DNA of 64,000 nt from Branchiostoma floridae (Eukaryota; Chordata; Leptocardii; Amphioxiformes; Branchiostomatidae): assembly GCF_000003815.2 (NCBI RefSeq), contig NC_049992.1:8541401-8605400 (forward strand). Direction: 5' to 3'. Positions 1 through 64,000 of the stretch are shown in pieces. The position numbers and the translations under genes were made by a program. A model generated the notes under the pieces. The model saw nothing but the letters and a program-made list of their open reading frames with translations. It had not been told where the DNA came from and did not search any database. Each line of letters begins with the position of its first letter. Within the stretch, counting starts at the first letter, position 1.

Positions 1-3000
1 GAGTGCAAGTGAGGCCTCGGTGTTTGCAAAGTACAGAAACAGTAGCGACGTGGCGACATTCTATTGGCTGGATAATGTTCAGTGCTCTGGGAATGAGAGC
101 ACGCTCGCGTCTTGTCCCCGGAGTAACCAGTGGGGAATGCACAACTGTAACCCAGTGGGAGAGAACGCAGGCGCAGTGTGCTCAAGTGAGGGCTACATTT
201 TGATTTGTAAATAAAAATAAACAACTTGACAGATAATGTATAGTTGATGATTTTTCTGTTATAATGAAGGTTTCCTTTTTAGTTTACTAGTTTTTTAAAT
301 GGCATGGTTTAACAGGTATCTGACACTGGCATATGGCCTCACGATATTAAATGTAAAATCTTACAAGGTACAAAATATGACAGGAATTATTCATGATTAT
401 TATTGTGTATCTTTGGTCAAATAAGTTGGTTTCTAACACAATTTCAATGTGTTTGATTGTCGCTGTTTTGCTCAATCAAAAAGTTTTCGATTTGAACTGT
501 TTTCCTTCTATCTTGAACTGGTTTAACTGTAATATCCAACACAAAAATTGGACTCACTCAATTTTGTTTTGTTTTTGTTTTTTGTTTCCCTTCTAGATTG
601 TGCCAGTGCCTCTTGTAACAGCAACGGAGCCTGTGTGACGTCACGTTCACCAGGCCCTGGTAACTTCACCTGCAGCTGCGCAGTGGGGTGGGCAGGAGAA
701 TTCTGTCAAGGTCATCTTATCGATTTGGATTCTTTCCAATCATTGACAACAATTTCTAAAGAGAATATATTTGCCGAAATATCACAATTCTACTCAATAT
801 CTATCAAAGATATCTAACCTGCATCTGTTTAACCATTGGGCGAAACCCGCTTCCAAATATGGTGTTTGTATATACTCATGTGACTTATGACGTAAGTATT
901 GTTCGCTATTGTTCGCCATATTGGATGGGCAGACCTGTATGTTGGATAACGTCGTTGAAGATACATTTTCAAAAATGTTTGTGTAACAGTAGATTCTTTA
1001 TTGTTGTTTTTGTTGTTGTTGTTGATCATGTAATATCAATTATCAATAACAATTTGCAACAGTAGCACAAGGACGTCCCAGCCTTGATCCAGCACAGCTG
1101 CCTGCATACCTGCCATGCGGGGCTCCACCGCCAGAGGTCCATGCCTGGGACGTGTGCCCTATTCTGCAAAAGCTGAAAGCAGGGAAAGCCCCAGGCCCTG
1201 ATCAGTTGAGCACGAGAGTTTTAAGAGAATTCGCCTATGAATTGAGCCAACCAGTTGCTGACATTTTAAATACATCGTTTAAAGAGGGATACTTACCTCA
1301 GCAGTGGAAGGATGCCATAGTTGTGCCCCTCCCTAAGTGCCAACCTCCCTGCATCAGTAAACTGCGCCCAGTCTCCCTAACGTCTCAGCTAGCAAAGGTG
1401 GCTGAATCATTCGTAAGCAAGTGGCTGTTACAAGACATTAGGACCTCACTCGACCCACAACAGTATGGCTGTCTCAAGGGAAAGTCAACTGCACACTACA
1501 TGGTTAGTTTGACTGACCATGTGGCTAGAAACTCTGATAGATTGGGCAACATCACCACACTCGTTATGACTGACTTTTCTAAGGCGTTCGACCGGATCGA
1601 CCACACCATTGCCATCACCAAATTACTTGAGCTTGGAGCGCGACCTTGCCTGATCCCATGGATATCTAACTTTCTGACCGACCGCCGCCAACGCGTCAGG
1701 TATCGCAATGAACTCTCTACATGGCAGACGCTTTCTTGTTCAGTACCGGTACCACAGGGAACTCTACTTGGGCCCCTAATATTCCTGGCCGTGTTTGATG
1801 ATGCTGTTAGAGAGTCACCCCTTAGTGAGTGGAAATTTGTTGACGACCTGTCGTTGGCCGAGTCTCGACAACACAATGCACCATCTATCATGCAGGAAGA
1901 GCTCGATGACTTCAGTCTGTGGGCCAGTCAAAACCACATGCTGTTGAATGCTGATAAATGTAAGATCATGATATTCTCGTTCATGAAGCTTCCGCCTGCC
2001 CCGCCAATTCTCAAAATCAATGGAACTCCGCTGGAGATCGTGGTAGTTACCTGTCTAGTAGGAGTATGGTTACAATCAAACTTAAAATGGGATACGCAGG
2101 TATCAAAAATGATCTCCAAAGCCAACGGAAGACTCTTCATGCTTCGAAGCCTGAAACGGTTCAACGTTACGGTGGATGACTTGCTTCAAGTATACACGTC
2201 CTATGTCAGACCCGTATTAGAATACTGCGTGCCTGTATGGCATCCCGGACTCACTAAGGAGCATACTGTCCGGTTAGAAAGAATCCAGAAGAGAGCACTC
2301 CGTACCGTGTTAGGCGGTCAGTACACGACCTATGAAGCTGCACTGGTGCGCACCGGCCTCCAAGCGCTGCTACACAGGCGCGAGGACTTGTGCAGGAAAT
2401 TCGCAATGAAACTGGGCCCAGACATGCTCCCACAGAAGACAGGTCAGCTCCATGGACGAAACACCAGAAACTCTGACAAACTCAGACTGGTTAAATGTAG
2501 AACAAACAGATACAGGGACTCCTCTATACCCTACCTTGTGCGATTACTCAACGATGTAAAGTAATTACTGCGATGTTTTAGAGTAATGTAATCCTCTTAT
2601 TTTGTGCTGCAATACGGCGCTTTCAATTACCAGGAAACAATGTATTCATACATTCTTTCTACCTTGCGTTATTCGTGATTGTGTCGCCTTCAAATACCTT
2701 GTTTGATTACCAGGTAACAGCAAAGAGATATATATTTGTACTTGATTTTATCTGTGAATGTACGATTTTAAAACTATAGTTCAATTGCTTCATCCGCATG
2801 TTACTCAGTAATTTTAATTCAATGATTGAGATTGTGATTTCTGTAAGATGATACATAATTCAGCCATTAGGCTGCCAGATATCTTCATTTTCAATAAACC
2901 AATCATCATCATCATCATCATCAATATGTAGTTGTTTGATGTTGAAAACACAGAAGATGTGGACGAGTGTGAACTAGGAGCCTGTCGCAACGGAGCAACC

Positions 3001-6000
3001 TGCACCAATACGGGCGGGGGTTACACGTGTTCGTGTCCGGTCGGCTTCAGTGGTATAAACTGCCAAACAAGTGAGTTCTTACGTCGTTTTTATTATTCAT
3101 TCATGATTCATTACATAATACAATGGGCTTTTGCATAAGAGCAACATAGTTACCATGTATGGAAAGATGTTGGTATTTCATTCTAGAAGACGAGGTCATT
3201 TATTCAGCTTTCATGGCGTAGTGAACGATTATAAATGTTTGATTTTGTTTATTTGTTTATGTTTATTACACTTCCCATATAAAAATGGTGGGGAGACAAA
3301 ACAGGTGATACCACCTCTGCAAGTTGTCTCCCCGAAATTTCAGCTTTCATGACGATTTTAAACCTTTTTTGCCATATGTGTGGGTTTTCCTTGAACGGAT
3401 TCAATGTTGAAATGTGCCAACGATGTATAGTCACGCTTAACTATATCGTGTGATACTTTCTTTCATAACTAAGATTTTTCCAACAGACTTATGTGCCCCC
3501 AGCCCCTGTCAGCATGACGGTATGTGCGTCCCCGAGAGTCAAGGCTTCCGGTGTGTCTGTCAACAAGGCTGGGAGGGAACCCACTGTGGCACCGGTAACT
3601 CCCTCCATTGTACATGTGTCACGTCTGAGTTGAATATAACTGTCGGAATTGTTTTTTTGTTTGCTTTGCATTAATATGTTATTCGTTCCAAGCTCTTTAT
3701 TCTCTTCGCCAAGAAGAGTATGAGATTGCTTGACTTGGGTCTGTATGTAGGTCAACAGCATATAACTCGAGAAATTGTGGATGGAACTTTGTGATTTTTG
3801 GTAGGTGTGTAGCAGTTGTCGAAAGGAATGCCAAGTTTGAAAACGGTTTACCTGGCGTTTTCCTACGGTACTGCAGCGAGCTTGGTATGTTTTTTGCGGT
3901 TTGTTTTTGGCAGCATAAGTCAAAATCTAGCTGGGCGATTTTCACGAAACTTGGTAGGTGTGTAGCGGTTTTGGAGAGGAAGGTCAAGTGCGAAAATGGT
4001 TTACCTGGCTCTTACCTATGGTGCTGTAGCGGGATTTGTATGTAAGTGCGTTTGTCTGTAAGCAAGATAACTCGAGAACCCTTGAATGGATCCTGATTAT
4101 ATTTGTTAGGTGGATTGGGGTTAGGAAAACGAAGGTCAAGTTCGATAATGGGCACCCTAGTGGCTGCCTAAGGTACTGCAGCAAAACTTTTAATTTTGGC
4201 ACTTCGTGTTCTGGACATGCTGTGGTCATGATTTTTGAGTGGTAGATAGCCCTTGAAACAGAGAGTAAGTGCTGTGAGTTTGGACCCCCTAGCGGCTTTT
4301 TGGGAACTGCAGGCACCGATTTCCATTCAAACTTTGGACGAGGATAACTTGAGAAGGTGTAAACAGATCATCAGGATTTTCGGTATGTAGATAGAATGAG
4401 TGATGACTTATACAATGTAATACTAATTATGCAAATTAGTAGCTTTTTGCATAATTAATGAGGAAAGTTCATAAATCCATGCCAACAGCATATAACTCAA
4501 GAAGCTGTGTATGGATTTTCATGATATTTAGTATTTAAGTAGCGGCTGCGGAAAGGAAGGTTGTGTTCGAAAATAGTTGACGTAGCATTTTCCGTTAGGA
4601 CGGTAGCAGGCCGAGTGTGTGCGTCCTTTTGTTTGTGGAATGCATAACTCGAGAAGCCTTGAAAAAATCCTGATGATATTTGGTAGGTGGGTAGGGGTCA
4701 GGAAAACGAAGATAAATTATGATAGTGGGCCCCCTAGCGGCTTCCTAAGGTACTGCAGCAAAACTTATTAACAGAAATAAACTGTGCTCTATATATCTCA
4801 TTTTGACCTATATCTATGGACACAGCTGTTATACAGATGGTTTGCTGGAGGACGCCCTTACACTGGGGACAAAGTCTAAATTGACAAGCATGAAATTCTG
4901 ATTGACCAGGGATGCTACCAGGTCATCTGTCAGGTCACAGTCTGGTTTTGGTAATGTTTGTGTGTTTGTGAGGAACAATAAGACCTTAAAGTCTTAAATA
5001 AAGGCATGATTATTTGGCGAAGAGATGGGTTCGTTGAACTCTAGTTATATATCATTTAGTCATTTACATTGGGACTATTGTATTCTACAGTGCCAAAAGC
5101 AATTTTTTTTAAAGTCGCTTTTGGGGGATAGTCATGGCAATGTACACGAAATCACATCTAAATCAAGGGTTACATACTTCATAAGGTCAGTCAGAATCAA
5201 ATCATGTTTATTTAGAGACCCTATAGTCATACATGTGTACATGTATATGCCAGGGTGTTGAGTGAAATCTAGAAGATTCCACTCGAATACGTAGAATGTG
5301 AATTAAAATTATATTTGTTTAAGGAAAAAATCAGAGCTTTTCAACATTGATTCTTGTCACTTCATATCAATGGATTCGCCCCCCGTACGTGCCAGTACGG
5401 GCGACGCGCCTGCCCTATACAGCCTGAACGTTTTCAGAAATATGTGGCGGAGGACGTGGCCTCTCCAAAAGACGGACAAATTGTACGTACGTCAAGTTGT
5501 GTCCTCAGCTTTAGAGTCGGTACATCACAATCTCTGCCCGGTAACAATTATCTGCCCGTTACTTCCAGCGTCAGGTGTTGTAACCACCTGTACGAAGAAC
5601 CTGATGAAAATAGCCATCCCACGAGGCTATGTTGGGGGTCTCCCGGCAGGGTATCTACAGTTACGGGACCCGTCTTGTAACGCCACCGGCAATGATACCT
5701 TTGTATTCATCTCTACCCCACTCAGGGGCTGTGGGACTAGAAGGCTGGTACGTCAATAGATTTTGATTTGACAATTACTCAATACCCTTCAAAAAAGTTG
5801 TCGGTATCTCAACAAAGTATTGCTATTCAATGTGCGTGTCCACTAGTAAGACTAACGTTACATTTCCAAACCCGGGCCCGGTCGGGCTGTTTGAGGAAAC
5901 AAAAAATAGAAACATAGTTTGGTGTCTTTTATACCATACTTTCCGTTACCAAAAGCTGCCTGGTCGGGCCCCGGTTTGGAAATTTAACGCAGGCCTAATT

Positions 6001-9000
6001 ATAAGTAAGTAGGTCCGATAGAGTAATTACAATAGAAACTGGAAATCGCCGTGCATAAAAGGAAAGTAATGAGGTTCGTTATCTTTTAGAATTTAAACTT
6101 TCAAAACATCCCTTTTATGGGATATGTATGTGCTTTCTCTCACGTCCGTAGGTTACCAGTGATGACATCATCTACACCAACGTCATCACCAACAGACGGG
6201 TTTACATCCGGGGTATCGCTACTAGGATTCAAAGTGTAAGTAGTAACGTTTTGAGTAAACACGCATGGATAGCGGCGTTACCATGGATGTGGGATTTTGC
6301 ATCTACATATACTTTTACATCGCTTTTCATATATCATATATAATGATACTACTGAAACTGATGTGATTGGTGCAACCTACGGTTATTGTCCTTACAGTGC
6401 AATATATTTATATGTAACACCTCCAAACTAACCTGTATCAAAAAAGGTAACGTTAGAATTTCAGTTTTATCGGCTTCGGGATAAGAACGAAAACGGCATG
6501 GAAACTATCGGATACTCGTACAATATAATCAAGTTTCATGGGTACTTATTTTCAATGATTACCTCCATGAAATGTCATGGAGGTTATATTTTCAGAGGCG
6601 TTTGTGTTGTCTGTCTGTCTGTCAACAAGATAACTCAAGAACGAATGGGTGGATTGGTTTCATACGTGGTGTGTTGGTGAAGTGTCATAAAAGCTGGAAA
6701 AGATTAGATTTTGGGCCCCCTAGGGACTTTCCTTGGTACTGCAGCGCAACTTCCGGTTTTGCTATCTTGTGTTCTGAACAAGCTACGGTCACGAATTTTA
6801 GGTGTTAGATAGCTCTTGTGCTCAGGAATAAGCGTACTTGCCGAGATATGACTTAAGCACTACCACTAGGGTTAGGGTTAGGGTTAGGGTAAGGGTAGTG
6901 CTTAGAGGCAACATTGATAAGAGTGTATTCTAGGCGGTCAAACTTGGTATCATTACAAAGGTATGTTGGTACAGATTTGTAATCTGCAAACCGTTTTGAA
7001 ATCGGGTACTTACTTGCCGAGATATGACTTAAGCACTACCACTAGGGTTAGGGTTAGGGTTAGGGTAGTGCTTAGAGGTAACATTGCTAAGAGTGTATTC
7101 TATGCGGTCAAACTTGGTATCAATACAAAGGTATGTTGGTACAGATTTGTAATCTGCAAACCGTTTTGAAATCGGGTGCTTATTTGCCGAGATATGACTT
7201 AAGCACTACCGCTAGAGTTAGGGTTAGGGTTAGGGTTAGGGTTAGGGTAGTGCTTAGAGGCAACATTGATAAGATTGTATTCTAGGCGGTCAAACTTGGT
7301 ATCATTACAAAGGTATGTTGGTACAGATTTGTAATCTGCAAACCGTTTTGAAATCGGGTGCTTACTTGCCGAGATATGACTTAAGCACTACCACTAGGGT
7401 TAGGGTTAGGGTTAGGGTAGTGCTTAGAGGCAACATTGCTAAGATTGTATTCTAGGCGGTCAAACTTGGTATCATTACAAAGGTATGTTGGTACAGATTT
7501 GTAATCTGGAAACCGTTTTGAAATCGGGTCCTAACTTGCCGAGATATGACTTAAGCGCTACCGCTAGGATTAGGGTTAGTGTAGTGCTTAGAGGCAACAT
7601 TGCTAAGATTGTATTCTAGGCGGTCAAACTTGGTATCATTACAAAGGTATGTTGGTACAGATTTGTAATCTGCAAAGCGTTTTGAAATCGGGTCCTAACT
7701 TGCCGAGATGTGACTTAAGCACTACCGTTAGGGTTAGGGTTAGGGTTAGGGTTAGGGTAGTGCTTAGAGGCAACATTGCTAAGAGTGTATTCTAGGCGGT
7801 CAAACTTGGTATCATTACAAAGGTATGTTGGTACAGATTTGTAATCTGCAAACCGTTTTGAAATCGGGTGCTTACTTGCCGAGATATGACTTAAGCACTA
7901 CCACTAGGGTTAGGGTTAGGGTTAGGGTAGTGCTTAGAGGTAACATTGCTAAGAGTGTATTCTATGCGGTCAAACTTGGTATCAATACAAAGGTATGTTG
8001 GTACAGATTTGTAATCTGCAAACCGTTTTGAAATCGGGTGCTTACTTGCCGAGATATGACTTAAGCACTACCGCTAGGGTTAGGGTTAGGGTTAGGGTTA
8101 GGGTTAGGGTTAGGGTTAGGGTTAGGGTTAGGGTAGTGCTTAGAGGCAACATTGATAAGAGTGTATTCTAGGCGGTCAAACTTGGTATCATTACAAAGGT
8201 ATGTTGGTACAGATTTGTAATCTGGAAACCGTTTTGAAATCGGGTCCTAACTTGCCGAGATATGACTTAAGCGCTACCGCTAGGATTAGGGTTAGTGTAG
8301 TGCTTAGAGGCAACATTGCTAAGATTGTATTCTAGGCGGTCAAACTTGGTATCATTACAAAGGTATGTTGGTACAGATTTGTAATCTGGAAACCGTTTTG
8401 AAATCGGGTCCTAACTTGCCGAGATGTGACTTAAGCACTACCGTTAGGGTTAGGGTTAGGGTTAGGGTAGTGCTTAGAGGCAACATTGCTAAGAGTGTAT
8501 TCTAGGCGGTCAAACTTGGTATCATTACAAAGGTATGTTGGTACAGATTTGTAATCTGCAAACCGTTTTGAAATCGGGTGCTTACTTGCCGAGATATGAC
8601 TTAAGCACTGCCGCTAGGGTTAGGGTTAGGGTTAGGGTTAGGGTTAGGGTTAGGGTAGTGCTTAGGGTCTCGGACCGGAGTTTATTTTACGATTTTAGAG
8701 GTTGGCGGACAGCCTCAGGCCGAAGGGCTACAGTTCCGCTAGTAAACGTAGGACGCGAAACTTAATCAATATGGTGGAAAGCCGTTTACTGCTTCTTTCC
8801 GACAAACCTATTGGTATCGTCTGTTGCTTCTTTATTTTGGGTAGACTATGTAGTAAAATTTTGATTTTGGACCCGAAAACTTATTTTGTAACACTTTTTT
8901 GATCGAAGCTGCTTGGAAAAAATGAATTTTCGCAGGATAATGGCCTACGTGTCAGTGAAGCTAAATTCTTCTTGTTTGTCTAAAATTAAAATTAAAAAAA

Positions 9001-12000
9001 TTCCTCGTGATACCTTTTTTGTAATCTCCGATGACGTAGTTTCTTCGAAATCGCATGAAAAACGATGCTATTTTGGTTAACAGGCGAAAAAAACGCATCA
9101 CCGTTGCAGCGGACTAATACAAAAATGGTTTCACCGGCCGACCAACTACTCCTCGCACAAAAATAATACAACCCACGGGCTTTTCAGGAAATACGACAAA
9201 TCTATGCTCAACGATCACCAAGCAATAGGGAGCAAAAGTTAGGGAGACAACAACGCACTTCCGGCCTATTACACCACCCTTCCGCCAACTCCGGTCAGAT
9301 TTGAACTCCGACCCGGAACCTTAGATAGCTCTTGTGCTCAGGAATAAGTGACATAAGTTTGGCGACTAGGTTTGGGATAGCAGGGGCATTTTTGTCAAGA
9401 AGGGAACAACGGATTTTCATGATTTTTGGTATGTAGGTACCTTAGACAATGTTGTACAAGATAAGATGCTAATCATGCAAAATTAGAGTACATTTGCATA
9501 ATTAATGGGATTCTATCATAGCAGTTTTTTCAATGTACATTGTATCCCCTGTCCCGGAAATGATATGGTCTTGACAATTAGGTGGTAGACAGCTTTTAGC
9601 ATCATGAGATAGTGGGCTAAGTTTCAGCCCCCTAACATCTAATTTTGGAACTGCATGGGTATTTTTGTCAAGACATTCCAAAGAAGATAACTGCAGAGAG
9701 GAATGATGGATTGCCATCATTTTAAGCATGTAGGTAGCTTAGGCAAAAATGTTCATAATGATATACATATTATGCAAATGAGGACACTATTTGCATAATT
9801 AATGAGGAAGTTGTATAAGTCCATTATTTCAATAACTTGACTTCATTAAATGCAACAAATGTAAATTATGATAGATTGAACATAAGCAGTTGCCGAATAT
9901 GTTAATTAGTAACTGATTTGCATAATATATGCGAAAATTGCACTGATATTTGCTAAATGATTAATGATGGGAATTTTGTACTTGCCATGTGTATATTAGT
10001 GATGAACATCACCATGCATACACCATGAAAATGTGCAAGTCCTTTGCATAAGATTTACAAAAGCTTGAATATTTCATGGAGGTATGAGGTCGCCGAACTC
10101 TAGTTTTAAGATTAATTCATCTTGCACTTTTTAATAGAATGTTATCATGTGTATACACTAGTAGATGATTGCTTTTACTTGTACTGTTATACAATTCAAA
10201 CCCTTCTGTGAACCTCGCAATTCTGCCTTTCAAGCTGTGATGAGTTGTTTTTTTTTTTCGTTTTCAATAAACCTTGAAGCTTGAAACCATGAACTGTATG
10301 TTTTTTTATCATTTCCGTAAACGTCAGGTTCGCATCACCGTCCAGTGCCGGTACCCACGCGTGGTCCAGGCCAAGTTCAAGTACCAGCCGGACAGTCGCG
10401 TCATCGAGTTCCGGGACAGTGGGACGGGCAGGTTGGGGTTCGAGATGAGGCTCTACGCTACTTCCGCATTCCGACGCGTGTACGACCAAGGAATGTTTCC
10501 TATTCGCGTAAGAAAACTCTTATGCAGTCATCTTTAGCCTTTATATCAAATATAGTTTATTGCAAATTATATATTTTTGCCCATGGGCTAATTGCAGGTA
10601 ACATGGGAGACAAAGTATAAACGTAAAGTTTTGGGTTTTAGACATAGCCATATGGGATGAGACTTGACGCCACTTCCACTTTTCGACGAATGTACGACCA
10701 GGCGAAGTTTCCCATTCGTGTAAGACAAATCTTAAGCTTACGCAATCATTCTTAGGCTGTGTAGACCTAAAGTTTTGGGTTTTACACAACATAGACATAC
10801 GGGATGAGACTTTACGCCACTTTCGCATTCCGACGGGTGTACATATAATGATTTGTAAAGTAAAGTAACATATTCAGAACACACTTCATGCAGTTGCAGT
10901 TTACATAGCTTTTTATTGTTTCCAAATGATGACAAATATCATTTCATGTTTTCTTTCTCCCTTCTCTATGCATTTCTGCCCTTCATTCTTTTTTAATGTG
11001 GATCTATACTACAGGTGAAGCTGGGAGAAGCTCTGTACGTAGGTGTGAAGGTCCTCGGTGGTGACCAGGGGCTGGCAGTGTTACTCCAGACCTGCAGAGC
11101 TACTCCCTCACCTGACCCGGACGACATGACCGGCTTTCCCTTCGTTGTGGCCGGGTACGTACGTGTACGCATACTGTCCAACTGTGATGCCTGGGAAAAT
11201 GCAAAAAAAGCTAGTTCAACGTTTTAGCTGCGCATGTACCGTGTGTTGCATAGTGGGAGTAGTACGGGTTGGTAGTCCAGACGAATTTATGCATTTATTC
11301 TAATTTATTCATAACTAGTTAATTATGCAAACATTTAATTTATGTAGATTGATTCATAACTAATAATGAACCAAGCACGTTTTTTTACATTTATGCGGTT
11401 CATAGCTAATGATTAATTATGCAACTTTTGTACTGTGAATAAATTAGCATAAATTCGTCTGGACTACAAACCCATACTATTGTGGGTGATAGCTATAGAT
11501 ATCTCAAAGTTGAAGACCCATGAGATATAGATAAAACTTCTACACAAGAAATGTTTACAAATTAGAACCTCCATCTTTGATCTTGCGCATACGCAGTTCA
11601 AACTGTGGAGAAGCTTATCATCTAAACTAGGACACATTTGATAAGGTTTGTTGATTGTATATTTTATCTTTAGTGATATCAGTTTTCCCAACATGATAAG
11701 AGAATACACGTACATCATTCAGTTTTGGTTAAATGATCTAATATGTTTACGTTTAATTCTTTTACAAAAGTTATATTCATTTATAAATTATAGGAATTCA
11801 AAATTTCAATTAAGAATTCTGTTTATTTCTGTCCACTTTGCACAGGTGTCCGGTGGATGATACTGTGACTCTTATCTCTTCTCCTGACCTTACAGAGAGC
11901 AGGTTCAGCATCCGGGCCTTTAGTTTCATCGCCGATAGGGACCAGGTAACGTCGTTCCCCACACCAGTAGGGTTGAAACGTGTACATACGTTATACAGTC

Positions 12001-12986
12001 AGACTTGTCTTTATTTACGAAGGCCCATAGCGACACTAGCCTCAGTGCGTACCATCCTCCTCAGTGACCATAGCTCAATTTTTTTTTTTTTAATTTAGAT
12101 ACAAGCATATTCTCGACTAATGCAAGTTATCAATACTGGTCCAATTTATTCTATACATCTAGTACCGCCACAATATCGTAAATAGTGCTGCTAGTGTGAA
12201 AATCGTAATGTTTGGTACTTAAAAGTTACTGTCAAATGTGCTCCTTCCCTCCTCAGGTGTTCTTGCACTGCGACGCCATCGTGTGTAACGCAACAGACCC
12301 GCGATCAAGGTGCTCTCAGGGGTGCGTGACGTCAGCAAACGTCACACATGCAGAGCGCATGCGCCGGTCTGCTGGCCATGGCCACAGCAGTCACGTGATG
12401 GCCGGCCCTATCGTGAGATTCATCAACGGACAGGTCTCAACAGATGACAGCGGTTTGTAGATCATGTCTACTGTGCAAACAGCAAATACATGTGAACTTG
12501 TTATCGTCGGTCGAGAATTCTCGTTATGTTGTAACTTAACACGGCAGAAACATTTTTGCCATGTACTTTTATGAAGGTTAGACATCCAGGTAAACAAAAT
12601 TCAAATACAACTGTATAAAAAACGGTGATTTACGTCCGGACATTTCGAGTAACATCCGTCACTTCTTCACTATCAGTGACGCTGAAGAAGAGTGATGGAT
12701 GTCACTCTAAACGTCCGGATGTAAATCTCCGTTTTTATCCAGTTGTATAGATTTAATTGTATTTGAATATTTTTGCCATTTGTTCTGTTGGCAGAACTTA
12801 ATTGTGTATTGACAAAATTTATATTCCCTTTAACAATCTTTGTTTTATTTTGCAGTCAGGGAAACACCGTCTGTGCCTCTGTTCTTTGCACTGTTGGCCA
12901 TAAATGTTCTGACGGGACTGGCTCTGACCGGCGTTGTGCTGTTCAAACTGACCGGTCATCGCGGTAACGAGGGCACAGCCGGATAG
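1..12986 (+). CDS. SRCR-EGF-EGF-EGF-ZP transmembrane protein, 5' end outside window
   Basis: Exons read in a continuous frame: <1-185, 597-710, 2954-3070, 3487-3594, 5569-5747, 6152-6235, 10328-10507, 11015-11154, 11846-11945, 12257-12452, 12856-12986 (about 510 residues visible). Exon 1 is the C-terminal half of an SRCR domain ([22 protein letters not shown]). The next three exons each encode one EGF module bounded by phase-1 introns; the second starts DVDEC, a calcium-binding EGF signature. Five exons then encode a ZP domain, with [25 protein letters not shown]-like [37 protein letters not shown] and LHCDAIVC. It ends at a basic RMRRS furin-type site (exon 10), then a roughly 26-residue membrane segment and a short tail ending TAG at 12984-12986. 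In this family a ZP module near the membrane drives polymerisation and SRCR/EGF modules bind ligands. An immune or epithelial surface role is inference. The gene start and number of upstream SRCR domains are unknown. Confidence 0.9.
1053..2926 (+). mobile_element. 5'-truncated non-LTR retrotransposon (CR1/Jockey-group LINE) in an SRCR-ZP gene intron
   Basis: An open frame from about 1053 to the TAA at 2562-2564 encodes a reverse transcriptase. Visible blocks: [18 protein letters not shown] (block 1), [13 protein letters not shown], the [11 protein letters not shown] block, a [13 protein letters not shown] variant of PQGSVLGPLLF, the catalytic FVDD box near 1834-1845, and the C-terminal [13 protein letters not shown] block typical of CR1/Jockey-type LINEs. 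The in-frame sequence continues upstream of 1152 as an ordinary RT linker, so the true break is near 1053-1065, just after an in-frame stop. No endonuclease domain or ORF1 remains. A (CAT)n tract at about 2906-2926 marks the 3' end, right before the next host exon at 2954. The frame is intact, which suggests a fairly recent insertion, but this copy cannot move on its own. Confidence 0.88.
3700..5046 (+). repeat. Dispersed repeat built of diverged ~150-bp units
   Basis: At least five related units begin near 3752, 3904, 4066, 4485 and 4642. Each holds 'ataactcgagaa', then 'gatatttggtaggtg', 'ggaaggtcaag' and 'ggtactgcagc' in the same order. The block ends with 'atttggcgaagagatggg' and 'gaactctagttat'. 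The same units and the same end signature recur at 6564-10105 and 33240-33375, so this is a mobile repeat family. No transposase frame was recognised. Confidence 0.6.
5850..5995. mobile_element. MITE-like inverted repeat
   Basis: A ~145-bp stretch in a ZP-gene intron starts 'acgttacatttccaaaccc' and ends 'ggtttggaaatttaacg', giving imperfect terminal inverted repeats of about 35 bp with GGGCCCGG cores. No coding capacity. A related element lies at 17345-17575. Confidence 0.55.
6833..8664. repeat. Tandem array of 11 units, each with an interstitial telomeric (TTAGGG)n block
   Basis: Units begin at the 'cttgccgagat' or 'tttgccgagat' motif near 6837, 7013, 7183, 7365, 7535, 7699, 7875, 8045, 8251, 8415 and 8585, so the period is 164-206 bp. 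Each unit holds a run of the vertebrate-type telomere repeat, from a single degenerate copy to about nine, bounded on the left by AAGCACTACC and on the right by its exact reverse complement GGTAGTGCTT. The rest of the unit ('ggcggtcaaacttggtatc', 'ggtatgttggtacagattt') is nearly identical between copies, suggesting recent amplification. Most length variation comes from the number of telomeric repeats. Confidence 0.93.
8666..9320. mobile_element. 655-bp module with imperfect terminal inverted repeats, right part of the telomeric insertion
   Basis: It follows the last telomeric unit directly. It starts 'ggtctcggaccggagttta' and ends 'tgaactccgacccggaacc'; the second, reverse-complemented, matches the first at 14 of 19 positions. 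The right end abuts the second copy of the 28-bp direct repeat at 9321-9348. No transposase-like frame is visible. It may be a short element in its own right or the tail of the whole 6833-9320 insertion. Confidence 0.45.
10640..10850 (+). pseudogene. Two decayed partial copies of ZP-gene exon 7 with its 5' splice site
   Basis: The 3' part of exon 7 (10443-10507, ending GTAAG) reappears at about 10656-10722 ('gggatgagacttgacgcc', 'tacgaccaggcgaagtttc', 'cattcgtgtaag') and again, cut short, at about 10800-10845. The intron sequence after the exon ('aagttttgggtttta') is copied too, so these are local tandem duplications rather than retrocopies. Both carry changes relative to the true exon. Confidence 0.75.
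12575..12775. mobile_element. Hairpin MITE
   Basis: The arms 'gatttacgtccggacattt' and 'aaacgtccggatgtaaatc' form an imperfect hairpin around 'gtgacgctgaagaagagtg'. Outer ends are 'ggttagacatccaggtaaa' and 'attgtatttgaat'. Single-arm relatives occur at 34040-34175 and 56834-56960. It lies in the last intron of the ZP gene. Confidence 0.6.
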
Positions 12987-14555
12987 ACACACAGCTTACA
13001 TTTTGAATGGAACGACTACACTTTGTTTGCAATTAATAGTGTTTCGAAGTGCGCATCACACTGATTGTGTGTTTTAAAACATGTCAGCTTTATAGCTTGT
13101 GTTACCGTTATGGTTATGTTTCTATAACCTGTAACTTTACATGTATCACGGCCAACATAAAAAGCATATAGAAATAGATAACGTGTAACATTAGTGTACT
13201 GATATGTCATCAAAAAGTCCTTTAGTTTAAAGAGTACTCAATCTAGAGCATCGTTTGTTTTGTTTTATTTGTTATTTCTTCTTATTCGTGTTTGAGGGCA
13301 AAGAACCGTATGGCATAGGCAAGCAAGCTGGACTCAGTGGTGTTATAGGATGTTTGTTTAGGATAAGTAAATACAATACATCACCTACAAGCCATACAAC
13401 CTCGGTCAATGACTGCGTTTTGTTGCGTACGTAACTGTAGTTCGTAAACTCCGTACTCCTGGACCCTGGAAAGAATTATTCATTGCAGTCTTTGCATTAA
13501 GCCGTTATATCGATTATTGTGCACACTCAATGTACATCAGAAGTTCCCAATGTGACCAACCCGTGCCGAGCGTTCGGATGTAGCGTCCGTAGCCAAATAC
13601 TGAGTCCCAAGGTCATTTTTGTTTTCAAAAATTAACGGTACAGACATAGCGGCCAATGAACTTTCAGCTTCCGACCGAAGGATTGCGCGCGTGCTGTGGA
13701 CCTGAAGGACACAGCTGCGGTCAATGATCTTGATAGTGCCTCTACCAAGCAAAACAATACTATTACAGTGTATATGGTTTCTATGTAATGGTTTTCTAAT
13801 TGTTTTCGTTTAATTACATCAGTACGTCTCGTCGTGATTGGTGTGCATGATCGTCTTAACAGCAACGTCCTCGAGCAGTGCGTCATTGAGGATCTGATGG
13901 GTCATCGTGCTGTAGCTCATTCTAAGTACGTTAGTCTAAGTCAATGAGGTCATTGAACGGCCGTTACACATACTGTTCTGTTGATTCTATCGTAAAAGTG
14001 GATTAAAGCTTTAAAGAATGGAGATTTCACGAGGATTTTATATATAACGCTGAACTGGGTACGTTCGAGGCCCATCAAAAGTGTTTAAAAGTCAGTTAAA
14101 CTTTACTGTCCGAACACCATGGATAAAAAATCAGTCTACACGAAGAAAACAGCTAGTATGAACTTTGTTCACGTCGTAAGCTCCTCTTTTCGTCCATCAA
14201 CAGTTGGAGGTCACACACGTAGGCAGCAGCCTACCAATCTGGTTTCCATGGCAACTGCCGCCATCCTGAGAGACAGGCAATTGTCCTAAGCAATGCTTTG
14301 TAGCCATTGGCTGGAAGCGGACGGACACACGGGGTGGACACTTCGTACAGTGCAAAAAAGCGTTCCGTCGGCAATAAACGCCATGACGGTACCCTGATAC
14401 ACACACACAAACGTGACCCCTGAACCATGGAAATCGTGTGTTCAGCAGTAATCAGTGTTTAAGAGTCGCTGCAATCGCGAAGAGACCTCATTTGGGTGAG
14501 AGACTAGTCTGTAGCTCACGCACACTACTGAGCGCCATACCTGTATCTGTGAGAG
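12987..14555. other. Intergenic: 3' side of ZP gene and upstream region of secreted-protein gene
   Basis: No supported coding sequence. The ZP gene's 3' UTR presumably occupies the first few hundred bases, but no clear AATAAA was found close by. No convincing TATA box was identified before the ATG at 14556. Confidence 0.5.
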
Positions 14556-17500
14556 ATGAAGCTGTTATTGACCATCCTCTTTCTCTGCGCGGCTGCCGTG
14601 GACGCCCAGTGGTGGTCTTCCTGGTTCAGCACTCATGATGCCGACGACAGCACACCACGTATGGCAACTATCTACTCTTTATTTCCTCCTATATAAATTT
14701 CTCCCTCAATCATATACAACGCAAGATGTAGTACCGTTGAAGAGATTCATTAGTCACGTACTGTAAATGCATTTAAGTTTGCGGGGATTTAATTTCGCGG
14801 TATAGCGGGAAAATGGACTTTTCGCGGTGGTTTTTAATTTCGCGGTAGCATCATGCACTGTAGTCTCTTACTGTTATGGAAAAATGTTCGCGGTGGTTTT
14901 AAAGTCGCGGTGAAGCGGCCGCCGCGAAAACCGCGAACATTAATCCACCGCGAAAGTTTCTGCATTTACAGTATATGCACAGTTAATGGAATTATCATCA
15001 AACAGTGACTACTATTTAAAGGTTAACACAGGTACCTCCGTTTATGATTGCTACCCCAGTCCATCCACAAAATATAGTGCATATTGATTTCATCATCGAA
15101 TCCATTCTTTAATTCTTTCAACTTTCTAAATGTTTAACCTCTCCGTTTCTTTCCTTGCAGATGCGACATGGAACGGCTTAAAAGGTAAATTCATTATCTT
15201 TTCCTGACGTAATTGTCACCGCGTAACAAGACCACTGTAAGGTTACAGGCTACATGAATAGAATTTTCATCTTACTTTGTGGTTAATACAACACCTCTCA
15301 TTTTAATTCGAAATCCAAAGAGGTGCATGTGCATTTTAATGCCTATGCCAGTTATTTTATATACATGTTTAATTAGATAGTATATCCCCATGTGTTGAAG
15401 CATCACCGTTTTTATTTAGGTGCTGTACGTGACATATTATGCAAGAGCAAATATTTATTCGTGTAACCATGGTTACGTTGTTTCTGTCATGTTACATGAC
15501 GCAACATTCATGTCGTCGCAAGTCGATGGCTTAGGTTCACAAACTTGAATCATAAGTAAACAAAAAAACACATTGTGTGGCAACCACTTTATGAATTTAT
15601 TTGCATGGAGGACGTTAGTTAAATTGTGCAGCAGCAACAACAGAACGAGAAATGATAATGTCACTGACAAAAGACACTGGATGGTTGTCTGAAACGTTTG
15701 ACCGTTTCCAAAGTCTTATCCAGTTGCTTGAGTAACTGCTTTTCGTAGTATCTTATTACTTGTATGTCTAACATTCATATGACAACGGTTTGATCATGAT
15801 TTTATGGATTTTCAGTGACCTTCGGAGTGAACCCGTTTTTCGGAAACAACTTTGACAGCATGCCGCGAACCACGGAGATGGCCGATGAGAAGGGGTGGAC
15901 GCAGTTCGGTCCGAAATCGTGCTCAGGTTAGATTTGTTTGTGTGTCTGTTTGTTTTGCAGTATCGCTAAACCACCGTTAAAGTCGTAACGCACCAGTTTT
16001 GTGTCATGGAAATACAGCCCCTCCGAATCACATACAAATCTTTCCAGTGAGAATGCAGGCCGACTGAGCGACAAAAAAATCATAACGGCCGTACGCTAGA
16101 CCACTAGGCCCATAGGGAGGATTGCTAACCCCTATACCGACCATGCGTCTGTCCCAATATTGTGAATCAAGGAACTGGTACGTGATTGGTCAAAATACTG
16201 ACACTGGAATAACAGAATCCATCATCATGTGAGCGCGCTAATTTGTATTTACAGATTTAGAACTTTTAACTTTGGTATTCAGTTTTCTGGTAAATTTCAA
16301 GAATGGAGACCAGTTGTTTTGCGTGTTTGAGAAATAATGAGATTTTGTGACGCCTCTTTCACAGCTGGCACGTGGCAGGGTTTCCGTTATGTGAAGAACA
16401 GTGACCCCGCAGTCATCTTGCTGTTCGATAAGAACGGCTACATCGCCGGGATGCAGATGGGGGTGAGTGTTAGGGGGTACGGGTACTCGGCTAGCTTGGC
16501 GGGGCACGGGTAAACTCACTTCATAGACCCTGTAAGAATTTGGTCACGTGCCACCGACTGTGCCCCACGTGCACTGTCAACGGTCCGCACTCTCGGACGT
16601 GCCTTAGCTTATCTCTAAAGGTACGCTCGTGCGGTTTTCACCAATATCTTTATAAGAAATTTACCGACACTTTGACATAAATCACTACTGCGTACCATTT
16701 GGAGAAATTAGTCTATGTTGGTGTAAATTGCATAAGAGCAAATTCTCAAAGGAGTCTGCCCGTACGAGGGTTGACTTTTGGCAGCACAGAAATGGTGTAT
16801 CCAAGCTGTGGATGTATGATCTATGTCCTTATTATGAGAGAAGCCAACAAAGTAGATGTTGTACCTTTTTCATTGCTGTTGTAATAGCACTTTTCATAGA
16901 TTTCTAAATTTCGTACTATCTAGGACTGTTTCAGCCAAAATCTTAACCAAAAAAAAAAACATATGCCATGGATTTTCAAATAAAGTCTCAACGTCTGAAA
17001 ATAGCCCTGTTGTCCACATTGCGCAGGTATACAAGAGTGAGCTGCCCTCTGACGGCAGCGTCCCACCCGCACGAATCACTCCGCCATGGATAAAGGACGA
17101 GAGCAAGGATATGCTACTCCTCACCGTCTATTTCGTCCAGCCAAGTGAGTATCACTCTACTTGGATTACTTTGTGATACTTCAGGACGAGGTGATATCTT
17201 TGCATCATAGTTGACAGACGTTAACGTGGGCAGACGTACCCAATTAGACAATTATCAAGCAAATTATCTCGTATTTACAATTCCTGCCTATCAAGTTCTG
17301 GGAATTCTTGTCAAACGGACGCTCTCTATACTGTTAGGCTCGCCCCATGAGGCGTCGCCAAAAAGTCCCCTGTAAGGCCTACGTCACATTTCCTACCAGG
17401 GGCCTGGCTGTTTTCGCAAACGAAAAAAAAAATTTTTGCCAATAAAAATGCATATGCATGCTGTTGGATTATTTTTCGTCCGTTTTATGTTCATGTTTTC

Positions 17501-19293
17501 TTTCATATCGTACTTTTCGTTCCCCAAAACTGCCCGACCGGGCCCCGTTTTGGAATTGTGACGTTATCATATTAGTCTAAAAACACGAAAACAGCCGGAG
17601 CCGAATTATAGATATAATAACCAGATTATACGTTACCACAACAGGTAATATCTGCGGTGAAGGCCGTACCGATGACGAGTACCAGGAGGCAGGCACGGGG
17701 ACGGGTTTGTACATCCAGACCGGACCTAACCCGACCTCTGACGTCATGTCCGCACCGCTACAACAGGCAGATGTGGAGGGGACAGACTGGACAAGGGGAG
17801 AGTGTTTCTGGGCCATGGGTGAGTTTGTTTGTTTGTTTGTTTGTTTGATTTATTTATTCATGAAAGCTCAAATCCGCTTTTCACTGAAGTCATGAGCCTG
17901 ATGAGGGAAGTGGTCAGTGTCAGATAAAATAGAAGTTACAGATAGAGATGCAGATTACATCATGTAAGTCCTTATCAATCTATTAACATACATGATTACA
18001 TATACATGGTACAACTAGCAGAGAAAAAAAACAAGTTCATGTCCCATTTCTGTCCGTTAGCCATCGCTTGCATATCCCTGCTGAATAAGATTGCCTTTCC
18101 TCTAGAATCGCTAGGTAGAAAACTAATTAAGAAACAAGTGCTCATTTGTCCACTACTAGTTAACGTTGAGTTGGATATTCCAGGGTTAGATAAAAGGACT
18201 AAAAGCAATATCAATTTCCCCTTATATCGAATTCAAAGCCTTTTCTCGCTTCCTATACAGGTCAGCACTACTGGTACAAGTTTAGACCCGACATGAACTG
18301 TGACGACTTCTACCCAGTCTTCCTGCTGTACAACGACGGGAAGCTGAACGGGTTCGGCTGGAACATCAACACCCCACTGGACAGTCCCCGCTACGAGAGC
18401 CCTCCCACAGGCGCAGTTAGTGTGAGTGGTATATCTTCTCAGTCTTGCTTGTACCAGCATTCTCCTACGCAGAGGGACCAGAGTCGTGTCGAAACGCCAT
18501 GTGGTCACCGTCTGCTGTCTGGTGCACTCAGATCAGTTACTAACCGCCCTGCTTATAGATGTTAATGAGCTTACTATATGGGCAGTCAGCCGTTGGGGAT
18601 TGGGCGTAGGAGGATTGAGCTATGTAAGACGTAACATGATTGGCTGATAGCTTCCCAGCGGCCTTTGCTAGATGGCTTTCGTAATTACAGAAAGCCCAAG
18701 AAAGGCCTATTCTCTGATTGGCTGACAGCTGGTTTGTGGCGACGCTCACAGTAACTGCTGGTGGGCCACCAGACAGCAGGACCCCAATAGGCAGTTAGCT
18801 AGCCGTTGGGGACCGTGCGTAGGAAGATGTGTATGTACGTACCAGTGAAGGGCCGGGGCGACACATAATATGACCACTGATGCCTAGGTGACAACTGAGA
18901 AAAGGGGCCCTGCCGGGCAGTTCACGGGCTGTTGGGTCTGTTTTTGTACATGATTCCTTCATTACATTATTGACTATGATAGACAAAAATTAAGCAATCC
19001 CTAAAACGGAAGTACTTGTATATCTAGTGTAAGGCAAGTGAGAAATACATTAACAGTAAATCTTAAAACAAATGTGCCATTTTCACTATTGACACATCTA
19101 TTTTGATCGTTTTTATCGGTCCCAAGTGTGTAACAATCTACATCAACTTTGTCCCTTTTGACACACTGTCTGTTTTGTCCTTGCATAGTTGTTCTTCGCC
19201 CAGAAGCCACCCTGTTTCGATGAGCACGTGCATCGTGGCATATCCACCCTGCATATCTACCTGGACGATTCGCCCAGCTCCAACTTCTGTTAG
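14556..19293 (+). CDS. Secreted protein of unrecognised family, 297 residues, 8 exons
   Basis: Exons: 14556-14658, 15161-15184, 15816-15926, 16365-16462, 17027-17144, 17645-17818, 18261-18421, 19189-19293. Lengths sum to 894 nt and the frame is continuous across all seven GT-AG introns. The first 18 residues (MKLLLTILFLCAAAVDAQ) form a signal peptide. No transmembrane segment follows, so the product should be secreted. Conserved-looking blocks are FGVNPFFGNNFDSMPRTTEM, VYFVQPSNICGEGR, RGECFWAMGQHYWYKFRPDM, FPVFLLYNDGKLNGFGWNI (written here as YPVFLLYND.GKLNGFGWNI) and FFAQKPPCFDEHVHRGISTL. Cysteines are few and scattered. Exon 2 is a 24-bp micro-exon. I do not recognise a named domain. Similar uncharacterised proteins in other marine invertebrates are possible but were not checked. 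A candidate AATAAA lies at 19715-19720. Confidence 0.85.
14759..14973. mobile_element. MITE, TACTGTAAATGCA family, copy 1
   Basis: Terminal inverted repeats are TACTGTAAATGCA and TGCATTTACAGTA. The interior is full of 'ttcgcggt' and 'ccgcgaa' motifs in both orientations. It sits in intron 1 of the secreted-protein gene. Further copies at 27778-28000 and 31424-31621 and fragments at 46966-47015 and 54144-54225 define a family. A TA target site is likely. Confidence 0.8.
15655..15785 (+). repeat. Single-arm copy of the 'ccagttgcttgagtaact' repeat family
   Basis: Contains 'gaaacgtttgaccgtttcc', 'atccagttgcttgagtaac' and 'tgtatgtctaac'. These match one arm of the full inverted-repeat element at 47105-47464; another single-arm copy is at 20560-20710. 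Confidence 0.6.
17345..17575. mobile_element. MITE-like inverted repeat related to 5850-5995
   Basis: Left part 'tacgtcacatttcctacca', right part 'ccccgttttggaattgtga' with 'gacgtta'. The ends pair imperfectly and share the GGGCC-rich core of the element at 5850-5995. Confidence 0.45.
18520..18790. repeat. Repeat related to the element in the TRAIP 3' region
   Basis: Shares 'accgccctgcttat', 'attctctgattggctgaca' and neighbouring blocks with 30205-30430. It lies in the last intron of the secreted-protein gene. Confidence 0.45.
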
Positions 19294-20021
19294 AGATGAG
19301 ACACAACGCTACAACAGACGTTACGCCATAGTACATGTACCAGACTGACACTGCACGTCCACAACTCCAACTAGCGGCCTCTTGAAGAAATGCACGTCGT
19401 GTGTATCTTCATGTGACCAAGGACGTTTATATATAACGTCTTTGATGTGACTTAACAAAAATATAGCAACTTGGTTGAACACATACATTTGACGTTAAAA
19501 TATCCATATAGCAAATGCATGATAAACTGAGGTTCCTAGAAAACACGTGACTGCAATGCAGGCCGTGAGGCCATCTTGTGTAAAACCCAAAGTTACTATC
19601 CATATATCCTGATCAAGAAAGAATCTTCCGGAATTCGTGTTTTCCTCACAAAAATTCAAGACAATTACTCTTCAAACGGAATTAATATTGTATGTCTGAT
19701 CTACTTCAACTACAAATAAAGGAATATCAGTGGAATCTGAGAGTGTGCTTATTGACTTGATTACTAGTATCTCACCTTCTCTGTGGCCTCCTTCGGTCAA
19801 TATTGACCATAATAAAATCCTAATTGATATCAGCCCTACAGCGTCGGCTGCGGCTAAATAGTCCTGTACGAGAATGACAGTCTCTGCCACACAGGGCACA
19901 TCTGTAAGCTGACTCAGGTCTCTGGTCGTTATCTCACCATGAAGACAATAAATACGTATGTCATGAATGTACCATTTGATAGTTTTAACTTGAAACTCGA
20001 TATGCCAGAAGGAGCTATATA
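19294..20021. other. Intergenic, no gene seen; possible poly(A) signal at 19715-19720
   Basis: No supported reading frame. AATAAA at 19715-19720 lies about 420 nt after the stop of the secreted-protein gene and could be its polyadenylation signal. Confidence 0.35.
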
Positions 20022-20416
20022 TACAGTAGAAGCCGCTTAAATGCACGGCCTATTTGCCAGTGAATTTCGTGCAATTATCCGGCTGGTGCAATAATGCGAA
20101 GTTATCTAGCTTGACCGCCCCGGTTTGGGATTTGGGGATTCCGTAGTCTCTACCAGACTCCTATAGGTCGCTGGGAAAACCATAGAAATGGAACAAATAG
20201 AGAAGTAAGCCGGCCGTAGGTCGCAAGCTGTTCCCTAGCCGTAGGTCGCAAGCTGTTCCCTAGCCGGCTATACTCCTCTGGCCGGCTTACTTCTCTATTT
20301 GTTCCATTTCTATGGTTTTCCCAGCGACCTATAGGAGTCTGGTAGAGACTAGGGATTCCGTGCAATTAACGGAAATGTGCGTTAATCCGTTGTGCAAGTA
20401 ACTGGCTTCTACTGTA
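20022..20416. mobile_element. MITE with TACAGTAGAAGCC inverted ends, interrupted by a second element
   Basis: It starts TACAGTAGAAGCC and ends GGCTTCTACTGTA, a perfect 13-bp terminal inverted repeat. Internal sequence such as 'cgtgcaattatc' and 'gtttgggatttgggga' is shared with the copy at 42377-42556, which lacks the 208-bp insertion found here at 20144-20351. Confidence 0.85.
20144..20351. mobile_element. 208-bp foldback element with perfect 72-bp arms, nested in a MITE
   Basis: Arms 20144-20215 and 20280-20351 are exact reverse complements over 72 bp; the outer ends read TAGTCTCTACC and GGTAGAGACTA. The loop has two direct 25-bp copies starting 'gtaggtcgcaagctg' (20216-20240, 20241-20265). 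The flanks are identical 9-bp duplications, GGGATTCCG (20135-20143 and 20352-20360). A 9-bp target duplication is typical of Mutator-like elements. Perfect arms imply a recent insertion. No coding capacity. Confidence 0.93.
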
Positions 20417-20559
20417 CCATGCTTAAATGACGACTAAGCTAGAAGCATCTATATTTGTCGATGAAGGTAAGACATCCATGTGATTTATTCAGTGTCTCAG
20501 TCGAAAGATAACGGATCCGGATCCATCTATCCATCTATATATACCAAAACCCACTACAG

Positions 20560-20710
20560 GGTATCCCGGCCAGGTAAATATATGAAACGTCAGACCGTTT
20601 CAAAAATCATATCCAATTGCTTGAGTAATTGCTTTTTGGCAAAACAGTACAGTGATATGGAAGAGGAGCAATGGATATTGTCCGAAACTTTCAAAAGTAA
20701 GCTCCAGAAT
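20560..20710 (+). repeat. Single-arm copy of the 'ccagttgcttgagtaact' repeat family
   Basis: Contains 'gaaacgtcagaccgtttca', 'tccaattgcttgagtaatt' and 'attgtccgaaactttcaa', matching arms of the element at 47105-47464. Confidence 0.5.
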
Positions 20711-21796
20711 TATCCAAATGCGTTACTTACTTTGAGTGAACGTAACTCGGGTGAATGCAAAGGGCATATATATATAATTCACATTTCTTAGGCCGTGGGC
20801 CCTATGCTACAATATCTACAGACCGTGCAAAGGGCAGATTACAAATTGTAGACTAACGAATGTTTTTTTGTTAGTTTCGAATGACTGGAACAGTTCAAAA
20901 TGCATTCCATATCCAAAGGACAATTTTTGTCAATTTCATCGCGGATGTAGTGTTCGGTTCTCACATAAAACGGGCAGCTAGGAAAACGCAACAATTTTGC
21001 ATCCCAATATCTGCTTGGAGATCGGTTTGAATTCAAATCTCGCGATTTTTCATTTCGCGTGACTTGCTACGCGAGAGTTTGTCTCAGCCGCCATTTTTCA
21101 AAGAGAGAAAGTTTTGTCCGCAGAAAAGAGAAGGGTTTGCAGGTCCAATATTAGTTGAATAGTTCCTGTTAATGGCGTGAAATACCAAGGTATGAACTTT
21201 TCAATGTCGTCGTTAAGTGTTAATGACACAGAAAGCACGTTTAAGCCGCCTGTAGCGCCACAACTGACCGACCTGAAAATTTCGCCCCCCTCCCATTCTT
21301 CAAGTGTGTGCTGGCTCTGGGCCGTGTTATGGTTGTATAACCTTCGTTCGCGGTAGAATAAATTGTTTCTTCTCTCTTGCTTATTCGAACAAGCATTAGT
21401 GTTTTCATAAGTCAGGATGTTTTTATTCATAACTCAGGATGTTTTTATTTATCATCCTGTATTAAAGTATACTGTAGTTTGATACCAGGTGAGGATAGAA
21501 TTTTGAATGTCAACAAGTCTTGTGTGAACCCCTCTTTCAACCTCCTTGGTGTGAATGATTTTGGGTCCCCATGCAAATTAATCAAATGTATGAATAATTC
21601 TTTTCAGCAGCAGAGAGATTCGGGAAGAAGACATTTATATGGAAATAATCAAGAGCAACAACAAGAACATTAAAAGTTTTGAAAAAATCGACTCTGAGTG
21701 AAGACCAGGCCATGTATACAGCTGGTGGACATACAGTAATTGTCGATGATTCGCGGGTGTAGGGCTCTAGTTGTGTTTTAAGAAGTCTGTGCCACC

Positions 21797-24700
21797 ATGA
21801 GGGGTGTGTGTACCATCTGCACCGATCTCTTCACCGAGGACAAACCCATCTCAGCTACACCTTGTATCCTTCTGAAGATGTATTTGTGTTGTTCAGCTTC
21901 CCAATAAAAATGTGTCTCCTAATACACCACACAAGATTAAACTTACAATACTGCAAGCAGGAAAAGCCCTCCAGCAATCATCATAGCTAGTGGAAATTTT
22001 ACTTTGCTTGGCGTAACTTGGTTTTAACCTCCTTGGCACAACTTTGCACAATGCACACCGTGGTGGCTGGTTGCGTAACAGTTGTAAAGATGAGAGATCT
22101 ATCATGTCACAATGTGGGAAAGCTTGAACACATACCCTTGCTTAGTTTGATTAGTCTGTATGGGTAGTATTATCTTATATACCTTATAAGAATGCAATAG
22201 AAATATTATCAAATAATAAATGAATTATTCAAGAACCTTCCTTAACAACAAATTTCTTCAGGTGGGCATACCTTCCATGAAACTTGGTGAGTACTACAGT
22301 TTCCTTGTCGCAATTAAGAATTCTCTGTAATTCCATAAGTTGGATGCCATCTGGATCAGGGAGTGAATATACCTGCAGTCAAACTTAAGCCATCTTCTAA
22401 GCCCTCTATTCATTTTGACTCCCGCACATAATTTTTACGCTGAAATGTACCAGTAGCAAGGAAGTGAATTTGCTTGTTAATGTATGACCTCATTTTTGCA
22501 TATGTATACACTGCATAACTGCTGTATGACCATAACTAATATTTGTAAGATGTTTTGAATTTCCATATTGGAGATTTCTTTTGCACAACCACAAGGGCTG
22601 TTACCTGCTGACGTATTGATGTCTGTCAGACATCTTCCTCAGTCAGAGCTTTAAACATCAGCAGGTAAGAGACATTATGGTTGTGCAAAAGAAATTTCCA
22701 ATATTGAAATTCAAAACGTCTTACAAATATTGGTTACGGTCATACAGCAGTTTGTATACATATGCAAAAATGAGGTCATACAAGCAAATTCACTTCCTTG
22801 CTACTGGCACATTTCAGAGTAAAAATTATGTGCGGGGTCAAAATGAATCCTATGGTCTATCAACCTGATGAAATTATTTTTGGAAGTAAGACATTTGTTC
22901 AAACTCAAAGAAACAGGGTGATACAACTGATAGCTCACACATGTGTCTCTGTCTGCGCTGTAGTTTGTCACGTTGGTTGCACACACCAAATGGGAACTCC
23001 TGTCCACAGTGCCGTACCAAAGTGACGGCACGGAACATCATCAGTAAACTGTTCTTTGACCAGCCTGATGAGGATGCTGAAGAAGACCCCAGTGTTCTCA
23101 GGGTAAGTGCCTGATGATCTCATTTTGCACCATAACACCATCCTCTTTTCCAAAAGGGATCCTACAGTTTATGTATACAAGGAGCAGAAGGGATTGAACC
23201 TTTTTGTTTCACTCTAAATAAGTAGTGTCTTGACTTGTACAAGTTGTAGAAAGGAACAAATTGTGTGTGGTGATGAAAAAAAACTGAAAACATTTTTGTG
23301 CACAAGGGCATGTAAAATTACTTCTTACGACTATACATCATTGTTCGATATTATATTGTGTGACTTAACTCCCCAAAAAATTGATACAGTATCTTTAATT
23401 TCTATCTAATTGTCTTCATTATGCTACTCACTAGTTGTTGGCTAAAAGGTACACATGTACATTTTTTTTTTCTACAGAACGAGCTCACTGCTGCAAAAGC
23501 AAAACTCAGTGAGAAAGGTAAGTTTACAGAAATCCCTAATTGGTTGCCATGCTATTACCATTACACCAAAGTACCTGGCTAGAACCTTGATAGAATATGA
23601 CTCATCAGGGTTCAAAATACACATACTTAACTTGCAATTTGCACATAATTTTCAAGATTTGCACGTAAGAATATTCTGAACTTGCAATCTTGCATGTTGA
23701 AAATACCTGGCCGTAAAAAATACTCTCAGGAATTAGACACACTACTCTTAGACAGAATGGCGTATGGACGTCTGTCTTTTTCCTTCCTTGTTTTTGCTGG
23801 TAACTTTCTCTGGTAGCTTCACTAGATGTAATTAAAATTCCCCGATTCAAGCTAGCGGTCCTCATTGCATTCGCCGCCTAGTTGTATTTTGCATGTAAAT
23901 TTTTCAGATTGCACGTAAAATTTTTGCCAACTTGCAATTTTGCATGTAGCAAAAAAAAAGTATTGCGATCCCTGCTCATGATATTTTTTTCTCTGTGGGT
24001 AATATATTGTTCTTACCCTTGGAGTAAGACAATGTATGATTTTATGAATCATTTTCTTCTTTTTCCAGACAAGGAAAAGCGAGATTTGACCAAAGAGAAG
24101 GATAAGCTGGAGGACAGACTGGTCACCATCAGGGTCACACTGAACGAGCTGTCAGAGCAGCTACAAGATGAGCAGGACAAAAACAAGACCCTCAAGGTAC
24201 TGGAGGCTTCCACTTTAGTTGTTATTACTTTTGCCAGAATGGCAAGGCTGTAGCCATTCTGAAATCATTTTCCGTCACCACGATTTTGAATCCTATTGAG
24301 CGCCAAAGGCGTGAGACGTTCCTATGGGGTCTGGGGACGTGCTACCTCGGAAAATTTTGCAATCTAGACCCCCTAAAACGCTATTACCTGCATTTTGAGG
24401 TGTAAATTTTGCTGGTAGACTAAGCTGTCCAACAGCATCTGCTTGGTGAAAAATTACACAAGGGAGACAGTTTTTATATATATTGATTTGTGTCCGTCAC
24501 AGAGGATGGAATGGGCTAAAAAAATTTTCCGTTCCCATCTGCAAAATTCTGTCAAAGGACGGAAGGACGGGTGCTGGCTTCAACCTGGAGCATTTGCGCA
24601 CTAATTTTTTATTAGTTATCAGGCTAGGCAGAATATTAAAGAAAGTGACTTGCCAAGATTGATTTTATTGAAGACTGGGAGAAGTTTTTTGATAGACAGC

Positions 24701-27700
24701 ACCCACTTGTACTGTAAACCCCAAATACAATGCTGGAATATGAAAAGATAAACTGTAACAGGTCAATTTTGTACAGCTTCCTGAAAAGTAGTGTAATACT
24801 ATTTGAATTCTTTCATTTGTGATAGTGTTTGTGAAAAGTATTATTCTTTCTGCCCTAGCAACAAATGAAGCTGGTAGATATCCACAAGAAGCAGGCACAG
24901 CAAGCAGAAGTTGATGCCAAGAAGCTCAGAAAGAAACTTGTAGAATTGGAAAGGTAAGATATTCTCTTTTTCTTTCTTTTTTTCTTTGTTGTTTTCAAAA
25001 TGTATAATCTTACAGCCAATACAGCCAACCTAACAGTCTAACGTTCTGCTGTGGACTCCCAAACATGGTCATGCAAGCAGAGGTAGACCACGCAAAACAT
25101 ATGTACATCAAATGTGATGATTCTGGCTGCTCGGCTGAAGAACTGCCCAAGGCTATGGAGGATAGGGAAGGATGGAGGAAGAGAGTCATGTCCATCCGTG
25201 CAACCAGAACGTCCGGATTATGATGATGTTGAACAGTCTTACTACTAGTACTATTTTTACCAGATGAAGCATTTTTCATGACACAATTCTTTCCGATTTA
25301 TGTTACCAACAGAAGAATAATTTTGTATGTTCATGTTTAATGTTATACGACTTATGATAATTTTGTATGTTAATGTTTGATATTGCACTTGTTCCCATAG
25401 ATTACAGCTGTTGATCAAGGGAAGTTCAAGTGAGGCAGAAGACATGATACAAGACATGGGGGAGGGGGCAGAGTCAGCCAGGAGCCTGGCAAGGCACTTA
25501 ACTGTCCTAAAAAAGTGAGTTCTGTTATCATCCTAGGTATTTCTCTGGAAACTAGAGATTTCCAGACATACAAATTTGGTGGGCCAGGGTTCAATCCCAG
25601 GGTCGGTCCCAGTTCAGACATGTTATTCATGCTGGTAGCTAGAGATTGCAATCATCATTTTCAATGTTGACCTTAAGGCTTCAGGCCTCTGCACATAAAA
25701 AATGCAACACACTTAAAAAGAAAAGTAGGAGTGACCCAGCGTGCTTGGCAGAAAATGTGAGTCGTTCTGAAGCTGCATAAAACTGAATTATCGACATGCT
25801 TCACCTAAATTGCGGACGAATTCAGAAGAAAGAATAAGATTAACACACATTGGTATTGCACATCTGTTAGTATCATTGAATTGCCACAAAGAACCTTGCT
25901 TATTTCCCTTCACCACTTGCTTTTAGGGAACACGAGAAAGTGAAAGAAATGAGAAGAAAGAGTGCTGAAGAGGCAGAAAGATATAGAAAGGAGTTGTCCA
26001 CAAAAAGAGTGCAGGTGGGTGTATTATTCAGTTCTAGAATTCAAACTAATATGAACGAAAAAGGGAAAGCACAGTAGAAGTGGAAAGAAGTTTTCCAATG
26101 TTTAAAGTTTTTGGTTCAAATAATACTGGTATGTAAACATGTATTTGTTGTGTCGTACTGCAAAAACTGGGAAAATAGAACCACTGCAAATATTTCAACA
26201 TTTAAAGTGTTGTGGTATACGTAATTGGTTGGATTGACACAGATTTAGAGACTTGGTACTTGACTTTTTTCATACAGTTAAGAATGCCTTGTTACATTTT
26301 TGTACCTTGCAGTGTGCAGAGACAACGAAAGAATTGCAGGTTACACAGGACCAGCTCAGGGATGCCAAACAGCAGATCCAGAATCTCACTGCAAAGAATA
26401 AGGTTCCACATTTCTATATACAATTTGCCTCAAATTTTCTAAAGATGTAAGACAAGGTGTAATTTTTTGAAGGTTCAATTGCAATTTTTCACAAACTTTC
26501 TGAACACTTCTTGTCTGAATTGTTGTATGTAATTTAATGCACTTTGCGGTGTTGTCTGCCTTTCAGAGCATTTTGTGTGGCGATGTATTGAGCATTCAAG
26601 TATATCAAAACGCTCTCTCACATTTCTTAACTGTATATAACCTCCTGTCTGGAGTTGGTGATTCACTACAAATCACCCGGGCGGAGGCCTGGCGAACCTT
26701 CGTGTCGTATCAGCCATACAGTGATTTACATCATTCACCATGCCCCGGAGAGGAGATAGGCGCCGCCAGGGGACTGAAATGCCTATTGATACAGTACAAC
26801 ATGTTGTGCTGCCCCTACGGCTGATTAATCAGCCTACGACTGATTAAAAGGCTATGGGACGAACGAACGAACGATATAACCTCCCAGTATGTAATGTTAT
26901 CCAACTGATGAATGAAAAAGAACAGACAGTCATACATCCAACATTGTTTTTCCATAGATGTTGAAGCAGGAGCTAGCAGAGGGGAAATCTACACCAGGCA
27001 GCAGAGCTACAACAAAAAGACTTCTTCTAGAGAGGTGAAACATAACTTTATCTATGATTCAGTTCTTTGTACACAACCAAAAGATATTTACCTACAAACC
27101 AGGTATGTGTACAAAAAGTTAACATTGGTTACAGGAATTGGTTACAGTCTCAGGTACCTGAACAAATTGATAAAGTTAACTGTGGCTTTCATTGTCAACA
27201 GAAACATGAACTTTTTCTACATTATACCCTCACCTAGGGCTGGGTATCGGTACAGCGTACCGGTACAAAACCGGTTTTTCTTATTGGACCGGTCCAGAAA
27301 AACCGGACCTGAAAAAATTAGGTGGACCGGATGTTGGGCCGATTAGAAAATTAACAGATTATTTCATCAGGCATTCACACGTTTTCGCGCTTGCAGGTGG
27401 AAGAGAATAACAAGAGTGAAGTAGAGTAGAGTTTATAGTAATTTCTACCAAGTTTTACAGCCAATCGTACAGGTGCAGTTAGCGTTGTAGAATTTTAAAA
27501 AGCCAGTGTAAGTCTAATACTCCACCAAACAGATTTCCTTATAGTGAAATGGACCATTAGTATGAGTCATACTGAATCAGGTCCAGGTTCAGGTCCGGAC
27601 CTGGACCTGATCCTCTGGACCTGAACCGGACCTGGACCTGAATTTTCTGTACCGGTACCCAGCCCTACCCTCACCTATCACTTACCACTTGATTTTGGAG

Positions 27701-30007
27701 AAAACTTTAGCATTCTATTCTTAATATATGCACAGACTGTTTTCAACATGTCATTCCTTGTATGTATTAGAGAGATTTACTGTAAAGGCAGAAACTTTCG
27801 CGGTGGTTTAATGTTCGCGGTTTCTGTGGCAGCCGCGGCAGCCGCTTCCCACCGCAAATTTAAAACCACCGTGAACATTTTTCCATAACAGTAAGAGACT
27901 ACAGTGCATGGTGCTACCGCAAAATTAAAACCACCGCGAAAAGTCCATTTTCCCGCTACCGCGAAATTAAATCTCCGCGAACTTAAATGCATTTACAGTA
28001 TTTGAACCCATTGTATTCTATTTTCCTACAGTCCAGCCCCCCTCCTTATCAAAAAGCCTTGCTTGGACGGAGCTATCTATCTGGACGATGAAACAATCAT
28101 GCCTGTCACTCCTGAGGAGGAGAACTTCACCCAGAGGAGAAACAATGCCAGGCTGAAGAGAGAAAAGAAAGAGTATGTAGTATACTTCATTACATTGATG
28201 CTAGTTCAAAGATATGAGGCTTTTTCGTCTTAAATTTGGGTAAAATAGATAGGATGATGGTCGAAAAATGTTTCCTAGCTAGTAGCAAGAAGGTGTTTGA
28301 AGGTCATGTACATGTAACTGAAATGTGTTGTAAGTTGTAAGTACTAGTACTTTATTTAAGGTAAAACTAAATACAAAAAAAGTGGGAGCCCAAATCAAAG
28401 GAGTGTTTACAGTTTTATTCCCATCATTGCTTTCAGGTTTGATTGGAAACCAGTCAAAACAACATCTGTTGCAGAAACTGTGAAAAAGGTAAGGCATACA
28501 TTGTATCTGTCTTAACATTTACGGTATGGCCAAGCATCTAAGATACATGTATATGCATGTAAAATACTGGATGTATCTATAGCTATGATAAGTAAGAGGG
28601 CAAATGTACATCTAAAAGACTCACTAGCTATTAGGGTGATAAAACAAAAAAGAAGATGAACAGGAAATTTGAGAGAGATTGACACAAGATAGATACACAA
28701 ATATTCTAATCTAAAATTGCAAATCCTTGCTACTGCGTTATTTATGCTACATGCTCTGTTGTTCACATATAAGGCCTCAACATAACTAAAGTAAGTTTGT
28801 AGTTATCTGTACAAAAACGTTTCAAAGCACTAGTAATTGTGTTTGTTTAATTCTATTCAGATTTTCATTAGTGTAATGAATTAAATTCACTATTCTTCCT
28901 GGAGTCCATCCAAGTACAAATAATAAAGTTCAAAACATATACATAACGATGCAGAATGAACATACAGGAAAAAATACAGAAAATTGTCTGCATAATTATA
29001 TAAATGTAAAATGCCTATCTTCCTTGCTAGATTTTCCTTGTCTGTAATGTTGTATCATCTGGATTTCTGCTTGTTGTTTGCAGGACCTGCGGGATATCGG
29101 AAACTTTGATCTCAGCCCGTACCCACACCATCAGATGGGAGCCAGGACCATCAGGGAAACAAACCACAGATTTGGGGCTGTACGTTTTTTTCATTTCACC
29201 CATAAACCGTAGACTAGTACAAGCGGTGTAAGACCGGGCTGTAAGGTTTGATCTAGGCACACTGAAAGACCCTTCTCTTTTGAAACAAACCACAGATTCG
29301 GTGCTGTAAGTTTGACCCGTATGACCAGTAGATGCCTTTAGAAGTGCAAGACTGGGCTGTAAGATTTGATCCACACTGTGATATAGGCCCTACTATACTG
29401 ATTTTATCCTCAAATATGACATAATGGTAGAGTAATTTGGCATTTTTAGGCAGGTCATATTTAGACAGTTTTTGTACTTTCTGTCTTTTTCTCTTACAGG
29501 TCAACAAAGGGTACAATGGCATGGGAGGCCATGAGAAGATACTCAACCTTGTATCCTTTTCATATCATAGTCACTGTCCTGTCACTAAAGGCTTCATTCT
29601 AAGTCTTAACCACAGCATAAGTAGTTCAAATATTATGTATTTTTTTGAGTGTGCAAAAAAGGGATTTTCTTTCTTTTCAAATGATAAAGAGAAGGTACTT
29701 CTATTCACAGAGATAGTCAATTTTGCAGTGTTTTCAGCTTATACATTACTAAGTGGAACTGAATGGAACATGTACTGTCTACTGAATTTCAAACTACAGT
29801 TCAACAGTATTACTAAATGGATGATTTCAACAAAGGCTCTCTATGTTATTATTAAAGGTTACACAAAAAATCCTTGATAAATTCCAACAGCAACCCAGAA
29901 TAGGGAAACCGCTGCCCAAGAAGTCCAAGTTCGTCAGCAGAAGTCGAGCGTCAGTCCCGTCCAGAGACCCTGCCCTCCCCACCCTGGACGACTTCATCAC
30001 CTCTTGA
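21797..30007 (+). CDS. TRAIP: TRAIP orthologue, RING-type E3 ubiquitin ligase
   Basis: Fifteen coding exons: 21797-21863, 22262-22286, 22964-23102, 23478-23517, 24069-24196, 24859-24953, 25401-25514, 25927-26014, 26313-26402, 26958-27034, 28032-28172, 28437-28488, 29084-29179, 29500-29550, 29891-30007 (about 439 residues; human about 470). The start ATG has a full Kozak context (gccaccATG). A C3H2C3 RING uses C5, C8, C23, H25, H28, C31, C44 and C47 (MRGVCTIC, PCGHTFHETC, SCPQCR), followed by the family block NIISKLFFDQ. A long coiled coil follows (DKEKRDLTKEKDKLEDRL). GYNGMGGHEKIL and a C-terminal TLDDFITS resemble the vertebrate tail, which carries a PCNA-binding motif. TRAIP ubiquitinates the CMG helicase at stalled or converged forks. 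Introns 1 and 14 look U12-type. If intron 14 instead ended at 29857, the protein would gain 11 residues. Confidence 0.93.
21864..22261 (+). other. TRAIP intron 1 with U12-type GT-AG signals
   Basis: The 5' splice site reads GTATCCTTC (8 of 9 to the minor-spliceosome consensus RTATCCTTT). The branch site TTCCTTAAC at 22238-22246 matches the U12 consensus TTCCTTRAY fully. The branch A lies 16 nt before the last intron base, in the normal U12 window. The intron is phase 1 and splits the RING cysteine codon C23. Confidence 0.85.
22405..22850. mobile_element. Long hairpin element in TRAIP intron 2
   Basis: The left arm (from 'attcattttgac' at 22408) and right arm (ending 'gtcaaaatgaat' at 22848) are near-perfect inverted copies of about 200 bp. 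They share 'ccgcacataatttttac', 'caaggaagtgaatttgctt', 'tgcatatgtataca' and 'cttttgcacaacca', around a short centre with 'acctgctga' and 'tcagcaggt'. No ORF. Confidence 0.75.
27235..27667. mobile_element. hAT-type MITE with 8-bp target duplication in a TRAIP intron
   Basis: It starts TAGGGCTGGGTATCGGTAC and ends GTACCGGTACCCAGCCCTA. Identical flanks CCCTCACC at 27227-27234 and 27668-27675 form an 8-bp target duplication, typical of hAT elements. The interior is rich in 'ggacctg' and 'accgg' motifs. No transposase. Confidence 0.88.
27778..28000. mobile_element. MITE, TACTGTAAATGCA family, copy 2
   Basis: Starts TACTGTAAAGGCA and ends TGCATTTACAGTA; inverse orientation to the copy at 14759-14973, with the same 'cgcggtggttt' and 'accgcgaaa' interior. 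It lies 31 bp before TRAIP exon 11. Confidence 0.8.
29215..29375 (+). pseudogene. Partial tandem copy of TRAIP exon 13 end and donor
   Basis: The exon 13 end and donor (near 29155-29190) recur at 29279-29310 as 'gaaacaaaccacagattcg' plus 'gtgctgtaagtttg'. The following intron text ('gggctgtaaggtttgatc' and 'gggctgtaagatttgatcc') is also duplicated, so it is a local duplication of about 120 bp that includes a 5' splice site. Confidence 0.6.
29551..29890 (+). other. TRAIP intron 14 (last) with U12-type GT-AG signals
   Basis: The 5' splice site GTATCCTTTT matches the U12 consensus completely. A branch-like ATCCTTGAT at 29870-29878 matches TTCCTTRAY at 8 of 9 positions, with branch A 13 nt before the AG at 29889-29890. 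This acceptor keeps frame (phase 0) and removes 11 residues compared with the weak alternative at 29857, which has neither a pyrimidine tract nor a U12 branch site. Confidence 0.75.
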
Positions 30008-30204
30008 AGCCAAGACATCTGTGGTGATCTTAACTGACAGAATGAACTTCAGCAGTCCGTAAATGTTGCAAACTGGACAAATGTTGGAATACTGGACAAA
30101 GACTTTGTGATAGATGGCCTTACTTGTCTTGAAGCACTTAAAGCAAATATGATGACTGATTTTCTCACTCTTTCCTATGTTCCCACCAGTAAATGCTTCA
30201 GCTC

Positions 30205-30430
30205 AAAAGGCACTGTCTGTCTGGATGTGCCCTGCTCTTTCAACCATCACCCTTAGTTCCTGACCGCCCTGCTTATGAATATTGATGAGGTTACCCTTAT
30301 ACATGCGAGACAGTTTTTGAAAACGGAAAGCCTATTCTCTGATTGGCTGACAGTTGGTTATGGGGGGGGGCGTCCACAGGAACTAAGAGTGACAGTTCAA
30401 AGAGCAGGGCGCATCTAGACAGACAGTTTA
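30205..30430. mobile_element. Inverted-repeat element in the TRAIP 3' region
   Basis: Outer ends 'actgtctgtctggatgtgc' and 'gcatctagacagacagtt' are imperfect inverted repeats, continued by 'cctgctctttcaac' and 'agttcaaagagcaggg'. It is related to 18520-18790. It probably lies in the TRAIP 3' UTR; an ATTAAA at 30966-30971 is a possible poly(A) signal downstream. Confidence 0.65.
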
Positions 30431-31299
30431 GCTGTTGGATGTCCCTGCGTAGCAGGATGGCCATGACTATACGTTTTAATCGGAGCTAAAACTTTTGACT
30501 CAGTTCCATTGATTCACCAGGCAAGTTGGACTCATGATCTCATGTTTTGCTATCTCACTGCTAGTGGGTGCAATAATACTTGAAAGCAAGTGTTTGGGCT
30601 GCAACGTTGAAAAAGTCATTTACGAAACAGTGTAAACAAGAGGCCTCAGGACTAGTTTTGTCATATACATTGACATGTATTAAGCTGTTATTAATCGACC
30701 TAACATTACAAGACTAAGACGAAGATTTTTCATTGCCAAAGGTGCATATTTATATTTTTGTCTCAAAAACTGTTAAGTGTAGCTTATGTATATATGTATG
30801 AGTAAACTGTTGATGTAGGTTACTAGAAAAATGTTGTATAAGTCAAGTTGTATACATGTTCTTGTATTAAGGAGCCAAAACAAATGTCTGGAAAATTCTA
30901 CCGCTGACTGTTAATGTGGAGATGTGCAACCATACTGTATACTTTTAAAGGATATTTTCTACTACATTAAAGATGATTTATCATCACCTGTATCTAATTT
31001 ATTCCAGCATTCTGTTGGATATAATTATAAGTGTGGCATTATTTTTGTTGAAATCTATTTCTAAAACCATTAGCTAGTCTGCACAACTAGCCGCATTTTT
31101 TAACTGTTAGAAATATTGATTATTCTATTTGATATTTTAAGCAAGCTTCTAGTTGAAGGAATGCCACTGATAACGTTAATGGGATCTTCCCTGCAACTGG
31201 TTCTATACAATTCAATTGAGTCTTTTGAAATATTGCTAGATCATTGCAAAGTGACTGAAATTACAAGGCATAGAGTTGCCAACCTTTTCGTGGTCCACA

Positions 31300-31990
31300 G
31301 TAACCCAAACAACAGTTCTAAGCTAACTAAGAGACAATACGTTCTAAGGACAGCACAACTCACCATTGTGTAGGTGCACCAATATCAGCACGACTTACCC
31401 TTTTTTAGGTGTTCAGCACCAAGTACTGTAAATGCAGAAATGTTCGTGGTTGTTTTATTTTCGCGGTGGACACTTCACCGCAAACCACCACGAACATTTT
31501 TTTCCATGGCAATAAGTGACTACAGTGCATGGTGCTACCGCGAAATTAAAACCACCACGAACAGTCCTTTTTCCCGCTACCGCGAAATTAAATCCCCACG
31601 AACTTATATGCATTTACAGTATATCACGATTCATCCCTTATCATGTTAAGAAAAAATGAGAGAACAAGGTCTTGTATAGATAGTCAGCACCAAAGTTGAC
31701 ACGATTCAACCTTACTTTGGCGCCCAGCATCGAGGCCAGAACCATTCCAACATGTATTCAGCACCAAGGACAGCGCAAAGTATCATTTTTGTGTGTCCAA
31801 CAGCAAAATTCACTCTTATGTAGGCATTCAGCTCCAAGGACAGCGCAAATTTTCCTTTTTTTGTCTGTGTCAAACATAAAGTACAGCACAATTCACCCTT
31901 GTGTATGTTTCCAACACCAAGAAAATCTTACCTTTCTGTAAATTCCCTCTATATATATCAGCACGAAGGACAGCGCAATTACGCTTCCGT
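31300..31990. repeat. Degenerate tandem repeat with 'cagcaccaaggacagcgca' core
   Basis: Repeated, decayed units carry 'ttcagcaccaaggacagcg' followed by 'caattcacccttgtgta'-like text, spaced roughly 60-80 bp. The array is split by the MITE at 31424-31621. Its core resembles the 40-bp minisatellite at 38215-39365 ('cagtaccaaggacagta'). Confidence 0.6.
31424..31621. mobile_element. MITE, TACTGTAAATGCA family, copy 3
   Basis: Starts TACTGTAAATGCAGAAA and ends ATGCATTTACAGTA, with 'cgcggtgg' and 'accgcgaaattaaa' interior. It is inserted in the degenerate tandem array. Confidence 0.8.
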
Positions 31991-32189
31991 CGGTATACCG
32001 GTATTCAATAGCATAATTCGCCATAAAGAAACATATAGCTTGCCTTAAAATCATAGCCACGACCTCACAATCAGAAGTCAAATAATACGACCGTGTATTG
32101 GTATTACATACTATCAGCAGTAGTGCTGTGAGAAGTAAGTCTAGTTGCGTGCAGGCAACATATGATTATCATTGGCACGTTTCCAAGGG

Positions 32190-32870
32190 CACTGAAGATT
32201 TGACATTTCCTTCGCCATCGTGGCCGACCTCTGATGGTCTTGAGCATAATGGAGGATACGTTTGGATCTCAGTGGAACTAATTAGAAGACGTACAGCTTT
32301 CACCAAGGACATTATATAACCTTGCTTTTACCTTGTCATTATGCACACACAAACATGCTCTTAAGTATCTATAAATCCACTTCAAAATCCACCGTTAAAG
32401 CAGAAAGTGGGGGTATCACCCGAAATGGAGTGAAAACGCGTCAAATTTCGGGGAATAGCTATAAAAAACCTTTTACAAACGTGTACAAAATATCAGACCA
32501 TTGCCGCCATTTACTTCCTGGGAGCGCACTTTTGAACACCAGTGGGTCGACTTCTGGTGATCTTGAGAGTAATGGTGGAAACGTTAGAATCTCAGCGAAA
32601 GTTATTGGAAAACACACAGCGTTTACCTTGTCATTACACACACAAAGAAATGCTCTGAAGCATCTATAAATTCACCTCAAAATCCACCCGTAAAGCAGAA
32701 AATGGGGGTTTCACCCGAAATGGAGTAAAAATACTTCAAATTTCGGGTTATAACTATAAACTATAAAGCCTTCTATTGATATAGTGCACACAATTTTATA
32801 CCATTACTGCCATTTAGTGCCAAGCTACGCACTTTTGAACACCAGTGGGCGAGGTTGTTCCCGTGGGAAG
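32190..32870. repeat. Tandem repeat, ~300-bp unit, about two and a half copies
   Basis: Blocks recur in order: 'atctataaat' plus 'cacttcaaaatccacc', 'cacccgaaatggagt', 'tcaaatttcggg', 'attgccgccattta' and 'cgcacttttgaacaccagt'. Spacing is about 305-310 bp (for example near 32526 and 32830). No coding role seen. Confidence 0.65.
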
Positions 32871-32999
32871 AATTACAGGCAATGTTGCTGCGACAAGAGA
32901 TGCGTGGATCAAGCGCTCATTTTGTATTCTTCACTGGTGCTGTGCAATAACGTATTCAGTGATGCGTACCTAACGTTTTAAACCTCTGAGTTACGCATG

Positions 33000-34040
33000 T
33001 GTGATGCAGGGATAATATTTCTCCTCTAATTAGCGTGCTAATTAAGGATTTTGGATAACATTCCACCTCTAATGGCATGCCAATGAAGGACGTTGGTAAG
33101 TGTAAGGGGTGATCCCCAAATTGAGATTAAAAGGGTCGACGTCGCACGTTTGCGTTGGAAATAATTACACTCGTAAACTGTTATCAGTAAATGCTAACAA
33201 AGCCTTCTCTCTTAACATAGATTGTGTACGTCTGTTATTTGGGTGGAGGAGATGATCAAATGATATTATTTATGCAAATGAGGGCCTTATTTGTATAATT
33301 GATGACAAACAATTGGTACACCAGTTGTAAAGGTTAAAATTATTTGGCGAAGGTATGGGGTCGTGGAACTATAGTTTTACAAAGACTTGATTCTAAATGA
33401 TCATAAATATCGTTCTTTCGCACTATTTCGACGAATCTAAATTGTTTGAACACAAAACATACATAAGCGAATCAAGCAGTAATAAGCATCTACTTGCAAA
33501 GTCATCTATGATTATTTTCAATTGATTTCTGCTACACTACCGAATTTGCTAGCGATCATTTCCCCGTATAGACATTTGCCAGACAGCGAACCCAACTGTA
33601 TGAATTTGATCTGGACTGTTCTATATATCAGGCTAAGGCAAATGGAGTATATAAAACATGAAATATGTCACGGCCAATGCTGAAACCAATATTGATGCTG
33701 TGAGTTAAGTTTCCTCGCTCGATATTGGATTCCCCGGTTCGCTGCAGTTACCCGTGTGCGACAGGCATGAATCAGTGTTGCCAAGTCAATGACTCACAAG
33801 AGAATTTGTAGGGCCGCGTCAATTTCATTTCTTGGCTCTCGGATACGCCTACATCATTTTGTTTATCTAAAACATTAATGGTAGTTCACCTTTATCCACT
33901 GTAACCTTTATCCGCTCCTTAATTAAGAAATAGTGTATTTACGAGGGATATCAAGTCGACTTATTGCGGTGGTTTAAAACTGCTGACGTTATTCAGTTTT
34001 TGTAGTTAGCTGTACTTTTATTGAATTGTTCTGCTAGTTC
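33000..34040. repeat. Intergenic with end fragment of the dispersed repeat (33240-33375)
   Basis: At 33270-33375, 'tttatgcaaatgagggcct', 'atttggcgaaggtatgggg' and 'ggaactatagtttt' match the end of the 3700-5046 and 6564-10105 family. The rest shows no supported gene. Confidence 0.5.
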
Positions 34041-34175
34041 ATTCTATTGACGCTGAAGAAGAGTGATGGATGTCACTCGAAACGTCCGGAAGCAAATATC
34101 CGTTTTTTAACTAGTTACAGAGATTGAATTGTATTTGAATATTGTTTACCTGGATGTATAACCTTCATGAATATG
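34040..34175. repeat. Fragment of the 12575-12775 hairpin MITE family
   Basis: 'gacgctgaagaagagtgat', 'cgaaacgtccgga' and 'attgtatttgaat' followed by 'tacctggatgtataacctt' match the right half of the hairpin at 12575-12775. Confidence 0.6.
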
Positions 34176-34504
34176 CTGACGTTATTCTTTTAAATATTGC
34201 AGTTGTTTGAAAGCGCCGTCCGTCGACTTGATATTCCTAAATACCCAGTTTTAACAACAACGGTTATAGGTTACATCGCGGATAAAGGTGTATGTGTGCA
34301 ATTCAGGGTATGTGGCAAACCTACCAAGAGCTGATGAAGATTTCTGTTGCTGCCTTTCCAGCTGTTTATAAGCTCTCAAAGATTAATCAACATTCACTCT
34401 TTGAAAACTAAGATCAAAATCCAGTTTGAAATGTAAGCCAGACCGGGTTGACTTTGTGGCTCCTGGATTCATTTTTTGTAATAAGCACGATCACCGTTTC
34501 AAGT

Positions 34505-34665
34505 GCGCATGTGTAGAGACAGGAATTGTGGGTAATATGTCAAAGGTGAAGGCCCCTCGGTCTTGGTCATTGTGTCAATTTGCGTGACAATGTCTAGACG
34601 TGACTTGTTTATTTGTCAGGTGACTCCACCTTTGACACATTACCCGTAATTCCTGTCGCTGCCCA
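34505..34665. repeat. Imperfect inverted repeat
   Basis: 'gagacaggaattgtgggta' near 34515 pairs with 'tacccgtaattcctgtcg' near 34642, and 'atgtcaaaggtgaag' pairs with 'ccacctttgacacat'. This gives arms of about 40 bp and a loop of about 85 bp. No gene evident nearby. Confidence 0.5.
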
Positions 34666-35710
34666 TACGTACTTGGAACGATGAAAGTGCTTATATATTT
34701 TTCATGTCTATTCCACTCGCCCGCTATGTTTCTTTCCTGCAAAGATCCGCAAAACAAGAAATCAAATTGCTGTGACTTGATACCAGATTTGTATCCTGTA
34801 TTCGACCCACGCGAGTGATTTAAAACGCATTTTCGATCACAGTGCGAGGGAAGCGTAGCACCCCATTCCACACGTCATAAATCATTGACCAACATTTAGC
34901 AAGTGAATCGTAAACAGCTGATTCGTTAATTATGTAATTTAGAAAATACTAAATCAATTAGAGATATGATAGATTTAGTACAGAGGATATTAGGAGCACA
35001 AATAAGGTTAGCAATCATTCATAGTTATGGTCCGACTTTTCGATTACCGTTGCATTTGTATCATGTATGAGTTTCTTGCGGCGACAATTCGATGTGCTTC
35101 AATAGATTAGCCGGATAGTCTCAAGGGCACTATATGCATCATTCTAATAGTCCATCAAAATGACATTTAATGTCACACTAGCCCATGGATAGGTACAATG
35201 CACCAATTTCTTTATTATTGGCTCTATTTGCGTTGTTTATTCGGTCAATGATACAATACACTACGGTATACTAGTACTGTCATCCCAGAACTTGCGCTAT
35301 CATGCGCCACACACGTATCTACAGGTTATGCACCGCAGAATTCAACTTGTTAATCGGTAATCAATTAATTGTATTATGACTTATGTTGAATTATAAGGCC
35401 ACAGCAAGTAGATTTTATGGATGACATCCTCTACAGACTGAAAAATAGTGAGATAGGGCGAAAAAAAAACAAGATGAGTAAAAAAACAAGATAGCTAAAA
35501 TTTCCAAATGTATACGCAATAAACATTACAAAAGGCGTCAAAACGTGGTATTACAGTCTACGAGGCATTCATTCCTGTATTCAATACGTGAACGAATGTA
35601 GTAAAGGTGATCCTGGTGTCGTAGACTGGTATGACAATGACAATGACTGATATGCTGCGAAGATGTAATGATGATCAACTACACTCATGGCTTCCATATC
35701 GGTGCCACAA

Positions 35711-35810
35711 NNNNNNNNNNNNNNNNNNNNNNNNNNNNNNNNNNNNNNNNNNNNNNNNNNNNNNNNNNNNNNNNNNNNNNNNNNNNNNNNNNNNNNNNNN
35801 NNNNNNNNNN
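35711..35810. other. Assembly gap, 100 N
   Basis: A run of exactly 100 unknown bases, probably a placeholder of unknown true length. It borders a tandem repeat on the right. Confidence 0.99.
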
Positions 35811-36150
35811 GGGAGACAGCTAAATGTACTGAATCCCATAGCACGAATTTAGTGGTTAGGCCACACCAATTTAATTTCTTGCGTTTAGGATTCACCTGCT
35901 TCTTTTTTTCAGATTTGAAGAACATCACATCTAACGCTAGTTCACCATTATCCGCGATGTAACCTATATCCGTTTACTTACAAATACGTCATGACTATTA
36001 TATGAGGGTCTTTGAACTCGAACGTCTGGGAGACAGCTAAATGTACTGAATCCCATAGCACGATTTTAGCAGTTAGGCCACATCAATTTAATTTCTTGCG
36101 TGTATGATTCGCCCGCTTCTTTTTTTATCAGATGTGAAGAACATCACATA
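35811..36150. repeat. Tandem duplication, ~218-bp spacing, at the gap edge
   Basis: The stretch starting 'gggagacagctaaatgtac' at 35811 recurs at 36029. Both run through 'tcccatagcacga', 'taatttcttgcgt' and 'gaagaacatcacat' over about 120 bp with few differences. The gap may hide further copies. Confidence 0.85.
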
Positions 36151-36652
36151 TACCGTTCAGGACATGAACCGATCCCAAGATATTTATGTTAGTACCATAA
36201 GTTGAAAAGAAGTCTAATCTTCATTGTCTTATTTTATCAGTGCTTGAAATTATAGCATACTCACGTCCTAGCTCGTAGATTCAAGGTAGCATTTGAATTT
36301 ATGACAGGATGTCTGTTTATTCCTCATGCTTACATTCACGTCACGAAAGGGAAATATGTTGTCTTTTCTCCGTCTCTTCTTCTCGAAAAGATGACCTGGG
36401 CAAGACAACTGTCATTATGGCTACTGGGATGTAGCAGACGCCTGTGGTGTATGATTACATTATGTAGTAAGTAGCAGGACAGAGCCGGAGGACCTGGTTA
36501 CCATAGATATGATTGTGTGCATAAGTTTGAGTAAGGCTGAACAGGGCAGTAGTTTGTTACGCTGGGCCATGCATGTGAATCTTAAATGAGCGTATTTGCT
36601 TGTAAACGTTACCTTTCTATCGTTGAAGAGGTGCATCAGTCACGTATGAATA

Positions 36653-36796
36653 CAGTTACTGCAATATTCTTCAAACAGTGACGGTTTTTTAAGGCATAGA
36701 GACACGCCTCCACATTTGTAAGACATCGAAGATTTGGAGGTATGTCTCTATGACTTTAAAAAAAACGTCACTGTTTGAAGAATATTGAAGCAACTG
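36653..36796. mobile_element. Hairpin MITE
   Basis: 'gcaatattcttcaaacagt' plus 'gacggttttttaa' pairs with 'ttaaaaaaaacgtcactgt' plus 'ttgaagaatattgaagc'. Inner parts 'catagagacacgcctcca' and 'ggaggtatgtctctatg' also pair. Arms are about 60 bp with a short loop. Confidence 0.8.
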
Positions 36797-36799
36797 TTA

Positions 36800-37472
36800 C
36801 CTTTCTAATCTTTTTCTATTTTGCCTGCCGACTCCGGCAAATTATTTCTCGGCAAAAAGAATCCAAGAACCAAGAAACCAAATTTGTGTGGCCCTAGCCT
36901 ATAGCTGAAACCCTCTCAGTCCGTGACTGATGGCATGCAAGCATCCCCGGCGCTAAACGGATATGCACATCACGTCAACAGCCGAGTCTCCTCAGTTATT
37001 GGAGAAGGATCAGGTAGAGAGAAGAGAGCGGTCGATAGTTCACGTTTTCCAGCGCTAGATATCCGTCGCAACCGCTTCGATTTTAAACATCTAAATCTTT
37101 AGAATTCAACGTTTTCTGTCGTCCTTGAAGGGGGATATGTCGGATGTATCTAACAGAGCAGAATCACTGAGGCTTGCCGCGGGATTTCAGACGCTGATCT
37201 GGCTAAAGTATGCCGAGATAATTGGATCTCTTTAACGCCCCTGGTTATCGATTCACCGCTATCGCGATCACCTCAGGCGATTTCAGGTCACAAGGAGAAA
37301 GGGGAGACTAAAACTGCAGCCATGGGTTTGGTGGTATCCATTGTTAACCGTGAATCAGCTGCACATGCAGTAAAAATGGTCTGTTGACGAGTTACAGCAC
37401 TGTATATTCATCTGAGAGATAGCGTTGAGGACATCTTTATCAACAGTTTGTGGAAGTTTATTCTGAACGAAA
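36800..37472. other. Upstream region of the CCDC3-like gene
   Basis: Non-coding as far as can be seen. The 5' UTR and promoter of the gene at 37473 presumably lie here. No unambiguous core promoter element was identified. Confidence 0.4.
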
Positions 37473-38147
37473 ATGGCGGTTGCGAGATTGCATGTTCTAG
37501 GATGGTTATCAACGGTCGTGTGTGAATTTGCGGTGCTACTACTGCTCCTGACGCCGTTACCAGCGGACGCAGCAGTCGGGGCCATGGGGACGGCCCTAGC
37601 CAACCGGACCTGCAACCTCCAGCCTTCCCCCGCCCGGAGCAGCCTCAGCCAGCGCGTGTACGAAGCCGACATCGTAGCGTACGGCAGGGTCGTGGAGAAG
37701 ACCCCACAAGAAGGCCAAGACGGCGTGTACAAAGCTAAAATGGACGTCTACTGCGTGCTGAAAGGCGGAGCCCTCCCACCGCGCGTTACCGTGTCGTACC
37801 TTGGGAACGTCACGGCCTGCTCCCGCACGCAGGTGGCCGCCCAGTCCCGGTACGTCATCTTCCTGAGGAACCCGCGTAACGGACTCTACATCCCGCACGA
37901 AGTCAACTTACAGACCGCCGCCATTCCAGCGGACAACTCGACCCTGGCCACCGTGGTTAAGGTGTGCGGCATCCACCCCGAGCTACCGAAAGGTGTAGAC
38001 AAGTACACCCAAGTAGAGGACTGCAGCAATATAGGAGCACGGAACCCTGACGAACAGTGTATCTCTCCTATGGGGAGCTCAGGACACGTGTATAGGATCT
38101 ACAACGTGTGGATGCTTATCATTGTTGCTCTTGCTGTAGAATTATAA
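37473..38147 (+). CDS. Intronless secreted or membrane-anchored protein resembling the CCDC3 (favine) N-terminal domain
   Basis: A single open frame of 224 residues from ATG at 37473 to TAA at 38145-38147. The N-terminus has a hydrophobic stretch (VCEFAVLLLLLTPLPADAA) consistent with a signal peptide. The mature part has YEADIVAYGRVVE, YKAKMDVYCVLKGG, VSYLGNVTACSRTQV, SRYVIFLRNPRNG and PHEVNLQTAAIPADNST. The order (tyrosine-alanine start, single Cys strand, a Cys-Ser turn, YxxFLR, PHxVNxQ, then a C-terminal Cys) parallels the N-terminal region of vertebrate CCDC3, but the coiled coil that gives CCDC3 its name is absent. Instead the protein ends in a hydrophobic YNVWMLIIVALAVEL, suggesting a GPI signal or membrane anchor. 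Absence of introns could mean a retrogene. The assignment rests on remembered motif similarity only. Confidence 0.7.
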   Translation: MAVARLHVLGWLSTVVCEFAVLLLLLTPLPADAAVGAMGTALANRTCNLQPSPARSSLSQRVYEADIVAYGRVVEKTPQEGQDGVYKAKMDVYCVLKGGALPPRVTVSYLGNVTACSRTQVAAQSRYVIFLRNPRNGLYIPHEVNLQTAAIPADNSTLATVVKVCGIHPELPKGVDKYTQVEDCSNIGARNPDEQCISPMGSSGHVYRIYNVWMLIIVALAVEL

Positions 38148-38214
38148 AGCTTGTTAAGTCTATAAAGCTATACAGATAACGTTATGATGCAGCTGGTAGA
38201 AATACAAGAGCCAA

Positions 38215-39365
38215 GCTAAGCTGGTTCAGTAATAAGCGACTGCTCAGTACCCAGGACAGTATTATGTGCCCATATGTGACTGTTCAGTACCCAGGACAGT
38301 ATTATGTGCCCATATGTGACTGTCCAGTACCCAGGACTGCCCATATGTGACTGTGTAATACCCAGGACTGTATTATGTTCCCATATGTGGCTGTTCAGTA
38401 CCAAGGACAGTATTATGTGCCCATATGTGGCTGTTCAGTACCAAGGACAGTATTAAGTGCCCATATGTGGCTGTTCAGTACCAAGGGCAGTATTATGTGC
38501 CCATATGTGACACTTCAGTACTAAGGACTGCCCATATGTGACTGTTTAATACCAAGGACAGTATTATGTGCCTGTTCAGTACAAGGTGAGCGTAATGTAC
38601 TCAATCAAGATCAAGAGTACTAAGGACTGCCCATATGTGACTGTTCAATGCCAAGGACAGTATTATGTGCCCATATGTGACTATCCAGTACCCAGGACAG
38701 TATTATGTTCCCATATGTGACTGTTCAGTACCAAGGACAATATTATGTGCCCATATGTGACTGTTCAGTACTAAGGACTGCCCATATGTGACTGTTCAAT
38801 ACAAAGGACTGTATTATGTGCCCATATGTGACTATCCAGTACCCAGGACAGTACTATGTGCCCATATGTGACTGTTCAGTACCAAGAACAGTATTATATG
38901 CCCATATGTGACTGTTCAGTACTAAGGACTGCCCATATGTGACTGTTCAATACCAAGGACAGTATTATGTGCCTGTTCAGTACAAGGTGAGCGTAATGTA
39001 CAAATATGTGACTATTCAGTACCAAGGACAGTATGATATGCCCACATCATTCATTCATTCAAGAATGGCATGTGTGGCTTTCAGTACCAAGGACTGCCCA
39101 CATGTGACTGTTCAGTACCAAGAACGGTGTAATGTGCCCATAGATGGCTGTTTACTACCAGGGACAGCATAATGTCCTATTCGGTACCACAGGCAGCAAA
39201 ATGTGCCCATGTGTGACTGTTAAGTACAAGGTGAGAGTTATGTACGTGACTGTTCAGTACCAAAGACAGTATAATGTGCCCATATGTGGTTGTTCAGAAG
39301 AAAGGACGTCAAGTCTAGTTGTAAGACAAGCTGTAACTAGTTGTTCAGTACCAAGGACAGCCCAA
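38215..39365. repeat. Minisatellite, 40-bp unit, ~1.1 kb
   Basis: The unit reads 'gtgactgttcagtacccagg' then 'acagtattatgtgcccatat' (40 bp), with shorter variants that skip 'acagtattatgt'. More than twenty-five units occur, most intact before 38960 and more diverged after. It begins about 70 bp after the CCDC3-like stop and may lie in the 3' UTR. Two larger-scale repeats ('cctgttcagtacaaggtga') at about 38572 and 38972 show higher-order duplication. Confidence 0.9.
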
Positions 39366-40432
39366 TTAAAAAGGCTATAATTAATATTTATTACGTGCCT
39401 ACTTTTTGAAACTGCTGAGTGCGAGAAGCCTCCTTAAATCCAATTTGACGGTCATGTGAGATATTCGATCCGTCGTGACTTAACTCTGGTGAAGCGACTG
39501 TCCAGTGATGTGCATTACCATAAATGGTCATATTTCATTAGAATGGATTCCTTGGATTGTGTCTCAATTTGCGGTAGATATTGATACACTTAATACTTAA
39601 CAAGCTTTCGGAATCGCCTGTAATTCATGGGAAAACAGCGATAAGGGGTACAGTTCTAGTGCAGTTGTAATGCGTACGATATACTGCTGTATGGTTAACA
39701 TACAAATTGAATTTTGAATCGCCATTATTACACTATTTAGGTATAAATATGTTGACAGTGTACACAGCAATACGTAGCTATTCAAGACACAAGTTAATAT
39801 ATCGTAATACCATTGGACCAGCTACATGGAATATGTCTTGCATTTTTCAATATTTTTTCCTATTAAGACAATAAGTATTGTATTTGCTGAATAAGATCTA
39901 GACTATTCCATGGAACTCATTCAAAATGCCCCATTGCCAGTAACACAACAACATAGACACTGTTTCTGTGATATTTTCACAGAGAAATTTATTTCTCTCC
40001 CTGTTGTCTTTTTCCCTGACAAATCCAAGGAACAAAATAAAATTTAAGAGAATGCTTGTACATTTTTCCAAAAGCTGATGCCATCATACAAACATTTATG
40101 ACAGAATATACAATGGTCATCTGGTTTGTTTCTTAAGAAATGAGAGATTGGCTGCATTGAATTGTATTCCTGTTTCTAAGGTGCAAGTGCCCCAGAAATT
40201 CTTTCCTTGATTTAAAGGGATGATATTGATACATACTCCAACTACTGTATGTCTTGAAATAAACATCTATCATATTGAAGTACTTCCATTCCTCCTACAG
40301 TAATAAAGTAAAAGAACTTTCATTTGTAAATAAGTTTTTCCATTAACTAATGAAGACTTCCCTCAGAGCTCTAAACATAGTGCCATCAGTGGCCAGGTTT
40401 TTTCTTCAACCTCTCACTCCAATCATCTCTTA
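39366..40432. other. Intergenic, no gene seen
   Basis: AT-rich sequence between the minisatellite and a MITE. No supported reading frame or RNA gene. The NOP2 3' UTR on the minus strand may extend into the right part. Confidence 0.4.
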
Positions 40433-40778
40433 GGCCCAATCTAGACACAGTTTTTACCAAGATCTGTGGAGATGTCGGGAGGGATCTGGAATGTTGGCTG
40501 CAGGACAACCATGGCGCTTGCAGTCATAAACAGCTATAACGTTATACCCTAATGAGCCCGCGTTATAAGCCCTCCCGAAGTCGGGATCCCTCTACACGCA
40601 CGCGGAAGTTGTCAGGGACCCCTGCTAAGCTATCGGGCAAATGCTCCGGACCTTTCAGGAGAAATTCTGCCGATATCTTTATGGCGATATTGCAGTTCCA
40701 TCTAGACACTGAAAAAAAGCTGTCAGCGAGAGGTTGTCGGCTCGCAGATATCGGGAAAAACTGTGTCTAGATCGTGCC
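40433..40778. mobile_element. PIF/Harbinger-like MITE with TTA target duplication
   Basis: Starts GGCCCAATCTAGACACAG and ends CTGTGTCTAGATCGTGCC, with about 26-bp terminal inverted repeats at 22 of 26 matches. It is flanked by TTA at 40430-40432 and 40779-40781. A 3-bp TWA duplication is the hallmark of PIF/Harbinger. The interior is GC-rich and has no ORF. Confidence 0.85.
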
Positions 40779-41053
40779 TTAGATTTTTATCTAAAATCCA
40801 GTAGCAAGTTCAGGTAGTGGAAGTGGGATAGTAATTTGCCTCTCAAAAATGTGTCCATGTGTACTTTTAACACTCCACATTGGATATGCTTTCTAGATTG
40901 TTCTTAGTGTAATATACAAAACAACACAACATTTATCAAAATTACTTACACTGTATCACATTTTGCAATTTGAGTTACTTCTGCTAGGCTCCGTGAGATG
41001 ATACTCTGTATATGTTACATGTTCATACAAAATTACACCTTCAAATGGTTTCT

Positions 41054-44000
41054 TCACTCCTTCTTCTGTTTCTTCTTGTTTCCTGGGTTCTGTTTGTTTT
41101 TTCTTCTCTTTCCTGCGCTGGTTTTCTGCTGCCCCTTGAACGTCTTGGCCTTTGGAGACTTTCCAGACTTCTTGTTCTTCCAGAAGAGGCGTTTCTTCTT
41201 GGATTTGGCAGACGGGGAGGTCGGCTGTGTGGGACTCTTCTGAGGAGAAGATGATGACGCAGGAGTTTCGGTAGATTGCTCAGTTGGTGTTTCAGACGCC
41301 TCAGTGTTTTCTTCTCCTTCCTTTGCCTGTGGTTCTGGTGAGGGCAGGAAAAAGATGTTTGCATAGCAACAAATTGTGTGGCCTAAGGCCTTTGTAAAAA
41401 GTGAAGGGCACTGCCCTATACACCATATGGTATGATAAAGTGATGTAGAGTATAACCACCTATGTTTACATGCACTGCTGGTAGGAATCATAAGAGTGGA
41501 AGGACATAAAAAGTAGGTCCCGATGACCAACTTTTACCATGTTACCTGATGCTACAGGTACAATACTTCTGTGTAAAACCGCCTCAAGACAGGCTTTGCA
41601 CAATAGCATACTCGACTTTGTGTGCAAAGATAATTGCCAATGTGAAATTTACTTATCATCCATGTAAGTTTTGTAAAATGGTGGTTTAAATCATAAAATG
41701 AGGATTATTATCCATGCCCAATATACAATGTATGTAGCGCAATGACTCTTGCTATTAGTTTATGGCTTATCTTGTCCAAGAAAGACACTGGGATCACTTT
41801 CTGTTGAAACTATATGACATTTTCTCCTGTTTGAAACTTTGTAAGTTTGTAACTTACCTTGCCCAGGGATGGCGTTAGAGAATTTCTTCAACTTGGCGAC
41901 AAAGAATCCCTCCATGTTGTGAGTGTGAGGGTAGAACCTTCGTGTCAGCTTCATCGTCTGGTGCAGCCTAAACTCACGGAACCTGTGACAAGAGACAAGG
42001 ATGTCAGGGATGGCAGGGTTGGACAAGTCCACTAGCCCTATTGTCCAGGGCAAGTGAAAATGCAGATAAATGCATGTCCTACCTCACTTGCCCGATCGGG
42101 CAAGTTACACTTTTTCCATTGAGTGAGATTTTGATCTACTTGCTACATGTACTTTTCACAGTCATGGCATCAAGCATTGATCAACACAAAAATGCCACCA
42201 GAACTCCATTAATTGAAGTGAAAATACATAGAGAAATGTCATTTAGATTTTGGGCAAGTAAAAAGTTGGTTCAGGCAAGTAAATTTTTTACGTACTTGCC
42301 CGATGGGACAAGTGAATATTAGAAAACTTGTCCAACCCTGGATGGACCGTCTTTGTATTTTCACACCCAATTTCTTACACAGTAGAAGCCTTTAAATTAC
42401 ACATCCCATTTGCCAGCATATTCCGTGCAATTATCTGGGTGGTGCCAACAATGCAAAGTTATCCAGCTGCACCACAAAAGTTTGGGATTTGGGGATCCCA
42501 TGGAGTTAACACAAGTGTGCGGTAATCCATTGTGCAATTAACTGGCTTCTTCTGTATCTTTATCAATCATTCACTTACTACTTTTAACTGATAAAATTGT
42601 ACAAGAATGATAGAATAGTAGAACAAACATTATTTGTTATGCTTTTTATATCTTTGTTACCTAAAAAATACTGTAAGTTCATTTATTTTCGCATTAAGGG
42701 TAGGAGCTTTTTTTCCATGTTTTAAGTTTGCGTTTGAAAAAATGCTGTCACATGTTTCACAAAAATGAAACCACTGCAAAAAGTCAAAGATTTGCAATAT
42801 CTTTGCATTGATTGAAATTATTTAGAATCAACATGATACTGTGGATGCTAAAATTGAACCAGCATGATAGATACATAAGTACATAACATATTGTCTCTTA
42901 CTTTGTAAATCCCTCCTTTCCGAAGTCTAATCCAGTCGGCACCAGTTTTACGTTCCTCTTCTTCAGAGCATAGTCTATCACCCACTCATTCTCCTCAATC
43001 TGTAAAGCACAGGAAATGGTTATCATTGTAAGACATAATTACAGATGAACTACAGTAAATATAGATACCTAAACAAATGACACCTTGTCTAATTTCAGAC
43101 TTCAGGGCTCGAAATACTTTATTCTGCATACCTGCACTGGTACAGGTAACATTGAAAATTACCTACACCAGACAGATTTTACCTGCACCACTCTGAATTT
43201 AGGAAGTATGGATCATACTAAAATTGTTCAGGAACCATTGCTTTTTTTTTTCTTTTATACTTTATAGGTGGTAACAGTCAATGCAGCTAATAAAAATCCA
43301 TATACACCTACATCATAGAACATTAATGTATGAAACCCAGTACATGGACCAGTGCCGGTTAGGTGCAGGTAGACACCAGAAATACCTGCACAGCTTCAAT
43401 TTTACCTGCACTAACCTGCATATACAGGTGGTATTTTGAGCCCAGAAAAAGATACAATACATTGATTGCTACTGACATTGATGTCTCCAAGGGAAATAGC
43501 TCAACATGACATAAAATGCTTGAAAAAATTTAATCCCTTAAATTAGAAGAAGTGTTAGCTTTACCATGACAGAGCAGGTGCAGTACACGATGTAGCCACC
43601 AGAGGGAGATTTTGCATCACAAGAGTCGATGGCTGCCAGGATGAGTTCCTTCTGGAGGTGGGCATGGCGCTTGATGTCTGCATCGTCCTGGAGACAGCGT
43701 TATTTAAGGGTTATACTCCTTAGCAAATCATATTTGTTTTTTCTTGAATACTGCCATTTGTTGAAAATAACTGTTTTTGTGACTGCTGCCATTTTCTTAT
43801 TTTGTTTGTTTTGTTGTAACATTCCAGTTTTGTACAGTAAGTACAAGCTACACAAGACAAAAATGTAAAGTTCATTCCCACCAGGACTGACCCCTTCTCC
43901 TTTCAAGAAAGGTGGTAGGATCTTTTAAGTGCTAACAGCATGACAATCCTAGTAAAAGCTAGGTACTCATTTTCACCTGAGTCAAGTATGTTTCCCAAGA

Positions 44001-47000
44001 GAGAGGACAATATGCCCTGCTAGGGTTTGAACACAGAACCTTAAAGATTTCAAGTCAAGAAACCTAACATCAAGACCACTTTGCAAATACCTCATACACA
44101 ATCTCATCAAATTGTTACTTCACCATAGCTTTCTGCAGTAATTCTATTCAATTTCAGGGCATTCTCTTGTAACACAACCCTTGTCCTTAACATGGTATAC
44201 AAGCCAACATAATACTGTTTAAAGACAGAACAAACGTACATGATGATAAAAACAATAGACGAAAAGAAAGGTAATTGTACCTTGTTGGTTTTGATGGAAG
44301 GGTCTTTAGAGATGACTCCTGTTCCTGTACAAGGTGCGTCCAACAGCACACGATCAAACCCACCAATCACCTGCAGTCAGAAACACAACGTTCGTTTATT
44401 TGTTTGTTTGTCTGTTTACCTATCCATAAGATACACAAAATCTATCAGGTGGTTTTAAGGCAGAAGATCCTACGACACAAAACTTGCATCTTTTCTACAA
44501 CTGTTTGGCCCAAGGGATAGAGATAGGCACTGCCCTATACACCAAAAAGTGTGGAAACTACTGTAAATTTTGTTTTCACATAGATTTAATATCACAGAAT
44601 GGGTAAAGAGGTTTTCGCAGTGTCTAAACAATACTGTAGCACATGGTGGACAGGTGCTGAGAAAATTGAAAAATAAAGATACTGCAAATGTTTAAAGATT
44701 TAAAATATCTTGACTCATACAAGCATTCTGACGAACCTTGGGGAAATGTCTCCCATCATGGCAGCAGAGTACAGTGTTGGTGACCCCCAGACGGTGGAGG
44801 TTCCCCACGACAGCCTTCACTCTGTCTTTGTTCACATCGTTAGCAAACAGCATCCCTGTGTTCTTCATCAACTGAGCTGTAGGGGGAAACATTGGGATCA
44901 TACTTATTACTCATTTCGAGCCCATAACAATGAGGAAGCCACACTGCGAAACATGTTTGTTGCGTGTTGGTTCGAATAAAGTTCCTAAACGGGGAACATG
45001 TGGCTCCAGCGTCTTTCCTGAAGATGTGGCATAAGTGTGAACGGTTGGCTTGAGGTTGTCCTTCTCCACATACTTATTAGGATCATACTTATGTTTGTAT
45101 TCTTCGTGAAAGACTAGTCAGTACGTGATGTATTATACTAATGGAGAGTCATAACAAACAAATCAACTGATAGTTTGTGTAAACTTCTGAATGGCCAATA
45201 CTCAAGTTCCAATCATTGCAAAATCTGGTTCAATGATTTTTTCAGGTCCATTTTTTTCCTGACCAGTCCAGCAAGAAAAAAAATTGCTTTTGTACCAGTG
45301 CAATGTGCATGTACCCAACCCTAATCAAGGCTCATACAAGTCCATTTTTAGTTGGTCAGCAGTCACTAAGCGATCGGCTAGTGGAAAAGGGACCTCAACA
45401 CCATGCAATGACCATACCGATATATGTTGTCTTCCCTCCTGGTGCAGAACACATGTCCAGAACTTTCTCCTTCTCCTGAGGTGCCAGCGCCATCACAGGC
45501 AGGAAGCTGGCAGCTCCCTGCAGGATGTAGTGGCCGGCCAGGTACTCAGGGGTCGCACCTGTAACAAACAAGGCAATCAGAGATAGCAGACTTCACCCCC
45601 CTCAAACAGAGACCATGACAGGCAGGAAGCTGGCAGCTCCCTGCAGGATGTAGTGGCCGGCCAGGTACTCAGGGGTCGCACCTGTAAACAACAAGGCAAT
45701 CAGAGATAGCAGACTTCACCCCCCTCAAACAGAGACCATCACAGGCAGGAAACTGGCCGCTCCCTGCGGGATGTAGTGGCCGGCTAGGTATTCAGGGGTC
45801 GCACCTGTAACAAACAACAAGGCTCAAACAGAGACCATCACAGGCAGGAAACTGGCCGCTCCCTGCGGGATGTAGTGGCCGGCCAGGTACTCAGGGGTCG
45901 CACCTGTAACAAACAAGGCAATCAGAGATAGCAGACTCAGGGCTCGAAACACTGGATGCATGTGCACTCAGGTGCACCCAAAATTGGAGCTGTGCACCCA
46001 ATTATTTTATGTGGCAGGGTGCACCAAAATATTTTCTTAGGTGTATGTATGTAAAGATATCGAAGTATACTAGTATACAAGGTACAAGGTACATCATATT
46101 CTTGACATCTAAGTGTTAGAAAGATAATAAAAATGTCTGTCATGGTACTTGTTTAAGAATTTGATAGCCTAATCCCAAAAATGAATTTCAAGCCCTGAGA
46201 TTTCACCCCCTCTGGGTTACCAAACAGAGACCATGACAGGCAAGATGCTGGCTGCACCCTGTATGGTCTAGTGGCAACGTTGTTAACATCAAGGCAACTC
46301 GTGATATGCATGTACATTGTAGTACATTTCACATGTTATCTCTCTGGGAGATCAAACAGAAACTCCCTCTGGCAGAACATAAAGAAACTGCAGTTCACAA
46401 ACATAAACACACATAAACAGACAGAATGTAGTGGCCGGCAAGGTACTTAGAATTTTGAGGGGGCTGCATTTTGCAGTAAGAGAAAACTGTGATGAAAATA
46501 AAGTACAGTGGTAATACATGTACATGTACAATGGAAATACACTTGCTGGGTCATGATTTCACATTGGAGAAGTAACAGCAAAAATGGGGAAAACGAAAAC
46601 CCTACAAATTATAATATTTCAAAATTTACAGTAAGAATAACTAAGAACACAGTGCTTACCGATGGGTACGGCGGAGTCATACACCACCAGTCCTACTTTT
46701 GACCACTTGCCCACAGGGTCCAGGTTGACCCCCCTGTTGATGAGGGCCTGTGCCAGGTCTCTTCTCCTGGTCTTCAGTGTGTTAGTCCTGATGGTGACCG
46801 GACGGTCCACCTCACACGCCTCCAGGAACTCTATCACCTACAGACATACACAACTGTTTTATATGGATCCAGGAACTCCTACACACATGCACAACTGTTT
46901 TCATGTACATTGTACAATATAGATCCACAAACTCTATCACCTACACACAATGGCACATACATACTGTCAATGCAGAAACTTTTGCGGTGGTTAAATGTTC

Positions 47001-50000
47001 CGGTTTTCGCACATTTTCGTACCTGAGTGGAGTGAGGAAAGTCTTGTCCCAAGGGCATAAGATTGGTAGCATGACAGGATGACATGATTTGATACGCCAA
47101 AAATAGTTACTCAAGCAACTGGATATGGTTTTGAAACGGTCAGACGTTTCGGATAGAATCCACTATCCTTCGTCAGTGACACTGAAGAGACACTGACACT
47201 GTGTCTTAGCCTTGCTATCCTTTGAAATCCAAATTGTCTTCAGCTTGACTTTGGCTTAGCTTTGTTTTCTTTGGAATCCAAATTGTCTTCAGTCTGAATT
47301 GTCTTACAACCTTTCCTATTGGACATCTGAAATTGTCTTCATTCATAGTTAGAGTATAAAAGACCTGTTTCTTCCAGATCTCTTCAGTGTCACTGAAGAA
47401 GGATAGTGGATTCTATCCGAAACGTCTGACCGTTTCAAAACCATATCCAGTTGCTTGAGTAACTATTTTTGGCGTATCTTATTACCTGGATGTCTAACCT
47501 ACATCGACGACATGATTTGAGGCTACAATGCTTACAAGTCTACAAAGGTTGACACAAACATCTACATCTTCATGTTGTCCATGTTCCATACCTCTGCCAG
47601 TGGAAACAGCTGCATGATTTTCTCCATCAGGTAGTCGTTGTAGCTGTAGTACAGACACAGGTCCTTCTGTAGCAGCTGCACATACTCCTTACGGGGTCTG
47701 GGAAAAAGTAGAATCATCAGCACATCAGTGTCTCAACATTCAAAATACAATGTATTATAATACTAAATGTTGATGCACTTCACACATTGACATTTCAAAG
47801 GGCAAACGCACAAACATAACAACCACAATACATCAAGATACAGAAAGGTTGGAAATATAGTTTTGTTGACCTTGTATCTAGCTGTTTCCGTACGCCCTAC
47901 CACACCCTACAACCACATTTTAATATTTGCAAATTTGCTAGCTACAGTTATTACTCTCTCACTCTCATGGCAGGGTATTGTCACTCTCTCTGAGGAACCC
48001 CTCCCTTGAACTACTCCAGAGTCCAGACTCTTCTGCATCTTGCAGTCATAATGATGCTTTCCAAGAACAATTGGCCCAAACCACCCTCCCCCACCCCCCC
48101 TTCTCAGTATACCTGTCATCTTTCCGTTTCTTGTTGAAGTCATTCAGTACTGCCATGTTTTCCTTGATGCGCATGTGGATCATGGTGAGGTCTGGCGGCT
48201 GCACGCGTACAGCAAAGGTTAAGGTCAAACAACAACAGCAACGGTCAAGGTTAAAAATAGCAGCAATCCATTTACATTTGACAATGCTATAAACAGGGAA
48301 GCATAGCTATACAGTGAATACTATTCTCCCAGTATTAGCATTTGTCGAAAAACTCTCATTTAAGCTGGCAAATCAAAAATTGTGTGAAGCTGTTTAACAA
48401 AAATGGGGGCGTTGTTTTCAAATATGATAGTTAAAAGGATATTTTCTTTCTCGATCTCTTGGCCACTGGGCAGAACGAAAGTTTCGGCTTCTGCGATGTT
48501 GGTGCGAAGTTCCTCCTCTCCTAGTTTCCTGTATGGGTACAACAGAGTTTCTTTGGCTAAATGGCAAGTGTGAACAGATGACTTATCATAAACATGCACA
48601 GAATGGCATCAATACCTATCTATAAACAGCAAGTGAAGTAAGATGATACATGCATGTGGTTCTGTGTTCTAGTTATCCCAACTTTACTATGTAACGTGTG
48701 CTATTCAAGCTCATCTTTCAGAACAGAAGATAATGATTATCTTGTGTTCTGATAATTTTTTGTTTACCCTTCTTACAGTTTCAAATTGAAAGTTTTAAAT
48801 CAAGTCCTCCAATGTTACAATAGATCATTAAGTCTAGCTAAGGAATATAATTAACACTCGCTTTCATATTCAACATGTAAAATGTGCAAAACTTACTCTT
48901 CTCTCTGTTGCCTCTTTTTCAGTTTCTTGGAGGCCTTTTCTATAGGCAGTAAGGCTTCATCTCCCTCCTGCTCCTCTGCATCATCATCATCATCACTATC
49001 ATCAGAGTCATCATCTTCATCTCCCTCTGATCCTTCATCAGAGTCATCATCATCAAGAAAATCATCGGCTGGCTGAAGATAAAAAGAACCATGAGATGTC
49101 AGACTACATAATGGAAATCAAACCTGAATAACTTAAAACTACACACAATGAACAGAGAAAAATTAAAAGTCTATAAGCATTGGTCATACTAATACTAATA
49201 GTATAAATGTTCTTGCCATAATAAAAGTATATTCTTAAATCCTGCTAGCAATGCCAATGATGTATTTCAGCACCTAACTTTAAAAAGAAAAATAACACAA
49301 GCAATAGACATGATCTTAATCTTTATGGCGCTTAGTTTCCTATATCCTAAACTCTAATTATAGTAAAACCACTCTGTTACAAGTACTCATGATAGCCAGA
49401 AACACCATGTGAAGTGGTGAACTGATAAACTGACCAGGTCATCATCTGAACTTTCACCATCCAAGTCCAGTTTCTCCTTCTTCCCTGCAAGACGAAGCCA
49501 TGACTTGTTCTCATCAGTGAAGCCTGAGGCAGGATCTTCATCTTCCATGTCATCATCATCATCATCATCTTCTTCCTCCTCTTCTTCTTCTTCCCCTTCT
49601 CCTTGTTCTTCTTCTACGTCTTCATCTTCCTCTACTTCTTCTTCAACACTTTCTTCCTCCTCCTCCTCACTGAAGCCTCCATCATCACTGTCACTGACAG
49701 ACCCAGTACGAGACCTCTGCACAGGGAAGAACAAATCATTTTGAAATCACATGTGTAAACTTTAAAGTAAAACAGAGAGTGTGAAATATTCAAGAATACA
49801 AGATACATGCTGCTCGTCATCATAAAACTATGTAATTAAAAGATTCTTCTAACTTGCACAAGATGGAAGGTTGAACTCGGAAAAGTTATACTACTGTAAA
49901 GATGATAGTTCAAGAATTGTACCTTCTGTCCTTGTGAGAGTCCCTGTGTTACTGGTACCTTCTTCTGAGGTCCCTTTGCAGCCGCCTTGTTGACAGCTTT

Positions 50001-50674
50001 CTGCGTCCTTTTGGCCAATCTGGTTTTAAAAACAGAATATATGTGTCAATCATTTTTAGCTTAACATTCAGTTTTGTCGGCTTTTATGTTTGTACAATTG
50101 CAGGTACAGTTTTGGACAACTTGCAATATTGCAGTAAATTAAGACCTGACTTTCAGAATCTTAATACTTAAGTTAACATCATGGTATCTTTGATAAGCTA
50201 ATCAGGAAAGCAAAAAAAATATGGTTACCTTTGCTTTTGTCGGCTCGACAGTATCTTTTGGGATCCATCATCTGAAATATAAAATAGTTATAAATGTGCA
50301 TCAAACATTTGATGAGTTAAGTAAAGCCATAAGAATGTTAACTTTCCATCAAAATTTCTAATTTGTTAGTAATGTTACCCTTCAATGAAATTACCATTTT
50401 GCCTATTAGATTAATAAAACTATGAATATTTGACTGCCAGCCATCTTTTATATATTGATTCTCAAATACCAATTTTTTTTTTAAATGCAATTACTTAGAC
50501 TATTTACGAAGTGAAGTACATTTTGTACATTTTTTGTATCACGGATCTGCCCCCCTCCCACAACTAACCCTTCTGCAGAAGCTGTCGTGGCATCTGTGGC
50601 GGTTTCTGCTTCCTTGCCTTCCGCCCGGGACCTTTCTTCTGCGCCTCGGAAGGATCAGGCCTCTTCCGACCCAT
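41054..50674 (-). CDS. NOP2: NOP2 (p120) nucleolar rRNA cytosine-C5 methyltransferase
   Basis: Sixteen coding exons, written high to low: 50674-50569, 50271-50229, 50019-49923, 49716-49435, 49072-48897, 48528-48443, 48206-48113, 47697-47592, 46837-46660, 45558-45418, 44876-44737, 44370-44281, 43687-43565, 42999-42902, 41982-41858, 41334-41054 (721 residues, all frames join). The N-terminus [20 protein letters not shown] is basic and nucleolar-like; a long Asp/Glu-rich region follows (exons 4-5). The Rossmann domain shows [10 protein letters not shown] (SAM binding, 424-433), [10 protein letters not shown] with Cys497, and VYCTCSVM with Cys551. In the NOL1/NOP2/Sun family these two cysteines release and attack the target cytosine. 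[15 protein letters not shown] is the family's C-terminal signature; a lysine-rich tail follows. The known role is m5C in the large-subunit rRNA and 60S assembly. Intron 6 is AT-AC U12-type. Exon 10 has tandem partial copies upstream. Confidence 0.96.
42014..42340. mobile_element. hAT-like MITE in the NOP2 gene
   Basis: Terminal inverted repeats CAGGGTTGGACAAGT and ACTTGTCCAACCCTG; flanked by GATGG on both sides. The interior has further pairs ('cttgcccgatcgggcaag', 'gggcaagtaaaaag'). The CAGGG end is typical of hAT-derived MITEs. Confidence 0.75.
42377..42556. mobile_element. MITE related to 20022-20416, without insertion
   Basis: Starts near 'cacagtagaagcc' and ends 'ggcttcttctgta'. It has 'cgtgcaattatctgg' and 'gtttgggatttggggatcc', matching the outer element at 20022-20416 across its insertion point. 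Confidence 0.7.
43103..43443. mobile_element. hAT-like MITE in a NOP2 intron
   Basis: Starts CAGGGCTCGAAATAC and ends GTATTTTGAGCCC, an imperfect terminal inverted repeat. Internal 'acctgcactggtacaggta' and 'gtgccggttaggtgcaggt' repeat the ACCTGCA motif. Related by its ends to 45938-46197. Confidence 0.65.
45475..46460 (-). repeat. Tandem partial duplications of NOP2 exon 10 with its splice acceptor
   Basis: The 5' part of exon 10 (the [20 protein letters not shown] segment) with its acceptor and about 40 bp of intron is repeated to the right of the real exon. Acceptor-linked starts are at 45558 (real), 45681, 45804 and 45903 (spacing 123, 123, 99 bp), with decayed pieces near 46225-46275 and 46430-46450. 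Each copy keeps a usable-looking acceptor. Read on past the copied segment, the frame reaches a TGA within a few codons, so inclusion would truncate NOP2. A hAT-like MITE (45938-46197) interrupts the array. Confidence 0.85.
45938..46197. mobile_element. hAT-like MITE inserted in the exon 10 duplication array
   Basis: Starts CAGGGCTCGAAAC and ends TTTCAAGCCCTG. The flanks are recognisable as the two halves of an array unit ('gagatagcagact' and 'atttcaccccct'). Internal 'ggtgcacccaaaattgg' and 'cagggtgcaccaaaat' pairs. Confidence 0.7.
46966..47015. repeat. Fragment of the TACTGTAAATGCA MITE family
   Basis: 'tactgtcaatgcagaaact' and 'tttgcggtggttaaatgtt' match the left end of that family; the rest is missing. 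Confidence 0.55.
47105..47464. mobile_element. Element with ~83-bp terminal inverted repeats in NOP2 intron 8
   Basis: The left arm 47105-47187 starts 'agttactcaagcaactgga' and runs through 'gaaacggtcagacgtttcg' and 'gatagaatccactatcctt'. The right arm 47382-47464 is its reverse complement with only one or two differences. The roughly 195-bp centre repeats 'gaaatccaaattgtcttca'-like text. Single arms occur at 15655 and 20560. Confidence 0.85.
48207..48442 (-). other. AT-AC U12-type intron (NOP2 intron 6)
   Basis: On the minus strand, exon 6 ends at 48443 and the intron begins ATATCCTTTT, the perfect AT-AC minor-class 5' splice site. It ends ...GCTGTAC at 48207. A branch-like GACCTTAAC at 48226-48218 (consensus TTCCTTRAY) places the branch A 12 nt before the end. 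Splicing at AC joins frame in phase 1 and retains the glutamine before PPDL that aligns with the vertebrate QAPDL segment. No GT donor gives a sensible product here. It is the sixth intron, as is human P120 intron F, the classic AT-AC intron. Confidence 0.93.
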
Positions 50675-51198
50675 GGTTGCTCACTATTCTTTGCTCAAAA
50701 TCGGAGGAAAAAAGACAAAAATCGGTCTGCAGACGAAAAACTGCAGCAGTCGACACTGCACGTGTACGAGCTTGTTAGTGATGAGGGCGTCACATGCACA
50801 GCTATCAAATTCTTCACTATTATTTTAGAGCGAAAATTATCAATTTTGTGAGATTTGATGAATAATAATGAATACAATAGTTTAAAATGATAATGGTTAT
50901 ATTTCAATCAGACTTTAATACTTTTGTCAAATTTGTTCTATCAATATCTTTGTTTCAACGCCTTCATTTGGAGTGATACGTTTTGCGGTTCTTCAACGTA
51001 GAGTAACGTAAAAACTAAGTTACCGCTAAAATTAAACATTCTTCCGGCATTTAAACACAAGGAAAGGTCTTCAAGAAGAACATTAAAGACTTAAAAGAGT
51101 AAGTTGCTAAAAATTCAGTTTTTAGTTTTAAAAACTGAAAAAAAACTTCATGTCGTAAAATGATGTCAAACGCAAACTGGGCTGGTCCATGAACCAAG
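50675..51198. promoter_or_regulatory. Shared upstream region of divergent NOP2 and LRRC47
   Basis: Start codons of NOP2 (50674, minus) and LRRC47 (51199, plus) are 524 bp apart, head to head, which suggests a bidirectional promoter. The interval contains both 5' UTRs. No TATA box or unambiguous initiator was identified. Shared regulation is inference. Confidence 0.55.
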
Positions 51199-59571
<8,373 letters not shown>

Positions 59572-60735
59572 CTCCAACTTTTATTACATCAAGTCAAAAT
59601 CTGTATGTTATTCCCAGAGAAATTTGTTTCGTCACAAGAGCAAGGATGTACACACCATTCCTTTCTTATTTTCTTGACTATTGCAAGTGAAATTGTTTTC
59701 ATAGCAAGCTTCCTCTTGGAAGTATCATTGGGATGTTTGAAAATTTATTTCTTTATATTTCCCAGCATTTTAGAATGCATTGTACCTTTCTATTTTCCTA
59801 CCAACATGTTGTGCAACTGTTACTCATACAGTTTAAACGCTGTTGTACAGTTTTGAGACCTTTTGGTTTGTAAAACTTGTCATATGTTGCAGTAAGCTTT
59901 GCAGTTGCCAAACAGACAACATATCGTTAATTGTAGAACGTGTATAACTCTCTTAGACTAGAACTTCTAATTTTGTTGATGTTGACTTAATGTTGACTCA
60001 AGAATTGAATGGATTTGCCTAGACAAAAGAAATTGAGAGATGTGCAATTATGAATTGCTATTATTATAAAATGGAAAACTTACAGACAAACAATATTTGC
60101 TAGCCAATAAATGTCTATAACTGGATAGAATACAGAGAATACTTCAGCATGTTTTGGAGCAACACCTTTCACATTTTTCTGGTCCAACCTATATGACAAA
60201 ATGCTGAAAAGGAATAAAAGAAATCACAAATTTCATCTATTTGTCTTCACTTAGTTTTAATGTGCAAGGTGCAAAGAAAACACAAATGTCTTAGGATTCT
60301 ATAATGCACACCAACAAGAGTTTGGACAAACAAAATATCATACATTTACACACCAACAAACAACAAATGTGGTGTGATATATATTGGACGTTATCAATCA
60401 TTTACAGGTGTTACAAGTAATTAAGGGTACATAACATGATCTTCCATGTCTATGCTCGCATTGTTTCTGTACAATTCAAAGTCTTTTGCTTGCAACCTGG
60501 GAACATTTTGGAAGCCTTTGTCCAGAATTTAATGTAGACACACACATACAGTTGTGAGAAAACGCTTATAATACATTATTGCATCGCAAACATCACTTCA
60601 AAAACAACATTGGCTGCTATCTCCTAACAAAATAGTTTCCACCACCCATCAGGTTCATTGCCTAGAAGTGGTCAAATGGTCTTGTACTGAACAAAAAATC
60701 CTTTTTCAAAAAATTCTTGCAGTGTAACGTTATGA
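59572..60735. other. Convergent 3' region of LRRC47 and the GON-domain gene; poly(A) signal at 60106-60111
   Basis: No coding sequence. AATAAA at 60106-60111 is about 535 nt after the LRRC47 stop and is a good poly(A) signal candidate. The 3' UTR of the minus-strand gene would occupy the right part. Confidence 0.55.
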
Positions 60736-61594
60736 CTAGTTCTCACCCATACACTGTGGATGAGAGAGAAGTAGGTTGTCTCCTTCCGGCTTACAGTGTC
60801 CACACCAACCTCCGCATCGGGCAGAGGCAACCTGGACAAATATCAAAATTGTGAATCACGATTTAATTTATGAATTTAGAATTGCTATTCTCTATGAACA
60901 TGAATTACCAATATGTAATATAATGCTATGTAGGATAGAACAAGTATTCATCTAATCCTTGCAATAATGATATTTAAGCAATCTTCTGTAAAACAAACTT
61001 CCCTCGTGTGCTTTAGGGCCGTCCTGTGTTTGAGGAGAGCCACGCCTCAAGCATGTTAAAGAACCCATGGCCACCACTGTGAGTTATAGAAAATAGTGGG
61101 GGTCCGTGTGTGCACATGAGTGGATTGAAATAACAAACCATCAATGAGCAACAAGGACCAACCTGTCTATCCTGAATGAGGAAGTTGTGCCTTTTTCAAG
61201 GGCACAAGATCGGGCACAGGATTTGAACCCAGGACCTCTGGTTCTTCCGGGAGAATACCATGCAGTTACGCTACACGACCACATACTTTTGATGCTTTAA
61301 TCTTCTTTATGCCTAAATCATATCATAAGAAATAATCATATCATAGTATTTCATCATATCGTCAATCTATCAGTGAGCAATACTTTATCAATATGTGACC
61401 AACCTTTCTGTCCTGAGAGATGTACATATCCTGGACAGTCACATCTCCAGGCCAGGTGTACCACATGGTCCACTGAACACCTTGTGCCAGCTTGAGTTCC
61501 GTCCCTGTCAGGTTAACCTTCAATGTTCCTCTGCCACAGCCCTGTCTGGGCGAGTAGCAGTCACCGGCCACTCCGTACGGTACGTCATTGTTAC
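60736..61594 (-). CDS. C-terminal exons of a GON-domain protein, 5' part not found
   Basis: Two exons on the minus strand, 61594-61404 (entered in phase 1) and 60831-60736 (stop TAG at 60738-60736), encode about 95 residues. They contain GVAGDCYSPRQGCGRGTLKV, NLTGTELKLAQGVQWTMWYT, VTVQDMYISQDRK and SARCGGWCGHCKPEGDN. The CGRGTxxxNLTGT block followed by RCGGWCGxC is the signature of the GON domain that closes ADAMTS9/20 and worm GON-1. Whether this gene is a metalloprotease or one of the other invertebrate proteins with a stand-alone GON domain cannot be told. No further exons are recognisable between 61600 and 64000, so earlier exons probably lie beyond the window or are unrecognised. Confidence 0.7.
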
Positions 61595-61789
61595 CTGGTG
61601 TACGGAAGGAAATCAATTAGAATGTTACATCTACACCTGATTGGAACTCAACTGGTTGCAACTTCACAGTTGAGCTCCTGGTACTAATTGGTCTGCACCT
61701 GGCAGACCCCGGTTCAATCTAACCTGGAATCCAGTCTAGTTGTGGCACGACAGTAGTATAGTAGGGACACGCTGCTATTATTATTCAGG

Positions 61790-62180
61790 CGCAAAGCAGG
61801 CGCAGGTCAGAGGTCATCTTCTGACGGCCTAGTCTAGGGGTATTTTCTGAGCTCTGGGTAGGGGTGAAAGAGGGGTCAAGTCGAACTTTTGACCCACCAA
61901 GGTAATTATGACACCCCCCCTAATGACCCCTCCCCCTTATGACCCCCCCCTCCAATCATGAGGGACATGCCCTTATTTGGCCTGGTTGTAAGGCTCTACG
62001 CCTTTTTCTTTAATCTATCTATTTTTTTTGGGTTGAACCAAGGCTCAGGTCGACCTTCCTACCCACCGAGGAAAATTTTTACACCCCCCCCCCCCCCGTA
62101 ACACCACCCCCACCTCCCTCTCGTGAGACATGCCCTTACTTGCCCTGGCCGTAAGGCTAAACGCCGGGAGGCCTTCCTTT
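61790..62180. repeat. Two diverged C-rich tandem units
   Basis: Each ~190-bp unit carries 'caagtcgaacttttgaccc' or 'caggtcgaccttcctaccc', then a run of C tracts, 'gacatgcccttatttggcc' or 'gacatgcccttacttgccc', and 'gtaaggct' plus 'acgcc'. No coding role. Confidence 0.65.
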
Positions 62181-62219
62181 TTTCTTTATTTTATATAGTT
62201 TTATCGTACAGGTTAGTTT

Positions 62220-63010
62220 TACGTACGAAAATATACCATGTATATGTACGTGAAGTGAATCCTTGCTTTGGAGTAGCTATACGTGTTGTTCCGGAGTAAA
62301 AACACTGCTCCGGAGTATGCTCCGGAGTAAGTGAGTAAGCATATTAGTTGTAAGACAGTATAATTGTCATGTATGTACGGACATATACCGGCTATATGTA
62401 CATGCAGTGAAACATTGCTTTGGAGTAACTATACGTGTTGCTCCGGAGTAAAAACACTGCTCCGGAGTAAAAATACTGCTCCGGAGTATGCTCCGGAGTA
62501 AGTGACTAAGTATATTTGTTGTAAGTAAGTATATTTGTTGTAAGTATGTACGTACGACCATATACCATCTATATGTACATGCAGTGAAACATTGCTTTGG
62601 AGTAGCTATACGTGGTGCTCCGGAGTAAAAACACTGCTCCGGAGTAAAAATATTGCTCCGGAGTATGCTCCGGAGTAAATGAGTAAGTATATTTGTTGTA
62701 AGTATGTATATTTGTCATGTACGTACAAACATATACCATCTATATGTACATGTAGTGAAACATTGCTTTGGAGTAAGTATACGTGTTGCTCCGAAGTAAA
62801 AAAACTGCTCCGGAGTAAAAAAAAACTGCTCCGGAGTATGCTCCGGAGTAAGTGAGTAAGTATATTTGTTGTAAGTAAGTAAGTATATTTGTCATGTAAG
62901 TACGAACATACACCGTCTATATGTACATGCAGTGAATCCTTGCTTTGGAGTAGCTACACGTGTTGCTCCGGAGTAAAAAAAAGCTGCTCCGGAGTAAGTG
63001 AGTAAGTATA
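62220..63010. repeat. Satellite-like array, ~150-178-bp units built on the CTCCGGAG palindrome
   Basis: Five units align on 'ttgctttggagtagctata' near 62264, 62415, 62593, 62764 and 62941. Each has two to four copies of 'gctccggagta', including the adjacent pair 'gctccggagtatgctccgg', then 'gtgagtaagtatatttgtt' and 'accatctatatgtacatg'. The unit is AT-rich around the GC palindromes. Confidence 0.88.
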
Positions 63011-63236
63011 TTCGTGTTAATTAACGCATACGTATTTGCCATGGACGTGCCTGTTATGCAGGCATATATCAACACAACAACACAAAAGACAGTAGTGTAC
63101 GGTGATCCTATCACTTGACGTGTATTAAAAAATATATCAAGGAATTCATAACCAACGTATATTTCGTCCTATATGTGAAACATGGTATCACATCAGGAAA
63201 GAAAAGTTGTACTGCAAACGATATGGCGACCTCACA

Positions 63237-63866
63237 TTACTTCAGGACGAGGTAACCATATTTTTTCATCAGTGTCTGTTCTGAGACCCACTTCTTGCCG
63301 TATTCGATCTCATTACTGTAACGAGGCAACGCAGCGAACTCTATTAGATAAAACTTTTTGCCAGCGCGCTTCGTCTGTTTGATGACACTTTGAGGAACAT
63401 CGCCTGGCTGGTGAGGTAGTGCGATGGACCAGTCTCGATAGAGTGTCCACTCCTCCTCTCCACCGCTGTGGTAGCCGCTGTCGTAGCCAGTGCGTTCACT
63501 TTCATCAGATGAAACCGTCCCGGAGGACACATCTGTCCCTGCATCACTCTCGGAACCACTTTGGTCGCTGGCGGTTTCTTCTGTAGAGTCTCCCTGCTCG
63601 GAGCCCATCACAGATTTGGCGTCTGAGACGCTTTCTTCATCTTGTGACGCCATCGAATCTTCGGAACCAACCGTGTCCGTGTCGTGTCCAGATGACACGT
63701 CGGAGTCGTCAAAAACATCGCGTTCCCGGTAAGACCCCGTCTCGGCATCAACGACGACTTCTCCCGAGGCGACACCTGACTTGTCTCGGTGTTTGCTTTC
63801 CAGATGACGCTCGAGGTTGAACGCACGACCAAACTCCCGTTCACAAACTTTGCAGACGTGAGGCAT
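63237..63866 (-). CDS. C2H2 zinc-finger protein with acidic serine-rich middle, start uncertain
   Basis: Open frame on the minus strand from ATG at 63866 to the stop at 63237 (209 residues); the frame is open further upstream, so an earlier exon may add to it. One C2H2 finger stands near the N-terminus: CKVCEREFGRAFNLERHLES followed by KH (C-x2-C-x12-H-x4-H). Residues of about 40-150 are rich in Asp, Glu and Ser (SSGHDTDTVGSEDSMASQDE, SDQSGSESDAGTDVSSG). The C-terminal 60 residues (WTLYRDWSIALPHQ, KFYLIEFAALPRYS, GKKWVSEQTLMKKYGYLVLK) look folded but match no domain I know. It could be a host gene or a domesticated or live transposon-derived protein. Confidence 0.5.
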   Translation of the reverse strand: MPHVCKVCEREFGRAFNLERHLESKHRDKSGVASGEVVVDAETGSYRERDVFDDSDVSSGHDTDTVGSEDSMASQDEESVSDAKSVMGSEQGDSTEETASDQSGSESDAGTDVSSGTVSSDESERTGYDSGYHSGGEEEWTLYRDWSIALPHQPGDVPQSVIKQTKRAGKKFYLIEFAALPRYSNEIEYGKKWVSEQTLMKKYGYLVLK

Positions 63867-64000
63867 GCTTTTTTGCTCGGCGGACAGAAGGAAAATGATA
63901 AGATATTGATGTGCGCACATATATTTGCCGCGCATGTAGGTTTTAAGGGACCATACGTTCAACTAGTGATCACCCTGTAGGCCGCAACGTTTGACCTGCA

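What the first reader, a model, noticed from the sequence alone, without database searches (positions are those of the whole stretch)
6833..8664. Telomere repeats boxed by a 10-bp inverted repeat and amplified as a unit
Eleven tandem units each carry (TTAGGG)n between AAGCACTACC and GGTAGTGCTT, exact reverse complements. The telomeric run varies in length while the box and spacer are constant. This is not simple chromosome-fusion or repair-seeded telomeric DNA. The boxed run could form a stem capping a G-quadruplex, or the box could be the end of a mobile telomeric cassette.
Basis: seen in the sequence. Interest (0 to 1): 0.78.

Follow-up and report, generated by a model that had tools for sequence, protein, structure and literature searches.

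The report
Lancelet satellite with built-in telomere repeats
The boxed telomere repeats belong to a roughly 171-base satellite DNA that lies mainly in the middle parts of many chromosomes of this (apparently lancelet) genome and is related to another satellite found more often towards chromosome ends; it is a new example of a known kind of repeat, not a mobile telomere cassette.

Summary
In detail: 11 tandem units (6855-8663), all 10 spacers 127 bp, runs of 17-59 nt, always 6n+5; both 10-bp boxes are exact in 8 of 11. It is a small array of a genome-wide satellite. The commoner left box, AAGCACTAACC, has 571 exact box+run matches; the window's form, one A shorter, has 65 (controls 0), so the perfect inverted repeat is the minority form. 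The arms are no better conserved than the spacer, show 0 compensatory changes in 139 segments, and array ends fall at different points of the unit: no sign of a selected stem or cassette end. Collected sites lie mid-chromosome (21 of 22 merged sites over 30% of the length from an end), while a homologous 200-bp satellite without the run lies more often towards ends; lists are incomplete. Best reading: a (peri)centromeric-type satellite in which a telomere-like stretch became a TTAGGG microsatellite. The window array sits in a probable intron, with a 28-bp flanking duplication and a nested transposon-like element. The kind is known (e.g. PaB6). Centromere identity is untested; the main lancelet centromere paper was not available.

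The parts
6833..8665 (+). Array of 11 satellite units (127-bp spacer, left arm, CTAGGG(TTAGGG)n, right arm)
6855..6903 (+). unit 1 boxed run, 29 nt between boxes
7031..7073 (+). unit 2 boxed run, 23 nt
7201..7255 (+). unit 3 boxed run, 35 nt
7383..7425 (+). unit 4 boxed run, 23 nt
7553..7589 (+). unit 5 boxed run, 17 nt, boxes not complementary at two positions
7717..7765 (+). unit 6 boxed run, 29 nt
7893..7935 (+). unit 7 boxed run, 23 nt
8063..8141 (+). unit 8 boxed run, 59 nt (longest)
8269..8305 (+). unit 9 boxed run, 17 nt, same variant as unit 5
8433..8475 (+). unit 10 boxed run, 23 nt
8603..8663 (+). unit 11 boxed run, 41 nt, left box with one change
6805..6832 (+). 28-bp host sequence, left copy of the flanking duplication
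   Evidence: exact repeat of 9321-9348 (24-mers at 6805-6809 and 9321-9325); a homologous host repeat on C17 (L074) has it once
9321..9348 (+). 28-bp host sequence, right copy (its first four bases TTAG may instead belong to the nested element's own target duplication, leaving 24 bp)
8666..9320 (+). Nested 655-bp transposon-like element with imperfect terminal inverted repeats (GGTCTCGGACCGGAGTT / AACTCCGACCCGGAACC) and TTAG on both sides, at the array's right border
   Evidence: 40 scored matches including itself, the other 39 at 91-92% identity on many chromosomes; borders read by eye

Best explanation
The feature is a short, displaced array of a genome-wide satellite DNA (about 171 bp: 127-bp spacer plus about 44 bp carrying CTAGGG(TTAGGG)n). 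Shown: hundreds of copies, on at least 13 of 19 chromosomes, the collected sites lying mostly in the middle thirds; and homology along the unit to a 200-bp satellite enriched towards chromosome ends, which at the same point has a partly telomere-like stretch (CTAGTCTTAGCCGTAAGTCAGGGGTAGGG) but no perfect run. Inferred: the run arose inside the unit from that stretch and changes length by replication slippage; units spread by unequal exchange and by re-insertion of array fragments (possibly as circles); the family belongs to (peri)centromeric heterochromatin. Inferred for the window: an array fragment inserted into an intron of a zona-pellucida-domain gene, leaving a 24-28-bp duplication; its source is not settled (perhaps the C9 arrays, which share its shorter left box). 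The hairpin is a by-product of short flanking inverted sequence, without sign of selection.
For: Copies: 571 and 65 exact box+run matches, controls 0; 324 exact spacer 26-mers, control 0; at least 353 spacer matches. Placement: 28 sites, 22 after merging, on 13 of 19 chromosomes, 21 of 22 more than 30% of the chromosome from the nearer end; chance of so large a smallest per-chromosome median under uniform placement about 1e-4, a statistic chosen after seeing the data. Sister satellite: 149 matches, 10 of 20 merged sites within 10% of an end, difference from boxed sites P 4e-7; 68-72% identity to the spacer over about 85-98 bp in the long matches; whole-unit alignment. Slippage: near-identical spacers 7426/8142 (2 differences) follow runs differing by 6 hexamers. 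Block duplication inside the array. No fixed ends. Flanking duplication with single-copy homologue L074.
Against: Site lists are cut (one search lists part of 353; searches list the first 100 of 324 and of 571, in contig order), so C11, C13 and C17-C19 are poorly sampled; C1 shows no exact match. The genome search is not exhaustive: one search did not return its own source on C15. Two sites on C14 (18.9 and 19.8 Mb) are near an arm end. Boxed sites differ only modestly from an unrelated repeat used as control (P 0.013). The sister satellite is not confined to ends (10 of 20 merged sites lie beyond 10%). Direction of change is not proved: of four sister stretches tested one scored above shuffles for hexamer likeness (0.013, uncorrected; others 0.12, 0.22, 0.76). 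Source of the window array: within 155 units of 13 sources the nearest are C9 15 Mb units, but for the first spacer the genome search ranks copies on C391, C213, C171, C15, C14, C9 11.5 Mb, C8 and C6 above those at C9 15 Mb. No centromere protein data.
Confidence: 0.7

Rival explanations
1. A mobile telomeric cassette whose ends are the 10-bp boxes (transposon-like unit that amplifies and transposes).
For: Arrays on many chromosomes; window insert flanked by a 24-28-bp duplication.
Against: Borders differ between loci: window left at TACTTGCC and right after GCTTAG; L010/L012 left at ACTT/GCCGAG; L011/L015 right at GCTTACTT; monomer L016 bounded by GTTTTGAA. The box is variable and the perfect box is the minority form.
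Confidence: 0.07
2. A selected hairpin that caps a G-quadruplex (structure conserved for replication, protein binding or excision).
For: Window units fold better than shuffles (z -3.9, -3.1, -4.4); 129 of 139 segments keep at least 3 GGG tracts.
Against: No extra conservation of the arms; 0 compensatory changes of 139, paired positions 1036 against 1037.2 shuffled; the C6 unit of the commoner form folds at z -1.8 only.
Confidence: 0.1
3. Relics of chromosome fusions or of telomerase-seeded break repair (fusion-type or short interstitial telomeric sequence).
For: Interior telomeric DNA on at least 13 of 19 chromosomes.
Against: In the units examined the run sits at the same place of the same unit (136 of 139 segments with TTAGGG); in the window all runs point one way; no head-to-head pair was seen; the sister family has a partly telomere-like stretch at that place.
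Confidence: 0.05
4. A plain dispersed tandem repeat without centromeric meaning; the mid-chromosome bias comes from incomplete lists.
For: Lists are cut and the search is not exhaustive; P against the control repeat only 0.013.
Against: For C1-C9 the exact matches are listed before the cut and none is near an end; (36 matches each, listed in full) add only one site near an arm end (C14 18.9 Mb); strong contrast with the sister satellite.
Confidence: 0.25

Closest known systems
PaB6 satellite of Prospero autumnale (PMC4273535, passages seen)
   Same: Pericentromeric satellite whose monomer contains TTAGGG repeats; one longer monomer is ascribed to a TTAGGG insertion.
   Different: Plant; 249-bp monomer with seven TTAGGG dispersed as singles and dimers; no single variable run between inverted arms described in the passages; no sequence comparison was made.
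Het-ITS and telomeric motifs as native component of satellite DNA (Chinese hamster, marsupials, Boana faber; review PMC9693754, passages seen)
   Same: Telomeric repeats inside or beside (peri)centromeric satellite.
   Different: Those are blocks seen by FISH; here short runs inside a 171-bp unit, seen in sequence; no FISH here.
Short interstitial telomeric sequences (classes A-E, same review)
   Same: Up to about 20 TTAGGG units inside chromosomes.
   Different: Those are classed by the sequence next to a single tract; here the run is part of nearly every satellite unit examined.
Satellites of about 170 bp such as alpha satellite (recalled)
   Same: Unit length near 171 bp.
   Different: No sequence comparison was made; CENP-B box compared by eye with the recalled consensus only.

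Membership tests
Satellite DNA | head-to-tail tandem arrays of a nearly constant unit at many loci | tested here: met
Telomere-motif-containing satellite (PaB6 kind) | TTAGGG inside the monomer in nearly all copies | tested here: met
   136 of 139 segments (window and 11 fetched loci) have at least one perfect TTAGGG
Telomere-motif-containing satellite (PaB6 kind) | pericentromeric location | tested here: inconclusive
Het-ITS | large block of telomeric repeats visible cytologically | not testable with these tools
   no FISH
Fusion-type ITS | head-to-head telomeric arrays at a fusion point | tested here: not met
   all 32 TTAGGGTTAGGG matches of the window are on one strand; no head-to-head pair seen in the loci read
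DNA transposon / mobile cassette | constant element ends | tested here: not met
   borders differ between the loci where they could be read; several borders lie in N stretches
DNA transposon / mobile cassette | target-site duplication | tested here: inconclusive
   24-28 bp in the window; in the other loci looked at by eye none was clear, and no script tested it
Centromere satellite | binds CENP-A | not testable with these tools
   none

The most novel reading that the evidence does not exclude
This satellite is the centromere-associated satellite of the lancelet, derived from an end-located satellite while acquiring a true telomere-repeat microsatellite, so that telomere-binding proteins could be recruited at the centromeres; the pair of families would record traffic of repeats from chromosome ends to centromeres in a basal chordate.
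Probability: 0.22. Interest if true: 0.7.

Novelty: new member of a known kind. Interest (0 to 1): 0.42.

Why it matters
It gives, at sequence level in an outgroup to vertebrates, a pair of related satellites, one mid-chromosome with perfect TTAGGG runs and one end-enriched without them. That makes the origin of telomeric repeats inside satellites testable (in-place mutation and slippage against insertion) and offers a ready probe for lancelet centromeres. It also warns that TTAGGG probes or telomere-length assays in this species would read these internal runs.

Tried and rejected
Mobile cassette ending at the box: rejected on array borders. Selected stem: rejected on conservation and covariation. 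I first suspected that the right flank 8666-9320 was part of the same element; it is a separate repeat family with its own TTAG flanks. I considered compensatory changes between the boxed stem and the sister family's GGCAT/ATGCC; by eye other sister variants break the pairing, so I make no claim; the sister piece folded (z 0.39) covers only part of that region. A C9 origin of the window array was considered; one search does not single it out, so it stays open. CENP-B box: compared by eye with the recalled consensus only, essential TTCG not found. Contig ends: in 38 end pieces (19 starts of 150 bp, 19 ends of 200 bp) at most 3 TTAGGG/CCCTAA were counted, so the distance to true telomeres is unknown. 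Literature: searches were judged from the listed titles and abstract starts (20 of 28 listed, 12 of 15, 12 of 106); none shown there describes this satellite in lancelets. The paper said to define B. floridae centromeres (Huang et al. 2023, cited in PMC12500494, passages seen, outline and abstract) is not held, so the family may already be described there. My first unit extraction found 36 units, missed most, and was replaced. Rows dropped before counting: sites on unplaced contigs (C148, C171, C190, C213, C219, C227, C233, C391); neighbouring tandem copies were merged by hand; the control list of 21 sites includes the nested copy in the window.

Full report
Where the window lies. The window is contig C14:8541401-8605400 of a 513-Mb genome in 431 contigs. 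Nineteen long contigs of 17-35 Mb hold 94.2% of it; this fits the Branchiostoma floridae assembly described in PMC7269912 (passages seen: 19 chromosomal scaffolds, 94.5% of the assembled sequence). The species is therefore inferred, not given. That paper says the assembly rests on Sanger shotgun reads, so copy numbers in long arrays may be unreliable.

The observation. Eleven units were found, boxes at 6855-8663, with spacers of exactly 127 bp in 10 of 10 gaps and runs of 6n+5 nt. The boxes are exact in 8 of 11 units. Chance expectation for the box in the window is 0.09 against 17 found.

The array in its place. It lies between a stretch with a ZP-N domain match (frame 5307-5759) and exon-like blocks from about 10330 (read by eye), so probably in an intron. 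A 28-bp host sequence at 6805-6832 is repeated exactly at 9321-9348; a homologue of this host repeat on C17 (L074) has it once. So the array was probably inserted and the target duplicated; if the first TTAG of the right copy belongs to the nested element, the duplication is 24 bp. Between array and right copy sits a 655-bp repeat with imperfect terminal inverted repeats and TTAG on both sides (8666-9320); one search scored 40 matches, one being this copy, the other 39 at 91-92% identity on many chromosomes. It looks like a later nested insertion.

History of the array. Spacers 7426/8142, 7590/8306, 7766/8476 and 7074/7936 differ by 2, 2, 2 and 1 positions, showing multi-unit block duplication. 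In one of these four pairs the preceding run differs by six hexamers and in another by one; in two it is equal. Among 155 units from 13 sources, the closest units outside the window are in the C9 15.1-15.6 Mb loci L011, L012, L013 or L015 for all 10 window spacers compared, and the window shares the shorter left box with C9. Against this, for the first spacer the whole-genome search ranks copies on C391, C213, C171, C15, C14 12.47 Mb, C9 11.5 Mb, C8 and C6 above the C9 15 Mb copies. The source is therefore open.

The genome-wide family. The spacer gives at least 353 matches, a spacer 26-mer 324 exact matches with 0 in the control. The box plus run occurs in two forms: AAGCACTAACCGCTAGGGTTAGGG, 571 exact matches, and the window form without one A, 65 matches, controls 0. 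In the full list the window form is on C9 12.7-15.6 Mb (53), C14 (6), C15 (1) and C391 (5). In 139 complete box-to-box segments from the window and 11 fetched loci, 136 have at least one perfect TTAGGG, 96 have 2 or 3, the largest number is 23. The exact 10-bp arms are present in 51 of 139.

The arms. In 155 aligned units the right arm has mean divergence 0.031, the spacer 0.035, and the left arm 0.064, the last raised by the A/no-A difference; 40% of 10-column spacer windows are at least as conserved as the right arm. Of 139 segments, the 8-bp stem AAGCACTA/TAGTGCTT is intact in 92, changed on one arm in 41, on both arms without match in 6, and compensated in 0; paired positions (1036 of 1112) do not exceed shuffled pairing (1037.2). 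Window units fold better than shuffles (z -3.9 and -3.1 on the + strand, -4.4 on the other), the C6 unit less so (z -1.8). A hairpin is possible but shows no sign of selection.

Borders. Left and right borders differ between loci: L010 and L012 begin at ACTT/GCCGAG inside another repeat, L011 and L015 end at GCTTACTT, L013 ends after TTGCTTAGAG, L017 and L018 end elsewhere, and the L016 monomer runs from GTTTTGAA to GTTTTGAA. Several array ends are lost in N stretches and were not used.

Position on chromosomes. I collected by hand 28 boxed sites, leaving out unplaced contigs; merging sites within 1 Mb leaves 22 on 13 of 19 chromosomes. Of these, 21 of 22 lie more than 30% of the chromosome length from the nearer end, median 0.417. 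For 13 per-chromosome medians the chance that the smallest is as large as seen (0.262) under uniform placement is about 1e-4; the statistic was chosen after looking. The nested element, as an unrelated control (21 sites by hand, the window copy included), has median 0.321, 11 of 21 beyond 30% and 3 of 21 within 10%; boxed against this control P = 0.013. Exceptions are C14 18.9 and 19.8 Mb, merged to one. Lists were cut (first 100 of 324 and of 571; part of 353), so later chromosomes are undersampled; (36 matches each, listed in full) add C16 and further C12 sites. C1 has no exact match.

The sister satellite. The first 4 kb of C15 is a satellite of about 200 bp; its long matches to the spacer are 68-72% identical over about 85-98 bp. 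A genome search with it gave 149 matches but did not return its own source on C15, so the search misses copies; C15 was added by hand. There are 24 sites, 20 after merging, median distance to an end 0.110, 10 of 20 within 10% of an end; against boxed sites P = 4e-7, against the control P = 9e-4. C14 21.78 of 21.81 Mb, C4 34.18 of 34.24 Mb and C15 base 1 are at contig ends; others, such as C6 18.1 Mb and C9 16.7 Mb, are interior. In the alignment of five hand-written unit sequences the boxed run stands where the sister has CCGCTAG..CTTAGCC..AGGGGTAGGGTG. One of four sister stretches tested is more hexamer-like than shuffles (0.013, uncorrected), the others not (0.12, 0.22, 0.76). So growth of the run in place is the simplest reading, but decay of a run in the sister family is not excluded.

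Mechanism. Shown: satellite organisation, spread over chromosomes, a run-length change of six hexamers between two near-identical units, an array with duplicated flanks in the window. Inferred: slippage in the run, unequal exchange in arrays, re-insertion of fragments, (peri)centromeric role.

Comparison. Satellites with telomeric motifs in the monomer are known: PaB6 of Prospero is pericentromeric with seven TTAGGG in a 249-bp monomer (PMC4273535, passages); a review lists Chinese hamster, marsupials and Boana faber (PMC9693754, passages), and another discusses slippage, exchange and circles as origins of pericentromeric telomeric repeats (PMC9498494, passages). This is therefore a new member of a known kind. 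Nine searches (titles and abstract starts seen) showed nothing on this satellite in lancelets, but the key lancelet centromere paper is not held.

Noticed in passing
window 8666-9320; L021-L039: 655-bp repeat with imperfect terminal inverted repeats and 4-bp TTAG/TTAA-like flanks; elsewhere also part of tandem arrays with a period of about 1.8 kb (C7 5.23 Mb, C6 8.24 Mb, C13 6.40 Mb).
   Followed up: partly
L054 with L060 (C15:1-4000) and L063-L082: 200-bp satellite enriched towards chromosome ends, homologous to the boxed satellite; some units carry an extra CTTAGCCGTGT copy.
   Followed up: yes
L010, L012 (left flanks): Another tandem-looking repeat (CAACTTTCTCTCC...) borders the boxed arrays at C9 15.1-15.3 Mb.
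   Followed up: no
L009, about 4048-4085: A short insert with its own hairpin (CGAGGGGC...GCCCCTCG) interrupts the left arm of the first unit.
   Followed up: no
window 1050-2564: Open frame of 504 codons with a reverse transcriptase domain (RVT_1), a retroelement near the gene's EGF-like exons.
   Followed up: no
window 38238-38973: 40-bp tandem repeat array, about 20 copies (GACTGTTCAGTACCAAGGACAGTATTATGTGCCCATATGT).
   Followed up: no
window 62290-62997: 177/348-bp tandem repeat with TGCTCCGGAGTA motifs.
   Followed up: no
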